64,000 nucleotides of DNA, taken from Alphaproteobacteria bacterium (GTDB lineage: Bacteria; Pseudomonadota; Alphaproteobacteria; RF32; CAG-239). Where the stretch lies: the NCBI GenBank assembly GCA_015062285.1, contig SUUY01000001.1, forward strand, positions 352,693-416,692, given 5' to 3'. Positions 1 to 64,000 of this stretch are shown piece by piece. Below the pieces are notes generated by a model. The model had not been told where the DNA came from. It was given only the letters and a program-made list of their open reading frames with translations, and made no database searches. The position numbers and the translations under genes were made by a program. Numbering within the stretch: the first letter of the stretch is position 1; every line of letters begins with the position of its first letter.

Positions 1-58
1 TCACTATGCTGAAGTTCCAAAGGATGTGGCTGAGAAAGTGAAAGCCAAAAACGCATAA
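1..58 (+). CDS. fusA: Elongation factor G, C-terminal end (partial)
   Basis: The window opens inside a reading frame that ends at a TAA at 56-58. The last residues, HYAEVPKDVAEKVKAKNA, match the usual C-terminus of EF-G (a phenylalanine/tyrosine-rich FxHYxxVP segment followed by a charged tail). EF-G is the GTPase that translocates the ribosome. Its position just upstream of tuf is the standard str-operon order, which supports the call despite only 18 visible residues. Confidence 0.8.
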   Translation, partial: HYAEVPKDVAEKVKAKNA

Positions 59-70
59 TTTTTCGTTTTT

Positions 71-172
71 AAGGGAAATCTAAAGCGGTTTTACGTGGTC
101 GATGAAAATTCATGTACTGTTTTGTATACTGAAATTTTCATCGCCACTAGAAACCACTCCGTATTTCTCCTT
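71..172. repeat. Long imperfect palindrome between fusA and tuf
   Basis: About 100 bases fold back on themselves. The left arm (71-110) and right arm (131-172) are reverse complements with scattered mismatches, from the AAGG/CCTT ends to the GATGAAAATT/AATTTTCATC inner stem. The loop CATGTACTGTTTTGTATACT (111-130) forms a further GTAC/GTAT mini-stem and is nearly identical to the loop downstream of tuf. It may act as a terminator, processing site or structured recombination site; function is not known. Confidence 0.7.
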
Positions 173-229
173 AAAAATAAAAACTTAATATTTAATGTAT
201 AACAAAACTAAATTTTATTGGAGAATAAA

Positions 230-1420
230 ATGGCAAAAGAGAAGTTTGAGCGCACAAAGCCTCACTGTAACATTGGAACCATTGGTCACGTAGACCATGG
301 TAAGACCACCTTGACAGCAGCAATTACCAAGACATTGGCAACCCAAGGTGGAGCAACATTTACTGCATATGATCAAATTGATAAAGCCCCTGAAGAGAAG
401 GCACGCGGTATCACCATTTCTACTTCACACGTAGAATATGAGACAACAAATCGTCACTATGCTCACGTAGACTGCCCGGGCCACGCCGACTATGTTAAGA
501 ACATGATTACCGGTGCTGCACAAATGGACGGAGCTATCTTGGTTGTATCTGCAGCCGATGGTCCGATGCCTCAAACTCGTGAACACATCTTGTTGGCACG
601 TCAAGTAGGTGTTCCGGCATTGGTAGTATTCATGAACAAATGTGACCAAGTAGATGATCCGGAATTGTTGGAATTGGTAGAAATGGAAATTCGTGACTTG
701 TTAAGTTCATATGAATTCCCGGGCGATGAAATTCCAATCGTAAAAGGATCTGCATTGGTAGCCTTGGAAGATGGTGACAAAGCAATGGGTCATGACGCAA
801 TTTTGAAATTGATGGAAGAAGTAGACAGATACATTCCACAACCAGAGCGTCCAAAAGATCAACCATTCTTGATGCCGATTGAAGACGTATTCTCAATTTC
901 TGGCCGTGGTACAGTTGTAACCGGTCGTGTAGAGCGTGGTGTATTGAAGGTTGGTGACGAAATCGAGATCGTAGGTATTCGTCCGACAGCTAAGACAACA
1001 TGTACCGGTATCGAAATGTTCCGTAAATTGTTGGATAGCGGTGAAGCCGGTGATAACATCGGTGTATTGCTCCGCGGAACTAAGAGAGAAGAAGTTGAAC
1101 GTGGACAAGTATTGGCAGCCCCTGGCACCATTACTCCGCACACAGACTTCACATGTGAATGCTATATTTTGACAAAAGAAGAAGGTGGTCGTCATACTCC
1201 ATTCTTCTCTAACTATCGTCCACAATTCTATTTCCGTACCACAGACGTAACCGGAGCTATCGAGTTACCTGAGGGAACAGAAATGGTAATGCCTGGCGAT
1301 AACATCACCATGACAGCAAAATTGATCAACCCGATTGCAATGAACGAAGGTTTGCGTTTCGCTATTCGTGAAGGTGGTCATACAGTTGGTGCTGGTGTGG
1401 TTGCTAAGATTTTGAAGTAA
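230..1420 (+). CDS. tuf: Elongation factor Tu
   Basis: This is the GTPase that delivers aminoacyl-tRNA to the ribosome. The 396-residue product has the usual EF-Tu length. The G1 loop GHVDHGKT lies at residues 19-26, then DCPGH near 82 and NKCD near 136, followed by the two beta-barrel domains and the C-terminal end [10 protein letters not shown]. The ATG at 230 is chosen because TTGGAG at 218-223 is its ribosome binding site and [12 protein letters not shown] is the normal EF-Tu start. It follows fusA and is ended by a strong hairpin. Codon use (many GGT, CGT, GTA) looks like a highly expressed gene. Confidence 0.98.
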
Positions 1421-1427
1421 TCCACGA

Positions 1428-1556
1428 TTAAAATCCGTTTTACGGGTTACTAATCGTAAAAATTAAAACAGAGAGAAAATTCATGTACTGATTTGTACAC
1501 TAGGATTTTCTCTCTTTTTATTTTTACTTCTATTAACCTCGTATAACGAATTTTAA
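1428..1556. repeat. Long imperfect palindrome downstream of tuf
   Basis: About 130 bases are palindromic overall. The left arm starts TTAAAATCCGTTTTACG and the right arm, read as reverse complement, starts TTAAAATTCGTTATACG. The arms stay alignable through A-rich stretches to the GAGAGAAAAT inner stem. The centre holds CATGTACTGATTTGTACACT, nearly the same as the loop between fusA and tuf. It is longer and more imperfect than an ordinary terminator, which it also contains. Confidence 0.65.
1471..1520 (+). terminator. tuf terminator
   Basis: GAGAGAAAAT pairs with ATTTTCTCTC and is followed by TTTTTATTTTT, the form of an intrinsic terminator for the fusA-tuf transcript. Confidence 0.7.
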
Positions 1557-1611
1557 TGATAGTGCTAATAATGAGATAGAGGTTATTTTTGTATTTTTGT
1601 CTAAAAAGATG

Positions 1612-1640
1612 TTTACTTAATGTTAAAAATATGGTAGTAT
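1612..1640 (+). promoter_or_regulatory. Candidate sigma-70 promoter for the small TH-repeat ORF
   Basis: TTTACT at 1612-1617 and TAGTAT at 1635-1640 are separated by 17 bases, with the SD site of the next small ORF 10 bases further on. Confidence 0.45.
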
Positions 1641-1662
1641 TGTTTTCATAAGGAGAAGAAAG

Positions 1663-1773
<111 letters not shown>

Positions 1774-1792
1774 GAAATATTTTTTAATCAAG

Positions 1793-1827
1793 TCCTTAAA
1801 GGAAGTGGATTCCTTTAAGGATTTTTT
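1793..1827 (+). terminator. Terminator after the TH-repeat ORF
   Basis: TCCTTAAAGGA and TCCTTTAAGGA form a perfect 11-base-pair stem with a 7-base loop, followed by six T. It separates the small ORF from the following gene. Confidence 0.85.
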
Positions 1828-1852
1828 GTGCTTTAAATAAACGGAGGGTAAG

Positions 1853-3844
1853 ATGAAAAAATTAACTAATAATGAAATTAATGAAGCTTTTTTGCAAGAA
1901 GAGTTATCTTTAGAAGAAAATAATGTTACTACTGAAGATTATGGTTCTTATTTGTATAATGAACAGACGGCTCATGAAAGAAGAGTTCCTGATGTTATAG
2001 ATAAGCTTCCAATACAAGATGAAGAGATCATTGAATTAACTGAACCTAAGTTTGTTTCTGGTATTGAAGGAAATGTTGAGCAGGAAGATAAAGAAAGAGG
2101 TGTTGTTGTTACAACTATCTATAATGCAAAAGAAGGATATTCTTTTAATCGACTTTATGATGTTTCTGGAGAGAAACCTGTTCTATTAGCAAGCGGCCGA
2201 AATTTAGAGTATAAAGATGGTTATTTTATAGTTCATTATCCAAACAAGCAATTATATGATGATAGAGGAGATTATTTGAATAATATGCAATCTGCTTTAT
2301 ATAAGTTAGATGAAAACAATAGCCCGAAATTTGTGGCTAATAATGTTCTTAACATAGTAAAAAGTGGGTGGTTTGAAAAGCCAACGGGTAACAGTTATGA
2401 GGTTTATTTATGTAGGGATAATGGAGATAATAGTTATCAAAGAATAATGAAATTTGGAGCAGATATGTCTGGTCATAGGGAAGTTACTGATGACGGTATA
2501 ATTATTGATGAATTGGATAGAACAGATTGGTACCATAAAGACTTCTATATGTATAACTCTAATACGAATCAGGTTTTGTTTCTTAAAGGCGAAGGATATG
2601 AGCGTTTTGATGGTGATTATGAGTACGAGCATGAAAATGATGAGAGAGAGCCTGACTTAGTTATTGGTGATGCTAAAATATATTGTGGATGTAAAGAGAG
2701 TAGATTTAGAGATAGAATTTCAGGTAAATATAATTATTATTCTTATGTGCAAATTAAAGATGATAAAACAGGTGGAGACGTTCTTAAATTAGAGAATAAT
2801 CTTTCTTCGGGATTAAGAATAAAGAAAAAGGATGATCGGTTAGAAATTTTTGATAAAGAGAGTTCTAGTGTGAAGGTTTTTGAGTTTGTGCGTGATACTA
2901 AAGAGGGATTACAAGCAAGAAAGATTGACGAAAGGCCTATGTCATTGGTTGAGAAATATGCAGATCGAAGGGCATATCCTTGTAAATACGGTACTTTTTA
3001 TGTAAGCGATGATTGTTATAGTGCAGGAACATTTGTAAGTAATGAAGGTGAAGAGAATACTAAATTTGCTTTCGGTCGTAGAGGTGAAACACATAGTTGT
3101 TCTATTCCTCTTTATAACGGTTTAAGTAATTTTGAGATAACGCATATCGGCTTTGATTCATGGAGTAAAAAAGGGGTTTATGATTTCAAACAGGGTTGTG
3201 TTAGAGATGATTTGGCAGCTGTAGTTGATTTGGGAGATAATTTTTATGCGGTAAAGAAAAATGGAGAGGAAAAATTTGGTATTTATGAAGTTGCTGATGA
3301 GGAAATGAAAAACCCATTAATTATGGTTGATAACTGTAAATTAGTTGGAAATAATGTAATATATTCGATAGGTGAAACTCAATATCGGAGTGAAATTACC
3401 TCAGAAGGAAAATTAAAACCAATTGCAATGCAAAAAGGTGAAAATAGTTTATCATTAGCATTGGGAGAACAATGGGTGGAAATACCTATTGAAAATATGA
3501 CGAAGGTGGCAATAGATAGCGAATATGGTATAACTTTGGAAAAATATGAAAAAATTCCTGGAGAAGAATATAAAGAATTTATAGGAACACAGCGGATATC
3601 AAATGAGCAAGCTTTGAAATATGCTCGTTCTGTGGTGAAAAAATCAAAAACAGAAAAAATTGAAAAAGTTAAAGAAGGGTATCATAATGCCAGGGAGAGA
3701 ATTTTAAAAGCAAGGGAAAATATTAAAATCTCTGGAGATTCTACTTCTAAAATAGAAGCGACACCTGAAAATAGGGGCAAAGATGCTAAGTTGCCAACTG
3801 GTATTAAGCCAAGCAAAAAAATGAAGATGGCTTCAAGATCATAA
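1853..3844 (+). CDS. Hypothetical 663-residue protein, acidic with basic tail
   Basis: This long open frame has a strong SD site (GGAGGG at 1842-1847) and its own terminator. I recognise no family. There is no signal peptide and no membrane segment. Residues 1-600 are rich in Asp, Glu, Tyr and Gly, with many short stretches of the type YKDGYFIVHY, VKIKNGEEKFGIYEV-like segments and alternating hydrophobic residues, which suggests a beta-rich fold. Residues from about 600 are Lys-rich and helical (KKSKTEKIEKVKEG), ending in a disordered basic tail KMKMASRS. The gene is AT-rich and sits in an accessory block downstream of tuf. Similar K/R-rich disordered tails occur on other unknown proteins of the window. 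Confidence 0.75.
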   Translation: MKKLTNNEINEAFLQEELSLEENNVTTEDYGSYLYNEQTAHERRVPDVIDKLPIQDEEIIELTEPKFVSGIEGNVEQEDKERGVVVTTIYNAKEGYSFNRLYDVSGEKPVLLASGRNLEYKDGYFIVHYPNKQLYDDRGDYLNNMQSALYKLDENNSPKFVANNVLNIVKSGWFEKPTGNSYEVYLCRDNGDNSYQRIMKFGADMSGHREVTDDGIIIDELDRTDWYHKDFYMYNSNTNQVLFLKGEGYERFDGDYEYEHENDEREPDLVIGDAKIYCGCKESRFRDRISGKYNYYSYVQIKDDKTGGDVLKLENNLSSGLRIKKKDDRLEIFDKESSSVKVFEFVRDTKEGLQARKIDERPMSLVEKYADRRAYPCKYGTFYVSDDCYSAGTFVSNEGEENTKFAFGRRGETHSCSIPLYNGLSNFEITHIGFDSWSKKGVYDFKQGCVRDDLAAVVDLGDNFYAVKKNGEEKFGIYEVADEEMKNPLIMVDNCKLVGNNVIYSIGETQYRSEITSEGKLKPIAMQKGENSLSLALGEQWVEIPIENMTKVAIDSEYGITLEKYEKIPGEEYKEFIGTQRISNEQALKYARSVVKKSKTEKIEKVKEGYHNARERILKARENIKISGDSTSKIEATPENRGKDAKLPTGIKPSKKMKMASRS

Positions 3845-3876
3845 AAAAGGCATTAAAAATTACCTGTTTCTCAAAA

Positions 3877-3913
3877 GGCTTCACATGAATATTTATAAGT
3901 GAAGTCTTTTTTT
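3877..3913 (+). terminator. Terminator after the 663-residue protein
   Basis: GGCTTCAC pairs with GTGAAGTC (one G-T pair) around an AT-rich loop, followed by seven T. Confidence 0.7.
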
Positions 3914-4390
3914 AAAGAAGATGTGCTGCGGCAAGTTCCTCCTTGTTGCCTCTGTTGATTAGAGCCTCTTTGGCATCATCAGAAAGAAACTGAAGCGACT
4001 TTTCGATATAGGCCATAATCTCATCGTGGTGTCCTCTTTTGATGAGAGCTACTTCGCTGGTGTCTGAGAGGAAATCAACATTTTTTATCATAAAAGCGAT
4101 TGTTTTGTGATCTCCATTGGCAATGATTTTGAGTTCTGTATTATTACTCAAAAGACCAGCATACTGAATAGCTGCTTTGATTTCTTCGAATTCTCCTCTT
4201 TCGGCAAGGGCAACTTCTGCGTTGTCTTCGAATGCTCCATATTTTCAAGGTATGCCATGATTGTTTCATGTATTCCTCTTTTAATAAGGGCAATTTCTTC
4301 ATCTTCGCTAAAACTATCCTCTTAAATAAGAGCAATAATCTCTTTGCAACTGCCGCAAGAGATTATGTTTAAATAAGATTTTTTCTTCAT
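3912..4390 (-). pseudogene. Broken gene for a tandem 30-residue repeat protein
   Basis: Reading from ATG at 4390, the frame gives MKKKSYLNIISCGSCKEIIALI and then a TAA. The same frame continues as a repeat (SFSEDEEIALIKRG), then shifts frame near 4235-4255 and runs on to 3912. Pieced together there are about four units of roughly 30 residues. Each has a motif of the form D-x-E-x-A-L-x-x-R-G-x-x-x-E-I, for example EVALAERGEFEEI, EVALIKRGHHDEI and KEALINRGNKEEL. The unit looks like a helical-repeat protein. One in-frame stop and one frameshift make it a pseudogene, unless the sequence contains errors. No SD precedes the ATG. Confidence 0.65.
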
Positions 4391-4534
4391 AATAAATATA
4401 ACTAATTGGTTTGATATTGGGTAATATATAAAATTATTTAAAATAATCAATATTTTTTTGTCAAAAATCACTTGAGAATTTTATGTTGTTGTGTTACAAG
4501 GATTTTAGAGTTTAATTATTAAAAAATATAAATT

Positions 4535-5011
4535 ATGTATTACTATTCTAATTTGACGTTGGTTCGGCTCTCATTTATGCAGGACAATGCGTTTATTGAC
4601 AAAGCATGGTATAAACAGCTGCTTACAGATGTAACTAAGTCTGTTTTGGTACAGAATCTGGGAGTAAAATATTCCAGATTGGATTATATAGCACGAATTC
4701 AGAGAAATTATGATGTCGTGGTGAATCTCTTTAAGGCTCTGAAAGGCAAAAAAGGGGAATATAATCAAAATTTCTTCATTGCGAGATATCGAAGGTTGGA
4801 AAATATGGAGAATAAGTTGTCTTCAGTTCCGTTTTATCGGTTTAAGTATCGTAAAAAGATCAGAAAAGATATTGTGCTGTTGAACCAGATCAGGGTGAAT
4901 AATCTTCTGCTCTTTTTGCGCGATTCTTTTATCGAAGCAAATTTGGGAACGGAAGAAGAATTTTTCTTTTTGGCTAATGAAGTAGCTGAGAAATTGTTCT
5001 TAAGAATCTGA
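4535..5011 (+). CDS. Hypothetical 158-residue protein without SD site
   Basis: An isolated gene between the repeat-protein pseudogene (divergent) and its own terminator. I do not recognise the product. It is basic, rich in Tyr, Phe, Arg and Leu, with no signal peptide or clear membrane span, and probably helical (LFKALKGKKGEYNQNFFIARY). The ATG at 4535 is preceded by ATATAAATT with no SD-like sequence, unlike the core genes. An alternative start is Met15 (MQDNAF). Base composition looks higher in GC than its AT-rich surroundings. It belongs to a set of similar SD-less orphan genes in this window (see findings). Confidence 0.6.
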   Translation: MYYYSNLTLVRLSFMQDNAFIDKAWYKQLLTDVTKSVLVQNLGVKYSRLDYIARIQRNYDVVVNLFKALKGKKGEYNQNFFIARYRRLENMENKLSSVPFYRFKYRKKIRKDIVLLNQIRVNNLLLFLRDSFIEANLGTEEEFFFLANEVAEKLFLRI

Positions 5012-5018
5012 AACAAGA

Positions 5019-5046
5019 AAGGTGCTTTAAAAAAAGCACCTTTTTT
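5019..5046 (+). terminator. Terminator after the 158-residue protein
   Basis: AAGGTGCTTT and AAAGCACCTT form a perfect stem around AAAA, followed by a T run. Confidence 0.85.
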
Positions 5047-5105
5047 GTTGCGTAAATTTTAGTGTTGTGTTAGTTTAGTTTGGTATTTTTATAGGAATTA
5101 ATGCT

Positions 5106-5993
5106 ATGAATAAGATTAAGACAGTTGGGATTATTTCTCCTTCAATTATGTTATCTGATCGCCCTTTACACGAAGATAAGTGGCAACCATATCTTGAAAG
5201 TTGCGGACTTAAAGTTGTTTGGTCACCTTCGGCAACTAAAGGAACATATGCTTATAATGGCTATGCTCAAGAAAAAGCAAAAGATATTATGGATATGTAT
5301 GCAAATCCGGAGATTGATGCATTGGTTTCTGCTCATGGTGGAGCAGGGGCGTTGAATGTGCTGGAATATCTTGATTTTGATTTTATTGCAAAGCATCCTA
5401 AACCAATAATAGGTTTTAGTGATAATACATCGATGCAGTTGGCGGTGTATGCTAAGACGCACCAGCCGTTTGTTACCGGTTTTTTCTTGGAATATGCATT
5501 TAGAAATGGTGATATAAATCCTCTAGTTGATGCTGATTTTCGTAAGATAATTCAAGGAGAGAAAATGAGTTATCAAAGTGGTGAAACAGTAAATGGCGGT
5601 GTAGCAGAAGGTGTTTTGTTGGGAGAGTGTCTGAGCCCGATTAGTGATTTGAACGGAACACCATATTATCCGGATATTTCTGATGCAATACTGTTGATAG
5701 AAGATGAGGAAGAGCAGTCCTATAAACTGGGATTGATGTTAACGCAATTGAGGTATAATCCGAACTTTAAAAAAGTGAAAGGAATTGTTTTCGGTAAATT
5801 TGCAGATTGTATAGATCATAAAACACAGGGTAGTGTAGAGAAAATCATTGCAGATTTTTGTTCTAATGTGGATGTTCCGATTGTAAAAGATTTTAATTTC
5901 GGACATTTTGCTGAGCATCATGTTTTGCCTATGGGGGTTAAATATCGCTTTGATGCGAATAATTGTTTATTAGTACAACAAGAGGATTTATAA
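5106..5993 (+). CDS. S66 family LD-carboxypeptidase-like protein
   Basis: The 295-residue product belongs to the LdcA/MccF (S66) serine peptidase family. These enzymes remove D-Ala from muramoyl tetrapeptides in wall recycling or inactivate microcin C-type compounds. The nucleophile is in GFSDN (Ser near 105), in the family's usual place after the N-terminal domain. The acidic residue of the triad is in LLIEDEEE and the histidine in the C-terminal segment FGHFAEHHVLPMG. No signal peptide, so cytoplasmic, as expected. The SD site is weak (AGGAAT). It is a single gene in the accessory block before tRNA-Trp. A second S66 protein lies at 47934-48914; substrates are not clear from sequence. Confidence 0.8.
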   Translation: MNKIKTVGIISPSIMLSDRPLHEDKWQPYLESCGLKVVWSPSATKGTYAYNGYAQEKAKDIMDMYANPEIDALVSAHGGAGALNVLEYLDFDFIAKHPKPIIGFSDNTSMQLAVYAKTHQPFVTGFFLEYAFRNGDINPLVDADFRKIIQGEKMSYQSGETVNGGVAEGVLLGECLSPISDLNGTPYYPDISDAILLIEDEEEQSYKLGLMLTQLRYNPNFKKVKGIVFGKFADCIDHKTQGSVEKIIADFCSNVDVPIVKDFNFGHFAEHHVLPMGVKYRFDANNCLLVQQEDL

Positions 5994-6055
5994 ATAGGGT
6001 TGTAAAAAACACTTGATTTATTAAATAATCTTGTGTATCAAATAATACGCAATAT

Positions 6056-6131
6056 GGGAGTATAGCTCAGTTGGTAGAGCATCGGTCTCCAAAACCGAGG
6101 GTCGTGAGTTCGAATCTTACTGCTCCTGCCA
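6056..6131 (+). tRNA. tRNA-Trp (CCA anticodon)
   Basis: The cloverleaf is complete. The acceptor GGGAGTA pairs with TGCTCCT with two wobbles. The D-arm is GCTC/GAGC, the anticodon stem TCGGT/ACCGA carries loop CTCCAAA (anticodon CCA), and the T-arm is GTGAG-TTCGAAT-CTTAC. Discriminator G is followed by an encoded CCA. tRNA-Trp between tuf and secE is the usual alphaproteobacterial order; here both gaps are enlarged by accessory genes. Confidence 0.95.
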
Positions 6132-6398
6132 CTAAATAAGGTCGCTTTAAGGCGGCCTTTTTTAGTGGCAAAAAGTAGAGTTAGGTTCGAACTCACGATA
6201 AAGTGAGTTTGACTACCAGCGAGAGCGATACGGGGGTATCGCGGTTGGCAAATAGCCAACGAGCGCCAGTGCAACTCAAGTGTAACGCAGAGTAATCTTA
6301 CTGCTCCTGCCACTAAATAAGGTCGCTTTAAGGCGGCCTTTTTTAGTGGCAAAAAGTAGAGTTAGGTTCGAACTCACGAGGAAGTGAGTTTGACTACC
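6113..6398 (+). repeat. Duplicated tRNA-Trp 3' end with terminator (two 105-base copies)
   Basis: Copy 1 (6113-6217) starts in the T-loop of tRNA-Trp and runs through CCA, terminator and an inverted partial copy of the T-arm (GGTTCGAACTCACGA). Copy 2 (6294-6398) is nearly identical, offset by 181 bases. The spacer between them holds small hairpins (GCGATAC/GTATCGC, GTTGGC/GCCAAC). There is no coding sequence in 6132-6545. Confidence 0.9.
6128..6169 (+). terminator. tRNA-Trp terminator inside a longer palindrome
   Basis: AAGGTCGC/GCGGCCTT forms the inner stem, with T residues after it. The flanks GCCACTAAA and TTTAGTGGC extend the palindrome into the tRNA 3' end. An identical copy lies 181 bases downstream. 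Confidence 0.75.
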
Positions 6399-6545
6399 GG
6401 CTATTTATCATCAAAGTTGAGGTAAAAGGTAAAAAATGCTTCATTGAAATGGTTTATTTTTAGAATGAAAAAATTATATTGTATTTTTCTTAAATTGACG
6501 GATAATTAAGAGTTGTAAATTTGGTAATTAAATAGGGTAAGAATA

Positions 6546-7436
6546 ATGTCTGAGCATTGTCATCATCACCATCATCATGGTGAAGTAACTGCAAAATCTG
6601 TAAAGTTATTGATTTTATCATTTGCAATTAATATGTTTTTATCTGTTGCGGAAATTATCGGCGGCATTGTTTCCGGAAGCGTTGCTTTGGTGGGAGATGC
6701 CCTACACAACACTTCTGATGCTTTATCAATTTTGATTGCCGTTATTGCGTTTAAGATAGGAAATAAGAAGGCATCGGCAAAATATACATATGGTTTTAAG
6801 CGAGCTGAAGTTATTGGTGGTTTTGTAAATTTGATATTGTTATTTATATCCGGTTGCTATTTGCTAATTGAAGGTATCGGACGTTTAATTAAGCCGGAGC
6901 AAATTGAAGGAATGATAATTATTTGGATTTCTGTTTTGGCTCTGATTGTTGATTTGTTTACGGCAAAAATTTCTCACCAAGGTGCTCATCATAATACAAA
7001 TATGAAAATGGTGTTTATTCATAATTTGGCAGATGCATTCGGTTCTATCGGAGTTATTATTTCCGGACTTTGTATTGTGTGGTTTGGGGTGTATAGTGTA
7101 GATGGTATAGTTGCATTGTTGATTGCGTTTTATATGATTTTTCAATCTGTTGTATCGTTTCCTAAAATAGTTAATATCTTGATGAATGCGGCTCCGGATA
7201 ATATTGACATTGAGCAAGTGAAAAATTGTATTTTAGAAATTGAAGATGTTAGGGGTGTGCATCATCTTCATCTATGGAATATAAGCGAGCATAGTGTTGC
7301 TTTAGAATGCCATGTTGAAAGTTGTAATGTTGATATAGTGCCGATAGTGGCTGATAAACTAAAAGATAAATTCGGAATTAATCATTGCAATATTCAAGTA
7401 GAAACAACATCTTGTGGTGAATGTTGTGATTTGTGA
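6546..7436 (+). CDS. CDF family divalent metal exporter (CzcD/ZitB type)
   Basis: An inner-membrane cation diffusion facilitator of 296 residues that would export Zn2+ or related ions in exchange for protons. The N-terminus is a histidine run (HCHHHHHHG), a common metal-collecting segment. Six transmembrane helices follow, with the metal site pairs GDALHNTSD (TM2) and HNLADAFGS (TM5). The C-terminal cytoplasmic domain (from about 205) has the family pattern VRGVHHLHLWNIS and ends in a CGECC cluster. The start is ATG at 6546 with a modest SD (AGGGTAAG). It is a single gene between the tRNA-Trp repeat and a bidirectional terminator. Confidence 0.93.
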   Translation: MSEHCHHHHHHGEVTAKSVKLLILSFAINMFLSVAEIIGGIVSGSVALVGDALHNTSDALSILIAVIAFKIGNKKASAKYTYGFKRAEVIGGFVNLILLFISGCYLLIEGIGRLIKPEQIEGMIIIWISVLALIVDLFTAKISHQGAHHNTNMKMVFIHNLADAFGSIGVIISGLCIVWFGVYSVDGIVALLIAFYMIFQSVVSFPKIVNILMNAAPDNIDIEQVKNCILEIEDVRGVHHLHLWNISEHSVALECHVESCNVDIVPIVADKLKDKFGINHCNIQVETTSCGECCDL

Positions 7437-7460
7437 TAAATATTGTTTATTGGAAAGTAT

Positions 7461-7496
7461 AAAAAAACGGAAGCTTTTGGGGCTTCCGTTTTTTTT
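7461..7496. terminator. Bidirectional terminator
   Basis: AAAAAAACGGAAGC pairs with GCTTCCGTTTTTTT around a short loop. It can serve both the metal exporter (plus strand) and the converging small membrane protein gene (minus strand). Confidence 0.85.
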
Positions 7497-7505
7497 GAGA
7501 ATTGC

Positions 7506-7706
7506 TTATCTTAGGATTAAACAGTAGATACTGCAAATAAGCATAACACAGTTAATGATTATCAGGGCGATACTTCGTATAAAGTATTTTTCTGAATTTT
7601 TTCCATTTTCACTGCCACTTCGAAGTGCAATTGATGCAGCTAGGACTAAGCTAACTAAAGCAACAATAGCACAACACCATAAAAGATTGATTGGGTTAAA
7701 ATTCAT
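7506..7706 (-). CDS. Small two-helix membrane protein
   Basis: A 66-residue product with two predicted membrane helices (about residues 5-27 and 44-64) joined by a short polar stretch (SGSENGKNSEKY). It lies 21 bases downstream of the 238-residue membrane-anchored protein gene in the same direction, and is bounded by a shared terminator, so the two are probably cotranscribed. The start ATG at 7706 is preceded by AGCAACATT with no SD. No family recognised. Confidence 0.55.
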   Translation of the reverse strand: MNFNPINLLWCCAIVALVSLVLAASIALRSGSENGKNSEKYFIRSIALIIINCVMLICSIYCLILR

Positions 7707-7727
7707 AATGTTGCTTTTTAGTAGTTA

Positions 7728-8444
7728 TCAGGCTTCGCAAAAAAGGTGTTCCCAACCGCTGAGTTTGAGGATAAGTTTGCCTTTTACCCTCATAGCTCTG
7801 TACATCATAGAGTGTTGGCTAATAGTCATAAAACGATTTTTGAAGTGGTTAAAAGCAACTTCAATGTCATAGTCAAAACGCTTCCACCCGGTTGTCCAAT
7901 TTGTAGTTGTATTTATACACCAAAATTGGTTTGACGGATCAATGGTTTCCAGTCCCAAGGCCTCTAAATAGACGTTGATAGCTTCATAGTGCTTTAGCAC
8001 AAATTTCAACTCGTCAGGGGTCAACAGATATCTGGCGGTGCCATTATATCCGTCTCTGGCCAAAACTAACGCTTCACGAGGGGTAATAACTTCAAATTGT
8101 GAGACGTTTGATTCCTCTCGCTTGATGCTGAGCATAATATTTCCGACTTTTAAAATTGCCGGAAAGTCAGGATATTCCCGTTCAATCAAAATCTTGATAA
8201 GGCCACGATCTTCAGGAAGAAGCTTCTCTTCGCACGAAGTTGCCAGATCTCGCAGATGTTCATTCCACATTGTGAGCGGAGCCGAAGATTGAACAGAAGT
8301 TTGATTGGTTTCCTTAACTGTTTTGTTTTCGGTTTTGTGTGTTGAGGAAGATTTTGTTGTTTGCCGCTGCTTTTGCCAGTTGTAAGCAATAAAAGCCAAA
8401 AGACCAACATTCAGCACTAGACTGATACATAAAAGAGTTACCAT
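7728..8444 (-). CDS. Hypothetical membrane-anchored 238-residue protein
   Basis: Residues 1-22 form a membrane anchor (VTLLCISLVLNVGLLAFIAY), followed by a polar Ser/Thr/Lys/Gln linker (about 25-60) and a soluble domain to the C-terminus. The C-terminal part has a conspicuous aromatic stretch (FWCINTTTNWTTGWKRF) and ends LSGWEHLFCEA. I do not recognise the family. The ATG at 8444 lies in CAACAAATTATG with no SD, and the gene looks more GC-rich than its neighbours, as do several other orphan genes here. The small membrane protein at 7506-7706 follows it. Confidence 0.65.
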   Translation of the reverse strand: MVTLLCISLVLNVGLLAFIAYNWQKQRQTTKSSSTHKTENKTVKETNQTSVQSSAPLTMWNEHLRDLATSCEEKLLPEDRGLIKILIEREYPDFPAILKVGNIMLSIKREESNVSQFEVITPREALVLARDGYNGTARYLLTPDELKFVLKHYEAINVYLEALGLETIDPSNQFWCINTTTNWTTGWKRFDYDIEVAFNHFKNRFMTISQHSMMYRAMRVKGKLILKLSGWEHLFCEA

Positions 8445-8542
8445 AATTTGTTGATTTAATAGTTATAATTATATAAATTTGACGGCAGTATACAAGAATT
8501 TGTCAAAATGTAAAGCTTATTATTTAAAGCAAAATATATCTA

Positions 8543-8571
8543 TTGACATGGAACAAATAATTTAATATCTT
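8543..8571 (+). promoter_or_regulatory. Sigma-70 promoter for secE-nusG
   Basis: A perfect TTGACA at 8543-8548 and TATCTT at 8566-8571 are spaced by 17 bases, with secE starting about 130 bases downstream. The leader 8575-8699 contains GTGTGCGG/TGTGCAGG repeats of unknown role. Confidence 0.65.
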
Positions 8572-8699
8572 GGCGGCAAATAAGTTGGACAATTGTGTGC
8601 GGCTTGTGCAGATGTGTTTTAATGTTTGCATCAGGTGTGTGCAGGTAAGTCTTTGGGTTTTCACCAGAGTTTTGAAAATTAATTTGTTGAGGTAATATT

Positions 8700-8897
8700 A
8701 TGGCTAAAGTTAGTCCGTTACAGTTCTTTCGTCAGGTTAAGCAAGAAGTTAAAAAGGTTACCTGGCCTACAAAAAAAGAAGTTTTGCAAACATCTTTGAT
8801 GGTGGTTGTTTTGGTTTCTATTGCAGCAACATTTTTCTTTTTTGTTGATCAAATTCTCGGGTGGGGTATTAAGTTAATTTTAGGTCTTGGAGAGTAG
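8700..8897 (+). CDS. secE: Protein translocase subunit SecE
   Basis: The 65-residue product is the single-spanning SecE of the SecYEG translocon. The amphipathic segment with the diagnostic VKKVTWPTKKE (residues about 17-27) is followed by one transmembrane helix (about 31-58). SD is TTGAGG at 8688-8693. The gene is directly followed by nusG, the universal arrangement. In most relatives tuf and tRNA-Trp are immediate neighbours; here about 7 kb of extra DNA lies between tuf and secE. Confidence 0.97.
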   Translation: MAKVSPLQFFRQVKQEVKKVTWPTKKEVLQTSLMVVVLVSIAATFFFFVDQILGWGIKLILGLGE

Positions 8898-8901
8898 TCT
8901 G

Positions 8902-9432
8902 ATGGATCCTCGTTGGTATGTTGTAAATGTTCACTCCGGTTGTGAAAAGAAAGTGGCCGAATCGATCAAAGAACAGGCTGTCATCAAAAAAATGGATGAT
9001 AAGATTTTTGATGTTATGATTCCAACCGAAGAGGTTGTTGAAGTTAAAAAAGGTGCAAAAGTTACTTCTGAGCGCAAATTCTTTCCGGGATATATCTTGG
9101 TTAAGATGATTATGACCGATGATGCGTGGCACTTGATTAAGAATAATCCGAATGTGAGCAATTTCTTGGGAGCTCGTAATAAGCCATATCCGATTACCGA
9201 AGCCGAGGCTCAACGTATTATTACGCAAATGCAAGAAGGTATTGAGCGTCCACAGACCGTTACTAACTTTGAAGTTGGTGAGCAAGTTAGAGTTTGTGAC
9301 GGACCATTTGCTTCGTTTGTCGGTTTGGTAGAAGAAGTTGACACAGAAAAGGCTCGTGTGAAAGTTTCGGTTTCTATCTTTGGTCGAGCTACTCCGGTTG
9401 AGTTGGAATATGCTCAAGTAGAAAAAGTGTAG
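8902..9432 (+). CDS. nusG: Transcription termination/antitermination protein NusG
   Basis: The 176-residue product binds RNA polymerase and links it to Rho or ribosomes. The N-terminal NGN domain starts RWYVVNVHSGCEKKVAE and contains FFPGYILVKM near 55-65. The C-terminal KOW domain starts at EVGEQVRVCDGPFASF (about 126). The ATG at 8902 was preferred over an in-frame TTG at 8887 because GGAGAG (8889-8894, within the end of secE) is at the right distance. It ends in a strong terminator, so the rplK-rplA genes that often follow are not part of this transcript. Confidence 0.97.
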   Translation: MDPRWYVVNVHSGCEKKVAESIKEQAVIKKMDDKIFDVMIPTEEVVEVKKGAKVTSERKFFPGYILVKMIMTDDAWHLIKNNPNVSNFLGARNKPYPITEAEAQRIITQMQEGIERPQTVTNFEVGEQVRVCDGPFASFVGLVEEVDTEKARVKVSVSIFGRATPVELEYAQVEKV

Positions 9433-9451
9433 AACTTATAGGTTGTGCGAG

Positions 9452-9481
9452 AGAGGTGATAATTTATCACCTCTTTTTTTG
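9452..9481 (+). terminator. secE-nusG terminator
   Basis: AGAGGTGATAA and TTATCACCTCT are perfect reverse complements, followed by seven T. Confidence 0.88.
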
Positions 9482-9564
9482 CGAATATAGCTTGAAAAGC
9501 TTAAAATGCTTGCTAATATACATATCAGTATTGCAATAAAATAGTAAAACATAAGGAGAAAAAG

Positions 9565-10731
9565 ATGAATAACAACCGTTTGTGTGAAAATATTTATTAT
9601 ATCGGGGTTGATGATAAAGACATAGATTTGTTTGAGGGGCAATATATTGTGCCAAACGGATTGTCTTATAATTCTTATGTGATTATGGATGACAAAATCG
9701 CTGTTATGGATACGGTTGATTTGCGAAAATGTGATGAATGGGAACAGAACTTAGAAAGAGTTTTGAATGGCAAAACTCCTGATTATTTGGTGGTTTTGCA
9801 TATGGAACCTGACCATGCCGGAAGTATCGGTAAGTTTTTGCAAAAATATAAATCGGCTAAAGTGGTGGCAAATAATAGAACTTTTCAGATGATGCCTCAG
9901 TTTTTTGAAGATTTGGATTTGACGGACAGGCAAGTTGTTGTCGGTGAGGGAGATGAACTTTCTTTAGGACAACATAGTTTGAGTTTTGTGCTTGCCCCAA
10001 TGGTGCATTGGCCGGAAGTGATGATGGTTTATGAGAAAAAAGAGAAGATATTGTTTTCGGCAGATGCTTTTGGAAAGTTTGGAGCTCTAGACACAGACGA
10101 AGAATGGGATTGTGAAGCCAGACGTTATTATTTGAATATTGTCGGTAAATATGGTGCACAAGTTCAAACTGTGCTTAAAAAAGCTGCCGGATTGGATATC
10201 GCTAAGATTTTTCCTTTGCATGGCCCGATGCTGACAGAAAATTTGGGATATTATCTTAATAAATATGATATTTGGAGCAGTTACAGGCCGGAAGATGAGG
10301 GGATATTTATTGCTTATACCTCAATTTATGGCAATACTAAAAATGCGGCAGAAAAGCTAAAAGAAATTTTGCAACAAAAAGGTGCAAAATGTGTGGTAAT
10401 GGCTGATTTGGCACGTTGTGATATGGCCGAAGCTTTGGAAGATGCGTTTAGATATGACAGATTGGTACTGGCATCGCCAACTTATGACGGAGGTATGTTC
10501 CCGTATATGGAGACGTTTATAAATCGTTTGAAGTCTAAAAATTTCCAAAATCGTAAGGTCGGATTTATTGAAAATGGCTCTTGGGCTCCAATGGCCGGCA
10601 AAAAAATGATGGATGAAATGGCATCATTAAAAAATATGACTTTGATTGAAAATAAGGTCACAATAAAGTCGGCGGTGAAGAAAGAGGATATTGCTCAGTT
10701 GGAAAAACTGGCTGATGCGTTGTTAGCTTAA
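9565..10731 (+). CDS. Flavodiiron protein (A-type flavoprotein, FprA-like)
   Basis: This 388-residue cytoplasmic enzyme should reduce O2 to water and/or NO to N2O, protecting an anaerobe. The metallo-beta-lactamase-like domain (about 1-250) has the diiron ligands H79-x-E81-x-D83-H84, H148 (VHWPE), D167 (SADAFG) and H219 (FPLHG). The flavodoxin domain (about 255-388) starts with the FMN loop AYTSIYGNTKN. There is no fused rubredoxin or NADH-reductase domain, so the electron donor must be separate. SD is AAGGAG. It is a single gene with terminators on both sides. Confidence 0.93.
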   Translation: MNNNRLCENIYYIGVDDKDIDLFEGQYIVPNGLSYNSYVIMDDKIAVMDTVDLRKCDEWEQNLERVLNGKTPDYLVVLHMEPDHAGSIGKFLQKYKSAKVVANNRTFQMMPQFFEDLDLTDRQVVVGEGDELSLGQHSLSFVLAPMVHWPEVMMVYEKKEKILFSADAFGKFGALDTDEEWDCEARRYYLNIVGKYGAQVQTVLKKAAGLDIAKIFPLHGPMLTENLGYYLNKYDIWSSYRPEDEGIFIAYTSIYGNTKNAAEKLKEILQQKGAKCVVMADLARCDMAEALEDAFRYDRLVLASPTYDGGMFPYMETFINRLKSKNFQNRKVGFIENGSWAPMAGKKMMDEMASLKNMTLIENKVTIKSAVKKEDIAQLEKLADALLA

Positions 10732-10748
10732 GATTAATTGCTAAAAAT

Positions 10749-10785
10749 TAAAGCTCCTGTGGCAAATGTTGCGACAGGAGCTTTA
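10749..10785. terminator. Bidirectional terminator
   Basis: TAAAGCTCCTGT and ACAGGAGCTTTA are perfect reverse complements, between the flavodiiron gene (plus) and the converging unknown gene (minus). Confidence 0.8.
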
Positions 10786-10788
10786 TGT

Positions 10789-11151
10789 TTACTTAGTTAG
10801 TTCTTCGAGGATTTCGAACATCACTCTGATGTGATGTTTGGTGCCTGTGGTTACCACATTGCATGCTCGTATCTCTCCAAGAGCATCATAGGTGGTAAAG
10901 TTTGGCGATTTGACGAGCTCTTCGAGCTTTTTCTGGGTCATAATCATCGCCATTTTATCCTTGCATTTTCCAAGGGTGTTGGTGTCTTCCAAGGCGAGAA
11001 TGATGTTTCCGCAAATGGAGTAGAGGGAATATAGAATTTCCATTGCCTTGCTGTTTCCAATCTGCCAACCTTCTCTGATGGCATTGGCCCATCCTGAGCG
11101 ATAAAGCTTGAGGGCTTTAATTAGTTCTTCTCTGTTAAATTTTTCACACAT
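10789..11151 (-). CDS. Hypothetical 120-residue protein without SD site
   Basis: No family recognised. The product starts MCEKFNREELIKALKLYR, looks mainly helical, and has no signal peptide. The ATG at 11151 is chosen over an in-frame GTG at 11193 that would begin inside the leader. The leader can fold (AGAGGA at its start pairs with TCCTCT near its end). A good promoter lies at 11234-11262. The start context is GATTTATTATG with no SD. Codon use looks more GC-rich than nearby host genes, and the gene sits alone between terminator and promoter. Confidence 0.6.
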   Translation of the reverse strand: MCEKFNREELIKALKLYRSGWANAIREGWQIGNSKAMEILYSLYSICGNIILALEDTNTLGKCKDKMAMIMTQKKLEELVKSPNFTTYDALGEIRACNVVTTGTKHHIRVMFEILEELTK

Positions 11152-11233
11152 AATAAATCTGGGTTTGTTTATAGAGGATGTGTCCTTTAGCACGTCCCGT
11201 TTCCTCTTTTAGTTAATAATTAAATGCTATTAC

Positions 11234-11262
11234 AATATATACTATTTAACGTATCGAGTCAA
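11234..11262 (-). promoter_or_regulatory. Sigma-70 promoter of the 120-residue protein gene
   Basis: On the minus strand TTGACT (11262-11257) and TATATT (11239-11234) are separated by 17 bases. Confidence 0.65.
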
Positions 11263-11337
11263 CAAAAAATAGACAAAATGTGTTGTGCCTAATAGAAGGT
11301 AACCTAAATTTAACTATCGGTATTGTATGATAAGTAT

Positions 11338-11955
11338 ATGATTGATACTTTGAAAGAATATAATAAGCTTTTTATGCAAAACTATTCTCGCGGTGATGAA
11401 AATAGTTTGGATATTTTTAAATATATTGATCGGGATTCTAAGCTTATTTTGACAGCTCCGCATTCTACTCGCAGTTTTTGTAATAAAAAAGAAAAAATTG
11501 CAGATCTATATACCGGTGCATTGGTGAAATATTTGGGTGAGCAAAATAATGTATCGACAATTATCCGAACCAAGTTTACACCATATAAGGCATTGATTTC
11601 TGATTGGATTGTGCAAAATAATGTTCAACAACATTATTTTTTGGATATTCATGGGTTTAATCAAGATATAGGTTTTGATATTTGCTTGGGTATTGGTGAG
11701 TTTGAAGAAAAAGATTATCCTTATTTAGCAGATATTATTCAGGTTGCAAAAAAATATGGGTTAAAAACGATTGTCAACCATCCTAATTATTGTGGCCTTA
11801 AAGGTTTGACCGGAAGGTATCAAAAAATATTTAATCAACCCAATGTTATTCAAATAGAAATAAAAAAAGAGCTGAGAGATTTTATTTGCTGTCCGGAAAC
11901 GGTTGAGAAGGTTACTATACCTTTTTTGAATGAAGTTATCAGAATTTATAGATAA
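11338..11955 (+). CDS. N-formylglutamate amidohydrolase-like protein
   Basis: The 205-residue product has the metal-site pattern of the FGase/zinc amidohydrolase group: TAPHSTRSF near 40 (like the PHSG/PHAG segment), FLDIHGFN near 105 and QIEIKKELRD near 180 holding the last acidic ligand. Members cleave N-formylglutamate or other amide bonds; the substrate here cannot be told. The start is uncertain: TTG at 11323 or ATG at 11338 are both in frame and neither has a good SD. It is a single gene between two accessory regions. Confidence 0.65.
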   Translation: MIDTLKEYNKLFMQNYSRGDENSLDIFKYIDRDSKLILTAPHSTRSFCNKKEKIADLYTGALVKYLGEQNNVSTIIRTKFTPYKALISDWIVQNNVQQHYFLDIHGFNQDIGFDICLGIGEFEEKDYPYLADIIQVAKKYGLKTIVNHPNYCGLKGLTGRYQKIFNQPNVIQIEIKKELRDFICCPETVEKVTIPFLNEVIRIYR

Positions 11956-12029
11956 TAATATAATTTTTATAATTTATAGAGCTGAGAAATGTATGGTGAG
12001 AGGTTTTATGACTTTGTAAAAAAAAATAA

Positions 12030-12058
12030 TAGACAAAAAAAGTATAACGTAGTATAAT
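12030..12058 (+). promoter_or_regulatory. Sigma-70 promoter of the 12095 gene
   Basis: TAGACA at 12030-12035 and a perfect TATAAT at 12053-12058 are 17 bases apart, 36 bases upstream of the start codon. Confidence 0.65.
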
Positions 12059-12094
12059 GACAACAAATATGAACATCATTAAGGGAGAAGAAAA

Positions 12095-12919
12095 ATGGCA
12101 AAAAAAGGTATAGTAGAACCAAGAAGAAATAAAGAAGGAAATTTTACAATAAAATCTCCTAATTCAGAAAAAAAGCCTGGTTCTTTCTATCGTCAAGATG
12201 AGACTATTTATTTTGATGGAACAGGGTACGATATTGTTGCTTCGCTAAAAGCTTGTATGGAAGTTGCAAAGAGTGAAATATATGATGTTGAATATGTTAC
12301 AGATATAGGAACGGTTATTATTACTCCGGATATGAAACCGATTGATGCTGTAAATGCGTATGCTATTTGTAAGTTTGTAAAAGATCAAAAAGAAGAAATT
12401 GAAATTAAGAAACCTGATTTTGAAAGACCTAAAGGAACAAGAAAAAGGCCTGAGGTTTTATCTTCTATAACGCCGGAACATGTTTTAGGTAAGGATAGTG
12501 GTGATTATTTGCGCGATATAAGTGTAAGAAATTTTTGTTATTATAACAGAATGGATCTTGATATATTGAAACTACATTACCGCATGGCTATCGGAGACGA
12601 GAATTGTGGTGTAAATTACAATAAGGAAAAAGCAAAACAGAAACTTAAAGAATATGGAATGGATTATGAGTTAAGATTTCATCCATATACATCAGTAATA
12701 CACAAAGGTCATGAGTTTGTTAGAATGGCAATGGATCCTAGCTTTGAGGCAAATAGAGCGAGGACCCAAAAAATAAGACGCCGAAATCAGAAACTGGCAA
12801 GAGAAAAACTAAAAAAAAGATTAAAAGAAGCTCTTAGTAAAGTAAAGAAACCCGAAAGCGGACCTAAAGGACCTCAAGCATCCAAAGGGATGATGTCAAA
12901 AAACGTAAGATCTAAATAA
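12095..12919 (+). CDS. Hypothetical 274-residue protein, outermost cargo of the tRNA-Thr array
   Basis: The SD is strong (AAGGGAGAAG) and a promoter lies just upstream. I do not recognise the product. Residues 1-100 hold a compact domain (ETIYFDGTGYDIVASLKACMEV-like alternation of strand and helix). A middle part contains PEHVLGKDSGDYLRDISVRN. From about 215 it is a very basic helix (ARTQKIRRRNQKLAREKLKK), ending in a disordered tail SKNVRSK. Repeat copy A starts 35 bases after the stop codon. It is probably a cytoplasmic or secreted accessory protein; nothing shows its function. Confidence 0.7.
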   Translation: MAKKGIVEPRRNKEGNFTIKSPNSEKKPGSFYRQDETIYFDGTGYDIVASLKACMEVAKSEIYDVEYVTDIGTVIITPDMKPIDAVNAYAICKFVKDQKEEIEIKKPDFERPKGTRKRPEVLSSITPEHVLGKDSGDYLRDISVRNFCYYNRMDLDILKLHYRMAIGDENCGVNYNKEKAKQKLKEYGMDYELRFHPYTSVIHKGHEFVRMAMDPSFEANRARTQKIRRRNQKLAREKLKKRLKEALSKVKKPESGPKGPQASKGMMSKNVRSK

Positions 12920-12954
12920 CTGATTTTATTTATCAAAGAGCTTGGTTTTACTCA

Positions 12955-13120
12955 AAAAGTCCGATAGTTTTAGCTGAATTGCCATTCTCGAGAATTTAAC
13001 AATCGGACTTTGCGGGATACAGTAATATCAACAAAAAAAGCACCTATTAAGGTGCTTTTTTTTAAATGGTGCGCGATACTTTACGATTATCGGAGTAATA
13101 ATTATGATGATTATGAGCAA
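12955..13120 (+). repeat. tRNA-Thr array repeat, copy A
   Basis: The unit has, in order: AAAGTCCGAT, a spacer with ATTCTCGAGAAT, AATCGGACTTTGCGGGATAC, AGTAATATCAAC, a terminator hairpin (AAAAAAAGCACC/GGTGCTTTTTTT, 13033-13062), TGGTGCGCGATACTTT, ATTATCGGAG and AATAATTATGATGATT. Read on the minus strand, the AGTCCGAT and CACCA pieces match the T-arm and 3' end of tRNA-Thr at 16435-16509. Confidence 0.9.
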
Positions 13121-13124
13121 CTAT

Positions 13125-13946
13125 CTATCTAACTAGACCTCTTTCACCGTTACCTATATTAATATTTTCGATAATCCTCTCGCTACTGCCATGTTTAGGA
13201 TACTTGAGAGCAGTGTTGTATACCAGATTTCTGGCCTTAGGAGTTAGACTTTGTAATGTAGAGGTATATATTGCTGACATCATAGATGTTTCAATAAGTT
13301 CTAATTTTGGTGTAATAACATCTTCAGGTGCATGCATTCTATCAATCATAAATTCCTTCAATTCCTCCACACATGAAGCGCTATATGGTGTAGAACGAAA
13401 TTTTTTAGGATTTTCACCATATTCTATTTCACTGGCAAAATAATGCCATGCTTTTGTTTGTAAGTCTTTTTCAATTTCAGGTAAAAGAGCCTTATTTTCC
13501 TGATTGCGAGATTGTTTTAAAACGTTGTATAAACGAAGCGTTTGAGGTAAGTCTATCTGTTCTCTTAACTCAGAATTACGACTAAACATCTCTTTACTCA
13601 CGGCGATACCAAGCATCTCAAGATGATCCCCAACAACAGATTGTTTTTGATCCTCACAAATTTCTTTCCAATCATTTAAAAGCTTCTCATCTGTTGCTGA
13701 TTTCAATTCATCACGTTGTTCTATAAAACTTAATTCAGTATCCACAATATTTGATTTTGCCGGAATAAGAACATATGTTCCATGAGAATTAGTTTCAGCC
13801 TTAACAGGTTTATCCTCGTGACAAGATAAAATGGCTATTTGCTCAATATTTTCTTCATAAGATATATTTTTCCATGGGCGTTCTATCGCTTGAGACAGTG
13901 ATAATTTGCTTTTAACTTCCTTTAAATGTTCTAAATGTTCACTCAT
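13125..13946 (-). CDS. Hypothetical 273-residue protein, cassette cargo
   Basis: The gene lies alone between repeat copies A and B, in the opposite direction to the other cargo genes. The SD is GGAGATAAG before ATG at 13946. The product is soluble and largely helical, with no signal peptide and no recognised domain. It starts MSEHLEHLKEVKSKLSLSQ, is rich in Glu, Lys and Ser, and has a segment TLRLYNVLKQSRNQENKALL. It ends in a Gly/Arg tail (GNGERGLVR). Its stop codon is only about 5 bases from the end of repeat copy A, so the cassette is tightly packed. Confidence 0.7.
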   Translation of the reverse strand: MSEHLEHLKEVKSKLSLSQAIERPWKNISYEENIEQIAILSCHEDKPVKAETNSHGTYVLIPAKSNIVDTELSFIEQRDELKSATDEKLLNDWKEICEDQKQSVVGDHLEMLGIAVSKEMFSRNSELREQIDLPQTLRLYNVLKQSRNQENKALLPEIEKDLQTKAWHYFASEIEYGENPKKFRSTPYSASCVEELKEFMIDRMHAPEDVITPKLELIETSMMSAIYTSTLQSLTPKARNLVYNTALKYPKHGSSERIIENINIGNGERGLVR

Positions 13947-14084
13947 TTCTTATCTCCGTATTTAATCTTTTAATCTACTATAAAACAAAATCGTTAAAAT
14001 ATAATTTAATATTACCATATATTTAAAATTTTGTCTAGTTTTTTGAAAAGATGAGAAATTTGTAGCACCTGTGTAGCGCCAAGG

Positions 14085-14250
14085 AAAAAGTCCGATTAAA
14101 AAGATGGGATTCAAATTTCAGAGATTTCTAAAATCGGACTTTGCGGGATACAGTAATATCAACAAAAAAAGCACCTTTTGAGGTGCTTTTTTGGAAATGG
14201 TGCGCGATACTTTGCGAATATCGGACTAATAATTATGATGATTTTAAGCA
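14085..14250 (+). repeat. tRNA-Thr array repeat, copy B
   Basis: It has the same module order as copy A: AAAGTCCGAT, ATCGGACTTTGCGGGATAC, AGTAATATCAAC, terminator (GCACC/GGTGC with long A and T flanks), TGGTGCGCGATACTTTGC, ATATCGGACT and AATAATTATGATGATT. The distance from copy A is about 1.13 kb. Confidence 0.9.
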
Positions 14251-14345
14251 ATTAAAAAATAAATACTACTCACTATTTACAAAAAAATAATATTTCACAC
14301 CTTACAATATCTTTATTGTTTTTAACGATATTGTCGAGGATTAGT

Positions 14346-15062
14346 ATGTTGAAGTATATGGAAAATATATATGAGATTAAACAAATACGAAAAAATGTAT
14401 GTTACATAAAAAATGATGTAATGTATGGCAAATGGGCATTCCCAACAGCTAAACCTGGTTGGACTGTTACATATGCTGATAAAGTAAATAAAAAAATATT
14501 AAAAGAAATTCTTATAGAAACTCAAAATTATAAAACCAATCTTTCAACCCCTCAAAGAAACTTACATGAAAAATATCCGGATAATCTTGATTTTATAAAA
14601 GAAGTTATTGTGTATGATTTGGAGAAGAAAACACCATTTGAAACTTCGGAAAAATTAACATTGAAAACTATTTCTACTAAAGAAGATTTAATGCATTGGA
14701 GCATAATTGCATCTAAAATATATAATGAATGTGACGCTGATTTCCTTTATGAATCATTTAAGATGGATATAGGTAAAAAACATGCAACATATTTTATTTT
14801 TTATAAAGGAAACAAGCCTGCTGGCATATCGCAAGTTATTCGAGGAGCTGGATATTCAGCTGTTTATTGGGTTGGTGTTTTAGATGAATATAGAAAACAA
14901 GGATATGGCACAGAATTGGTAAAACAATCCTTAAATTATGAAATTAATCATAAGCGAAACAAATTCATGCTGACAGCATCAGAATTGGGATTGATTATAT
15001 ATAAAAAATTAGGATTTAAACCTATGGATGTATATTATCAATATAGTATTAAAGGAAAATAG
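14346..15062 (+). CDS. GNAT family N-acetyltransferase, cassette cargo
   Basis: The 238-residue product has a C-terminal GNAT domain. The acetyl-CoA loop is VGVLDEYRKQGYGTELVKQS (R/Q-x-x-G-x-G type) near 180-200, followed by LGLIIYKKLGFKPMDVY, the usual last strand. The N-terminal 100 residues are unassigned. Such enzymes acetylate amines on small molecules or proteins; the substrate is not predictable. The ATG at 14346 is chosen for its SD (CGAGGA at 14335-14340). The upstream frame to 14316 has no SD. It is the only gene between repeat copies B and C and is very AT-rich. Confidence 0.8.
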   Translation: MLKYMENIYEIKQIRKNVCYIKNDVMYGKWAFPTAKPGWTVTYADKVNKKILKEILIETQNYKTNLSTPQRNLHEKYPDNLDFIKEVIVYDLEKKTPFETSEKLTLKTISTKEDLMHWSIIASKIYNECDADFLYESFKMDIGKKHATYFIFYKGNKPAGISQVIRGAGYSAVYWVGVLDEYRKQGYGTELVKQSLNYEINHKRNKFMLTASELGLIIYKKLGFKPMDVYYQYSIKGK

Positions 15063-15086
15063 TTTTTCAATTTACCAATTAGTATT

Positions 15087-15230
15087 CAAAAGTTCGATAA
15101 TTTATGAAAAATTGCTATTTTCGGGAAGAAAACAATCGGACTTTGTGAGATACAGTAATATCAACAAAAAAAGCACCTTTCGAGGTGCTTTTTTGGAAAT
15201 GGTGCGCGATACTTTGCAATTATCGGACTA
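15087..15230 (+). repeat. tRNA-Thr array repeat, copy C
   Basis: Modules: AAAGTTCGATAATT, AATCGGACTTTGTGAGATAC, AGTAATATCAAC, terminator GCACC/GGTGC, TGGTGCGCGATACTTTGC and AATTATCGGACT. The outer GTTCGATAATT/AATTATCGGAC ends are inverted copies of each other. It lies about 1.0 kb from copy B. Confidence 0.9.
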
Positions 15231-15345
15231 GTTTTTATAACGAATATAAAGAGTTAGCCATAAAATTAAGTTATTTAAAAACTTGAATTTTAAGCTATTA
15301 TCTGCTATCCTTTTTATATGGTTGCAATGCAACAATGAGGTAGAT

Positions 15346-16098
15346 ATGGTAAATGATAAAGAACAACTAAATGTAAAGCATTTGTTTGATATCGCCAATG
15401 GAATTAATAATCCAAGCCGTGAGGATGATGCTATTTTTTCTAGGACATATGAATATATAAAAGATATATCTGGGGGAAGTAGGTTGTGCTCTGAACTGAA
15501 TAAAGCATTTATTATCAGTTTGTATCCTGAGTTGGAAAGAGCCTGCGAAGAATATAGAATAAGAGCAAAAATTGTTGCAATGTCAAATTTGGATAATAAG
15601 TCCTTAGGTGAAAAATTAGATGAAGCAGGTAATATTGTAATAAATAAGTATAACCTATCTTATACAGTGAAAAAAAGCAATAAAGACGAGGTAAGAAAAA
15701 AAATTAACGTACAAAAGAAAATGAAAAAATATTTATTAGGCTTAATTGCAGATGATTGTTGCTCTGTAGTTTCTGAATTAGCTTCTAGATATGCACAAAA
15801 AGTAAATACTTATGATGAACTAGGAAATTTTATGCAGGGATTTGAGCGTGCTTCATGGGTTCTGACTGGGAAGATTGAAGAAAAAGTTGCATATTCTTTT
15901 TTAAAGCTTCCAGGAATTGGGCTGGGGCTTGATTTATTACAATTGAAAAAAGAAGGGATCATTACAGAAGAAAAGATTATTGATGAGCAAAAATTTAACC
16001 AGTCTGAAGCTGTTTGTAATGCAAAAATTAATGATAAAAGAGTTGATTTGTCCCCACAAAAAATGCCATCGAATCAAATTAGTCGAAGATATTCATAG
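15346..16098 (+). CDS. Hypothetical 250-residue protein, cassette cargo
   Basis: The start ATG at 15346 follows GAGG at 15337-15340; a longer frame from TTG at 15283 has no SD. The product starts MVNDKEQLNVKHLFDIANG, appears soluble and mostly helical, with basic stretches (KKSNKDEVRKKINVQKK). A central region LIADDCCSVVSELASRYAQK and a hydrophobic loop LPGIGLGLDLLQL follow. It ends in a short basic/hydroxyl tail QISRRYS. No family recognised. It is the single gene between repeat copies C and D. Confidence 0.7.
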   Translation: MVNDKEQLNVKHLFDIANGINNPSREDDAIFSRTYEYIKDISGGSRLCSELNKAFIISLYPELERACEEYRIRAKIVAMSNLDNKSLGEKLDEAGNIVINKYNLSYTVKKSNKDEVRKKINVQKKMKKYLLGLIADDCCSVVSELASRYAQKVNTYDELGNFMQGFERASWVLTGKIEEKVAYSFLKLPGIGLGLDLLQLKKEGIITEEKIIDEQKFNQSEAVCNAKINDKRVDLSPQKMPSNQISRRYS

Positions 16099-16110
16099 TA
16101 AAAATTTTGG

Positions 16111-16240
16111 AAAAGTCCGATAGTTTTGGCGGAATTGCCATTCTCAAGAATTTAACAATCGGACTTTGCAGGATACAGTAATATCAACAAAAAAAGCACC
16201 TAGAAAGGTGCTTTTTTACAAATGGTGCCGCTGGCAAGAA
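16111..16240 (+). repeat. tRNA-Thr array repeat, copy D (closest to the tRNA)
   Basis: It shares the modules of copies A-C up to the terminator (GCACC/GGTGC). After that it carries TGGTGCCGCTGGCAAGAAT, which is an exact copy of the tRNA-Thr acceptor/T-arm 3' end in the same orientation as the real gene. The stretch 16241-16400 up to the tRNA terminator has no gene and carries imperfect inverted segments. Confidence 0.9.
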
Positions 16241-16403
16241 TGGGCACTCCCACTCATTTTATTCGTGGGTCCTCCTCGTGTCGTAAGGCTCAAACTTCGT
16301 ACAAAACTGAGCTATTCGCTAAAGTTTTGCACTTGTTTTTGCCAACTATCCACTCCGGACGTTGCTTCGCAAGCCCGATCCTAGCCATTGGCAAATACCA
16401 TTA

Positions 16404-16432
16404 AAAAAAGCCTCCATAGAGGAGGCCTTTTT
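16404..16432 (-). terminator. tRNA-Thr terminator
   Basis: AAAAAGGCCTCC and GGAGGCTTTTTT (minus strand) form the stem immediately downstream of the tRNA CCA end. Confidence 0.8.
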
Positions 16433-16434
16433 AA

Positions 16435-16509
16435 TGGTGCCGCTGGCAAGAATCGGACTTGCGACCCCGTCATTACCAATGACGTGCTCTACCACTGAGC
16501 TACAGCGGC
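16435..16509 (-). tRNA. tRNA-Thr (GGT anticodon)
   Basis: Read on the minus strand: acceptor GCCGCTG/CAGCGGC, D-arm GCTC/GAGC, anticodon stem CGTCA/TGACG with loop TTGGTAA (anticodon GGT), T-arm GCAAG-TCCGATT-CTTGC, discriminator A and encoded CCA. The array of repeats and accessory genes at 12-16.4 kb lies directly downstream of its 3' end. Confidence 0.96.
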
Positions 16510-16684
16510 ATAAACTTATTATGCGAGAGGTAACATATCAAACATTTTATAAAAATCAAGTATTCTTTTTATTTTTTTGCACTTTTTTCGTAATTAGCAT
16601 AAAAACTAAGGATTAATTGTTTAATTTGCTTGTGATTGAATTAAAAAATTGCTAGCCTACGATAAACAACAAAAGGTGCTTTTA

Positions 16685-17083
16685 ATGATGAAAAATATTC
16701 TATGCTTTTTTACTTTTTTGTTCTTATTTGCTTGTTCCGCTGATGCCAATCGTTTGGACGGAAAGGAGTTTGTTTGGGCAGATGCTCCAAATGGTGCTGA
16801 GATTACAATCGGCTTTGAACGCGGAGAAAATGGTTTTTATGGTAAGGCAGCAGTTAATCGCTATTTTGGAACATATAAGATTGAAGGATCAAATATTTTT
16901 TTTGAAGTGATTGGTTCTACTATGATGATGGGGCCACAAGAGTTAATGGATGCAGAAATGAAATATTTGCAATCTTTGTCAAATGTTAAAGCATTTAAAT
17001 TTAGTAATAATGTTTTAGAGCTTTATATGAATGAACAAGAAAAAATGGTGTTTGAATTGATTGAAAATATGGATGAAAATTAA
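16685..17083 (+). CDS. META domain (HslJ-like) lipoprotein
   Basis: The 132-residue product starts with a lipoprotein signal (MMKNILCFFTFLFLFAC, cleavage before the Cys). It continues with one META domain: AAVNRYFGTYKIEG, then the usual STMMMGPQELMDAEMKYL block and a final strand NVLELYM. In HslJ-type proteins the middle block normally has MAC in place of MMG; the cysteine is missing here. The role of the family is poorly known (envelope stress, antibiotic tolerance in some species). The ATG at 16685 was chosen because it begins the signal peptide; an upstream extension to 16649 is unlikely. It precedes the small ORF and murA. Confidence 0.75.
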   Translation: MMKNILCFFTFLFLFACSADANRLDGKEFVWADAPNGAEITIGFERGENGFYGKAAVNRYFGTYKIEGSNIFFEVIGSTMMMGPQELMDAEMKYLQSLSNVKAFKFSNNVLELYMNEQEKMVFELIENMDEN

Positions 17084-17084
17084 A

Positions 17085-17231
17085 ATGACTAAAGATAATT
17101 CTCAAAAAAACAAACCTAGGAAAGATATAAGGTTTGAACGAGAGGCAAAAGCATTGCAAAGAAATTTGCAAAAACGAAAACGTCAACAAGAACTTTTAGA
17201 TAAGGCCGCAAAGGAGAATAAAAATGGATAG
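17085..17231 (+). CDS. Small basic protein upstream of murA
   Basis: This 48-residue frame ([20 protein letters not shown]...) lies 1 base after the META lipoprotein stop and overlaps the murA start by 8 bases. It is highly charged and helical, with a [14 protein letters not shown] segment. Small basic proteins with an R-E-x-x-L-x-x-N-L-x-R-R-K pattern are commonly found directly upstream of murA in alphaproteobacteria, which supports it being a real gene. The SD of murA (AAGGAG) lies within its end, so translation is probably coupled. Function unknown. Confidence 0.65.
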
Positions 17232-18522
17232 AATAAAAATTCGTGGCGGAAAGGTATTGGAAGGCAAAATATATGTCAGTGGTGCAAAAAATGCAGCACT
17301 GCCTTTGATTTGTGCAAGTTTGCTAACCGATGAAACAATAACTCTTACTAATATGCCGGCGTTGTCTGATATTAGAGCGATGAATGCTTTGTTGGAACAA
17401 CTTGGAACTCAAATCGATGAGTTTGACGATTTTGTAGATAATCATGCTGCTAAAACTTATTCTTATCGCACAAAAGAAGCAACCAGCTTGGTTGCTCCAT
17501 ACGATTATGTGCGTAAAATGCGTGCGTCATACTATGTTTTGGGTCCATTGTTGGCTCGTTATGGAAAATGCGAACTTTCACTGCCCGGTGGTTGTGCAAT
17601 CGGAGCCAGACCGATGGATATACATTTGGCAGCATTGGAGCAGATGGGAGCTAAAATAGAAATTAAAAATGGTTATATCTTGGCTAATGTTGATGGACGT
17701 TTGAAAGGTTCACATATTATTTTTCCGGGGGTTTCGGTTGGGGCAACATGCAATATATTGATGGCAGCGGTTTTAGCTGAAGGTGAAACCGTATTGGAGA
17801 ATGCGGCTAAAGAACCTGAAATTGGCGATTTGGCTAACTTGTTAAATGCAATGGGAGCTAAAATCGAAGGTATCGGAACTGCCGTATTAAGAATAGAAGG
17901 TGTAGAAAAACTTCATGGCGCAAAACATAAGGTTATTGCTGATCGTATCGAAGCCGGTTCATATGCAGTTGCTGCAGCAATTACCAGAGGAAAAATTGAA
18001 TTAGTAAATGCCCAAGCTAAAACGTTGCGTCGTCCTTTGCAAGTTTTGAAAGATATGGGGGTTAATGTTGAAGAAACAGAAACCAGCTTGATAATTGATG
18101 CTAAGGGATGCGAACTTGTAGGTAAAGATATTATGACTGAGCCTTTTCCCGGTTTTCCGACCGACTTGCAAGCTCAGTTTTTGGCATTGATGCTGACAGC
18201 GAAAGGTGCTGCTATGGTGACAGAAACTATTTTTGAAAATAGGTTTATGCATGTGCCGGAGTTGTTGCGTATGGGAGCAAATATTAATGTTCATGGACAC
18301 GCTTCCGCTATTGTCAGAGGGGTAAAAAATTTATCCGGTGCTCAGGTTATGGCAACAGATTTGCGTGCATCTTTTGCCCTTGTGTTGGCAGGGTTGGTAG
18401 CAGAAGGCGAAACAGTTGTTAATCGTGTATATCACTTAGATAGAGGATATGAGCGTTTGGAAGAAAAATTGCGTTCGGTTGGGGCCGATATTGAAAGAGT
18501 GAAAGACAACGAAGAAGAGTAA
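17224..18522 (+). CDS. murA: UDP-N-acetylglucosamine 1-carboxyvinyltransferase MurA
   Basis: This cytoplasmic enzyme transfers enolpyruvate from PEP to UDP-GlcNAc, the first committed step of peptidoglycan synthesis. The 432 residues match the family length. Typical features are [11 protein letters not shown] near 18-28 (with the KN pair binding substrate), the catalytic Cys at about 124 in [13 protein letters not shown] (the fosfomycin target), and FPTDLQAQF near 312. SD is AAGGAG at 17212-17217. Confidence 0.97.
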
Positions 18523-18555
18523 TTTTGTTAACAATATAATTTAATGGAGAAAAAA

Positions 18556-19056
18556 ATGTTTAAAGGAATGTTATCTGAATTTAAGAAATTTGCAATGCGT
18601 GGTAATGTAATTGATATGGCAGTAGGTATCATTATTGGTGCTGCGTTTGGAAAAATTGTAGATTCATTGGTAAAAGATGTGATTATGCCTCCAATCGGAT
18701 TGTTATTGGGTAAGGTTGATTTTACCAATTTGTTTGTGGTTATGAAAAGCGGTGTAACACCGGCTCCATATCCTTCTTTGGCTGCGGCTCAGGCTGCCGG
18801 TGCCGTTACCTTGAATGTAGGTTTGTTTATTAATGCAGTTATCAGCTTTTTGATTGTGGCTTTTGCCGTGTTTATTTTGATTAAAGCTATCAATAAATTA
18901 CAGGCAAAAATGGATGCAAAAGAGAAAAAGGAAGAAGTGGCTACAACCAAAAAATGTCCATATTGTTGTTCGGAAATTGCAATTGCTGCAGTAAAATGTC
19001 CTAATTGTACTTCTGATTTACCAGAAGAGAAAGCAGTTGCTAAAAAGAAGAAATAA
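18556..19056 (+). CDS. mscL: Large-conductance mechanosensitive channel MscL with zinc-ribbon tail
   Basis: The channel opens under membrane tension to release solutes during osmotic downshift. The N-terminal amphipathic segment [13 protein letters not shown] is followed by TM1 ([17 protein letters not shown]), a periplasmic loop rich in Ala and Pro, and TM2 ([20 protein letters not shown]). Instead of the usual short charged helix, the C-terminus carries [18 protein letters not shown], a CxxC...CxxC zinc ribbon, then a Lys-rich end. The ATG at 18556 with GGAG seven bases before it is preferred over the ATG at 18544. Confidence 0.93.
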
Positions 19057-19075
19057 GTATTAGATGTGCAAACTT

Positions 19076-19104
19076 AAAACCCCGTCTGTTTTGGCGGGGT
19101 TTTT
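19076..19104. terminator. Terminator between mscL and ruvX
   Basis: AAAACCCCG pairs with CGGGGTTTT, with T residues after it; it sits between converging genes. Confidence 0.8.
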
Positions 19105-19105
19105 G

Positions 19106-19564
19106 TTATGAGTATTTTAGGGCATCTAAAGCCCCTTGTAATATATAAGATGCTGATGAACTGTCTAAAATTTGTTTGCGTTTGCTACGAGACATATCTA
19201 CTTCTTTAATTAAAAAATTCTCTATTGCACGAGAAGACAAGCGTTCGTCCCAGAACGTGTAGGGCAGAGAAATTTCTTGATTGAGCTTTTGAGCAAATTT
19301 ACGTACAGCGGTGGCGGTTTCGCCTTCTTCGCCATTCATTTGCAGAGGTAAGCCATATACTATGCCACCGATTTCTCTTTCGGTTATCAATTTTTTAAGA
19401 TGTTGTAAATCTTCTTTGAAATTGGTGCGAAATATAGTTTTATCGGCAGTTGCAACCATCCATAGTTTATCTGATATAGCAATGCCCATACGTTTTTCGC
19501 CATAGTCTATTCCGAGTATGGCACAATATGGTTTGAGCTGTGATTTAAATTCTGCAATATTCAT
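19106..19564 (-). CDS. ruvX: RuvX/YqgF family Holliday junction resolvase-like nuclease
   Basis: The 152-residue product has the RNase H-like fold of YqgF proteins. The first catalytic aspartate is in ILGIDYGEKRMGIAIS near 20. The conserved VYGLPLQMNGEEG is near 72-84 and the C-terminal acidic site is in FWDERLSS near 107. The family acts in pre-16S rRNA 5' maturation and has been proposed as a Holliday junction resolvase. No signal peptide. It is divergent from tolB and converges on mscL. Confidence 0.93.
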   Translation of the reverse strand: MNIAEFKSQLKPYCAILGIDYGEKRMGIAISDKLWMVATADKTIFRTNFKEDLQHLKKLITEREIGGIVYGLPLQMNGEEGETATAVRKFAQKLNQEISLPYTFWDERLSSRAIENFLIKEVDMSRSKRKQILDSSSASYILQGALDALKYS

Positions 19565-19673
19565 GTAGAGAGTTTAACTAATTGTGAGGTGAAAAGTCAA
19601 TATTGCTAATTGAATTTTAAGAATATTTGTTTACAATTTGAGTAATTTGAAATCTGAAAAGGAAAAGTTAAAA

Positions 19674-20990
19674 ATGAAATTGCGTTATTGGCTTGTTGTT
19701 TTGTGCGGAATTTTTATGACCGGAGTGGCAAAAGCAGAGCTTAGGATTGATGTGAGCGGTGCTATGCGTGAGCCGATGCCGATTGCCTTTCCCGAAATGA
19801 TACATGAGGGTTTCTTTATCGGAAGATACGGATCTCAAATCAGAGATGTGGTTATTGCTGATTTGGAAAGATCCGGCCTGTTTAGAATTATTAATGAAAA
19901 TAGTTATATTCAAGAGTTTTCTTCTATGGAACAAGAGCCGGTTTTTATTGATTGGAAAGCTATTCAGGCTCAAGCTTTGATTCAAAGTGCAATAAGTGAA
20001 GTTGACACAAATAATATCAGAGTCGAGTTTAGACTGTGGGATGTGTATGCTGAGAATCAGATGAAAGGGCAATCGTTTACTACAACAAAAGATAATTGGC
20101 GTAGAGTTGCACACGTGATGGCAGATGCCATTTATGAAAGTCTTACCGGTGAAAAAGGATATTTTGATACCAGAATCGTTTATGTGTCTGAAACCGGACC
20201 GGCAACCAGAAGAGTTAAGCGTTTGGCAATTATGGATCAAGACGGAGAAAATCATAAATTTCTGACTTCGGGAAGTGCGATGGCTTTGACACCGAGATTT
20301 TCGCCGAACTTGCAAAAAATTACTTATATGTCTTATAGCGGTGATACTCCGCGAGTTTATATCTTAGATATTGAAACCGGCGATCAGATGTTGTTGGGTA
20401 ATTTTCCGGGAATGACTTTTGCTCCGAGATTTTCTCCGGACAGCTCTAAAGTTTTGTTAAGTTATGCCAGCAACGGAAAAACAAATATATATGAAATGGA
20501 TTTAAAAACCAGAACTTCTAAGCAACTGACAAGGAGTAATGCTATTGATACATCAGCCAGTTATTCGCCAGATGGAGAAAAAATTGTGTTTAACTCTGAT
20601 AGGGGCGGCAATCAACAACTTTATGTTATGAATGCCGATGGATCTGATGTGCACAGAATAAGTTTTGGCTCGGGAAGATATGCAACACCGGTTTGGTCAC
20701 CGAGAGGAGATTATATTGCATTTACAAAAATGGCAGGTGGGCAGTTCTATATCGGGGTGATGTATCCTGACGGAACCGGAGAACGTTTGTTGGCTTCTGG
20801 ATATTTGGTTGAGGGTCCGACATGGTCGCCTAATGGACGAGTGTTGATGTATTTTCGTCAAGAAGAAGGAGGACGCAGATCGTCAGCTCCGGTTAAATTG
20901 TATTCGATTGACTTGACCGGATATAATGAACGACAAATTATAACTCCGGCAGACGGGAGCGATCCGGCTTGGTCGCCGCTGTTGCCTTAG
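19674..20990 (+). CDS. tolB: Tol-Pal system periplasmic protein TolB
   Basis: The 438-residue product starts with a signal peptide ([21 protein letters not shown], cut before ELRIDV). An N-terminal domain (about 22-160) is followed by a six-bladed beta-propeller with repeated [21 protein letters not shown] motifs. TolB binds Pal and links the outer membrane to the division machinery. The ATG at 19674 with AAGGAA upstream begins the signal peptide; a longer frame to 19638 does not. The gene is followed by a terminator; tolQRA and pal are not next to it in this window. Confidence 0.95.
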
Positions 20991-20995
20991 GTCAG

Positions 20996-21026
20996 AAAAA
21001 TACCGCTATATGGCGGTATTTTTTTG
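20996..21026 (+). terminator. tolB terminator
   Basis: AAATACCGC and GCGGTATTT are reverse complements around TATAT, followed by a T run. Confidence 0.85.
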
Positions 21027-21028
21027 TC

Positions 21029-21057
21029 TTGACCCAAGGGGTAGTTTGTGGTATATT
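21029..21057 (+). promoter_or_regulatory. Sigma-70 promoter of the 21093 gene
   Basis: TTGACC at 21029-21034 and TATATT at 21052-21057 are spaced by 17 bases, 35 bases before the start codon. Confidence 0.65.
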
Positions 21058-21092
21058 TTTTGTCAATAACATGAACTATTAACCTTTATTAT

Positions 21093-21611
21093 ATGGAAAC
21101 AAAAAATTTTTTAGAGCAACTTGCTCAGCGTTTTCCGTGGGGAGACATGGAAAACGAAACACCCATCAGCATTTTCAGAAATTCTGCAGGGGATGAAACT
21201 TTCTTGCCGGCACTTGATGCGATACTGCAGCCTTATAAGGATGAAAATCCTCTTCGCTGTGTGCAAGTCATAGACTTTGTTGCAAGGGGTATGAACAGAA
21301 GTGCAAAAAAGGAAACAACCCTTGCACACTACAAGAACCCTAATGTGGCAAAACATGCGCTGCCATATTTCAAGGCTCTATTGGCAAAAGAAGACTATTA
21401 CTTCCGAGTATATGAGCTCTTGATTCTGCAGAATATTGCTTACGTTCATTCGGATTTGAAGGGTGAAGCGATAGCAATTCTGGAAGAAGCCACAGGAAGA
21501 GAGTGGGTGCTCTGTGGATGTAAGGATCAAGACTATCTTAAAGAGTATACCTTCTTGTACAAGGGTACAAAAATGGAAGATGTCTTTAAGAAAAAGCTTG
21601 TAGAACTCTAA
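21093..21611 (+). CDS. Hypothetical 172-residue protein without SD site
   Basis: It is not recognised. The product is soluble, mixed helical and acidic, starting METKNFLEQLAQRFPWGDME and containing ALLAKEDYYFRVYELLILQN. The gene stands alone, with a near-consensus promoter just upstream and a perfect terminator just downstream. The ATG is preceded by CTTTATTAT with no SD. Codon use is visibly richer in C and G at third positions (CTT, ATC, AAG) than the neighbours, which mostly use TTG, AAA and ATT. This points to a foreign origin shared with the other SD-less orphans. Confidence 0.65.
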   Translation: METKNFLEQLAQRFPWGDMENETPISIFRNSAGDETFLPALDAILQPYKDENPLRCVQVIDFVARGMNRSAKKETTLAHYKNPNVAKHALPYFKALLAKEDYYFRVYELLILQNIAYVHSDLKGEAIAILEEATGREWVLCGCKDQDYLKEYTFLYKGTKMEDVFKKKLVEL

Positions 21612-21620
21612 ACTATGATG

Positions 21621-21653
21621 AAACCGCTGAAGTTAAACTTCAGCGGTTTTGTT
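21621..21653 (+). terminator. Terminator of the 21093 gene
   Basis: AAACCGCTGAAGTT and AACTTCAGCGGTTT are perfect reverse complements, followed by T-rich sequence. Confidence 0.85.
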
Positions 21654-21662
21654 GTTTAAAAA

Positions 21663-22973
21663 TTATGATATTTGGGTGATTATCTCCGGTTGTAGAGAGG
21701 GGGGTATATCTGATATGGTAATCAGTTTTTGTAAACTGTCGGCAGCTTTATGGTATTGTTCTTCAGTTTGTGCATGAACAACTGCCAAAGGTGTTTTATT
21801 ATCAACAAATGAGCCGATTTGGCAGAAACCAGTATATCCGGTAGCATAATCAAGTTTTTGATCGGGAGTAATGCGTCCGCCTTTTAGCTCAATTATGCTA
21901 AGTCCGATTTCACGAGTATTCATCTCAGAAACGTATCCTGTGGTTGTTGCAAACACAGGACGGATAATTTGTGCCTGAGGTAAGTATTGTTCCGGCTTAT
22001 TGCAGAAGTCGCTAGGTCCGCCAAGAGCACTAACCATTTGAGCGAATTTTTCCAGAGCATAGCCTTTATCAAGTTTTTGTTGCAAGGTAGATTTGGCATC
22101 TTCGATATTTGATGCTACTTTGCTCAAAACCAGAAGTTCGGCACATAGTTCAAGGTTAATTTGATGTAATCTTGGGTCTGTTTTTTCTCCTTTTAGGTAG
22201 TCTACAGCTTCTTTGACTTCGACCGCATTTCCGGCAGAGTATCCTAGTACTTGGCTCATATCTGTTAAAACAGCCTTAGTTTTACAACCAGCTGTGTTAG
22301 CCACATTTACAATAGAGCGGGCGAGAGCTTCGGCTCGTTCTTGGTTTTCCATAAATGCACCATTACCGCATTTTAAATCCATAACCAAGCAATCCAGACC
22401 GGCTGCTAATTTTTTAGATAGGATAGAAGCGGTAATAAGTTCAATTGATTCGACTGTGGCACAAACATCTCGTAAGGCGTATATTTTTTTGTCTGCCGGA
22501 GCCAGGTTTCCGGTTTGGCCGATGATGGCACAGCCGACTTCTCTAACGACTTTTTTGAATAAATCATTACTGGGTATGGTTTGGTATCCGGGAATGGAGT
22601 CAAATTTGTCCAGAGTGCCTCCTGTATGACCTAATCCACGTCCGGAAATCATAGGTACATATACTCCGCAAGCAGCAAGCATTGGGGCTAACATCAGACT
22701 AACCTTATCGCCTACGCCACCGGAAGAATGCTTATCAACCACAGGAGCGTCTAATTCAGACCAGGTTAAGACATCGCCGGAATCTCGCATAGCTTTGGTA
22801 AGGGAAGTTGTTTCATTTACATTCATTCCATTTAGAAAAATGGCCATAGTAAGAGCTGCCGCTTGAGCATCAACAATTTCGCCCGTAGTTACTCCTTTAA
22901 TAAAAAACTCAATTTCTTGAGAAGAAAGTTCCTGGTGATTGCGTTTGTGGCGAATGATTTCTTGAGGAAGCAT
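21663..22973 (-). CDS. deoA: Thymidine phosphorylase
   Basis: The 436-residue enzyme splits thymidine (and deoxyuridine) with phosphate to the free base and deoxyribose 1-phosphate. The family signature is seen around VVDKHSSGGVGDKVSLMLAP near 80-99 (phosphate and substrate binding) and the S-G-R-G-L-G-H-T-G-G-T-L-D-K block near 110. The C-terminal alpha/beta domain follows. It is the last gene of the minus-strand operon cdd-punA-deoC-deoA, 3 bases after deoC, so it feeds the deoxyribose phosphate pathway together with deoC. Confidence 0.95.
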   Translation of the reverse strand: MLPQEIIRHKRNHQELSSQEIEFFIKGVTTGEIVDAQAAALTMAIFLNGMNVNETTSLTKAMRDSGDVLTWSELDAPVVDKHSSGGVGDKVSLMLAPMLAACGVYVPMISGRGLGHTGGTLDKFDSIPGYQTIPSNDLFKKVVREVGCAIIGQTGNLAPADKKIYALRDVCATVESIELITASILSKKLAAGLDCLVMDLKCGNGAFMENQERAEALARSIVNVANTAGCKTKAVLTDMSQVLGYSAGNAVEVKEAVDYLKGEKTDPRLHQINLELCAELLVLSKVASNIEDAKSTLQQKLDKGYALEKFAQMVSALGGPSDFCNKPEQYLPQAQIIRPVFATTTGYVSEMNTREIGLSIIELKGGRITPDQKLDYATGYTGFCQIGSFVDNKTPLAVVHAQTEEQYHKAADSLQKLITISDIPPSLQPEIITQIS

Positions 22974-22976
22974 GGT

Positions 22977-23708
22977 TTAATATCCTTGATCTATGGTTTT
23001 GAGTAAATCGGAAAGAACTGAGCTGGCTCCTATTCTAAATAGAGACGGAGTAGCATATGTAGGTCCTAAGATAGTATTGGCAAGAGTGAGGTATTTTTTT
23101 GCATCCTCGGTAGTTTTGATGCCTCCACTGGCTTTAAAACCTACTTTTTCGCCACTGGCTTTAATTGTTTCTAAAATAGCATTCGCAGCTTCCGGAGTTG
23201 CAGAGGTTTGGGTTTTTCCTGTAGATGTCTTAACAAAATCAACTTTAGCGTTTATGCACATTTGGGTTGCTCTTTTGATGAGTGATGTAGATTTTAATTC
23301 ACCACTTTCAATAATTATTTTGAGTGTTTTGTTTTCACAAGCAGTACGGCACATTTGCAAAAATTCATTACAAATTTTTTCATTGCCGGAAATAAGACTA
23401 CGATATGGCAATACGGCGTCTATTTCGTCTGCTCCGAGTTTTATGGCTTTTTTTATTTCTTTTTCGATTGATTTTAGGTCTGTTCCACCTTCAGGAAAGT
23501 TTACAACAGTGGCGATTTTTGTTCCTTGAGGAGCATGTTTAATTGCCGTAGATATAAATTCAGGATAAACGCAAACAGCAGCGGTGTTTCCGACGTTTGT
23601 CTCAGCCTTTTTGCACAAATCAATAATGGTTTCTGTTGTGTCATTATGGTTTAGTGATGTCAGATCCAATGAACGAATAATGATTTTGGCGGCATTTACG
23701 TTATCCAT
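22977..23708 (-). CDS. deoC: Deoxyribose-phosphate aldolase
   Basis: This class I aldolase of 243 residues cleaves deoxyribose 5-phosphate to acetaldehyde and glyceraldehyde 3-phosphate. The Schiff-base lysine is in DFVKTSTGK near 156-164, and a second lysine in KASGGIKT near 187. The ATG at 23708 is chosen because AGGAGAA precedes it and it overlaps the punA stop codon (TAATG). The acetaldehyde formed could be used by AdhE (53551-56178). A phosphopentomutase, needed to connect punA/deoA to deoC, is not in this operon. Confidence 0.95.
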   Translation of the reverse strand: MDNVNAAKIIIRSLDLTSLNHNDTTETIIDLCKKAETNVGNTAAVCVYPEFISTAIKHAPQGTKIATVVNFPEGGTDLKSIEKEIKKAIKLGADEIDAVLPYRSLISGNEKICNEFLQMCRTACENKTLKIIIESGELKSTSLIKRATQMCINAKVDFVKTSTGKTQTSATPEAANAILETIKASGEKVGFKASGGIKTTEDAKKYLTLANTILGPTYATPSLFRIGASSVLSDLLKTIDQGY

Positions 23709-24523
23709 TAAAGTTCTCCTATAAATTGGGTGATAATGGTGGTTAGATTGTGGCTGCATTTGGCAGCGTTTTCGAGAGTTTCAGCATGGGTGGGGCTACC
23801 TCCGGAAACTCCGGTGCAATAGTTGGTTATGGCTGAAATTCCAAGAACATTCATTCCGCAGTAGCAAGCAGTCATAGTTTCTGGAACAGTAGACATGCCA
23901 TTGGCATCAGCACCTAAAATTCCGCACATTCTAACTTCTGCCGGAGTCTCAAATGCAGGACCGGAAAGCATACAATATATTCCTTGATGCAGAGTAATAT
24001 TATTTTTTTTGGCAATATCTTTGGCCATGTCTTGATATTTTTTTGTGTAAACATTGTTCATGTTAGGAAAACGAGGACCAAAAGTTTCGTCGTTTGCTCC
24101 GATAAGTGGAGTGAAACCGCTCATGTTTATGTGATCGGTTATCAACATTAATGAGCCGGGAGTAATTTCTGTTTTGAGAGATCCTGCCGCATTGGTTACA
24201 ATAAGGGTCGTTATACCAACTAATTTAAGAGCTTTAATTATATCTGCTATATATGATGCAGGATATCCTTCGTATAAATGAACTCGTCCTTGAAGGCACA
24301 GTACTTGTTTTCCGGATAGTTCACCACATACAAATCTTCCTTGGTGTCCAGCAACCGTGCTGGTTGGAAAATCTTTGATTTCAGAATAGTTAATATAGGT
24401 GGGGTCGGAAATTTGATTGGCAAATTCGCCAAGCCCGCTACCTAAGATAATAGCTATTTGAGGTTGGTGTGAACATAATTTAGTTTGAATTTGATTGGCA
24501 ATGTGGTGTGCTCTTTTACTCAT
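23708..24523 (-). CDS. punA: Purine nucleoside phosphorylase
   Basis: The 271-residue product belongs to the trimeric PNP family (inosine/guanosine type). Seen are the phosphate loop ILGSGLGEFAN near 26-36, VAGHQGRFVCGELSGK near 57 and the base-binding segment with MSTVPETM near 190. The C-terminal region has AITNYCTGVSG and the conserved THAETLENA. It releases purine base from nucleosides with phosphate. It lies 2 bases after cdd and overlaps deoC by one base. Confidence 0.92.
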   Translation of the reverse strand: MSKRAHHIANQIQTKLCSHQPQIAIILGSGLGEFANQISDPTYINYSEIKDFPTSTVAGHQGRFVCGELSGKQVLCLQGRVHLYEGYPASYIADIIKALKLVGITTLIVTNAAGSLKTEITPGSLMLITDHINMSGFTPLIGANDETFGPRFPNMNNVYTKKYQDMAKDIAKKNNITLHQGIYCMLSGPAFETPAEVRMCGILGADANGMSTVPETMTACYCGMNVLGISAITNYCTGVSGGSPTHAETLENAAKCSHNLTTIITQFIGEL

Positions 24524-24525
24524 GA

Positions 24526-24915
24526 TTAAAACTCCGAAAAACTTAAAGGTAAAAGTTCATCAATAGTGTATGTTTTTTGTACTCCTTCAGTATCAGCTAA
24601 ATGTACTAAGGTTTGAGGAGTGGAAAATTCGGCAATACGTTGTCGGCATGCCCCACAAGGAACAATAAGGGTTTTACTATTGGCAAAAATGAGAATTTCT
24701 TTGATTTGTTTTGCTCCGTTGGCAATCATAGACGCTATAGCTCCGCTTTCTGCACAGGTGCCAACCGGATAAGAAATGTTTTCGACATTACAGCCAAAAT
24801 AAAAGTTATTATCATCGGCTAAGATTGCAGCTCCTACAGCAAAATTAGAGTAAGGGCTATATGCATTTTTTGCTGCTTTAATTGCTAAATCAAAAAGTTT
24901 TTGTTTATTATTCAT
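24526..24915 (-). CDS. cdd: Cytidine deaminase
   Basis: The 129-residue homotetramer-type enzyme converts cytidine and deoxycytidine to uridine and deoxyuridine. The zinc site is CAESGAI near 54-60 (Cys-Ala-Glu in the position of the family's C/HAE) and PCGACRQ near 87-93. It is first gene of the nucleoside salvage operon, which runs cdd-punA-deoC-deoA. The leader is in the 105-base divergent region shared with the AsmA gene; an AGGGAAG stretch precedes the ATG. Confidence 0.95.
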   Translation of the reverse strand: MNNKQKLFDLAIKAAKNAYSPYSNFAVGAAILADDNNFYFGCNVENISYPVGTCAESGAIASMIANGAKQIKEILIFANSKTLIVPCGACRQRIAEFSTPQTLVHLADTEGVQKTYTIDELLPLSFSEF

Positions 24916-25034
24916 AACTTCCCTTTGTTGTTGAAAGATTTATTAATTATTATAAACTATAATAAGAAATGTTTATGATAAAAGCAAAGAATATTTATGT
25001 TGTTTGTAAATAATTCTTTATGGGAGATATGCTC

Positions 25035-28000
25035 GTGAAAAAACTGTTGGTTGCAATTTTGTTTTTGGTGCTTGCTGCTATTGTCGGTTTATCGATATAT
25101 GTTTACACAATAGACTGGAACAAGCATAAGAGTGTGATTGCACAACAGTTTTTAGATGCAACCGGAAAAAAAATTGTGTTTGAAGGGCCGGTATCTTTTC
25201 AGATTTTTCCTTCTCCATATTTGCGTGCAACAAATGTTAAAATATATAATTCGCAGATTATGGATAAGCCGTTGGTTGAAGCTAGCGATTTAGTTGCGAA
25301 TTTAAGTCTATTTCCGCTTTTAAAAAAGCAATTTAATGTTCAGCGCATGGAAATGCAAAATCCGAAAATTAATTTTGAATTGCAAGAAAATGGATCGTTG
25401 AATTGGAAGTCTAATCTTTCTTCTGTGCAAAGACAAAAAATTGAGGCGGCTAAAATATCATTGAATAGTGTCAGTGTTACAAATGCAACGGTCAATTTTG
25501 AAGATGTAAAAAATGATATAAATTTACAGTTGGAAAATTTGAGTGGAGAAATTATAGCACAAAGTGTGTTTGGTCCATTCAGATTTGAAGGTAGTTATAC
25601 AAAAGATAATAATTTGGAGGGTTTTGCCATATCAATCGGGAAACTATCCGATACTCTCGCAACATCCTTAAATTTGGTGATAACGCATCCGATTACTGAG
25701 AGCTATGTGCGGTTTGACGGTAGCTTTATGTTAGATAATAAAGTGTTAAACGGTAACGTAATTATTGAATCAAAAAAACTTAGTCCCTTTTTAGGTGCTA
25801 ATTTTAAGAATCTAAAAGTTCCGGCTTATTTTGATTATCCTTTAGCTTTGACTTCAGATATTGATTTTAATGAAAGACAATTAAGCTTATCTAATATAGT
25901 CGTGCGTTATGGCGAAACCCAAGGAGCTGGGAATGTAAGTTTGTCATTTGCCAATGGCTCAGATGGTGAAAAACCGCGAGTGGATAGCGCTTTTGATTTT
26001 ACGGATTTAAATTTGGATCCCATTGTTGAGTTTGTGAAGGGATTCTTTATTGAGTATAATAATCCGGAAAAGAAATATAACCCGAACTTTCCTTTTGATA
26101 TGCTGACAGATGTAAAATCTATGCGAACGATGTATAATAATCAGCAAATTAAAAATTTTGAAGTTAGTTTTGATGTTGTTGATAATGAGCTGAATATAAA
26201 TAGTTTTAAGGCTGAATTACCTGGAACAACAAGTGTTTATATGAAAGGGGCTTTGAGATCTGTTGATGATGCTCCGTATTATAAAACAGATATAAGCATT
26301 AAATCAAGTGAGATATTAAAGGCTCTGAAATGGCTAAATATTGCACCGGAGGTTGTTGCCGCTTCAACCTATCGTAAGGCAGAGGCTTATGCCGGATTAG
26401 AAGGAACTTTTGATAAAATATATATTTCTCCTTTATCTTTAACTTTAGATAGAAGCAATATTGAAGGTGAAGTTGCTATAAAAAGAGGTGAACGAAAAGA
26501 TATAATGCTAAAACTGAATGCAGATATGATTAATTTTGATAATTATTTTGCAGGATTGGCTTCTGAAGATACAAAAAAATCATGGGTAAAAAAAATGAAG
26601 ATGCATATCGACAAGTTTACATGGCTGAATGATCTTGATATGCAGATAGAGGCAAATGCCGGTGTTGCCATATATGAAGCAACGCCTTTTGAAAATATTG
26701 AACTAAAAGCAAATTTATTGAACGGAAAACTTGATATTGAAGAATTAAAAATAGGTTCTACAGCAAATGCTAATATTGATATTAAAGGCGGAGTGAGCGG
26801 ATTTGGAAGTGATATTGTTTTTGATGAGCTTAGTTATGAAATAAAAACTTCCGATGTTAATTCGTTAATTGAAAAGACAGGAATAGAAGCTCCGGATTGG
26901 GATTATAAAAAGCTTCGTGGGTTTTCGGCAGTAGGTGTGGTTAACGGAGGTTTTGAGAGATATGCAACCAGCTTAGATTGGAAGCTGGAAAATTTGGAAA
27001 TTAAATACAACGGGCATGTTGATAATATAAATGATATGATTGAATTAGACGGAAATATTGATGTTTTTTATCCGAGTTTTACCGATATGTTAGAGATGTT
27101 TGGCAGTGTTTACCAGTCATCTGTAAAAAATATGGGAGATATAAAAATAAGGTCAAAAATTAAAGGTAATCAGAATGATTTTGTTTTGACTGATTTGAAT
27201 GCAAATATTGGAACAAATGACTTTAGCGGAAACTTAGATGTTAAAAAAACTGATTTTAGCAACCCCAAAATTAAAGCTGATTTATCTATTAATAAATTTG
27301 AAATTGATCGTTTCTTAAATAAAAATAATACTTCTGCATCTCCCCAATTAACAATACATTCGGATAGAGAATCTACATTTTGGCCTAAGCCTGAGTGGTC
27401 AAAAAAGTTAATTAATTATGATTTTTATCAGACGTTTAATGTTGATGGAAGATTTGAGGTTAAAGAGCTAAGTTATTTACAAGGTCGATATAGTGATGCT
27501 GTGGTTGATTTGGATTTAGAAGATGGTGTTTTGCTTATAAACTCTTTTAGAGCACAGCATTTAGACGGAAATATAGATGTTTCTGCAGAATTAAAAATGA
27601 GAGATAAACCCTCTTTGAGTTTAAATATTAAGGCAGAAAATATTAATACCGACAGGCTTGGCATTGGTGGAAAGTTGTATGCAATAAATGGTGGAACTGC
27701 TGACTTTTCGGCAAATGTTTTTGGGAACGCAACTAGTGAAAATGATTTGTTTTCATCTATAAGTGGAAAAATGGATATGAAAATCAAAGATTTTCATTGG
27801 AAGGGTATTAACCTAACAACCATATATGCCGACATTATAAAGAGGGAAAGCAATGAAGGACTTTCCGCAATGGTTCAAAAAAATTTATCCTCTGGAACGA
27901 CTTCATTTGCCAATCTGAATTCTGTCATTGATTTTACGAATGGGACATTTGAGGTTAAGAATATGGATTTAACTGCAAAGGAAATGAAGGTCAGAGGAAG

Positions 28001-29162
28001 CGGTAGCGGAAATTTAAGGGATTGGACCATGAATCTTTTGTTTGGAGTAAAGTACAGTGATCCGGTTTATTTGCCGGGATTTGAATTTGCAACAAATGGA
28101 AATATTAATAGTCCGGTTGTTACTGAAAATGTGAAAGATTTATTTAATCTTTATCAGCTTAGGCAAGATAAAAAGGAAGCTGCAAAAAAAGCAGAAGAAG
28201 CCAAAATTCAACAACGATTAAATAATAAGTTAGAAGAATATAAGAGTATTGCCGAAACAATGATAAAGTATGTACATGATGTTTTGGAACCGGAAATCTT
28301 GAATGCTCAGAAAAAAACGCTATTAAGTGAAAATGCAAATATATATGTAAATGCACAACAACAAATCGGTGCGGTTGTTGCGGAACTTACACAAGTAACA
28401 TTGAAAATGAACGACGCCAATATAACAGATAATGATTTAGTTCAGGTGGAAGCTATTAATGCAAAGCAAATGTCTGTTATTGAAAATATCAAAAAAGATT
28501 TGGCAACGGCTCGTTTGAATGATGTAAAACATGAAACTGATAATTTGTATCAGCAAATTGTTGAGTATTACAATAAGTCAAAAGCATTGTCATTTAAATA
28601 TAATTCGATTAAAAACAAACAAAACGAAAAATTATTTGGTATCGTAAGTGATTATAATCCAAATGAAGATGAAAATATTGTAGGTTGGCAAAATTTCATC
28701 GACGATAAGAATAAACAATTTGAGAAAAAAGATAATGTTTTGCTTGATAAAATGATCGATATAAAAAATTTGCAAGATATAGATGCAATTGATAATTATA
28801 ATCAAGAATTGTTAAAATTGGCAGATATGTTGGCATCAGATATTAAAGATGTAGAGCAAAGTATTTTGGAATATGAAGATTATTTTACGAAGAAGGTTGA
28901 TGCGCAGATCCAATTATATAATGATAAACTAAGGAAAGAAGAAATTGAACGCAAGGTGGAAGAAAATACAGGCTATATAAATATTAAAAAGAGTGGTCGA
29001 AAAGTTACGATAAAAAGAGATATTGAAGATATTGAAAAAGCAGAAGAGATGACAGCAGATAAGGTTATTGGCGTAATTGATTTCTCGAAACCTAAAAATA
29101 TAGAAGAAAAACAAAACAATAAGAATAATGTAGTAAAAAGAGGAAGACAAAAAATTAATTAG
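25035..29162 (+). CDS. AsmA-like envelope protein with long coiled-coil tail
   Basis: A large inner-membrane-anchored periplasmic protein of about 1375 residues. One N-terminal membrane helix (KKLLVAILFLVLAAIVGLSI) is followed by the AsmA N-terminal domain (IVFEGPVSFQIFPSPYLRATNVKI) and long beta-rich repeats to about residue 1040. These include the AsmA C-terminal block near NGTFEVKNMDLTAKEMKVRGSG. Family members form or support lipid-transfer bridges between membranes. From about 1050 to the end there is an unusual, K/E/Q-rich coiled coil of over 300 residues ending in a basic tail (VVKRGRQKIN). The GTG at 25035 has GGGAG at a good distance; ATG at 25020 or 25029 are alternatives. Confidence 0.85.
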   Translation: MKKLLVAILFLVLAAIVGLSIYVYTIDWNKHKSVIAQQFLDATGKKIVFEGPVSFQIFPSPYLRATNVKIYNSQIMDKPLVEASDLVANLSLFPLLKKQFNVQRMEMQNPKINFELQENGSLNWKSNLSSVQRQKIEAAKISLNSVSVTNATVNFEDVKNDINLQLENLSGEIIAQSVFGPFRFEGSYTKDNNLEGFAISIGKLSDTLATSLNLVITHPITESYVRFDGSFMLDNKVLNGNVIIESKKLSPFLGANFKNLKVPAYFDYPLALTSDIDFNERQLSLSNIVVRYGETQGAGNVSLSFANGSDGEKPRVDSAFDFTDLNLDPIVEFVKGFFIEYNNPEKKYNPNFPFDMLTDVKSMRTMYNNQQIKNFEVSFDVVDNELNINSFKAELPGTTSVYMKGALRSVDDAPYYKTDISIKSSEILKALKWLNIAPEVVAASTYRKAEAYAGLEGTFDKIYISPLSLTLDRSNIEGEVAIKRGERKDIMLKLNADMINFDNYFAGLASEDTKKSWVKKMKMHIDKFTWLNDLDMQIEANAGVAIYEATPFENIELKANLLNGKLDIEELKIGSTANANIDIKGGVSGFGSDIVFDELSYEIKTSDVNSLIEKTGIEAPDWDYKKLRGFSAVGVVNGGFERYATSLDWKLENLEIKYNGHVDNINDMIELDGNIDVFYPSFTDMLEMFGSVYQSSVKNMGDIKIRSKIKGNQNDFVLTDLNANIGTNDFSGNLDVKKTDFSNPKIKADLSINKFEIDRFLNKNNTSASPQLTIHSDRESTFWPKPEWSKKLINYDFYQTFNVDGRFEVKELSYLQGRYSDAVVDLDLEDGVLLINSFRAQHLDGNIDVSAELKMRDKPSLSLNIKAENINTDRLGIGGKLYAINGGTADFSANVFGNATSENDLFSSISGKMDMKIKDFHWKGINLTTIYADIIKRESNEGLSAMVQKNLSSGTTSFANLNSVIDFTNGTFEVKNMDLTAKEMKVRGSGSGNLRDWTMNLLFGVKYSDPVYLPGFEFATNGNINSPVVTENVKDLFNLYQLRQDKKEAAKKAEEAKIQQRLNNKLEEYKSIAETMIKYVHDVLEPEILNAQKKTLLSENANIYVNAQQQIGAVVAELTQVTLKMNDANITDNDLVQVEAINAKQMSVIENIKKDLATARLNDVKHETDNLYQQIVEYYNKSKALSFKYNSIKNKQNEKLFGIVSDYNPNEDENIVGWQNFIDDKNKQFEKKDNVLLDKMIDIKNLQDIDAIDNYNQELLKLADMLASDIKDVEQSILEYEDYFTKKVDAQIQLYNDKLRKEEIERKVEENTGYINIKKSGRKVTIKRDIEDIEKAEEMTADKVIGVIDFSKPKNIEEKQNNKNNVVKRGRQKIN

Positions 29163-29163
29163 C

Positions 29164-29191
29164 TTGCTGAATTGTTTTTTTGTGTTATATT
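29164..29191 (+). promoter_or_regulatory. Candidate promoter of galU
   Basis: TTGCTG at 29164-29169 and TATATT at 29186-29191 are 16 bases apart, directly after the AsmA gene's stop codon. Confidence 0.5.
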
Positions 29192-29230
29192 TTATGCATA
29201 AAATATAATTAATATTATTGGAGTTTTAAT

Positions 29231-30124
29231 ATGCAAAAAAAACCTGAAGTTTGTATTATTCCTGTAGCCGGATTATCTACTCGTAATTTGCCATCAACAA
29301 AGGCTCTTCATAAAGGGTTTCTGACCTTACATAGCAAGCCGATTATTCAGTATGCTATTGATTCATGCGCAGAAATCGGAATCAAAGAAGTTATCTTCAT
29401 ATATAGTGATCAGTCTTGTAAGCACTTATTTGAAAAACATTTTTCTCCGTATCCTTGGTTGGAAAACCATCTGAGAGAAAAAGGAAAGCTTGATCTTCTT
29501 AAAACAATTTTAGATATTATTCCTGAGGGCATGAAGTTCTCTTTTGCCGAACAACAAGAGCCTAAGGGAAATGGGCATGCTGTTTTAATGGCAAAAGAAT
29601 TGGTAGGCGACAGAGACTTTATTGTTATGTGGGCAGATGATGTTTATGTTAATGTTCACGGCGGAAAAGGAATTCTTGCTCAACTTCTAGATGTGTACAA
29701 TCAATATGGTGGCATGGTTGACCATGTGCAGGTATTTCCTGATGATGAAATTGTGCGATATGGCGTTTTGGAAGGTGCTGTTCAAGAAGGAAATGTTGTG
29801 CATGCAACCGGCAAGATAGAAAAACCGGCTAAAGAGAATATTCCATCTAATTTTGGAAGTTTAGGTCCTTACATTTTGCCTAATGAGATTATGAATATTT
29901 TGCCGGAAGTACAAAAGGGTAATAATGGTGAAATAAATTTGGCTGACGCAATGGGCTTGGCTGCAAAACGTGGCATTAAATTAACAGGTGTTATATGTGA
30001 TGTTGAGCGTTTCGATTGTGGAACTAATAAAGAATTAGAAAAATCTAATTTGCGTTTGTCTTTGATGGAAGATCCTGAACTTCGCGACTATTGTTGTAAG
30101 GTTTTAAAAACCTGTTCAGAATAA
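29231..30124 (+). CDS. galU: UTP-glucose-1-phosphate uridylyltransferase (GalU family)
   Basis: The 297-residue nucleotidyltransferase would make UDP-glucose from UTP and glucose 1-phosphate. The nucleotide loop PVAGLSTRNLPSTKALHKGF is a diverged form of the usual AAGLGTRFLPATKAxPKEM: Ser replaces a Gly and KGF replaces KEM. The downstream motifs are typical: EQQEPKGNGHAVL near 108, VMWADDV near 137 and GVICDVERFDCGTN near 253. SD is TTGGAG. Phosphoglucomutase, which supplies glucose 1-phosphate, lies at 36704-38323. Given the divergence, another sugar-1-phosphate substrate is possible. Confidence 0.85.
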   Translation: MQKKPEVCIIPVAGLSTRNLPSTKALHKGFLTLHSKPIIQYAIDSCAEIGIKEVIFIYSDQSCKHLFEKHFSPYPWLENHLREKGKLDLLKTILDIIPEGMKFSFAEQQEPKGNGHAVLMAKELVGDRDFIVMWADDVYVNVHGGKGILAQLLDVYNQYGGMVDHVQVFPDDEIVRYGVLEGAVQEGNVVHATGKIEKPAKENIPSNFGSLGPYILPNEIMNILPEVQKGNNGEINLADAMGLAAKRGIKLTGVICDVERFDCGTNKELEKSNLRLSLMEDPELRDYCCKVLKTCSE

Positions 30125-30127
30125 TAG

Positions 30128-30161
30128 AAAGGCCTTGTATTATAAAGCAAGGCCTTTTTTA
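30128..30161. terminator. Terminator between galU and hdaA
   Basis: AAAGGCCTTG pairs with CAAGGCCTTT, followed by six T; genes on either side converge. Confidence 0.8.
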
Positions 30162-30893
30162 GAATAGAGATCCTTGAAGAGGTTCAATAGTGACGTTATG
30201 TAATGCTTCTTTGACAATGGGAATCGTGATTGCTCTTTTTCGTGCTAAGGATATGTTGTCAATTTCTTGGACCAATTCTCTAGCAAAATGAAATGATCTT
30301 TGCATATTGTTTATCATGTAGCTTATTATTTCAGGTTCCGGAATGACTTGTCGGTCAGAAAATAATTTAATTAAAAGAGCCGATAAAAGTTCATTATCAG
30401 GTGACCTTATTTCTGATGTTGGTATAATATTTAATCTAGAACGTAAATCCGGCAATTTTATGTTTAAGCGAGCAGGAGCTACCTCCGAAGTAAAAAGAAT
30501 GTGTTTGCCCTGATCTCGATATGCATTATATAAGTGGAATAATGCTTCTTCATTTTTTAATTCATGTAAATTTTCAATTACAATACATGTTTCATGATCT
30601 GATAGTTTATGATAACGATCTAAAGTTAGCTGTTCGGCTTTAATGAATGGAATACGGTACGGTTGATTGGTAAGTTTGGCATATTGAGCAGCAAATACAT
30701 TGGCTAAATGAGTTTTCCCACATCCTTGTGGACCATATACGCATATGGCAAAATAAGGCCAATTGGGCCATTGCTCGATCAGCGATACAGCTTCATAATT
30801 GCAAGATGCAACAAGAAAATCGTCTCGGCCAAGGCTGGGGCGATGCGGAAATTTGAGAGCAAGTTGCATTATGTCAGAATCGTATTTTTGCAT
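30159..30893 (-). CDS. hdaA: DnaA-related regulator HdaA/Hda
   Basis: The 244-residue product is a short AAA+ protein related to DnaA domain III. It has Walker A GPQGCGKTHL near 54-63, a Walker B-like stretch CIVIENLHEL near 98, sensor regions and the arginine in DLRSRL near 148. It lacks the DnaA N-terminal and helix-turn-helix DNA-binding domains. Hda proteins work with the sliding clamp to convert DnaA-ATP to DnaA-ADP; a clamp-binding QxxLxL-type motif may be MQLALKF at residues 9-15. It follows cckA by 1 base and probably shares its transcript. Confidence 0.88.
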   Translation of the reverse strand: MQKYDSDIMQLALKFPHRPSLGRDDFLVASCNYEAVSLIEQWPNWPYFAICVYGPQGCGKTHLANVFAAQYAKLTNQPYRIPFIKAEQLTLDRYHKLSDHETCIVIENLHELKNEEALFHLYNAYRDQGKHILFTSEVAPARLNIKLPDLRSRLNIIPTSEIRSPDNELLSALLIKLFSDRQVIPEPEIISYMINNMQRSFHFARELVQEIDNISLARKRAITIPIVKEALHNVTIEPLQGSLF

Positions 30894-30894
30894 A

Positions 30895-33522
30895 TTAGTC
30901 CCTATTTAAGACATCAAAAACTTTTGCTGTCAAGTCGCCTAAGCTATAAGGCTTGGTAATAAAATCGAAATCATCAAAATTTTTGAGCTCTTGTCGAACT
31001 ATTTCTTCTGAGTATCCTGATGCCAAAATAACTTTAAGCTCCGGGAGTTTTTCTTTTAGTTGTTTGGTAAGTTCTGCTCCTGATATTCCCGGCATTACCA
31101 TATCTGTGAGTAGTAATTGAAAATTAGTGTCATTTTTAACATGTTCAAGTGCATTTTCGCCGGAATTGCATCCGACAACATCGTAGCCTTTTTTTTGTAA
31201 AGCTCTTATGCCGAATGTTCTAACCGAATCTTCATCTTCTACAAATAAAATTCTAGCTGATTTTTGTGATGTAGATTGAGTTCGATCAATACTATTTGAG
31301 ACATTTAATCCTACAATTATTTTTTGATTGATGTTGAGCGGTGGAGTTATTTTTTCCTGAACACGCAAAATCGGAGTGCCGTTATGACCTGTGATGATTT
31401 CTTTATTCTCGGTTGGTTCGATGTTTTCATCTGAAGCATCAAAACGAGGAAGATATATTGAGAAGGTTGTTCCTTTGTTTATTGTGCTTTTTACTTTTAT
31501 GAAGCCTTCGGTTTGACGAACAATTCCATATACCATAGCCAAACCTAATCCTGTTCCCGAGCCAACAATATTTTCTTTGGTTGAGAAAAATGGATCAAAA
31601 ATACGTGATATGTTTTCCGGGGGAATGCCACATCCGGTATCAGTAACGTCAATAACAACAAACTCTCCCGGATTGATGCGGTCATCTCCAAATTGGTAAA
31701 TTTCAGTTAAAATTTCAGTATGGGTTGCAATATTTAAAACTCCATTACCATTCATAGCATCTTTTGCGTTTACGGCTAAATTGATAATAACTTGAGAAAA
31801 TTGTACCGGATCAACTTTTATGTATCCGAGGTCTGATTCGTGGTGGAATTTTAAGGTTATTTGTTCTCCTAAAATTCGTTTTAGCATGTGGTTTAATTCG
31901 GCAAAGTTTTCAGTTACATCTATGAGCTTGGGTTGAAGAGGCTGTTTACGTGAAAATGCTAAAAGTTGTCGAACTAATCCTGCTGCACGGTTGGCGTTTT
32001 GTTTAATTTGAATAAGGTCTGCAAACGATGGATCGCCGACGCCATGTCTTTGCAGCAATAAATCCGTAAATCCAATCATAGCTGTCAGCAGGTTGTTGAA
32101 GTCGTGAGCGACACCACCTGCCAGTTGCCCAACAGCTTGCATCTTTTGAGCTTGAGCAAATTGTTGTTCTAAGGATTTTTGACGAGTTGTATCAATAAGA
32201 TAAAGAATGAAGCCGTCAACCGGAGTTATAGAAGAAGCATGAAGATGTTTCATGGAGCTGATGTATATTGTTGCGACACTGTCTTTGTTACCCGTTTTTA
32301 TGCGTATTTCTAAGCTGGTGCCGCTATGATCCTTATTTCTAATTGATTGCAGAGTTGAGACAAACAAATTCACATCAAGTTGATTTATGAAATTATCAAA
32401 AGGTTGATCTATAATTTCTTCAATTGTCAGATTTAAGAAATTGATAGCTGAGGGGTTAGTTTGGGTAATTTTACCATCAAGTGTTAAGAAAATGATGCCG
32501 ACAGGAGCATGATTAAACAACCAGCTTATTTGATCTTTGGCCTGTTCTATTTTGGTTTTTAATTCGTCAGTGGTTGGTAGTTTGTTTAAAACTACGCCGC
32601 GCATTTTAATCTTTTCATTTTCTCTAAATGCATTTTGTAACACATATGCCTCTTTGACACTGCCATTCGGTGTAGTAAAATATGTGTTTCCTTGCCAATA
32701 TTCTTGGTATTTAGGTAACGAAGAATTTGTTGCCAGATATTTAGCTAAATTATTGCCGGTCAGGTCAGATATGGACTGTTCTAAAAATTCTGCTAAGCAA
32801 TGATTTGCATAGTCTATTTTGTAGTCTTTATCTATAGTGTATAATCCTACAGGCAAATAATCTAGGAAATTGTGCAATGATGTACTTTCGTTACGGAAGA
32901 TTGTATCCATGTTCTTTTGGGCTGTTATATTATGAATAGTCCAGTATATGTAGGTTTCTTTTTTGATACGTTTTATTGAAAATGCACCATCAAAAATTTG
33001 AGGTTTTTTTAAATATATCGGACGGACAGATACTTCAAACCATTCTAGTTTGTTTTCAGGTAAAATATTTAGGCTTAAAGTAACCTTTTCGGCACTAAGA
33101 TTTTGAGTGGCGGAATTTAAGCGATATAAAGCACCTTTATTGATAGATCCTTCAGCTATGTGTTTTTCTAAGAAAATAAGTGTTGAGTCTGTTTTTAATA
33201 AATCTTTAGCAGGGTCATTTTGTAATATTGTTTCGCCTGTAGGGTTTTCTATTCTACGAGCTTTAAAGTCGTTATGTATTATTTCATTGGCAAAACCACC
33301 AAAAGAAATAGCTGCTTCACCGGCATCAAGTGTTTTGATTGTGGCAATTAAGCTATAGCAAGATATTAAAGCGATTGCTATTATAAAATATAAGTGATAT
33401 TGCGGAAAAAGCAAAAATAAAATTATTACCGTGGTCAAAAAGACCAAGGAAAAAGAAAGTTTAATAAGGCATGATTGCAGAAGCTTATCAGGCCGGTTGT
33501 TGATTTTTGAGCTGCATAACAT
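30895..33522 (-). CDS. cckA: Hybrid histidine kinase CckA
   Basis: The 875-residue membrane kinase starts with two transmembrane helices (about 23-60), then has PAS-like sensor regions (about 100-440). The HisKA domain has the phospho-acceptor His near 474 in GGVAHDFNNLL. The HATPase domain has GSGTGLGLAMVYGIV near 655, and the C-terminal receiver has its Asp near 808 in LLLTDMVMPG. This is the architecture of CckA, which starts the CckA-ChpT-CtrA phosphorelay controlling cell cycle and motility. The start overlaps flhB by 35 bases, so it is coupled to the flagellar export genes. chpT and ctrA are not in the window. Confidence 0.9.
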   Translation of the reverse strand: MLCSSKINNRPDKLLQSCLIKLSFSLVFLTTVIILFLLFPQYHLYFIIAIALISCYSLIATIKTLDAGEAAISFGGFANEIIHNDFKARRIENPTGETILQNDPAKDLLKTDSTLIFLEKHIAEGSINKGALYRLNSATQNLSAEKVTLSLNILPENKLEWFEVSVRPIYLKKPQIFDGAFSIKRIKKETYIYWTIHNITAQKNMDTIFRNESTSLHNFLDYLPVGLYTIDKDYKIDYANHCLAEFLEQSISDLTGNNLAKYLATNSSLPKYQEYWQGNTYFTTPNGSVKEAYVLQNAFRENEKIKMRGVVLNKLPTTDELKTKIEQAKDQISWLFNHAPVGIIFLTLDGKITQTNPSAINFLNLTIEEIIDQPFDNFINQLDVNLFVSTLQSIRNKDHSGTSLEIRIKTGNKDSVATIYISSMKHLHASSITPVDGFILYLIDTTRQKSLEQQFAQAQKMQAVGQLAGGVAHDFNNLLTAMIGFTDLLLQRHGVGDPSFADLIQIKQNANRAAGLVRQLLAFSRKQPLQPKLIDVTENFAELNHMLKRILGEQITLKFHHESDLGYIKVDPVQFSQVIINLAVNAKDAMNGNGVLNIATHTEILTEIYQFGDDRINPGEFVVIDVTDTGCGIPPENISRIFDPFFSTKENIVGSGTGLGLAMVYGIVRQTEGFIKVKSTINKGTTFSIYLPRFDASDENIEPTENKEIITGHNGTPILRVQEKITPPLNINQKIIVGLNVSNSIDRTQSTSQKSARILFVEDEDSVRTFGIRALQKKGYDVVGCNSGENALEHVKNDTNFQLLLTDMVMPGISGAELTKQLKEKLPELKVILASGYSEEIVRQELKNFDDFDFITKPYSLGDLTAKVFDVLNRD

Positions 33523-34564
33523 ATGTAATAACCTCGGCTACGGCTTTAAAGTGTTCTTGCGGAATGGTTTGATCTAGTTCAACAGTTGCAAATAATGCTC
33601 TCGCTAAAGGCGGATTTTCTACTATTGGTACATCGTTGTCCTCTGCGACGGCTTTAATGCGCAAAGCCACATTATCTACGCCTTTAGCTGTTACTTTCGG
33701 AGCATCCATTTCTCCCATTTTGTATTCGAGAGCAACAGCATAGTGAGTAGGGTTGACAATAACGACATCGGCTTTAGGAACGGCATCCATCATTCTATGA
33801 CGGGCTCGTTCCATGCGTACCTGTCTTATACGAGACTTAATTAATGGGTCTCCTTCCATTTGTTTATATTCGTCTTTAACTTCTTGTTTGGTCATGCGCA
33901 ATTTTTTCAAATGAGAAAATCGTTGATATATATAGTCGGCAATAGCTATTACTAATACGGCAATAACCACCGTGAATAAAAGTAAAACAACAATTTTATG
34001 TATGAACTTTAAGATAGCAATAGTTTCCATGGTAGGAAGCAGTTCGACCTTTTCAAGATAGGGCCTTACCACTAAAACAGCAATAAATGATATAATTGTA
34101 ATTTTGATAATACCTTTTATACTTTCGATAATTTTTTTCATATTGATGAAGTTTGGCAAAGCTGAAAAAATGTTTAATTTATCCCATTTAGGTTCCAGTT
34201 TTTTTGGAGCATATATAAACCCGGTTTGAGAAATATTGGCAAAAACACCTAAAACTATAAATATTACAAAGGGGAGACTAAGGATTTTGAGTAAGCCCAA
34301 AGATACGTTCTTAAATAATAATTGAAATGATCTTGGGGTTACCTCCATTTGTCCTGCGTTTTCTATAAAATTTATGCTTACGCTATAGTACCATCTGAGC
34401 ATTATGGGGAGCAATAACCATATAACAAACAACATTCCTATTAACATAATGAAGCTTTTTACTTCTTGAGATACGGCAACATCACCTTCTTCTTTGGCTT
34501 TGCTTATTTTTCGTTCCGAAGGTTCTTCTGTTTTGGAGGCTTCATCTTCTTCAGGGGCTACCAT
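33488..34564 (-). CDS. flhB: Flagellar export apparatus protein FlhB
   Basis: FlhB is the substrate-specificity switch of the flagellar type III export gate. The 358-residue product has a charged N-terminus (EDEASKTEEPSERKISKAKEEG), four membrane helices (about 35-210) and the C-terminal cytoplasmic domain. The domain carries the autocleavage motif NPTHYAVAL near 268. It follows fliR by 10 bases and precedes cckA. A free-standing copy of this C-terminal domain is encoded at 52218-52529. Confidence 0.96.
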   Translation of the reverse strand: MVAPEEDEASKTEEPSERKISKAKEEGDVAVSQEVKSFIMLIGMLFVIWLLLPIMLRWYYSVSINFIENAGQMEVTPRSFQLLFKNVSLGLLKILSLPFVIFIVLGVFANISQTGFIYAPKKLEPKWDKLNIFSALPNFINMKKIIESIKGIIKITIISFIAVLVVRPYLEKVELLPTMETIAILKFIHKIVVLLLFTVVIAVLVIAIADYIYQRFSHLKKLRMTKQEVKDEYKQMEGDPLIKSRIRQVRMERARHRMMDAVPKADVVIVNPTHYAVALEYKMGEMDAPKVTAKGVDNVALRIKAVAEDNDVPIVENPPLARALFATVELDQTIPQEHFKAVAEVITYVMQLKNQQPA

Positions 34565-34574
34565 ATGTTGTGTC

Positions 34575-35330
34575 CTAATTTAAGAATTGATGAAGACCAT
34601 TATCATAGTAGCGAATAAACCACATTATGATAATGGGGGTTGTAATGAATAACAATCCTAGACCTAGATATATTTGTAGAGGTAAGGATAGGAAGAATAT
34701 ATTTAATTGAGGCATTAGTCTTGAAACAAGCCCCATACCGCAATAAAAAATTAATGTAAAAGCAATAAAAGGAGAACCTAACTTAAATCCCATGATAAAA
34801 GCGTTATTAAGATTGGAGGTTAATTGTTTGGCGAAATCACCCCATGGAAGAGGTTGGTTTAAGGGAAAGATTTCATAGCTGTCTATGATTGCTTTGATCA
34901 TCAGGTGGTGTATATCCATGATAAAAATTACAGTAATGGCCACAAGACTAATAAATGTTTCAATAATGATGCTTTGATTTTGAGTATTGGGATCAAACAT
35001 TTGGGCATTAGCAAATCCAATTGCTTGTCCTGCGATAGCTCCGGACAAACTCAAAGAAGAGTACAAAAATTGCATAACAGCACCTAAGAAAACACCAACA
35101 CTTATTTCTTGGATAATGAGGGTTAACAATTCTGCTGTGTTGTTGGGAATATTAGATATGTAAGGAGAAATTACGGGCATAAGAATAATCGAAACAGCTA
35201 ATCCTAATGATAGGCGAATGTTTGCACTTATATAGGAACTCATAAATCCCGGCATTAGCATTAAAGCCGAACCTAAGCGTAAAAACACCATAAGAAAATG
35301 AAAAAGGTTTATGTTTAAGAGTTCTTGCAT
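34575..35330 (-). CDS. fliR: Flagellar export apparatus protein FliR
   Basis: The 251-residue product is a multi-spanning membrane subunit of the FliPQR export core. The family pattern is seen from LINLFHFLMVFLRLGSAL-like N-terminus through the GxxxGxxM helices to PIIIMWFIRY. It lies between fliQ (5 bases upstream) and flhB (10 bases downstream), the common order. fliP and flhA are not in the window. Confidence 0.94.
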   Translation of the reverse strand: MQELLNINLFHFLMVFLRLGSALMLMPGFMSSYISANIRLSLGLAVSIILMPVISPYISNIPNNTAELLTLIIQEISVGVFLGAVMQFLYSSLSLSGAIAGQAIGFANAQMFDPNTQNQSIIIETFISLVAITVIFIMDIHHLMIKAIIDSYEIFPLNQPLPWGDFAKQLTSNLNNAFIMGFKLGSPFIAFTLIFYCGMGLVSRLMPQLNIFFLSLPLQIYLGLGLLFITTPIIIMWFIRYYDNGLHQFLN

Positions 35331-35335
35331 TAAAT

Positions 35336-35602
35336 CTATCCGCCGCTAACAATCCGGTTAAACAGTTCTTCGGAAAGGGTTTTCATTTGATTAAGCATAA
35401 AAGGAAATAGTAAAATAAGAGCGATAAACACGCTGATAATTTTTGGTACAAAAGCAAGCGTCATTTCTTGAATTTGTGTAAGAGCCTGAAAAATACCGAC
35501 AATTAATCCGACAAAAAGTGCCACCGAGAGAATGGGGGTTACGACTTTAAGAAGGGTGAAAATTGCTTCTTTTGATATTTCTAGTACTTCAGCTTCGTTC
35601 AT
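35336..35602 (-). CDS. fliQ: Flagellar export apparatus protein FliQ
   Basis: The 88-residue product has two membrane helices (about 16-38 and 52-75), the normal length and layout of FliQ, with the conserved central segment ALTQIQEMTLAFVPKI. It is first of fliQ-fliR-flhB-cckA-hdaA on the minus strand, 5 bases after the GH114-like gene. Confidence 0.94.
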   Translation of the reverse strand: MNEAEVLEISKEAIFTLLKVVTPILSVALFVGLIVGIFQALTQIQEMTLAFVPKIISVFIALILLFPFMLNQMKTLSEELFNRIVSGG

Positions 35603-35607
35603 TGTGT

Positions 35608-36717
35608 TTACTCTAATGGGGTTTGATGTTCAAAATATTGGTGATTTTCAATACCGGTAAAAAATACACCGCTATATCCGGTTGTTACGATATCTTTAAA
35701 GTAATTTGATATAATAGTTTTCCACTCTTCATTCCAATATTGGGTAATGTAAGTATTAGGACTGACAAAAGACTCTCTTATAAGCCAAGAAGGATTTCCT
35801 AATTTCCAATGAGGATTCCAGAAATAGTCTTTGTAAGATGCTTCAGAGACATTAAGCAGAGCTATTATTAAACGCTGAGCTCCGTTCTTTTTGAGGCTTA
35901 ATCTTTTGATATCTTCTTTGGTAAATGGATAAGAGTTTTGAAATATAGGTTTTATTATAACCACATCATAGTTAGTATCAGATATGGCTTTTATCATATC
36001 TTCGGCAGTATCATATAAATGGTCATCAAGTAAGAACGAAATGTTTTTGGCCTGAGAAACTTTTTTAATATTGCGAGCAGAATCATTAATCAGTAGTTGA
36101 GATTTTATATCTGAAAATGCCAATGATTTATTTGTAAATGCAAATATTGCTTTTTCATCAAGTAATGATCTGGCTACGGCTCTGTCTAAAGCATCTTCGG
36201 TTTGACAATGCTCTATGGTTATATGTCCTATGTTGTTGTTAAATGTATAATCTTGTTCGTATCCTTTGCCGCAATAAAGATTGTTAATAACGATGGAATC
36301 TACAGCATTTTGGTAGCGATGTTCCGGCGAACCTTCGATGGTTGGTAATAGAGATATATTTTGGTTAAACAAAAAATAAGGATCATCAATGCCAATTTTT
36401 TGTAGACGTACTTTGTTGTATCCTTCCAAGGCATATTCCCAACGACTTTTGGTTAATAAGTCTTGTCCTTCATGACTGATAATCTGAAAATCGGGATTTT
36501 GACTATGAGCATAATCAATTAGCATCAAAAGATTATTTCGCATTTCATTTCGATAATTGATTATTTTTTCCGGAAGATATGCCATGTGTAAAATATTTTC
36601 TTCTTCGGTATAGGGATTAATGCTATCAAATCCATATAAGCCTGCGTTTGCTTCACTAAGTGGAGCAAACAGGCCGAGAAATAAGGATATTCCAATTATG
36701 TATTTAGGTAACAACAT
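35608..36717 (-). CDS. GH114/TM1410-like putative secreted glycosidase
   Basis: The 369-residue product has a signal peptide (MLLPKYIIGISLFLGLFAPL, cut near SEANA). The rest looks like the TM1410/GH114 (endo-alpha-1,4-polygalactosaminidase related) barrel: MLIDYAHSQNPDFQIISHEG, LIIALLNVSEASYKDYFW, and the last strand TTGYSGVFFTG. In the family the last strand usually reads GFDGVFLD; the final Asp is replaced here. The start at 36717 begins the signal peptide and overlaps the pgm stop by 14 bases. It sits between pgm and fliQ, so it may act on a surface or flagellar-associated polysaccharide; this is inference. Confidence 0.65.
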   Translation of the reverse strand: MLLPKYIIGISLFLGLFAPLSEANAGLYGFDSINPYTEEENILHMAYLPEKIINYRNEMRNNLLMLIDYAHSQNPDFQIISHEGQDLLTKSRWEYALEGYNKVRLQKIGIDDPYFLFNQNISLLPTIEGSPEHRYQNAVDSIVINNLYCGKGYEQDYTFNNNIGHITIEHCQTEDALDRAVARSLLDEKAIFAFTNKSLAFSDIKSQLLINDSARNIKKVSQAKNISFLLDDHLYDTAEDMIKAISDTNYDVVIIKPIFQNSYPFTKEDIKRLSLKKNGAQRLIIALLNVSEASYKDYFWNPHWKLGNPSWLIRESFVSPNTYITQYWNEEWKTIISNYFKDIVTTGYSGVFFTGIENHQYFEHQTPLE

Positions 36718-38323
36718 CTGCTTGGTGTTTTCCTGTTCTTTCGGGAATTTCTGAAACAGCCATGGCAATTTCAAAAATTTCGGTTAGCATTTTTAACGGA
36801 TCGTTGTGTAAATCTGCTTTGCTGTATCTTTCCAAATATACACGTATTGTAGCACCTGAGGATCCTGTTCCTGATAAGCGATATACAATGCGAGATCCGT
36901 CATTAAAGCGAATTATAAGTCCGTTTTTGGTAGAGCTGTGATCTACCGGATCATTGTATACAAAGGCACCGGCTTCCGATACCTGATATCCGTTGATTGT
37001 TTGGCCTTTGAGAGACGGAAGTTTTGCCTCCAAACTTTCCATTAATTTATCGGCAACGTTGGTGTCAACACCTTCGAAATCAAAGCGAACGTAATAGCTA
37101 CGACCATATTTTTGCCAATGCTCAGTGGTGATTTCTTCAACAGATTTTCCGGTTGCAGCAATAATGTTGAGCCAAAATAGCACTGCCCAAATTCCGTCTT
37201 TTTCTCTGATGTGAGCCGAACCGGTGCCGAAACTTTCTTCACCACAGAATGTGATGCGTTTAGAATCCATCAAATTTACAAAATATTTCCAACCGGTCGG
37301 CACTTCGTAATATCCGATATTGTGGGCATGAGCAACACGTTCTACAGAGGTAGATGTGGCGGCTGATTTGGCAACTCCATATATTCCGTTTTTGTATGCA
37401 GGAATATAACAGAAGTTATCAGTAATAATAGCCAAGCTGTCACTGGGAGTTACAAAAAACTTTTTACCCAAAATCATGTTGCGATCGCCATCGCCGTCAT
37501 TGGCAGCACCAAAGTCAGCTGCCTGATCAGAGTACATGTAATCAACCAATTCTTTGGCATAAACCATGTTAGGATCAGGGTGAAGACCTCCGAAGTCAGG
37601 CAACGGATTATAATTTACAACAGATCCTTTTTTTGCTCCCAGTATTTCTTCAAATATTCTGATAGCATATGGTCCGGTAACGGCATTCATTGCATCAAAA
37701 CGCATAGTAAAGCCATTTTGAAATAATTTTTTGATTGCAGGAAAATCAAAGATGTTTTCCATCATTTCAACATAATCAACAACAGGATCAATAATCTCTA
37801 TTTCCATTCCGCATAATTCTTGTTTGCCTATTTTAGACAGGTCAATGTCTTCGGTATCACAAATTTTGTATTCTTTAATATTTAGTGTCTGTTGATATAT
37901 TTGATCACTGATAGAGCTGGGTATCTGACCTCCGGTATGGTTAGAATACTTAATTCCAAAGTCACCGTTAATACCACCGGGGTTGTGTGATGCAGAAAGG
38001 ATAAAGCCTCCATCTGCCTTGTTTTTGAGAATAATGTTAGAACCGGCCGGAGTAGACATAAAACCGTTTTGGCCGATAATAAGACGGGAAACTCCGTTGG
38101 CTGCGGCCATTTTGATTATTTTTTGGATAGCAACATCGTTATAGTATCTGCCATCACCGCCGACAACAAAGGTTTTACCTTGAAGATCACCGATTACATT
38201 AAAAATACTTTGCATAAAATTTTCTACATAGTTGGGCTGAACAACAACCTTTGACTTGCGGCGAAGTCCTGCGGTTCCCATTTTTTGATCGGTATATGGG
38301 GTGGTGGAAACAGTTTTAATCAT
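36704..38323 (-). CDS. pgm: Phosphoglucomutase (alpha-D-glucose phosphate specific)
   Basis: The 539-residue enzyme interconverts glucose 1-phosphate and glucose 6-phosphate. The PGM1-type four-domain layout is seen. The active-site serine is in ILSASHNPGG near 110, the metal-binding DGDGDRN near 277-283, the sugar-binding loop CGEESFGTGS near 358, and the phosphate-binding block RLSGTGSSGATIR near 494. With GalU it would supply UDP-glucose for envelope glycans. The short leader to mipZ (78 bases) has no clear hairpin. Confidence 0.94.
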   Translation of the reverse strand: MIKTVSTTPYTDQKMGTAGLRRKSKVVVQPNYVENFMQSIFNVIGDLQGKTFVVGGDGRYYNDVAIQKIIKMAAANGVSRLIIGQNGFMSTPAGSNIILKNKADGGFILSASHNPGGINGDFGIKYSNHTGGQIPSSISDQIYQQTLNIKEYKICDTEDIDLSKIGKQELCGMEIEIIDPVVDYVEMMENIFDFPAIKKLFQNGFTMRFDAMNAVTGPYAIRIFEEILGAKKGSVVNYNPLPDFGGLHPDPNMVYAKELVDYMYSDQAADFGAANDGDGDRNMILGKKFFVTPSDSLAIITDNFCYIPAYKNGIYGVAKSAATSTSVERVAHAHNIGYYEVPTGWKYFVNLMDSKRITFCGEESFGTGSAHIREKDGIWAVLFWLNIIAATGKSVEEITTEHWQKYGRSYYVRFDFEGVDTNVADKLMESLEAKLPSLKGQTINGYQVSEAGAFVYNDPVDHSSTKNGLIIRFNDGSRIVYRLSGTGSSGATIRVYLERYSKADLHNDPLKMLTEIFEIAMAVSEIPERTGKHQADVVT

Positions 38324-38401
38324 AGTTGCTCCTTTGTTTAGAGTTATAATAATGGCAAAATTGTATCACTTAGGTATCTAAACTCAAGTATAATTATTAA
38401 G

Positions 38402-39205
38402 TTATGGGCATATAAACTCGGCTAAATTTTTGATTTCAAGTTTAGCAGCCAAGTGAGACATATTCATTTTGCGACGCAGTTGTTCATGTTGCATGTCAAG
38501 TACGGTTAGACCATCTAAAAAAAGTTCTCGGTAAATAACACGGTCTTTAAGTCCCTCGCAGAATCTGAAACCATATAGCTTTCCGAGCTTGGTTAAAACT
38601 TCAAAAACAAAAGCTTTGTTGCGAGACTTTAGCGACGTGGTTTTATTGCCGCATATGATCCAGTTTAGGTAGTTTTTACCTTTAGCCGCCAGTTGTTTTT
38701 TTGTTTCCCAAACAAACTCAGCATATGGTCCGGGGCATTTGAGTTGGCCATCAGCAGAATCAATTTCGGCAATTGCACTTAGGTCAATAAGGCTATCGGT
38801 TATTGGCGAAATTAAGGTGTCAGCATATAAATGAGCAGCTTCGAAAAGGTAATTTTTGTGTCCGGGAGTATCTATAATTATGGCATCGAAATTTAGCGAT
38901 AGACTTTGAATAGTGTTATCCAATTCTTGTAAAGACGACGATATTTGGTTGTAGTCTGATGCAGGAGATGTTCGGTATAAAAGAGGTTGAGGAAGGTTAA
39001 TGTTGTGCGAATCGCAAAACTTTTTGCGGTTTTCGACATAGCGAGATAACGATCCTTGTCTGCCGTCTAAGTCTAAGACAGCAACTTTGTAATTCTCCAT
39101 TAGTAATTTTGTAGATAAATGCATGGCAATCGTGGATTTTCCGGTACCGCCTTTTTCATTGCCAATTACGATTATATGTGCAGGGTTTTTAGTGTTTTCA
39201 GACAT
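38402..39205 (-). CDS. mipZ: Division-site positioning ATPase MipZ
   Basis: The 267-residue ParA-family ATPase forms a gradient from the poles that inhibits FtsZ and places the septum at midcell. The deviant Walker A is VIGNEKGGTGKSTIAMHL near 13-30, and the conserved LDLDGRQGSLSRYVENR follows near 46. IIDTPGH lies near 110, and the C-terminal block FRFCEGLKDRVIYRELFLDGLTV-type sequence is characteristic of MipZ rather than ParA or MinD. Its start overlaps the carboxypeptidase stop by one base (TAATG). Confidence 0.93.
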   Translation of the reverse strand: MSENTKNPAHIIVIGNEKGGTGKSTIAMHLSTKLLMENYKVAVLDLDGRQGSLSRYVENRKKFCDSHNINLPQPLLYRTSPASDYNQISSSLQELDNTIQSLSLNFDAIIIDTPGHKNYLFEAAHLYADTLISPITDSLIDLSAIAEIDSADGQLKCPGPYAEFVWETKKQLAAKGKNYLNWIICGNKTTSLKSRNKAFVFEVLTKLGKLYGFRFCEGLKDRVIYRELFLDGLTVLDMQHEQLRRKMNMSHLAAKLEIKNLAEFICP

Positions 39206-40389
39206 TATTTATTATCAGCCATTGCAAGTTGTTGATTTTTTTCCATGGCAACAACTATACAAGACTTATTTGATTTTTTCAAACGATTACATGTTTTATC
39301 CGCTTCATTTTTTTTGAAGCCAACTAATTTTGAACGATATACTATGGCGGCTCCTTTTTTGGCCGGCTCTATATCTACTTGAGATTGGCGAACCTCTGGG
39401 GAATTTACTTGCTGGCGAATACTAAGGGCATAATTTCTGGCTTTGGCATAATTAGAAAATGCACCAACCTGTACTCCCCAATTTTTGTCGGTGATTTTTG
39501 TGGGCTTGGAAGATGCAATATCAGCGGTTTGAGCATAAAGTGTAGGAGTTGGAATATCGTCAGCCAAAGCAAGTTTGGTTAAACTATTATTCATCATGTT
39601 TGCGACTTTTTTCTCTCTTTCTTTTGCCGTATTGTGTCCCATTGTTACGGCAATTACTCGGTGTCCGTTACGTTCAGCTGAGGTTGCTACATTGAATCCT
39701 GCAGCATTGGTATATCCGGTTTTGAGGCCATCGGCTCCCTTAAACTGTTTTAATATGTGGTTATGGGTATAATGGGTATATCCTTTGTAAGTGAATTTTT
39801 TGGCTGAAAACAAATCATAGTATTGAGGAAAATGATGATATATAGCTGCAGCCAAAATTGCTAAGTCACGGGCTGTGCTTTTTTGTTGACGGTTAGGAAG
39901 GCCGGAAGCATTTTTGAATGTCGTGTTTTTCATCCCTAATTCTTTGGCTACTTTGGTCATAGTCAAGGCAAATTTATCTTCGCTATATCCGAGAGCTTCA
40001 GCTAAAACAGTGGCACAATCATTTGCTGATTTTACAATCAGAGCCATAATAGCATCTTTGACACTGATTTTGTCACCGCGTTTTAGCCCTAATCTGGAAG
40101 GAGAGCGATTGGCCGCAGTATGAGAAACCGGAAGCATGTCTTCCATTTTGATAAGGCCTTTATCTAATGCATTGAAAGTTATATATAAAGTCATCATTTT
40201 GGTTAGAGATGCAGGAGCTCTTCGTTCATCGGCATTGCGAGAATATAAAACATCGCCGGTTTGGGCATCAATTACAATAGATGATATTGTCCTTTTAGCA
40301 GCTTGAGCATTAGAAATGTTGGCAAAACAAAACACTCCGATAAAAATCGAGAGTAATAAAATACTTTTTATTTTATTCTTCAATATCAT
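39205..40389 (-). CDS. D-alanyl-D-alanine carboxypeptidase with SPOR domain
   Basis: This penicillin-binding protein 5-type enzyme trims pentapeptides of peptidoglycan in the periplasm. The signal peptide ends near ANISNAQA. The catalytic triad motifs are SLTK (APASLTKMMT), SAN (VKSANDCATVL) and KTG (GLKTGYTNAAG). The C-terminal 90 residues form a SPOR domain (WGVQVGAFSNYAKARNYA), which binds denuded glycan at the septum. Coupling to mipZ by a one-base overlap fits a division role. The ATG at 40389 is preferred as signal peptide start; an upstream ATG at 40416 is possible. Confidence 0.92.
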   Translation of the reverse strand: MILKNKIKSILLLSIFIGVFCFANISNAQAAKRTISSIVIDAQTGDVLYSRNADERRAPASLTKMMTLYITFNALDKGLIKMEDMLPVSHTAANRSPSRLGLKRGDKISVKDAIMALIVKSANDCATVLAEALGYSEDKFALTMTKVAKELGMKNTTFKNASGLPNRQQKSTARDLAILAAAIYHHFPQYYDLFSAKKFTYKGYTHYTHNHILKQFKGADGLKTGYTNAAGFNVATSAERNGHRVIAVTMGHNTAKEREKKVANMMNNSLTKLALADDIPTPTLYAQTADIASSKPTKITDKNWGVQVGAFSNYAKARNYALSIRQQVNSPEVRQSQVDIEPAKKGAAIVYRSKLVGFKKNEADKTCNRLKKSNKSCIVVAMEKNQQLAMADNK

Positions 40390-40530
40390 CTGTTTGCTCA
40401 ATTTTATTAAGCCCATTTATTTAAGAATAAACTTAAAAAGAAAATAAATTATTAATTTTTTGAAATCATTTATAAGGAAAATTTTTTGCTTGACTTTGAT
40501 CGTGAATGTATGTAGAAGAGTTGCATTGAT

Positions 40531-40607
40531 GGCGAACGTAGCTCAGTTGGTAGAGCCCCGGTTTGTGGTACCGGTTGTCGTCGGTTCGAGCCCGATCGTT
40601 CGCCCCA
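40531..40607 (+). tRNA. tRNA-His (GTG anticodon)
   Basis: The extra G at -1 (40531) faces C73. The acceptor is GCGAACG/CGTTCGC, the D-arm GCTC/GAGC, the anticodon stem CCGGT/ACCGG with loop TTGTGGT (anticodon GTG), the T-arm TCGG-TTCGAGC-CCGA, and CCA is encoded. The G-1:C73 pair is the identity feature of tRNA-His. Confidence 0.96.
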
Positions 40608-41416
40608 TTTATGCTCCAATCTTAGTGTTGGAGCTTTTTTGTTGCGAACAATCGGGCTCTTCTCGCCCGTCTTGTTACGTAGGGCTCGCTTTTTTTAAAG
40701 CTTGCCAACTTCACTTCGGGCAAGCCAATGTAACATTTGCATTAACGCCGATTTCGGCTAATGCAAATTAACAATGTCTGAAAGTTCATGGCAAAAACAA
40801 TTCCCCGAATTGTTTTTTCTCATAAACTCGTTCGCCCCATTTATGCTCCAATCTTAGTGTTGGAGCTTTTTTGTTGCGAACAATCGGGCTCTTCTCGCCC
40901 GTCTTGTTACGTAGGGCTCGCTTTTTTTAAAGCTTGCCAACTCCACTTCGGGCAAGCCAATGTAACATTTGCATTAACGCCGATTTCGGCTAATGCAAAT
41001 TAACAATGTCTGAAAGTTCATGGCAAAAACAATTCCCCGAATTGTTTTTTCTCATAAACTCGTTCGCCCCAGTTAATGCTCTGATTTTAGATCAGGGCTT
41101 TTTTTTTGCGAACAATTGGGCTCTTCTCGCCCGTCTTGTTACGTAGGGCTCGCTTTTTTAAAGCTTGCCAACTTCACTTCGGGCAAGCCAATGTAACATT
41201 TGCATTAACGCCGATTTCGGCTAATGCAAATTAACAATGTCTGAAAGTTCATGGCAAAAACAATTCCCCGAATTGTTTTTTCTCATAAACTCGTTCGCCC
41301 CATTTGTGCTCCAATCTTAGTGTTGGAGCTTTTTTGTTGCGAACAATCGGGCTCTTCTCGCCCGTCTTGTTGCGTAGGGCTCGCTTTTTTCAAAGCTTGC
41401 CAACTCCACTTCGGGC
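40597..41416 (+). repeat. tRNA-His array: three full 231-232-base units and one truncated unit
   Basis: Units start with CGTTCGCCCCA (the tRNA-His 3' end) at 40597, 40829, 41061 and 41292. Each continues with a terminator and GCGAACAATCGGGCTC, an inverted partial copy of the tRNA acceptor/T-arm. Then come small hairpins (CTTGCC/GGGCAAG, ATTTGCATTA/TAATGCAAAT, AAAACAATT/AATTGTTTT). Unit 4 loses similarity after about 41416. Unit 3 has an altered terminator (GATTTTAGATC). Open frames inside are repeated by chance with the unit; no gene is likely in 40608-41586. Confidence 0.93.
40613..40640 (+). terminator. tRNA-His terminator (repeated in each array unit)
   Basis: GCTCCAA pairs with TTGGAGC, followed by six T. 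Equivalent hairpins recur in the three following units. Confidence 0.8.
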
Positions 41417-41520
41417 GGTTCATCGTCAAATTTGATTTGTTTACTATTAAATTGGGCACATAAAATTTGCATACGCAAGCGATGGGTTTCGAAATTTCTG
41501 CAATTTTGTACAATACGATA

Positions 41521-41549
41521 TTGACTGTATGTCGTATTTATGGTAATAT
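41521..41549 (+). promoter_or_regulatory. Sigma-70 promoter of the 41587 gene
   Basis: TTGACT at 41521-41526 and TAATAT at 41544-41549 are separated by 17 bases, 37 bases before the start codon. Confidence 0.6.
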
Positions 41550-41586
41550 ATCATTAAGATATGATATGATCTGTGGAGAGTAGCAA

Positions 41587-42351
41587 ATGCTAAATTATCT
41601 AAATTATAGTAATATTATCGATAATAGTGAAATCAAATTTGAAAAAGACCCTAATTTAAGTGATAGGCTTTTGGGACAGTGTAAAGATGTAACAATTGCA
41701 CGTGGGTATTATAGTAATGGACAACCATCATTTTCAGCCATGTATGATAAAGATAATAATTATAGGATAACATTTTATGAAGAAGGTAAAGAACCTCGCG
41801 CTAAGGATGAATTTTCTAGTGATATGGAGGACGATATAGCACATCTTCCTGAAAGCATTAAGAAAAAATATTATGCTGCTAAATTAGCTATACAGAAGTT
41901 ACAAACTATAGAAAAACAACAAACCAATTCTTCTAAGCCCAAATCTCTGGCAGAAAGCTTAAAAGATGGAGTTAAGGTTTCTCTATCTCCGGAATCTCGT
42001 TTAAGCTTTGCTCCTGATATTGAAGAACTAAGGATTCGTAAAGATAAAGAAGGATTCCTTCATATTGTCGGAGCTAGTAAAGATGGAGGACAAGAGGTTA
42101 ATTTTTCATTCAAAGATGGTATTATTTCTCTAGAATTAACAATTGGAAAAAGAACAAGGTCATATAACAACAAATTTGGAGAGTTTACATATAGAGACGC
42201 AGACGCTTCAAATCAAACTCGCTACCGTGATCATGATAATGGAAAAAAATATGCTGAAGAATTGGCTGGCGTTATGGATAAACTAAAACTAGAATATCAA
42301 CAACGTTCAAATACCCAAACCAGATCTGCTTATTCTCCAGAGAGAAGATGA
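41587..42351 (+). CDS. Hypothetical 254-residue protein, cargo of the tRNA-His array
   Basis: The SD is TGGAGAG and a promoter lies at 41521. The product is not recognised. An N-terminal part has a beta-rich segment (GYYSNGQPSFSAMYDKDNNY, a stretch resembling MORN-like or antitoxin-component YYSNGQ repeats). A middle Lys/Gln-rich linker follows, then a second beta-rich domain (LRIRKDKEGFLHIVGASKDG). It ends in a disordered tail TRSAYSPERR. It is placed between truncated array unit 4 and a degraded unit at 42451-42515, a segment of about 1.16 kb, matching the size of the tRNA-Thr cassettes. Confidence 0.7.
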   Translation: MLNYLNYSNIIDNSEIKFEKDPNLSDRLLGQCKDVTIARGYYSNGQPSFSAMYDKDNNYRITFYEEGKEPRAKDEFSSDMEDDIAHLPESIKKKYYAAKLAIQKLQTIEKQQTNSSKPKSLAESLKDGVKVSLSPESRLSFAPDIEELRIRKDKEGFLHIVGASKDGGQEVNFSFKDGIISLELTIGKRTRSYNNKFGEFTYRDADASNQTRYRDHDNGKKYAEELAGVMDKLKLEYQQRSNTQTRSAYSPERR

Positions 42352-42450
42352 ACCATATCATAAAGAGTCTAGAGTGTTTTTTGTCTGAAATTTTAATCTA
42401 ACAAATTTTCATCGATTGTAGCCATATTAGCTGTATATTTGCGATCGTTT

Positions 42451-42515
42451 TTGATTTTGTATCAGATTTTATGCGAACAATCGAGCTTTTCTTGCCCGTC
42501 TCGTTGCGTAAGAGG
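42451..42515 (+). repeat. Degraded tRNA-His array unit (distal end)
   Basis: TTGATTTTGTATCAG recalls the altered terminator of unit 3. It is followed by TGCGAACAATCGAGCT and TTGCCCGTCTCGTTGCGTA, which match the post-terminator part of the array units with several changes. It touches the end of nth. Confidence 0.75.
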
Positions 42516-42519
42516 ATGG

Positions 42520-43152
42520 TTATATGTTTTTATCAGAACTGTGGCAAAATTTGGTAATCGGGCAATTGGCACAATTGGGTTTTTGTGCTTTACAGGTATA
42601 TCTGCCAAATAGCACCAGCCAATGATTTAAGTGTAATTTATATTCATCGGGTAGCAAATTAAGGTCTGCTTCAACCCCAAGGGGAGTGTTGTTGTCACTT
42701 AGCTCTAGTCTTTGGGCTAAGCGGAGAACATGAGTATCAACAGCTACGGTAGGTTCTTTCCACCACACGTTAAATAAGACATTGGCGGTTTTTCTTCCCA
42801 CTCCGGGGAGAGATTCAACAAATTCGCGATTGTGTGGAATTTCACCATTGTTTTCTTCTACTAATTTGCGGCTTAGTTCAATGATATTTTTTGCCTTGTT
42901 GTTGTATAAACCAATAGTTTTAATATGCTCTTTTAATTTATCAATTCCTAAATCAAGCATTTTTTGCGGAGTATCGGCAATTTTGAATAGTTCTGCCGTT
43001 GCTTTATTAACACCTTTGTCTGTGCTTTGGGCAGAAAGTACGATTGCTATTAAAAGAGTATATGCATTGTGATAGTTGAGCTCACTTTTTGGGGTGGGGT
43101 CTAATTGCTTGAAGATATCTAGTATTTGGCATGTTTCAGTAATGTTTCTCAT
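42520..43152 (-). CDS. nth: Endonuclease III
   Basis: This DNA glycosylase/AP lyase of 210 residues removes oxidised pyrimidines. The helix-hairpin-helix LPGVGRKTANVLFNV holds the catalytic Lys (near 120), and the Asp is in VDTHVLRLAQRL near 138. The [4Fe-4S] cluster ligands are C-x6-C-x2-C-x5-C in CKAQKPNCANCPITKFC at the C-terminus. Its start overlaps the tsaD stop by 4 bases, indicating one transcript. Confidence 0.96.
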   Translation of the reverse strand: MRNITETCQILDIFKQLDPTPKSELNYHNAYTLLIAIVLSAQSTDKGVNKATAELFKIADTPQKMLDLGIDKLKEHIKTIGLYNNKAKNIIELSRKLVEENNGEIPHNREFVESLPGVGRKTANVLFNVWWKEPTVAVDTHVLRLAQRLELSDNNTPLGVEADLNLLPDEYKLHLNHWLVLFGRYTCKAQKPNCANCPITKFCHSSDKNI

Positions 43153-44225
43153 GCTTTGACACCTCCTGCACCGGCAGCCTTAGGAGCATCTGCATCAAGC
43201 GGCCATCGAGGACGAGGCTTAAAATCGAGATCGTTATACATTCCTTTTAAAGCTCTTTCCATTCCGGCCCATGCGATCATAACCCCATTGTCGGTACAAA
43301 AACGAATCGGCGGAGCAGAAAATTTAAGTCCTTCGGTTTCAGCCAATAGCTTTAGCCGATTGCGAAGATATGTGTTGGCAGCCACACCACCGGATACGAC
43401 CAAATCTTTGCCTTGGGGATATTTTGTGCGGAAAGTTACAATGGCTTTTTGTAGTTTGTGCACTAAGCTTTCGGTAGCTGCCAATTGAAACGATGCACAA
43501 ATATCGGCTGTATCTTGTTTGCTTAAAATTGCATGTTCTATGTTATTGTCCGGTGAATAAGATTCAATAATTTTGCGAACTGCTGTTTTGAGACCGGAAA
43601 ATGATAGGTTGCAGTCACCTGAATTTTGTAGAGGTCTTGGCAATACAAAACGTTTTTCATTTCCAAGTGCTGCCATTTTTTCGATCATGGGACCTCCCGG
43701 ATATCCAAGCCCGAGCATCTTTGCTACTTTATCAAAAGCTTCTCCTGCAGCATCATCAATGGTAGTACCTAAGCGTTCAAAGTCGCCTACTCCTTTAACA
43801 ATCAAAATCTGGCAATGTCCGCCGGAAACAAGCAACAATAAATAAGGATATTCAACATCAGAGGTTAGGCGAGCTGCAAGAGCATGCCCTTCAAGGTGGT
43901 TAACGGCAATAAACGGTTTGTTTAGAGCAAGAGCCAATGATTTTGCTGCCATTACTCCGACAACAACACCTCCAATGAGGCCGGGTCCGGCTGCTGCTGC
44001 CACAGCATCAATGTCAGAGGGTGAAAGGTTAGCTTTTTTGAATGTTTGTTCTAAAATATCTTCTATATGTTCTAAATGGCTACGGGCAGCAATTTCCGGA
44101 ACAACACCTCCATATGTTTTGTGTTCCATTTGGGTCAATACGCATTCGCCCAAAATTTCTTTCTTATCATTTACAATGGCGGCTGCGGTTTCATCACAAC
44201 TGCTTTCGATGCCTAAAACTATCAT
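43149..44225 (-). CDS. tsaD: tRNA N6-threonylcarbamoyladenosine transferase TsaD
   Basis: The 358-residue Kae1/TsaD protein transfers the threonylcarbamoyl group to A37 of ANN-decoding tRNAs, with TsaB and TsaE. The N-terminal LGIESSCDETAAAIV and the metal-binding HLEGH (His110, His114) are present. So are LLLVSGGHCQI near 130 and the late DNGVMIAWAG near 318. It is first of the pair tsaD-nth on the minus strand. It is divergent from the mitofilin-like gene. Confidence 0.97.
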   Translation of the reverse strand: MIVLGIESSCDETAAAIVNDKKEILGECVLTQMEHKTYGGVVPEIAARSHLEHIEDILEQTFKKANLSPSDIDAVAAAAGPGLIGGVVVGVMAAKSLALALNKPFIAVNHLEGHALAARLTSDVEYPYLLLLVSGGHCQILIVKGVGDFERLGTTIDDAAGEAFDKVAKMLGLGYPGGPMIEKMAALGNEKRFVLPRPLQNSGDCNLSFSGLKTAVRKIIESYSPDNNIEHAILSKQDTADICASFQLAATESLVHKLQKAIVTFRTKYPQGKDLVVSGGVAANTYLRNRLKLLAETEGLKFSAPPIRFCTDNGVMIAWAGMERALKGMYNDLDFKPRPRWPLDADAPKAAGAGGVKA

Positions 44226-44344
44226 TTTTTTGTCCTTTGTAGCAATTTGTTTATTATCGGCAAGTATTTATTGCAGAATTTTTTATATTATATACACTAC
44301 AAAAAAGTTATTGCCAAGAATTTACTGCATAAAGGAGCTGTAAA

Positions 44345-45322
44345 ATGGTTAAAAAAGAAGCTGAAACTCCCAAAATACAGGATATTAAATCTAAAAAGAT
44401 GTTAAAAGTATTGCTTGTGTTGCTTATTGTTTCGGGAGGAGGATTAGCTCTGTATAAGAATCCTCAATATATTGAGGAAATTAAATCTTGGTTTAAGCAA
44501 GAGCCGAAAGTTGATGTTTATCAGCCACAACTTGATGATCATAATCAGCAAATTAGCGAACTTAATGAGCAAATTAGAAATTTACGCCAACAAATAGGAG
44601 CTGTTTCTGTTCGTATCAAAGAACCTGATTTTGCTCCAATATACGACAGAATTAATATGGTGGAGAAAATAAACTCTCAAGTTCTTGATGCTAAGGCAAA
44701 TGTTTCTACGGTTTTGGGTTTGATTAATCGAATGGATAATGCTGAGCAAAAGTTGGATAAACTGGAAATTATAAATGATGATAGTGCTTTGATTTTGACG
44801 GCTACAATGTTGGTTAAAGATGCGGCTGCCACAGGAAAACCCTTTGAATATGAAGCCGGTGTTCTGTCTCAGGTGGTGAGAGATAATGTCAAATTGCAAA
44901 CATATGTATCAAAAATTGAAACTTTTGCTTCTAAAGGTGTACCGACAGAATTTCAATTGATGAAAGAATTTGGTGAGATATATGAGCAAAATCTTGATGC
45001 TAGCGAAACAGATGTTGTTGAAAATAAAAACTGGAAAGATCGTCTGTTGGCAAAATTAAATGAGCTTGTTCAAGTTAAAAAGACCAATATTGTTGTTCCT
45101 CAATCTGCAAAAAATAAGATTTGGAGCGAAACATATGAATTGGTTATGAATGCTAAATTTGAGGATGCTGCAAACAATTTACGAGGAGCCGGATTAGCAG
45201 ATAATGCTGCTGTTGCTTCTTGGATTGCCAAAGTTAACTTGCATATTGAGTTTGAGCAGCTTATTAATAAGTTGGCAGCACAATCATTGGCTATTATGAA
45301 AGTGAAATTTTTAAAACGCTAG
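44345..45322 (+). CDS. Mitofilin-like (COG4223) inner-membrane protein
   Basis: The 325-residue product has a cytoplasmic basic start, one membrane helix (MLKVLLVLLIVSGGGLALY, about 19-37) and a periplasmic coiled coil (HNQQISELNEQIRNLRQQIG). The helical C-terminal domain ends KVNLHIEFEQLINKLAAQ. This is the layout of the alphaproteobacterial relatives of Mic60, which help shape the inner membrane and contact the outer membrane. In many relatives it follows hemC-hemD; here those genes are absent nearby. SD is AAGGAG at 44333-44338. Confidence 0.75.
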   Translation: MVKKEAETPKIQDIKSKKMLKVLLVLLIVSGGGLALYKNPQYIEEIKSWFKQEPKVDVYQPQLDDHNQQISELNEQIRNLRQQIGAVSVRIKEPDFAPIYDRINMVEKINSQVLDAKANVSTVLGLINRMDNAEQKLDKLEIINDDSALILTATMLVKDAAATGKPFEYEAGVLSQVVRDNVKLQTYVSKIETFASKGVPTEFQLMKEFGEIYEQNLDASETDVVENKNWKDRLLAKLNELVQVKKTNIVVPQSAKNKIWSETYELVMNAKFEDAANNLRGAGLADNAAVASWIAKVNLHIEFEQLINKLAAQSLAIMKVKFLKR

Positions 45323-45859
45323 TTATCGCTTTAAAAAATTATCAATCGCTTCAATAACTCTGTTTACGGTGATATCAACCTGTTCTTCTTTAGTTTCGAC
45401 GATTATGTCGGCTTCAGAATAATAGGGATATTCTTCGTTTATATATTTTTCCAGCTTAGCTTTGAGGTTGGTATCGTGTCCTTTTAAAAAAGGTCTATGT
45501 TCGCGTCCTGCTGTTCGCTTATATAAGACATCTATATCTGCTTTTAGCCATATAGTGATAGCATTTTTTTTGGCGTATTGACGTGTTTGTTCCGCAACAA
45601 AAGATCCGCCTCCGGAGGCCAGTACACAAGGTTCACCTTGAAGAAGGCGTTTCATAACTCGGGCTTCTCCGGCACGGTATTCTTCTTGGCCGAAGCATTT
45701 TAATACGTCTACCAAAGCAAGGCCTGCCGCTTTTTCAATTTCGCGATCACCATCAATAAAGGGCAAGTTTAATTTTTTTGATAATCTTTTTCCTACACTG
45801 GTTTTGCCACTGCCCATAAGCCCAACCAGTAAAATTATTTTTTGATTATTAGTTGTCAT
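45323..45859 (-). CDS. aroK: Shikimate kinase
   Basis: The 178-residue enzyme phosphorylates shikimate in aromatic amino acid synthesis. The Walker A loop GLMGSGKTSVGKRL is near 13-26, the shikimate-binding DGDREIE near 36, the GGGSF block near 82 and RPFLKG near 121. The stop codon directly abuts that of the mitofilin-like gene. The usual partner aroB does not follow it. Confidence 0.95.
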   Translation of the reverse strand: MTTNNQKIILLVGLMGSGKTSVGKRLSKKLNLPFIDGDREIEKAAGLALVDVLKCFGQEEYRAGEARVMKRLLQGEPCVLASGGGSFVAEQTRQYAKKNAITIWLKADIDVLYKRTAGREHRPFLKGHDTNLKAKLEKYINEEYPYYSEADIIVETKEEQVDITVNRVIEAIDNFLKR

Positions 45860-45940
45860 TTTTTAATTAATCTTTCAAACTTATTGTGTTAAATATATAA
45901 ACAAAGCTATATTTTAGCAATATTTTTTTTGGAGAAAAAA

Positions 45941-46069
45941 ATGCGTCAGAAAAAGTCTAATCTTATTTACTATGTGATTGCTGCTTTAATTGTTGTAGTT
46001 GTTGCTTTTGTTGTGGTGCATGAGGTGCCGATGGAAGCTGAGCATGTGGAGCAAGAAATCAAATTTTAA
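45941..46069 (+). CDS. Small single-span membrane protein upstream of xerD
   Basis: This 42-residue frame has a strong SD (TTTGGAG). It starts MRQKKSNLIYYVIAAL, has one membrane helix (about 9-27) and ends in a periplasmic tail HEVPMEAEHVEQEIKF. Small proteins with this basic-helix-VP-x-E-x-V-E-x-x-I pattern are found next to xerD in other alphaproteobacteria as far as I know, which supports it as a real gene. Function unknown. Confidence 0.6.
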   Translation: MRQKKSNLIYYVIAALIVVVVAFVVVHEVPMEAEHVEQEIKF

Positions 46070-46106
46070 GTTTTGTACGGTCATCAATATAATATAGGTG
46101 TTTGAA

Positions 46107-47009
46107 ATGTCTGATTATATTAATGATTTTTTAGATATGATGGTGGCAGAGCTCGGAGCTTCGCCCAATACGATTGCATCATATCGTTTGGATTTAGAAC
46201 AATTTGACTATCAATGCAAAATGAGTTTAACAGATGTCACCGAACATGATATTTCGGATTTTATTTCGTGGCTTAATAGGCAGGCGTATGCTGTAAGAAC
46301 TGTGGCCAGAAAAATATCGGTACTACGTGATTTTTATAAATTCTTATATTCTGAGAAAGAAATTTCATCGAATCCGATGGCTTATATTTCTTTGCCAAAG
46401 GCAGAAAAGCCGTTGCCCAAGTTTTTGAGTGTTGCAGATATTGAGAAAATGATTGAAACAGCTCAAAACAAACCAAGTTACCAAATGCAAAGAGTTGCAG
46501 TAATGATTGAATTGATGTATGCATGTGGTTTGCGTGTATCTGAACTGATCGGATTACCGGAAAACTGTATTAATTTTGATAAAAAACAAATAATGGTGCG
46601 AGGAAAGGGCAATAAAGAAAGGTTGATTCCCATTGCTTCCAGAGCGGTAAGATCGATTGAAGATTATTTGAGATATTATCGCGAACAATTTATAAAAGAA
46701 GGGCGTAAGTCAATTTGGCTTTTTCCTTCCAAAACATCTAAATCCGGACACATGACAAAAGACGCCTTTTATAAAGATCTAAAGATTTTAGCGGTTCAGT
46801 CAGGAATATCGCCTCAAAAGGTTTCTCCTCACGTGTTGCGTCACTCTTTTGCGACCCATTTACTTCAAAGAGGGGCAGATCTTCGCTCGGTGCAGAAAAT
46901 GTTGGGACATGCGGATATTTCTACAACAGAAATATATACTCATATTATGTCAGAAGAATTGATGGAGAGGGTTGTGGCCAACCATCCGCTATCACAAAAG
47001 CTTGTATAA
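46107..47009 (+). CDS. xerD: Tyrosine recombinase XerD
   Basis: The 300-residue product is of canonical XerC/XerD size. The N-terminal SAM-like core-binding domain covers about 1-95. The catalytic residues are Arg143 (CGLRVSEL), Lys167 (RGKGNKERLIP), His242-x-x-Arg245 (PHVLRHSFATHLL), His268 (LGHADISTTEIYTH) and Tyr277. With XerC it resolves chromosome dimers at dif. There is no integron-integrase-type insert. The ATG at 46107 is used; a GTG at 46098 is in frame. Its 3' end merges with an unusual tandem palindromic repeat (47004-47296). Confidence 0.92.
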   Translation: MSDYINDFLDMMVAELGASPNTIASYRLDLEQFDYQCKMSLTDVTEHDISDFISWLNRQAYAVRTVARKISVLRDFYKFLYSEKEISSNPMAYISLPKAEKPLPKFLSVADIEKMIETAQNKPSYQMQRVAVMIELMYACGLRVSELIGLPENCINFDKKQIMVRGKGNKERLIPIASRAVRSIEDYLRYYREQFIKEGRKSIWLFPSKTSKSGHMTKDAFYKDLKILAVQSGISPQKVSPHVLRHSFATHLLQRGADLRSVQKMLGHADISTTEIYTHIMSEELMERVVANHPLSQKLV

Positions 47010-47296
47010 TGGCTCATCTAGAGCAGTTTGTTCCGGTCAAAAGTTTCCTCACGTACTTCTATGTACGCTCCGGTACTTTTGCCTTTCAAACTACTCTATC
47101 TAAACCATTCTCCAAGCTTTTATGGTGCTAAGTATAATGGCTCATCTAGAGCAGTTTGTTCCGGTCAAAAGTTTCCTCACGTACCTCTATGTACGCTCCG
47201 GTACTTTTGCCGTTCAAACTACTCTATTTAAACCATTCTCCAAGCTTTTATGGTGCTAAGTATAATGGCTTACCTAGAGCAGTTTGTTCCGGTCAT
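47004..47296 (+). repeat. Tandem 128-base palindromic repeats at the xerD 3' end
   Basis: Units begin with GTATAATGGC at 47004, 47132 and 47260; the third is cut at about 47296. Each full unit is a large imperfect palindrome: AATGGCTCATCTAGAGCAGT pairs with the reverse of ACTACTCTATCTAAACCATT, then CAAAAGT with ACTTTTG, around a centre CACGTACTTCTATGTACGCT. The first unit starts inside the last codons of xerD. No gene is seen in 47010-47306. Confidence 0.9.
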
Positions 47297-47306
47297 TACT
47301 GGAATT

Positions 47307-47933
47307 TTATTTTACAAATTTTTGAATTGGTTTATATGATAGGCGGTGGATTCCTTTGATTATGCCATGTTTTTCCAATCCTTCAATATGGGCTTTTGTT
47401 CCATATCCTGCATTTTTTTCAAAACCATAATAAGGATATTTTTTTGCCAAATCTGCCATTAAATGATCTCTAAATACTTTGGCAATAATTGAAGCTGCAG
47501 ATATAGAATAGCATTTGGAGTCACCTTTGACTACGGTTTGGCAGTTACAACATATTCCTTTAGGAACTTGGTTTCCGTCAACCAAGGCAAATTCCGGTTT
47601 TATACCTAATGAAGAAACAGCACGATTCATGGCCATAAAAGTAGCTTGCAAAATATTGTATTGATCAATTTCTTCGGCACTGGCTTGCCCAATGCCGATT
47701 TTTATCTTTCCGCTTTTTTGGGCTTCAAATAGCTTTTCATACAAACTTTCTCGTTTTTTGGCAGTTAGTTTTTTAGAATCATTTAAGGTTTTTAATAAAA
47801 ATTCATCTAAATTGTGGTCTTTGATAATGACCGCACCGGCAACAACCGGACCAGCCCATGGGCCACGTCCGGCCTCATCTATGCCGACAACAGAAAAATT
47901 ATTATATTTATCTTCTAGTTCAAAATCAGGCAT
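47307..47933 (-). CDS. rnhB: Ribonuclease HII
   Basis: The 208-residue enzyme removes RNA from RNA-DNA hybrids and single ribonucleotides from DNA. The catalytic DEAGRGPWAGPVVAGAV is near 19-35, with the DE pair as first acidic residues. ALVDGNQVP lies near 115 and the later SISAASIIAKVFRDHL near 143. It directly follows the S66 peptidase gene without a gap. Confidence 0.95.
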   Translation of the reverse strand: MPDFELEDKYNNFSVVGIDEAGRGPWAGPVVAGAVIIKDHNLDEFLLKTLNDSKKLTAKKRESLYEKLFEAQKSGKIKIGIGQASAEEIDQYNILQATFMAMNRAVSSLGIKPEFALVDGNQVPKGICCNCQTVVKGDSKCYSISAASIIAKVFRDHLMADLAKKYPYYGFEKNAGYGTKAHIEGLEKHGIIKGIHRLSYKPIQKFVK

Positions 47934-48914
47934 TTACCAACTCACTTTTATCTTATCTTCGCTTACTTCGCAAACTCCGCCAATCGGGAAAGTGGCAATA
48001 GGAGTAGTATGTCCAAAGTCCATGTTGGCAATAACCGGAATATTTTTGATCTGAGGAATACTATTGATAATAAATTCCAGTTTATCACGAGAAACTTTTG
48101 ATTCTTTTTGAAAACGACCGATGAGCAAAGCTCGCACATTGCTAAAATCTTCTCTTTGGGCAATAGCTTGCAAATTTCGTAAAAATTCCTTATCGTCCAT
48201 TAAAGAGTAGTGGCAATCTTCCAGCATCAAAATAGTATCTTTGGCAAATTTTGTTTGGAAAGGGGTTCCGTTAAGCAAAATATAGGTGCAGAGGTTGCCG
48301 CCGGAAAGTTCACCTTTAGCATTGCCGGAGTGCAAAATCCACCATCCTTCATTATCAATAAACTCTCTGTTTTCTTGATCTAAAAACCAGGTATCATCAC
48401 TCCACTGGTTTGAAGCAGTTATTTCTGCCTTACGGTTAAATAAAACCTGTTGCATAATATCAAGTGTATATTCATTACCTTTGAGCATGCCGATAGAACT
48501 ATAATGAGGACCATAAAAGCAAGTTAAACCGGTTTGGGCATAAATACCGTTTAAGAGGGCTGTAATATCGGAATAGCCACAAATAATTTTAGGGTTGTTG
48601 CGTATAGTATCATAGTCCAAAAAAGGCAAAAGTTGGTTGGAGTTAAAACCTCCGATTATGGTGAAAATGGCTTTAACATTAGGATCAGCAAATGCATCGT
48701 TAATGTCTTGGGCTCTTTTTTCAATAGAAGACGATGCCATCATATCGAAATTTTCGTCGGTGGTGTTTGTGCCGAAACTTACTTTAAGTCCCAAGGCTTC
48801 AAAGCGTTCTTTAGCAATTTGTCTGGTATCTGCACCTATAATTTTGATACTTGTAGATGGGGCAATAACTCTGACTTCATCACCGGATTTTAAGGGTTGA
48901 GGTTTAATTGTCAT
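47934..48914 (-). CDS. S66 family LD-carboxypeptidase
   Basis: The 326-residue product is LdcA/MccF-like. It starts PLKSGDEVRVIAPST, has the nucleophile elbow IICGYSDITAL with Ser near 115, the Glu in KGELSGGNL/ILMLEDC region, and the His in MDFGHTTPIATFPIG near 297, all at typical positions. It may remove terminal D-Ala from murein tetrapeptides during recycling, or hydrolyse a peptide antibiotic. It is a closer match to the classical family than the shorter paralogue at 5106-5993. It is cotranscribed with rnhB. Confidence 0.85.
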   Translation of the reverse strand: MTIKPQPLKSGDEVRVIAPSTSIKIIGADTRQIAKERFEALGLKVSFGTNTTDENFDMMASSSIEKRAQDINDAFADPNVKAIFTIIGGFNSNQLLPFLDYDTIRNNPKIICGYSDITALLNGIYAQTGLTCFYGPHYSSIGMLKGNEYTLDIMQQVLFNRKAEITASNQWSDDTWFLDQENREFIDNEGWWILHSGNAKGELSGGNLCTYILLNGTPFQTKFAKDTILMLEDCHYSLMDDKEFLRNLQAIAQREDFSNVRALLIGRFQKESKVSRDKLEFIINSIPQIKNIPVIANMDFGHTTPIATFPIGGVCEVSEDKIKVSW

Positions 48915-49009
48915 TTTGCATAACTCCTAAGATAAATATTGAGGAGAGTATAATCTTTTTTATGAGTTTGGCTACTGTTTTTTGCACTCATCATAATTAT
49001 ATATGAATT

Positions 49010-49612
49010 ATGAGATCAGATGAAATTAAACATTTTTATATTTTTCGCCACGGAGAATGTCCGTTGAATCAGACGGGGCATATTCAGGGGCAAAAATTTA
49101 ATGGAAAACTTACTGATCTCGGCTGCAAGCAAGCAGAGCGAGTTGGAATTATCTTGCAGGATAAAGCAATAGAAGTAATTGTAACTTCACCGATGAAAAG
49201 AGCTGTGCAAACAGCTTTAATTGCAAAAAAATATTTAGCAGCTATTCCGATTATGGTCGATCACCGATTGATTGAAGTGAATATGGGTGTTGTGGAAGGA
49301 ATGCATATTTCATTGGCAGAAAAAAAATATGCTGATACCTACAAACATTGGCGTAGCGGAAAATTGAGTGATTTGTTGACTCATTTTGAACATGGAGAAA
49401 GCAAAGCACAGGTTCGCAAAAGAGTTTTTGATGCTTTGGAACATTATGCCCAAAATACCAAATATAAGAATATTGCAATATCTACACATGGAATAGCTAT
49501 TGCACAAATTTTGCAATATTTCGGTATAAAAAAAACAAATATTCCTAATGGTGCAGTTTTGTTTATAAGCTACAACAAACCGATTTGGAATTATGAGGGC
49601 TTTGTAGAATAA
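49010..49612 (+). CDS. Histidine phosphatase family protein
   Basis: The 200-residue product belongs to the phosphoglycerate-mutase-like histidine phosphatases. The phospho-acceptor His is in FRHGECPLNQTGHIQG near 14 (the family RHGE box), the Arg in SPMKRAVQTA near 62, the acidic LIEVNMGVVEGM near 84, and the second His in ISTHGIAIAQIL near 160. The substrate is not clear (sugar phosphates or nucleotides such as cobalamin precursor phosphates are family examples). No SD precedes the ATG at 49010 (ATGAATTATG). Confidence 0.85.
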   Translation: MRSDEIKHFYIFRHGECPLNQTGHIQGQKFNGKLTDLGCKQAERVGIILQDKAIEVIVTSPMKRAVQTALIAKKYLAAIPIMVDHRLIEVNMGVVEGMHISLAEKKYADTYKHWRSGKLSDLLTHFEHGESKAQVRKRVFDALEHYAQNTKYKNIAISTHGIAIAQILQYFGIKKTNIPNGAVLFISYNKPIWNYEGFVE

Positions 49613-49620
49613 GAAATATC

Positions 49621-50742
<1,122 letters not shown>

Positions 50743-50860
50743 TTAACGTTCTCAGTATGGTAGATATTTGGTTATAAATTTATTAACAACCGAAAAATAT
50801 TTTTATTTTAGCCATTTTGATAATATAAATGTTTATGTCGGGATTTTAATGGTGAAAATA

Positions 50861-50886
50861 AAAAGGCTTGCGAATGCAAGCCTTTT
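50861..50886 (-). terminator. Terminator of the flgB-flgC-fliE operon
   Basis: AAAAGGCTTGC pairs with GCAAGCCTTTT around GAAT. On the minus strand it is followed by a T-rich stretch. Confidence 0.75.
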
Positions 50887-50907
50887 AAAATCGCAAATAT
50901 CTACTTG

Positions 50908-51231
50908 TTAAATAGGCATTTGCATAATGGTGTTGTATGCCTTGATTGCAGTATCTCTTACAGCAACAACCGTTTCTAAGGCAGTTTCGGCACTGGCAAC
51001 TGCCAATACGACATCTTGAATGTCGGCTTTGCCTTGAATGCCTTTTAAGGTCATGGTTTCAGCTTGTTTATTGAGCTCTGTGGTGTCTTCTATGATGTTT
51101 TTTACCATGTTGCCGAAGGAGCTTTCCTCTGCAGGAGCTTGGGGTTGGACAAGAGTTTTTTGCTCTTGTGAAGAAATACGTCCTAATGCTTGTTGGTAGG
51201 CGTTTAAGGCACTGGAAATATTGCTAACCAT
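50908..51231 (-). CDS. fliE: Flagellar hook-basal body protein FliE
   Basis: The 107-residue product links the MS ring to the rod. The C-terminal part has the family pattern SFGNMVKNIIEDTTELNKQA followed by DIQDVVLAVASAETALETVVAVRDTAIKAY-type sequence. It is last of flgB-flgC-fliE, 15 bases after flgC, with a terminator after it. Confidence 0.94.
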   Translation of the reverse strand: MVSNISSALNAYQQALGRISSQEQKTLVQPQAPAEESSFGNMVKNIIEDTTELNKQAETMTLKGIQGKADIQDVVLAVASAETALETVVAVRDTAIKAYNTIMQMPI

Positions 51232-51246
51232 GGTTTAAGTCCTTTC

Positions 51247-51660
51247 TTATTTTAAAATATCTAAAACACTAGAGTTCATTTCTCGAGCAGTTTTGAGCAT
51301 GTTTAAATTGGCATCGTAGGCTCGCTGAGCTTCTTTCATGTCCATCATTTCAATCAAAGGATTGACGTTTGGCAATGAAACATATCCGTTTTCGTCAGCT
51401 CCGGGATGGTTAGGAGCATATCTTTTTTCAAATGGGGACTTGTCGTTGACAATTTTATCAACTTTTACCATTTGAGCACCGGTTTCTTGATCTACGTAGT
51501 TTTGAAAACTAACAACTTGGCGACGATATGGGTCTTTGCCGGGGGTGGTGGAAATGGAATCGGCATTAGCCATATTTTGAGATATGACTTTTAAGCGTTC
51601 AGCCTGAACTCGCATTCCTGAAGCGGCAACATCGGCACTTATGTTAAGGTTTCCAGACAT
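51247..51660 (-). CDS. flgC: Flagellar proximal rod protein FlgC
   Basis: The 137-residue rod protein starts with the flagellar rod motif ISADVAASGMRVQAERLKVISQNMANADS. It has the YRRQVV segment and ends with the conserved EAQRAYDANLNMLKTAREM helix. It follows flgB by 14 bases and is exported by the FliPQR/FlhB apparatus. Confidence 0.96.
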   Translation of the reverse strand: MSGNLNISADVAASGMRVQAERLKVISQNMANADSISTTPGKDPYRRQVVSFQNYVDQETGAQMVKVDKIVNDKSPFEKRYAPNHPGADENGYVSLPNVNPLIEMMDMKEAQRAYDANLNMLKTAREMNSSVLDILK

Positions 51661-51674
51661 TTATTATCCTTTAT

Positions 51675-52088
51675 CTACGCGCTAATCTTGGTGCTGGCAA
51701 TTTGCATCAGAGATTTATATTTATTGAAAATAGTTATCATTCGTTTGTACTCGGAACTTACCTTGCTGGCTTCGTTCATTTGTTGTTCTAAAATGACACC
51801 GTTTCCGTCAATTGTGAGAGCCTCAGAAGGTTGAGGAGTATATACAAAATATGATCCTTGTTGGTTTTGACTAAGAGTTCCTTGTATATGTTTGGGATTG
51901 GTGGTTGTCATTTTGAGACCGGATGACCCCTTTAATTCTTGTTCAAAAGTAGGTTTTTGAACGTCTCTGGCTAAATATCCGGGGGTGCTGGCATTGGCTA
52001 TGTTTTCGGCAATAACCTGTTGACGTGCAGTCAAATACTGCATGTTTTGCTTAGCCATATTGAAAACAGAAAGGTTTTTCAAATCCAT
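51675..52088 (-). CDS. flgB: Flagellar proximal rod protein FlgB
   Basis: The 137-residue rod protein has the N-terminal motif QQVIAENIANASTPGYLARDV and a C-terminal helix. The ATG at 52088 (MDLKNLSVFNMAKQ) is chosen because TTGGGGAA lies before it; the frame extends to 52148 but that part would lie in the leader. It is first gene of flgB-flgC-fliE. The upstream region has a sigma-54 promoter (52136-52152) and a hairpin (52110-52131). Confidence 0.94.
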   Translation of the reverse strand: MDLKNLSVFNMAKQNMQYLTARQQVIAENIANASTPGYLARDVQKPTFEQELKGSSGLKMTTTNPKHIQGTLSQNQQGSYFVYTPQPSEALTIDGNGVILEQQMNEASKVSSEYKRMITIFNKYKSLMQIASTKISA

Positions 52089-52109
52089 ATTATTTCCCCA
52101 ATTTATATA

Positions 52110-52131
52110 GTTATGTGTCCCCACACATAAC
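52110..52131 (-). promoter_or_regulatory. Hairpin at the flgB transcript start
   Basis: GTTATGTGT and ACACATAAC are perfect reverse complements around four bases. The element spans the expected transcription start of the sigma-54 promoter, so it may be an operator or an mRNA 5' hairpin. Confidence 0.5.
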
Positions 52132-52135
52132 AAAC

Positions 52136-52152
52136 ATGCAAAAGTCATGCCA
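52136..52152 (-). promoter_or_regulatory. Sigma-54 promoter upstream of flgB
   Basis: On the minus strand the sequence TGGCATGACTTTTGCAT fits the -24/-12 consensus TGGCAYRNNNNTTGCW at every position. It lies about 50-65 bases before the flgB start codon. RpoN-controlled basal-body genes are well known in alphaproteobacteria. Confidence 0.8.
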
Positions 52153-52217
52153 AATAAACTACTTGTTTTTTTGTCGCATAGAAGATAAATTAGCTTTATC
52201 TGCCTATGGAGCTATAC

Positions 52218-52529
52218 ATGTCTGAAAACGATAATACTCAAATTGAGCTAAAAAACAACAGTACAGCCGACTTTTCCACAACGGATTATGCGGTGGCTCT
52301 GCAATATGAACGTGAAAAAAATTCGGCTCCGATTGTTACGGCAAAGGGGCAGGGAGAAATTGCGGCAAAAATTATTGCCTTAGCTAAGGAACACGATATT
52401 GAAATCAGGCAAGATGCAGATTTGTTGCAGGTTTTGAAAGCTGTTAATATTAACGAAGAAATTCCGGTTGAAGCTTTTGCCGCGGTGGCGGAAATTTTAT
52501 CTTTTATTTATGCTAAAAATCAGAAATAG
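52218..52529 (+). CDS. FlhB C-terminal domain paralogue (FhlB-like)
   Basis: The 103-residue protein corresponds to the cytoplasmic domain of FlhB without membrane part. TTDYAVALQYEREKNSAPIV aligns with THYAVALEYKMGEMDAPKV of FlhB (33488-34564), and AAIAEILSFIYAKN-type end matches AVAEVITYVMQL. The cleavage motif NPTH is replaced by STTD, so it should not self-cleave. Such stand-alone domains can substitute for the FlhB C-terminus in export switching in other bacteria. The ATG at 52218 with GGAG six bases upstream is preferred over 52206. It is divergent from flgB. Confidence 0.88.
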   Translation: MSENDNTQIELKNNSTADFSTTDYAVALQYEREKNSAPIVTAKGQGEIAAKIIALAKEHDIEIRQDADLLQVLKAVNINEEIPVEAFAAVAEILSFIYAKNQK

Positions 52530-52531
52530 GT

Positions 52532-52918
52532 TTAAATATCTAATTTGCATAAGGCTTCAACGATAGGTATATCGGCCGGAGCAAAAGTGTAATTTTTAAG
52601 TTCCTGAGCTGATACCCAAGCGGTTGCCTCGTGTTCGTTAGATGAAATTTGAGGGGAATCTACGCTAACAAAAAAGCAATGCATGTCAATTTGTCCAAAC
52701 TCATATTGATAGCTGGACGACATGAAAAAATTACCGATCTTTGCATTAATGTTAAGTTCCTCATTTAGTTCTCGTTTTAGGGTTTGGGGAAGTGTTTCAC
52801 CTTGTTCTTGTTTTCCGCCGGGAAACTCCCAATGGTGAGCTAAGCTTTTGCCTTCTGGGCGTTGAGTGATGAATATTTTGTGATCATTTATAATGATTGC
52901 AGCAGCAACTGTTGGCAT
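52532..52918 (-). CDS. mutT: 8-oxo-dGTP diphosphatase MutT (Nudix)
   Basis: The 128-residue Nudix hydrolase cleans the nucleotide pool of oxidised dGTP. The Nudix box is GGKQEQGETLPQTLKRELNEEL near 37-58, matching G-x5-E-x7-REUxEE. The N-terminal AAAIIINDHKIFITQRPEGK and WEFPGGK are typical of MutT. It converges on the FlhB-domain gene with 2 bases between stop codons. Confidence 0.9.
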   Translation of the reverse strand: MPTVAAAIIINDHKIFITQRPEGKSLAHHWEFPGGKQEQGETLPQTLKRELNEELNINAKIGNFFMSSSYQYEFGQIDMHCFFVSVDSPQISSNEHEATAWVSAQELKNYTFAPADIPIVEALCKLDI

Positions 52919-53015
52919 GAAATAAACCTCCTAACTTATACAATAAGTATCTTATGGTGACTTGAAAAAGAGTCAATATTTATTAAAATAGGTAACAAAT
53001 AGCATAGGAGGGAAT

Positions 53016-53450
53016 ATGAAATATTTATTTTATAGCATATTGATTGTTTCATTTTGTTTGGGTGGTTTTGTTGAGGCACAAGAAGTTGCTGAACAAAATG
53101 AAGAAGACGTTTTAACTCAAAAAGAGCGTGAACAAAAAAACAGAGAAAAACGAATCGCAAAAGAAAGAAGCGAGGTAACATCAAGATTTAAGAAAAAAGC
53201 ATTTGAGAGGGCAGAACAAAGAGAAAAGAAACAACAGCTTTGGCTAGAAGAGCAAAATAAAAGAGCTTCTCGTTTTCAAAAAGAAGCAATGGATAGAGAA
53301 GAACAAAGAGTTGCAGAACAAAAAGGTTTGGCTAAAAGTAATATAGATAATAAGTCAAGATTTACTAAAAAGGCTGAAGAGAGGTTAGCTAAGCGAGCAG
53401 AACGAGAGCAAAAAAAGAAGGAAAGACGTGCTCGTAGAGGCCGAAAATAG
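53016..53450 (+). CDS. Secreted highly charged coiled-coil protein
   Basis: The 144-residue product has a signal peptide (MKYLFYSILIVSFCLGGFVEA) and then consists almost only of Lys, Arg, Glu, Gln and Ala. Three loosely repeated units follow a pattern SRF-x-KKA-x-ER-x-x-R (near 50, 87 and 115: SRFKKKAFERAEQREK, SRFQKEAMDREEQRV, SRFTKKAEERLAKRA). The end is very basic (ERRARRGRK). It should be a periplasmic helical protein; a nucleic-acid or wall-binding role is possible but not shown. SD is AGGAGG. Confidence 0.7.
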   Translation: MKYLFYSILIVSFCLGGFVEAQEVAEQNEEDVLTQKEREQKNREKRIAKERSEVTSRFKKKAFERAEQREKKQQLWLEEQNKRASRFQKEAMDREEQRVAEQKGLAKSNIDNKSRFTKKAEERLAKRAEREQKKKERRARRGRK

Positions 53451-53550
53451 ACGATAAATTAACTTTTTGTTGACGTATAAGGTGTATATTGAAGAGTTGA
53501 GTCTGAATATACATTGATTTGTTGTGCTTAATTGCAAAAGGAGATATTTG

Positions 53551-56178
53551 ATGAAAAGCAAAAAAACCTTGGTTAGTGAAGTTATGTCTGACGAAGGAGT
53601 TAAGACCATAGATGATTTGAATGTTATTATTGACCGAGTAAAAACCGCTCAAGAAGTTTTTGCCACATATTCTCAAGAGCAAGTAGATAAGATTTTTGCA
53701 GCAATGGCTCTGGCAGCAAATAATGCCAGAATTCCTTTGGCAAAAATGGCGGTTGCCGAAACAGGTATGGGAATAGTTGAAGACAAGGTTATTAAAAATC
53801 ACTTTGCGTCAGAAGAAATATATAATAAATATCGGAATGCAAAAACTTGTGGGGTAATTGAAAAAGATGATACCAACGGTTATACCAAAATGGCAGAGCC
53901 TTTGGGAGTGATTGCCGGTGTTATTCCGACAACAAACCCTACCTCTACAACTATATTTAAGACTTTGATTGCTCTAAAAACTCGAAACGGAATTATATTT
54001 TCACCGCATCCGAGAGCCAAAAAATGCACAATTGAAGCTGCAAAAATCATGCTTGATGCGGCCGTAAAAGCAGGAGCTCCTAAAAATATTATTGCCTGGA
54101 TAGATGAGCCTTCGGTTGAAATGAGCCAACATTTGATGGGACATGAAGGAATAGCTATGATCTTGGCAACCGGTGGCCCTGGTATGGTGAAAGCGGCATA
54201 TAGTTCAGGCAAGCCGGCATTGGGAGTTGGGGCAGGTAATACTCCGGCGATTATTGATGAAACTGCCGATATAAAAATGGCCGTAAGTTCCGTTTTGATG
54301 AGTAAAACTTTTGATAATGGTATGATTTGTGCTTCTGAGCAATCGGTGCTTGTTCATAAAGATATATATGATGAAGTGAAAAAAGAGTTTGAATATCGCG
54401 GAGCATATATACTTAGCAAAAAAGAGAAAGATAAGGTTGCAAAAACAATTATCCAAAATGGTAAACTCAATGCTGCCATTGTAGGGCAACCGGCATATAA
54501 AATTGCAGAGTTGGCAGGTGTTAAAGTTCCGGAAGAAACCAAAGTATTGATTGGCGAGGTTTCTAAAATCGGAGCCGACGAAGAGTTTTCTTATGAAAAA
54601 CTTTCTCCAGTTTTGGCGATGTATAAGGTTGATACTTTTGAAGACGCCGTATCAGATGCTGCCGAATTGATACATTTTGGCGGCAGGGGACATACCTCGG
54701 TGTTATATACTGCCGAGCACAACCGTGATCGAATTGCACATTTTAGTGATCAACTTGATACAGGTCGTATTTTGATAAACACACCGGCATCACAAGGTGG
54801 TATCGGTGATTTGTATAACTTTAGGCTTGATCCGTCTTTGACTTTGGGATGCGGATCTTGGGGCGGAAACGCAGCTAGCGAAAATGTGGGAGTAAAGCAC
54901 TTGATTAATATTAAGACTGTTGCTGAAAGAAGAGAAAATATGTTGTGGTTTAGAGTTCCTCCAAAAATTTATTTTAAACAAGGAGCAACCGGTTTTGCTT
55001 TGCAAGAACTAAAAGGCAAGAAAAAAGCCTTTATTATTACTGATAAGCCGTTGTTTGGTTTGGGATATACCGATAAAATTACCAATGTTTTAGATGAGTT
55101 GGATATTGCATACCAGATTTTTTCTAATGTTAATCCGGACCCGGATACAGAGACTATTGAAAATGCATTGAAGATTGTTAGAAATTTGGAACCTGATGTA
55201 ATTATAGCTTTGGGTGGCGGATCTCCTATGGATGCGGCTAAAATTGTATGGTTGATGTATGAACATCCGGAATTGTCTTTCCATGATTTGGCAATGCGTT
55301 TTATGGATATCAGAAAAAGAATATGTACATTTCCTGATTTGGGGCAAAAGGCAATGTTGGTGACAATTCCGACAACGTCGGGTACGGGTTCGGAAGTAAC
55401 ACCGTTTGCGGTTATTACAGATACAAATACCCACATTAAATATCCGATTGCAGATTATTCTTTGACTCCTAATATGGCAATTGTTGATCCGGATTTGGTA
55501 AAAACAATGCCAAGAGGTTTGGCGGCTGCCTCGGGTATTGATGCTTTGACCCACGCTTTAGAGGCATATGCATCTATTTTGGCCACTCCGTTTACAAATG
55601 GTATGGCTTTGGAAACATGCAAAATGATTTTTGAAAATCTGGCAAAGTCTGTAAATGATGGGGCTAATAATCCTCAAGCCAGAGAAAATATGCATTATGC
55701 TGCAACAATGGCCGGAATTTGTTTTGCACAGGCATTTTTGGGTATTTGTCACTCTATGGCTCATAAACTAGGTAGTGCTTATGGAATAGCTCATGGTGTG
55801 GCCAATGCTTTGCTCATTTGTCAGGTGATTGAATTTAACTCAACAGAAAAACCGACAAAGCAAGGAATTTTTTCACAGTATCATTATCCTGAAGCTAAAC
55901 GCAGATATGCAGAAGTAGCTGATTATCTCGGATTAGGCGGAAAAACCGAAGATGATAAGGTTAAGCGTTTGATCGATGCTATTCAAAAGTTGAAAAAAGA
56001 GATTGGTATTCCTATGTCAATCAAAGAAGCGGGAGTTGATGAAGAAATCTTTATGGATGGTTTAGATGAGCTCTCAGAACTTGCTTTTGATGATCAATGT
56101 ACGGGAGCAAATCCAAGGTATCCATTAATTAAAGAAATAAAAGAACTTTATAAGCAAGCCTATTATGGCAGAGTATAG
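53551..56178 (+). CDS. adhE: Bifunctional acetaldehyde-CoA/alcohol dehydrogenase AdhE
   Basis: The 875-residue fermentation enzyme reduces acetyl-CoA to acetaldehyde and then ethanol, reoxidising two NADH. The N-terminal aldehyde dehydrogenase (about 1-440) has the catalytic Cys near 261 in NGMICASEQS. The C-terminal iron alcohol dehydrogenase (about 450-875) has GGGSPMDAAK near 555 and metal ligands around CHSMAHKLGSAYGIAHG near 732. The ATG at 53551 with AAAGGAGA upstream is used. AdhE is typical of facultative or strict fermenters and uncommon in respiratory alphaproteobacteria. Confidence 0.97.
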   Translation: MKSKKTLVSEVMSDEGVKTIDDLNVIIDRVKTAQEVFATYSQEQVDKIFAAMALAANNARIPLAKMAVAETGMGIVEDKVIKNHFASEEIYNKYRNAKTCGVIEKDDTNGYTKMAEPLGVIAGVIPTTNPTSTTIFKTLIALKTRNGIIFSPHPRAKKCTIEAAKIMLDAAVKAGAPKNIIAWIDEPSVEMSQHLMGHEGIAMILATGGPGMVKAAYSSGKPALGVGAGNTPAIIDETADIKMAVSSVLMSKTFDNGMICASEQSVLVHKDIYDEVKKEFEYRGAYILSKKEKDKVAKTIIQNGKLNAAIVGQPAYKIAELAGVKVPEETKVLIGEVSKIGADEEFSYEKLSPVLAMYKVDTFEDAVSDAAELIHFGGRGHTSVLYTAEHNRDRIAHFSDQLDTGRILINTPASQGGIGDLYNFRLDPSLTLGCGSWGGNAASENVGVKHLINIKTVAERRENMLWFRVPPKIYFKQGATGFALQELKGKKKAFIITDKPLFGLGYTDKITNVLDELDIAYQIFSNVNPDPDTETIENALKIVRNLEPDVIIALGGGSPMDAAKIVWLMYEHPELSFHDLAMRFMDIRKRICTFPDLGQKAMLVTIPTTSGTGSEVTPFAVITDTNTHIKYPIADYSLTPNMAIVDPDLVKTMPRGLAAASGIDALTHALEAYASILATPFTNGMALETCKMIFENLAKSVNDGANNPQARENMHYAATMAGICFAQAFLGICHSMAHKLGSAYGIAHGVANALLICQVIEFNSTEKPTKQGIFSQYHYPEAKRRYAEVADYLGLGGKTEDDKVKRLIDAIQKLKKEIGIPMSIKEAGVDEEIFMDGLDELSELAFDDQCTGANPRYPLIKEIKELYKQAYYGRV

Positions 56179-56282
56179 GTTTTTAGTATGAAAAAAAGCA
56201 GGGGCATTATGCATAAATGTCCCTGTTTTTTTGCTTGCATTTTAGATTGGCATAGTATATATACTGTTTCTACAAATATTAA

Positions 56283-56356
56283 TGCCTCATCGTCTAATGG
56301 TAGGACAGCAGATTCTGACTCTGTTAATCGTGGTTCGAATCCATGTGAGGCAGCCA
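56283..56356 (+). tRNA. tRNA-Gln (CTG anticodon)
   Basis: Acceptor TGCCTCA/TGAGGCA, anticodon stem GCAGA/TCTGT (one wobble) with loop TTCTGAC (anticodon CTG), T-arm ATGTG-side pairing with CGTGG around TTCGAAT, discriminator G and encoded CCA. Confidence 0.95.
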
Positions 56357-56556
56357 GCAAAGAAAACCTCCTCAAAGGAGGTTTTTTTGTGGCAAATTAC
56401 ATGAGATGAGAACCACGATATGTGGTTCGGATTCGAGCAAACGATGAAATTGTTTGCGAGAAGGTGAAACCCGATAGGGTGCGAAGTGCGTAGCGTTCGC
56501 ACAATCCATGTGAGGCAGCCAGTAAAGAAAACCTCCTTAAAGGAGGTTTTTTTGTG
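56338..56556 (+). repeat. Duplicated tRNA-Gln 3' end with terminator
   Basis: Copy 1 (56338-56391) covers the T-loop end, acceptor, CCA and terminator. Copy 2 (56503-56556) repeats it with about three changes, offset 165 bases. Between them are an inverted T-arm-like segment (GAGAACCACGAT) and hairpins GCAAACG/TGTTTGC and GTGCGAA/TTCGCAC. No gene lies in 56357-56572. Confidence 0.9.
56363..56388 (+). terminator. tRNA-Gln terminator
   Basis: AAACCTCC and GGAGGTTT form the stem, followed by a T run. A near-identical hairpin recurs 165 bases downstream, where it can also serve the converging MFS gene. Confidence 0.8.
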
Positions 56557-56572
56557 TGAGTGATTATTTTTT

Positions 56573-57733
56573 CTACTTCTTCTTTAGTACAAAAGGATAG
56601 ATCATACCGATAATAAGTCTGGCCACAATGATAATGCTAATGGCCGCATAAGGTGAATATATGTCAGCAATTATACCGGTTAGAGTAAAGACAATCAGGC
56701 ACATAATATTTCCTAAAAGTGATATTACAGATCCGAGAGTAGCTCGTTGACGGTCGGTAAATTGCTGTTGGAGTAGTGTGTTTTCAACGGTTAAAGAAAT
56801 ACCGTACATTATTGTCGATGAGGCCATTATAAAAGGAGTGATAGCTGTATTTAGTGCTAAACCTATTAATTTTATGAAAGCATTAAGGCTAATAGAAGCA
56901 AATAGCAATTGTAAAGATTGAAATTTACGAACAAATTTTATAGTGCAGAAACCGATGAATCCCATAAATTCTTGAAAGACTCTGACAATGTTAATCATCC
57001 ACGGTGAAATTAGTGTTTGATAATAGGCTCCGATAAAACGCCAATTTGCAGCATTTAAACTATGATGAATACTGGTAATTGCGGCAAGCTTAAATAACTT
57101 CGGTTTATGCCAAATGATCATCCATGATTTGATAAAGTGATTCCAAGGAGTTTCTTTTGAACGAATGTTTCGGGTAGGTTCTATTATTAGAGATACAACA
57201 ACAATGCGGAGCAAAGCCGGAACAACAGATAGCCAAGCTAATACGCTAATGTTGCCATAATAATACGCCAATGCTGCTAAGGCTGCACTTAAGCAAAATC
57301 CTAATTGTTCAAAACTTTTGTTAGCTGAGTAAGTGCAATCAAAATCGTGTTCAGATGACAGATCTTCTAAGGTTTCGTATATTATGGCATTGTCTGTTCC
57401 GGAAAGAGATGCATTTCCAAAGCCAACAAACAATGAGCCTAAGAATAAAAATGTAATATTATCGATATGTCCGGAGATTGCCCATAGCAAATATCCAATA
57501 AAGATTGCGGTCGTTCCGCTTATCAAAGTAAGCTTTCTTCCCAATTTATCTGAGATAATGCCGGCAGGAAGCTCGGATATGCTTTGCATGATGTTTAAAA
57601 CGGAAAATACCAGCATAGCGGTGGTATAAGATTTGGTAATTAAGGCAAAATAAATTATGGCTACGGCCGATAAAGGCCAGAAGCCACATAAAAAACAATC
57701 TATCTTAAATAAACTTAAATTACGTTTTAACAT
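56573..57733 (-). CDS. Major facilitator superfamily transporter
   Basis: The 386-residue product has about 12 membrane helices and the MFS loop 2-3 signature in ISDKLGRKLTLISG near 60-73. Family features do not identify the substrate; it looks like the drug or sugar efflux type. Charged cytoplasmic loops separate the two halves near 190. It is a single gene on the minus strand. Its downstream end lies within 20 bases of the repeated tRNA-Gln terminator. Confidence 0.85.
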   Translation of the reverse strand: MLKRNLSLFKIDCFLCGFWPLSAVAIIYFALITKSYTTAMLVFSVLNIMQSISELPAGIISDKLGRKLTLISGTTAIFIGYLLWAISGHIDNITFLFLGSLFVGFGNASLSGTDNAIIYETLEDLSSEHDFDCTYSANKSFEQLGFCLSAALAALAYYYGNISVLAWLSVVPALLRIVVVSLIIEPTRNIRSKETPWNHFIKSWMIIWHKPKLFKLAAITSIHHSLNAANWRFIGAYYQTLISPWMINIVRVFQEFMGFIGFCTIKFVRKFQSLQLLFASISLNAFIKLIGLALNTAITPFIMASSTIMYGISLTVENTLLQQQFTDRQRATLGSVISLLGNIMCLIVFTLTGIIADIYSPYAAISIIIVARLIIGMIYPFVLKKK

Positions 57734-57832
57734 GAGGATGAAGGTATATGAAAAAACTTAAAATTATGTAAAATAAATAGACAATATGTGGTATTTTGTG
57801 CTATTATATAGAAAAACTATGGTCAGGCGGTT

Positions 57833-58102
57833 ATGATTTTGAAAAAAGTATTGTTTATTGTTTTTGTGTTTTTACTTTCAAGTTGTGTTTCATATTATGA
57901 TGAATATGAGCAAAGCTACTATGGTAATTATGGAGAATATTCTTACCATAATGCACCTTTGCGAGTTAAACCCCTGACTTATAATGATTTTTATATGTTG
58001 GATAACCATCCGCGAGATTATTTTAATTCTCAATTTTGGTCCGGTGCTAATGATATAAGTCGATTTGCAATACATAATTTATTTCAAGCTTTAATACGAT
58101 AA
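57833..58102 (+). CDS. Small Tyr-rich lipoprotein
   Basis: The 89-residue product has a lipoprotein signal (MILKKVLFIVFVFLLSSC) and a Tyr/Asn/Glu-rich mature part (YYDEYEQSYYGNYGEYSYHN). No family is recognised. It precedes the Mla-type operon by 64 bases, with a candidate promoter in between, so it may or may not belong to it functionally. Confidence 0.65.
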   Translation: MILKKVLFIVFVFLLSSCVSYYDEYEQSYYGNYGEYSYHNAPLRVKPLTYNDFYMLDNHPRDYFNSQFWSGANDISRFAIHNLFQALIR

Positions 58103-58106
58103 AAAC

Positions 58107-58134
58107 TTGACAATTAAACTTATGATAATACTTT
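58107..58134 (+). promoter_or_regulatory. Candidate promoter of the Mla-type operon
   Basis: TTGACA at 58107-58112 and TACTTT at 58129-58134 are spaced by 16 bases, 32 bases before the GTG start. Confidence 0.45.
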
Positions 58135-58166
58135 AAATTAAACTGTTTTTATTTAAGGTAAGGTTT

Positions 58167-59279
58167 GTGCAATTAAAATCAGACAGCAAAAATGATGAAT
58201 TAAAATTAATTTTAAGCGGCGATTATTTGAATTATGACGATAATAGTGCCAAGTCTGCTTTGCGAGAAAAGGTTTCAAAGTTAAAATCTCAAGACATTGA
58301 AATTGATGCTACCCACTTAGGAAAGTGGGATTCTACTTTGGTTGTTGTTTTGTTTGAACTATATCGTACAGCACAACAAAAAAAATTAATAATAAAGGCA
58401 AATAATTTGCCGCAAAATTTGCAAAAACTTATTAATTTGGCTCTTGCAGTTGATCGCAAGCCTTCTAAAAACGATGAAAAAAAGCTCCCTTTTTTTGAAA
58501 ATGTTGGGGCAAAAACACTTGCGATATGGGACAGTTTGAAAAAGTCCGGTCTTTTTTCTTATCAAGTGCTGGTTTCTATAAAACGTTTTTTTGCCGGAAA
58601 AGCAGTTTTTCGGCAAATTGATTGGCTTTTTGCTCTTGAGGATTGCAGCTATAAAGCGGTGGGAATTATTTCTTTGGTAAGCTTTATGGTCGGGCTGATT
58701 TTGGCTTTTGTGGGGGCTATTCAATTACGGACCTTTGGTGCACAAATATATGTGGCAAGTTTGGTAGCAATAGGAATGACTCGCATTATGGGAGCTATTA
58801 TGGCCGGAGTGGTTATGGCCGGCAGAACAGGAGCATCTTATGCTGCAACAATAGGAACCATGCAAGTTAATGAAGAGATTGATGCCTTAAAGACTATGGG
58901 AATACCGGTGACAGATTTTTTGGTGTTGCCAAGAATTGCCGCTTTGAGCCTTACTATGCCATTGCTTACGATATTGGCAGATTTTATGGGAGTTTTGGGA
59001 GGAGCTGCCGTTGGTGTCGGTATGCTCAATATTTCGCCTAATGAATATTTGGATTATACGATGAACGCCTTATCTTTAGATAACTTTTTTGTGGGGCTAT
59101 TTCATGCTTTGGTATATGGGATTATTATTTCAATGTGTGGATGCTATTTTGGTATATATTGCGGAAGAAATGCAGATAGTGTAGGTAAGTCAACGACTAT
59201 GGCGGTTGTTTCTTCAATAGTTTTGATGATTGTAGCCACCGGTATAATTACTCTCTTGCTGGAGGTTTTTAAGGTATGA
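58167..59279 (+). CDS. mlaE: MlaE-type permease with N-terminal STAS domain
   Basis: The 370-residue product joins a STAS-like domain (about 1-100, IEIDATHLGKWDSTLVVVLF) to an MlaE permease (about 130-370). The permease carries GAIMAGVVMAGRTGASYAAT and MQVNEEIDALKTMGI, the family signature. In Mla systems the permease dimer moves phospholipids between the inner membrane and the periplasmic MCE hexamer. Fusion of the STAS part (MlaB function) is common in alphaproteobacteria. It starts with GTG and overlaps mlaF by 4 bases. Confidence 0.93.
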   Translation: MQLKSDSKNDELKLILSGDYLNYDDNSAKSALREKVSKLKSQDIEIDATHLGKWDSTLVVVLFELYRTAQQKKLIIKANNLPQNLQKLINLALAVDRKPSKNDEKKLPFFENVGAKTLAIWDSLKKSGLFSYQVLVSIKRFFAGKAVFRQIDWLFALEDCSYKAVGIISLVSFMVGLILAFVGAIQLRTFGAQIYVASLVAIGMTRIMGAIMAGVVMAGRTGASYAATIGTMQVNEEIDALKTMGIPVTDFLVLPRIAALSLTMPLLTILADFMGVLGGAAVGVGMLNISPNEYLDYTMNALSLDNFFVGLFHALVYGIIISMCGCYFGIYCGRNADSVGKSTTMAVVSSIVLMIVATGIITLLLEVFKV

Positions 59280-60031
59280 TAAAAAAAGCTCCGCAAATAG
59301 TTGTTAAAGACGTGACCATTGCATATGGTGATTTTGTTTTACTTAAAGACCTTAATTTTACCATTAACAAGGGTGATGTTTTTATTATTATGGGTGGTAG
59401 CGGTTGTGGTAAAAGCAGTTTGCTCAGGGTCTTGACCGGTTTGGTGCCAACTGCAAAAGGGCAAATTTTAATAGATGGCGTAGATTTTACCAAAGCAGAT
59501 CAAAATCAAAAAGATGAAATAATGAAACGTTCCGGCATATTATATCAGAGCGGTGCATTATTTAGCTCAATGACTTTGGCAGAGAATATAGCTTTGCCAT
59601 TACAGCAATATACAGATTATTCTTCCAAATTGATTGCTGAATTGGTTGATTTGAAATTGGCGTTGGTTGGTTTGTACGGATTTGGAGATTTTTATCCGTC
59701 TGAGATTAGCGGAGGAATGAAAAAACGAGCCGGTTTAGCAAGAGCGTTGGCGTTGGATCCGGAAATCGTTTATTTTGATGAACCTTCTGCCGGATTAGAT
59801 CCGATTAGTTCAAAATTATTAGATGATTTGATTTTAGATATTAACAAAAGCTTGGGTACAACCATAGTAGTAGTTACTCATGAATTGGCTTCAATATTTG
59901 CAATCGGTAATAATTCAGTATTTTTAGATGCATCAATTAAAAAAATCGGGGCCAGCGGTAATCCGAAGGAGTTGTTGCAAAATCCTCCAAATGATAATGT
60001 GTATAAATTCTTAACCAGAGGGGAAAAATGA
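59276..60031 (+). CDS. mlaF: MlaF-type ABC transporter ATPase
   Basis: The 251-residue ATPase powers the lipid transporter. Walker A is MGGSGCGKSSLLR near 38-50, the Q-loop ILYQSGALF near 87, the signature SEISGGMKKRAGLAR near 139 and Walker B ALDPEIVYFDEPSAGLD near 158. The switch His is in VVVTHEL near 198. It is translationally coupled to mlaE by an ATGA overlap and followed 1 base later by mlaD. Confidence 0.96.
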   Translation: MIKKAPQIVVKDVTIAYGDFVLLKDLNFTINKGDVFIIMGGSGCGKSSLLRVLTGLVPTAKGQILIDGVDFTKADQNQKDEIMKRSGILYQSGALFSSMTLAENIALPLQQYTDYSSKLIAELVDLKLALVGLYGFGDFYPSEISGGMKKRAGLARALALDPEIVYFDEPSAGLDPISSKLLDDLILDINKSLGTTIVVVTHELASIFAIGNNSVFLDASIKKIGASGNPKELLQNPPNDNVYKFLTRGEK

Positions 60032-60032
60032 T

Positions 60033-60806
60033 ATGAGAAAAGAGCCCAATAAAAGAATGATAGGGATATTTATGGTAAGCGGAATTGTTGTCTTAGTAGC
60101 AACTTTTTTGGTATTTATAAATGAGAAGTTTTTTTCTACCGATGGTAAATTAGTTGTGATGTATTTTGAAGAATCTATAAATGGCCTTAATGAAGGTGCT
60201 CCGGTGGTATTTAAAGGAGTGAAAATCGGTAAGGTCGTTTCAATAGATTTGATTGCAAATTCAGATAACTTGACTTTTTCTATTCCGGTATATGTTCGGA
60301 TGGAACCGAGAAAAAATATAAAAGATAATGAATTTGATACCAGGGTTAAAGTTTTGGATCAACTGATAGATAAAGGGCTTAGAGCCAGATTAACTATGCA
60401 AAGTTTTCTCACCGGACTGTTGATGATAGAATTAGAGATGTTACCGGGGACACCGGTTGAGTTACGTCATCATGAGAAAGATGATATACTTGAAATTCCT
60501 ACTGTACTATCTCCAATAGGTGAACTTTCTAAAGGTATTCAAGACTTACCTATTGCAAAAAGTGTTGAGGAGTTTAATAAATTCTTTAACGGATTAAATA
60601 ATAAGATGCCAAATATTTTATCTCAGCTCGACGGAATGTTGTCTCGATTAAATAGAGCTGTTTCTAGCAAATCAGGAGCATCGGCTGATACAATAGCTAA
60701 TTTGAATAAGACTTTGATCAGTGTGGGAGAGGCGGCAAGATCTATGCGAAATTTAACGGATTATCTAGAGCGGCATCCTGAGGCACTGTTGAAAGGGAAA
60801 AAGTAA
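60033..60806 (+). CDS. mlaD: MlaD-type MCE domain protein
   Basis: The 257-residue product has one N-terminal membrane helix (MIGIFMVSGIVVLVATFLVF, about 9-28) and an MCE domain (about 40-130) with SINGLNEGAPVVFKGVKIG. The helical C-terminal part continues to GKK. MCE proteins form hexameric channels in the periplasm for lipid transfer. It lies between mlaF and the auxiliary lipoprotein gene with 1-base gaps. Confidence 0.93.
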   Translation: MRKEPNKRMIGIFMVSGIVVLVATFLVFINEKFFSTDGKLVVMYFEESINGLNEGAPVVFKGVKIGKVVSIDLIANSDNLTFSIPVYVRMEPRKNIKDNEFDTRVKVLDQLIDKGLRARLTMQSFLTGLLMIELEMLPGTPVELRHHEKDDILEIPTVLSPIGELSKGIQDLPIAKSVEEFNKFFNGLNNKMPNILSQLDGMLSRLNRAVSSKSGASADTIANLNKTLISVGEAARSMRNLTDYLERHPEALLKGKK

Positions 60807-60807
60807 A

Positions 60808-61380
60808 ATGAAAAAAATATGTTTAGTTGCCTTGTTTTTGTTGGCATCATGTGTAGGAACAACTCCTCCTTCAAAATTCTATGTATTAAATTCTATTAAT
60901 TCGACAACAAACACATTTGATAGTGCAAAGCTCTTTATCGGGGTTGGAGAAGTTAATGTGCCAATGTATTTGGACAAGCCACAAATGGTTATGAGAGATA
61001 AGAATCAAGTAGAACTTAATATATCTGAATTTGATAGGTGGAGTGAGCCATTAGGTGACGCTATACAACTGGCTTTAGCTGATGATTTGGCTATATACTT
61101 GCCAAATGCAACGGTAAAACCAACTTCATTTAGAGAAGAAGTATTTGACTATGTGGTATGGGTGGAAATAAACAGATTTGACGGAACTTGGAGGCAGAAT
61201 GTGGTTTTGAGTGCTTGGTGGAGCATTTTTGATAAGAACGGAAAGTTGGTGTTGCGTGAAAAGGCAGATCTAGCTCGTTCTTTAGGTAAAACATACGATG
61301 ATTTAGCGTTGCAAAACAGTGAATTAGTTTCTGAATTGGCAGAACAAATAGCCTCTAAATTGGCAAAATTAAAAAAATAA
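60808..61380 (+). CDS. ABC-type transport auxiliary lipoprotein (PqiC/YmbA-like)
   Basis: The 190-residue product has a lipoprotein signal (MKKICLVALFLLASC). It shows the PqiC-type pattern: SKFYVLNSI at the start, LFIGVGEVNVPMYLDKPQMV, and FDRWSEPLGDAIQLALADDL. Such outer-membrane-linked lipoproteins complete MCE transport systems. It is the last gene of mlaE-mlaF-mlaD and replaces the MlaC/MlaA role seen in other bacteria, neither of which is encoded here. Confidence 0.85.
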   Translation: MKKICLVALFLLASCVGTTPPSKFYVLNSINSTTNTFDSAKLFIGVGEVNVPMYLDKPQMVMRDKNQVELNISEFDRWSEPLGDAIQLALADDLAIYLPNATVKPTSFREEVFDYVVWVEINRFDGTWRQNVVLSAWWSIFDKNGKLVLREKADLARSLGKTYDDLALQNSELVSELAEQIASKLAKLKK

Positions 61381-61393
61381 ATAAAAAATAATC

Positions 61394-61417
61394 GAACTTT
61401 TTTTTGTTGTTTTCGTT
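61394..61417 (+). promoter_or_regulatory. Candidate ECF sigma promoter
   Basis: GAAC at 61394-61397 and CGTT at 61414-61417 are 16 bases apart, 24 bases before the first gene of the sigma-factor operon. GAAC-N16/17-CGTT is a common form of ECF-dependent promoters, so the operon may be self-activated. Confidence 0.5.
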
Positions 61418-61440
61418 TTAAGTAGTGAAAGGGGAATAAT

Positions 61441-61692
61441 ATGGATAATATTTCATCTTTGATAAAAGAAGCGAAACCTTTATATTTTGCTCGCAAGCGA
61501 AGAAGAAACATCGTAAAATCAACATCGGTTTTATTGTGTTTGTTATGTGTTGGATTTGCGGCCTACAGTCCTACTACATCTGATGTTTACAGTTATTATT
61601 GGGATAGCGAATTTTCTGTTTCTGATAATGTTTCGGTGATTGAAGAAATGGGATTGCCGACAGATGAATATGGTTTGTTGTTGGTCGGATAG
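61441..61692 (+). CDS. Small membrane protein, putative anti-sigma factor
   Basis: The 83-residue product has a cytoplasmic basic start (AKPLYFARKRRRN), one membrane helix (VLLCLLCVGFAAY, about 30-44) and a periplasmic tail with VIEEMGLPTDEYGLLL. It has the size and topology of CnrY-type anti-sigma factors and lies 8 bases before an ECF sigma gene. It is called by context; no family match is claimed. SD is AAAGGGG. Confidence 0.6.
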   Translation: MDNISSLIKEAKPLYFARKRRRNIVKSTSVLLCLLCVGFAAYSPTTSDVYSYYWDSEFSVSDNVSVIEEMGLPTDEYGLLLVG

Positions 61693-61700
61693 GTGACGTA

Positions 61701-62195
61701 ATGAAGCAAATAATCTTGGAAAATAGAGGGCTGATTCGTGCCATTATCCGGAAACTGACCGGTTCTTATAATGATGATATTGAGCAGGAAGTTTATATTA
61801 AGACTTGGAAAAATATAGGACAATACCACGAGGAAGGAAAGTTTAGACAATGGATTAGTTGCTTGACGGCAAATGTTTGTCGGGATTATTTTCGCGGTAG
61901 ACAATATAAGCAAGGTATTTGTGAAAATAGTGAAGATGATGTTTTAGATAATGTTGCAGATGTTAGAACCCCAGAAAAATCTTTGAGTTCAAAGCAAAGG
62001 CAGAAAATAATATTGAAGGCAGTAGATGATTTGCCGGATAAATATAGAAAAATTGTAGTTTGGTTTGAATTTGAGGAATTAAGTTATGAACAAATTGCTA
62101 AAAAAACAAGTTTGCCACTTGGTACTGTAAAATCAAGGTTGAGTACGGCAAGAAAAATTTTGGCAGATAAATTGAGTTTTTTGAAAGGAGAATAA
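61701..62195 (+). CDS. ECF-type RNA polymerase sigma factor
   Basis: The 164-residue sigma-70 family protein has region 2 (about 8-75: RAIIRKLTGSYNDDIEQEVYIKTWKN) and region 4 (about 105-160: LPDKYRKIVVWFEFEELSYEQIAKKTSLPLGTVKSR), the usual ECF layout without regions 1 and 3. It should direct polymerase to a small stress regulon including its own operon. Flanked by a putative anti-sigma factor and a Spy/CnrX-like periplasmic protein, it resembles cnrYHX metal-response loci. Confidence 0.92.
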   Translation: MKQIILENRGLIRAIIRKLTGSYNDDIEQEVYIKTWKNIGQYHEEGKFRQWISCLTANVCRDYFRGRQYKQGICENSEDDVLDNVADVRTPEKSLSSKQRQKIILKAVDDLPDKYRKIVVWFEFEELSYEQIAKKTSLPLGTVKSRLSTARKILADKLSFLKGE

Positions 62196-62196
62196 A

Positions 62197-62592
62197 ATGA
62201 AAAAATTATGTGTAGCAATGTTGTGCAGTGTGGTGTTTTTTTCAAATATTGCAGATGGCGTAGCAAAAGAGAATAAAGCTTTAGCTCCGCACCCAAAAAT
62301 TGAGCATATGCAGAAAATGGAACAAGATTTGGCAAAAAAACTTTCGCTTACCGATGCTCAACAAGAAAAAGCAAAAGAAATTCGTCAAAAAGGGCGTGAG
62401 CAAATGAAGGAAATGCACAAAAAAATGCAAAAATTGCGCAGGGAAAATATGAAAGAATTTGAAGATATTCTAACTGAAGAACAGAAAGAAAAATTTGAAG
62501 CGATAAAAAAAGAACGCAAAAAAATGCATAAAAAACATATGCAAATCAAAAAGCAAGTTGTTAGGGATTCTGTGGTTTCTGAAATTAAATAA
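62197..62592 (+). CDS. Spy/CpxP/CnrX-like periplasmic LTxxQ protein
   Basis: The 131-residue product has a signal peptide (MKKLCVAMLCSVVFFSNIADG) and a helical mature part with two LTxxQ-type motifs, LSLTDAQQEKAKEI near 49 and ILTEEQKEKFEAI near 91. Members are periplasmic helical chaperones or metal sensors. It lies 1 base after the sigma factor gene. It may sense envelope or metal stress for this operon, or be its main output; this is inference. Confidence 0.8.
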   Translation: MKKLCVAMLCSVVFFSNIADGVAKENKALAPHPKIEHMQKMEQDLAKKLSLTDAQQEKAKEIRQKGREQMKEMHKKMQKLRRENMKEFEDILTEEQKEKFEAIKKERKKMHKKHMQIKKQVVRDSVVSEIK

Positions 62593-62638
62593 TGCAAAAT
62601 GTACTTTTATCCCAAGTATATATTTTTTAATTGTTTTT

Positions 62639-62667
62639 TTGCATGATTTAGGTAGTATGTATAGTAA
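62639..62667 (+). promoter_or_regulatory. Candidate promoter of the first flagellin gene
   Basis: TTGCAT at 62639-62644 and TAGTAA at 62662-62667 are 17 bases apart. The leader is about 70 bases. Confidence 0.4.
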
Positions 62668-62744
62668 TAAGATTTTTTTAGAATAAAAAGTTTTATGTGC
62701 GGTGTTGCTATGACCGTAAGAATTTATAAACTAGGAGGAAAGTA

Positions 62745-63743
62745 ATGTCTAATATATCGTTAACCGCTTCTATGCGTTCTAATTTGCTTTCGTTGCAAAG
62801 TACACAAAAATTGATGGACCAAACACAAGAACGTTTGTCTACCGGAAACAAAGTAAATTCAGCTATTGATAATCCGTCTTCTTACTACACAGCTCAGTCA
62901 TTGAATAATAGAGCCAATGATTTATCTTCATTGTTGGATAGTATGGGGCAAGCAATTCAAACAATTAAAGCAGCCGATGAGGGTATTAAATCTATTACCG
63001 AATTTGCAGAACAAGCAAAAGCTATTGCACAGTCTGCGGCTGATACTGCTGATGCAGAAGAAATTAAAAGTTATATGGATCAGTTTGCAGAGATTCGCAA
63101 ACAAATTACATCTGTTGCTAAAGATTCTGGTTACAAAGGAGTGAACCTTCTAAATACCGGTAATAACTTGACTGTTAAGTTTAGTGACAATGTCAATTCT
63201 TCATTAACAATTAATGGTGAAGATGCAACAGCTGATGGTCTAGCTATTGCTGATGTTGCTAAAGAAGATGGAAGTAATGCATGGGTTTCAGAAGTGGCAG
63301 TAAAAGCAGAAGATGCAACTTTGAGTGTTGGTGATTATGTTGTTAGCGATGATGTGGTTTACAAAGTAACAGACGTAACTGCCGGTACAACATTTGATAA
63401 GGCAGTCATGGAGACTACTACATTAAAAGTTCATGATGGAAATGTGTATATCGCAGATAAGTCTAATAATATTACTACTGCAATGGAAAGTATATCCAAT
63501 GCTATTACAACACTTCGTACTATGTCATCTAAGTTCGGTAATAACTATTCAATTGTTCAAAGCCGTGAAGCATTTACCGAAAACTTGATCAATGTGTTGA
63601 CAGAAGGTGCCGATAAATTGACCTTGGCTGATATGAATGAAGAATCAGCAAATATGTTGGCATTACAAACCCGTCAACAATTGGCTATTAACTCTTTGTC
63701 TTTGGCATCTCAAGCTGCACAATCAGTATTGAAATTGTTCTAA
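62745..63743 (+). CDS. fliC: Flagellin
   Basis: The 332-residue filament protein has the conserved N-terminal D0/D1 region (NISLTASMRSNLLSLQ, QERLSTGNKVNSAIDNPSSY). A short central domain (about 145-235) and the C-terminal D1/D0 end MLALQTRQQLAINSLSLAS...QSVLKLF follow. Its short variable part is typical of alphaproteobacterial flagellins. SD is AGGAGG. A second, nearly identical start follows at 63945, so flagellins are encoded in tandem. Confidence 0.96.
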   Translation: MSNISLTASMRSNLLSLQSTQKLMDQTQERLSTGNKVNSAIDNPSSYYTAQSLNNRANDLSSLLDSMGQAIQTIKAADEGIKSITEFAEQAKAIAQSAADTADAEEIKSYMDQFAEIRKQITSVAKDSGYKGVNLLNTGNNLTVKFSDNVNSSLTINGEDATADGLAIADVAKEDGSNAWVSEVAVKAEDATLSVGDYVVSDDVVYKVTDVTAGTTFDKAVMETTTLKVHDGNVYIADKSNNITTAMESISNAITTLRTMSSKFGNNYSIVQSREAFTENLINVLTEGADKLTLADMNEESANMLALQTRQQLAINSLSLASQAAQSVLKLF

Positions 63744-63766
63744 AGAAAAGACAATTAGAAATATTG

Positions 63767-63802
63767 AACCTCGCTCTTATAAAAAAGGGCGAGGTTTTTT
63801 TG
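63767..63802 (+). terminator. Flagellin terminator
   Basis: AACCTCGC pairs with GCGAGGTT, followed by seven T. Confidence 0.85.
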
Positions 63803-63853
63803 TTGTTAAATATTTTTTTACTTAATGTTGATACAATTTATTTATAAAGCTTC

Positions 63854-63882
63854 TTGCAATGAAGGGAGTTTTGTGCTATAAT
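63854..63882 (+). promoter_or_regulatory. Promoter of the second flagellin gene
   Basis: TTGCAA at 63854-63859 and a perfect TATAAT at 63877-63882 are spaced by 17 bases, so this copy can be transcribed on its own. Confidence 0.6.
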
Positions 63883-63944
63883 AATATCTGTACGTTAGGA
63901 TAACGTCACAGAAATAATGTGTCCACAGTATTTGGAGAAAAACC

Positions 63945-64000
63945 ATGTCTAATATATCATTAACCGCATCTATGCGTTCCAATTTGCTTTCTTTGCAAAA
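63945..64000 (+). CDS. Second flagellin (partial, N-terminus only)
   Basis: The ATG at 63945 has TTTGGAG upstream. The 18 full codons visible give MSNISLTASMRSNLLSLQ, the same as the first flagellin, with silent differences. The gene runs off the window. Confidence 0.9.
   Translation, partial: MSNISLTASMRSNLLSLQ

Follow-up and report, generated by a model that had tools for sequence, protein, structure and literature searches.

In the 64-kb window (the whole stretch of DNA analysed, 64,000 nucleotides), a row of mostly single-gene cassettes lies beside a tRNA-Thr gene, and with a probability of roughly 0.8 these cassettes were inserted successively at the CCA end of the tRNA by a large serine recombinase. 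The recombination itself is what we infer; the reading is built on the ends common to the cassettes, a core that recurs at the 3' end of the tRNA, the breaks at this core, the turnover of cargo and the 8-9 kb recombinase elements of relatives, which were observed. The array is best read as integron-like in its working and yet no integron, its closest counterparts being tandem islands of serine recombinases, for example the ssrA islands of Dehalococcoides.

A repeat of 181 nt occurs in four copies in the window, at 12955, 14086, 15088 and 16111 (spacings of 1131, 1002 and 1023 nt). The preliminary description had four copies, A to D, dividing the region, and this is confirmed beyond chance: the pair AGTCCGAT-N36-ATCGGACT was found four times in the window with at most one mismatch and never in 100 shuffles, and the left-end site three times with at most three mismatches and never in 100 shuffles. 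A terminator-like hairpin is present in every copy (4/4). Each copy is composite in that one cassette ends in it, with its right end, and the following cassette starts in it, with its left end; the repeats thus mark where cassettes meet. A junction in the window runs from the right end (AGTCCGAT, 36 nt, ATCGGACT) through the terminator to the core, TGGTGC, which is a tRNA CCA end in reverse complement. The core is followed either by a left end, in which ATCGGA lies at a distance of 16 nt, or by the tRNA-Thr 3' end; in intact tRNA-Thr genes ATCGGA is 11 nt from the core. The features are as follows.

12095..12919, plus strand: cargo gene of cassette 0, 274 aa, no family above cut-off, in 1 of 35 genus genomes
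12958..13009, plus strand: right-end module of copy A, AGTCCGAT-N36-ATCGGACT, exact
13033..13062, no strand: terminator-like hairpin of copy A
13067..13121, plus strand: core TGGTGC of copy A (13067-13072) and left end of cassette 1, an attP-type half site with ATCGGA 16 nt off
13125..13946, minus strand: cargo gene of cassette 1, 273 aa, unknown
14089..14140, plus strand: right-end module of copy B, AGTCCGAT-N36-ATCGGACT, exact
14165..14192, no strand: terminator-like hairpin of copy B
14198..14252, plus strand: core TGGTGC of copy B (14198-14203) and left end of cassette 2
14346..15062, plus strand: cargo gene of cassette 2, GNAT acetyltransferase
15091..15142, plus strand: right-end module of copy C, one mismatch, 36-nt spacer
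15167..15194, no strand: terminator-like hairpin of copy C
15200..15254, plus strand: core TGGTGC of copy C (15200-15205) and left end of cassette 3
15346..16098, plus strand: cargo gene of cassette 3, 250 aa, unknown, in 1 of 35 genus genomes
16114..16165, plus strand: right-end module of copy D, exact, closing cassette 3
16190..16217, no strand: terminator-like hairpin of copy D
16223..16434, plus strand: M unit, gene-less, 212 nt, with a copy of the tRNA-Thr 3' end at its start and a hairpin (16410-16426) beside the tRNA
16435..16509, minus strand: tRNA-Thr(GGT), the anchor, with TGGTGC at 16435-16440 and ATCGGACT 11 nt further, an attB-type half site

Between successive cores lies a single ORF of at least 100 aa (13125-13946, 14346-15062 and 15346-16098), in agreement with the one accessory gene per unit proposed earlier. 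The gene at 12095-12919 had been placed outside copy A as a fourth cargo gene; copy A is its right end, which makes it cassette 0, but no left end was recognised for it. Likewise, the 'exact 3' end' ascribed to copy D does correspond to a copy of the tRNA-Thr 3' end, but one which begins the gene-less M unit. In Rfam the tRNA alone attained its gathering score, and a promoter scan was no better than shuffles (24 vs a shuffle mean of 22.6).

The prospect that related strains always carry the same four genes was not borne out. In the genus comparison set of 35 genomes, which includes G000, the genome carrying the window, the genes of cassettes 0, 1, 2 and 3 occur in 1, 2, 4 and 1 genomes, respectively, three of the four counted for cassette 2 having distant GNATs alone (25-28% identity). 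Close relatives in other genomes of the genus were found for just one of the four cargo genes. The cassette 1 gene has a 57% identical homologue in G008, in the unit immediately before the M unit and the tRNA. Three of the four cargo genes had no Pfam match above cut-off, none of the four was matched by PADLOC, and NCBIfam matched the GNAT gene below cut-off only. The left end is present in 26 of the 35 genus genomes and also occurs in two further families of the class, and relatives have at the same spot different packets with closely similar ends. Homology between arrays frequently breaks at TGGTGC, the breakpoints clustering at this 6-nt core, and the spacings of 16, 11 and 36 nt are constant although the intervening sequence varies. 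The better-kept sites tend to be closest to the tRNA; G000 is an exception, as its tRNA-nearest site is not top-scoring. The breaks at TGGTGC, the change of cargo and the better-kept sites near the tRNA support the earlier proposal of a cassette array arising from repeated insertion at a tRNA 3' end.

The same data bear on the view that a dispersed repeat of intergenic DNA, consisting of a terminator and a palindrome, multiplied near tRNA-Thr through duplication or homologous recombination with no site-specific enzyme, to which we give almost no weight. The terminator part of the repeat has an additional 29-nt match at G000:C10:11662, and terminator-like pieces are widely matched in relatives. 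However, the genome-wide search advised in the preliminary description placed the full repeat in G000 at this locus alone, the cargo of the units is mutually unrelated, the breakpoints concentrate at one core, and spacings are kept while the sequence between them changes.

The stated lack of a recombinase gene is true of G000, in which PF07508 had no match and the array in the window has neither a tyrosine nor a large serine recombinase; since G000 is without the serine recombinase, its array is an orphan. Some relatives, however, have at the same place elements of 8-9 kb that encode a large serine recombinase. Its gene crosses the core into tRNA-Thr and carries the same 36-nt pair, and it is present at full length at the array in only three of the 35 genus genomes (G012, G024 and G030). 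The relatives' recombinases have Resolvase, Recombinase and Zn-ribbon domains as well as a fold match; a PDB sequence search with the recombinase gave no match, and fold comparison was used in its place. Its NCBIfam matches were all below cut-off, the best being XisF, and viral contigs held neither relatives of the recombinase nor exact sites.

The sites have the geometry of large serine recombinase att sites, namely halves with a common short core and a motif shift of 5 bp. In serine integrases the zinc-domain motif is shifted by 5 bp between attP and attB (PMC3783163), and the distance of ATCGGA from the core in right halves, which was measured in other families too, is 16 nt in cassettes vs 11 nt in the tRNA, the same offset. 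In the left (P) halves, judged by eye, the zinc-domain motif was not clear at the expected distance. An incoming cassette circle would bear the attP-type site, the tRNA side would serve as the attB half, with ATCGGA 11 rather than 16 nt from the core, and crossover would take place within TGGTGC. The newest cassette would go in beside the tRNA and older ones would be displaced outward, the cassette end presumably providing the terminator that the displaced tRNA would lose. The AGTCCGAT-36-ATCGGACT pair probably serves this enzyme as an accessory site for dimer binding. The recombinase would act in trans, and the orphan array of G000 would be mobile only if the enzyme were supplied in this way. 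It tells against this scheme that the reference integrase needs a helper to recombine attP with a hybrid site (PMC3783163), whereas serial insertion beside the tRNA requires a hybrid target of this kind; accretion into attR is, however, known for other elements (PMC5704250).

Movement of the units by the host XerC/XerD or another tyrosine recombinase, in an IMEX- or tycheposon-like manner, is very improbable. Tyrosine recombinase matches occur in 35 of 35 genus genomes, several array-bearing genomes having two only, and the left end starts with GGTGCGC, which we take to resemble one arm of E. coli dif. However, no such match (PF00589) lies inside the arrays of the 35 genus genomes, the gene of the serine recombinase lies precisely on the site and extends across the core, and to our knowledge dif has nothing equivalent to the 5-bp offset and the 36-nt pair. 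A tyrosine recombinase beside a copy, for which a search had been suggested, is thus found neither in the G000 array nor in those of the genus, and the comparison with tycheposons is not upheld. G000 has four tyrosine recombinases, of which the two larger were examined; none is linked to the array.

It is unlikely, though less so, that the units are deletion relics, that is, shrunken former 8-9 kb serine-recombinase islands (cis-mobilizable elements) stacked by accretion, with single-gene units that are not self-moving cassettes. Truncated recombinase genes in some units (residues 273-513 in G012b, 292-514 in G025, 286-514 in CALXRP and 455-514 in G058) suggest that some are relics; the 36-nt pair is common to the cassette right end and the recombinase gene 3' end, and tandem accretion of such remnants is documented (PMC5704250). 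On the other hand, in small cassettes the pair is separated from the core by 56-58 nt and has a terminator after it, vs 80 nt in recombinase genes, and hence looks like an independent module. A complete 1.4-kb single-gene cassette is common to two species at 95.4% with differing right neighbours, and 21 of 46 units hold exactly one ORF of at least 100 aa (median 1106 bp). The units resemble CIMEs and tandem accretion in having an att site at each end, in lacking integration genes and in having integrase-bearing kin at the same target; the CIMEs described are decayed ICEs or IMEs, whereas here many single-gene units have a common end module (PMC5704250). Successive cassette insertion by a large serine recombinase remains the preferred reading.

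Integrons are the standard case of the stockpiling of movable single-gene cassettes and require a tyrosine recombinase as well as folded DNA sites. Their arrays are rows of mostly one-gene cassettes inserted by a fixed anchor, and include orphan arrays without the enzyme; on the preferred reading the array described here is like them in all three respects. It would differ in its serine recombinase, in a tRNA 3' end for attI, in the mixed gene orientation in the window and in its own terminators, and no IntI-type tyrosine recombinase (PF00589) lies in the arrays of the 35 genus genomes. The label 'integron-like' is therefore apt for the mode of working but not for the enzyme.

The ssrA islands of Dehalococcoides follow a stable-RNA gene in tandem, and short repeats of the 3' end of this gene form their borders; they have a six-gene integration module, which 15 islands, suggested to be cis-mobilizable, lack, and the vcrABC islands are ~12 kb (PMC3146451). 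DsiB is described there as a serine recombinase of 540 residues; in every case the 3' end of its gene covers the att site and continues into ssrA or the next island (PMC3146451). The present system is similar in its tandem units at an RNA gene, in the recombinase gene of relatives, which also runs through the core, and in units without the enzyme, and differs in its tRNA-Thr anchor and ~1-kb single-gene cassettes. The right-end motif pair with its terminator is absent from the available description of the islands (PMC3146451), and the DsiB/DsiA/ParB/Mom module is absent from the three recombinase elements of relatives inspected. Likewise, the Enterococcus cassette chromosome and SCCmec (CcrAB) use large serine recombinases and insert into the 3' region of one conserved gene, with several attR in some elements and variable cargo, but differ in the rlmH target, two recombinases and large size (PMC6222049). 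Tycheposons are also tRNA-anchored, with a tyrosine recombinase, which the present arrays lack, and large cargo of 4-200 kb (PMC10872708). Among mostly open-access titles and abstracts, no recognised account of single-gene serine-recombinase cassette arrays at tRNA-Thr was found.

We tentatively put forward, as a possibility, a 'serine integron' in Alphaproteobacteria. In it, genes would be acquired at tRNA-Thr (in another family at a partial tRNA reading as tRNA-Phe). A large serine recombinase with an ORF that crosses its own attachment core would act in trans to capture single genes, and a second palindrome bound by the enzyme, 86-88 bp upstream of the core (110 bp in the enzyme's own element), would permit repeated insertion without a separate helper protein. 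If true, a serine recombinase and a tRNA end would constitute cassette stockpiling of independent origin from integrons, and would account for the swapping of restriction, nuclease and other accessory genes in these small genomes. The arrays would also offer naturally occurring att pairs in which the motif geometry is clear (5-bp offset, 36-nt pair), and on which the directionality of serine integrases and repeated insertion could be tested.

Several observations tell against the preferred reading or limit it. Inside the recombinase gene, constraint at the DNA level was indicated by a weak test only (invariant degenerate codons 4/4 vs 5/15, p 0.03). Among 101 junctions with sufficient flank, the 36-nt pair precedes 44 (17 cassette, 17 tRNA and 10 M), and the remaining 57 have other ends, for example M-unit or empty-site terminators and degraded ends. 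The two 8-mers are also found repeatedly in reverse arrangement, with a 48-nt spacer (6/7), and the right end may therefore exceed a single pair in complexity.

Four copies of a composite repeat (A-D) stand beside a tRNA-Thr(GGT) gene, as the preliminary description held, and their alignment gives one order within each copy: AGTCCGAT, 36 nt, ATCGGACT, a terminator-like hairpin and the core TGGTGC, the reverse complement of the tRNA CCA end. Copy C carries AGTTCGAT where the other copies have AGTCCGAT. Past the core, copies A-C continue as GCGATACTTTnC...TATCGGA, and copy D runs on into a duplicate of the tRNA 3' end, as had been proposed. The two 8-mers 36 nt apart that mark the right end (up to 1 mismatch allowed) occur 4 times in the window and the left-end site that follows the core (up to 3 mismatches allowed) 3 times, all in the array, and both are absent from 100 shuffles each. 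The repeat is not scattered genome-wide, the sole match elsewhere in the 1.42-Mb genome being a 29-nt terminator stretch.

Inspection of the flanks reveals a conserved left end with an abrupt start at ATGGTGC, preceded by differing sequences, and right ends that meet, at TGGTGC, either a cassette left end or the tRNA-Thr 3' end. On these sequence grounds the repeats are junctions between cassettes and, since left and right ends join at TGGTGC, a cassette extends from one TGGTGC to the next.

Features of the array in the window
12955-16291: four composite repeat copies A-D, left of tRNA-Thr(GGT)
12095-12919: gene of cassette 0
13067-14197: cassette 1, one ORF of at least 100 aa
14198-15199: cassette 2 (GNAT), one ORF of at least 100 aa
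15200-16222: cassette 3, one ORF of at least 100 aa
16223-16434: M unit, gene-less stretch between copy D and the tRNA gene
16435-16509, minus strand: tRNA-Thr(GGT)

The left border of cassette 0 was looked for in the window and not found. Of 46 units, 21 contain a single ORF of at least 100 aa (median 1106 bp), the remainder having none (3), two (11) or three to seven (11).

The junctions also act as breakpoints of homology. Pairwise comparison of array segments from 50 loci (alignments of at least 250 bp kept) yielded 391 alignments. Leaving aside alignment ends that coincide with a segment end, 659 remain, of which 103 lie on a junction in both loci, against 0, 0, 1, 8, 3, 4, 0 and 0 when the junctions are shifted by -600, -450, -300, -200, 200, 300, 450 and 600 bp; the counted ends are not independent, and part of them simply mirror conservation on the tRNA or M side. 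The plainest example is a 1403-bp cassette of the related genome G004, 95.4% identical to one of G058 over 1397 bp. In both, the homology ends 6 nt into the core; what follows is another cassette in the former genome and an M unit in the latter. Cargo differs between relatives, as a cassette array would have it: the genes of cassettes 0, 1 and 3 are found in 1, 2 and 1 of 35 genus genomes (source genome counted), and the GNAT gene in its own genome, with three distant matches (25-28%) among the 35. The one shared gene, that of cassette 1 (57% identity), lies in G008 within the unit adjoining the M unit, and two more cassettes separate it from the M unit in the source genome. Other arrays do have cargo in common among themselves. 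Among the cargo found elsewhere are restriction-modification, HNH and NERD nucleases, methyladenine glycosylase and HAD proteins, and many genes without any family.

The array had been described as lacking a recombinase gene. This holds for tyrosine recombinases, with no match within any array of the 35 genus genomes, and for the source genome, which has no PF07508 match and whose array is therefore an orphan, but not for some relatives, where a large serine recombinase is found at the array. The tRNA-adjoining unit encodes it in G012, G024 and G030. Close relatives of it turned up at 18 loci in a scan of GTDB species genomes, all from uncultured bacteria, most titled Alphaproteobacteria and one from water-deer rectum. 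In the mapped loci the seven distinct full-length genes all adjoin tRNA-Thr and the six copies with another unit after them are all truncated; truncated or split copies adjoin the tRNA too (e.g., CALXRP, L149). The protein collection also contains full-length proteins whose tail is of the cassette type, so there are also full-length copies elsewhere than at the tRNA, or circles. Where the left end of a recombinase element is visible (five cases), the element is 8175-8918 bp long.

The recombinase reading frame runs across the core. Among 39 C-termini that we sorted, from 120 matches listed among 320 relatives, 28 are backwards-read tRNA sequence (WCR, WCRWQESDLRPRHYQ and similar) and 11 are cassette left end. 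TGG within the core complements CCA, and the encoded W shows conservation of at least 90% across 27 diverse relatives. To our eye, the C-termini of some distant relatives, among them P0064, P0069, P0070 and P0110 (38-50% identity to protein P0003), resemble backwards-read tRNAs of other kinds, which suggests that a wider family has CCA ends as its target. The predicted fold (mean pLDDT 73.5, pTM 0.39) matches serine integrases bound to att DNA, with an unreliable overall arrangement (rmsd 12.9).

Among the nine tRNA-anchored arrays that have at least two sites, the tRNA-nearest site scores higher (mean 54.9 vs 40.6 bits; within-array permutation p 0.003) and is best or joint best in seven; in the source genome it is not the best (51 vs 60 and 53). 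This gradient and the tRNA-proximal full-length recombinase genes fit a last-in position next to the tRNA.

The distance from TGGTGC to ATCGGA is 16 nt in 44/47 cassette left ends and 11 nt in 38/38 tRNA-Thr genes, counts in which near-identical genomes (G014/G015, for instance) were all retained. In serine integrases, the zinc-domain motif of attB lies 5 bp nearer the centre than that of attP (PMC3783163). If the centre is taken to lie between TGGT and GC, which the symmetric arrangement of the 36-nt pair suggests, the last base of ATCGGA is position 24 in cassettes and position 19 in the tRNA. These are the outer limits of the Listeria integrase motif windows (16-24, and that window shifted by 5), an absolute match that hinges on where the centre is placed. 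Of 41 right ends with the pair, 39 keep the 36-nt spacer, as do 38 of 43 distinct exact pairs; the reversed order was found 7 times, 6 with a 48-nt spacer. The pair is not universal (44/101 junctions with enough flank). It is present at 18/18 recombinase gene 3' ends, 80 nt from the core rather than 56-58, and the degenerate codons under the two 8-mers are invariant in 4/4 vs 5/15 elsewhere, a weak difference (p 0.03). The reversed 8-mers at 48 nt represent an extra ATCGGACT upstream of some pairs. At L164:13813, L160:9720, L081:6754 and L172:4438 it stands 48 nt upstream of AGTCCGAT, mostly the pair's own, and the right-end module may therefore hold three motif copies.

In the mechanism that we propose, a cassette would arrive as a circle with an attP-type site and recombine with the tRNA-side half site, leaving an attL-type junction; each would supply its own terminator, so that the tRNA would keep one. 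The weak point of this proposed mechanism is its hybrid-site requirement, as the reference integrase leaves hybrid sites unused unless a helper is present (PMC3783163). The 36-nt pair is our candidate for enabling repeated insertion, weakened by not being universal. The nearest published system found is that of the Dehalococcoides ssrA islands, tandem islands whose borders are repeats of the RNA 3' end and where, in the islands described, the serine recombinase gene always overlaps the att site (PMC3146451). ECC/SCC elements and CIMEs bear a partial likeness. As far as these relatives are described, the array differs in its single-gene size, common right-end module and tRNA-Thr target.

Repeat matches occur in 30 of 58 genomes (source genome counted), some being terminator pieces only. 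A left-end model (56 positions, 34 sites) has matches in 26/35 genus genomes, in a few a weak partial one only. Under stricter filters, the left end is found at E 1e-4 in 9/385 genomes of the class: the source genome, G006, two of another genus in the family and five of two other families. Eight loci from seven of these hold nine inner pairs, all with spacer 36 (34-38 permitted), together with nine left ends spaced at 16 and five tRNA ends spaced at 11 (8-20 permitted). Three of the five (L187, L188, L191) are tRNA-Thr genes, in two other families. In another family, an array adjoins a partial tRNA at a contig end (L190:9856-9914), which by our own identification reads as the 3' half of tRNA-Phe; the target may therefore not always be tRNA-Thr. 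Neither a recombinase relative nor an exact site was found in the viral contigs searched.

The 8-9 kb elements inspected (L143:900-9620, L147:1100-9620, L148:600-9620) carry varied defence-type genes, such as HaeII-like R-M, AbiLi-like ATPase and methyltransferase-like proteins; several of the elements share DUF3768, accompanied by a partner of 89-108 aa, and a Rep-like protein (REP_ORF2-G2P, below cut-off). The source genome has a 519-aa tyrosine integrase gene, convergent with a Pin-like serine resolvase (L070:529-2670). Likewise, L071:23-2040 holds a 576-aa tyrosine integrase gene straight after an ORF resembling tRNA in translation, perhaps another tRNA-linked element.

Counterparts of the window's M unit lie at L072, L093, L160 and L174. 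The 18 M units seen are 170-218 bp long, and at their start about 13-20 nt duplicate the tRNA-Thr 3' end or are a variant of it; G005 and G017 have a tandem pair. At L081:5980 lies a chimeric site in which the distal portion of a cassette left end is fused to the tRNA-Thr 3' end, an arrangement that later conversion or deletion might have produced.
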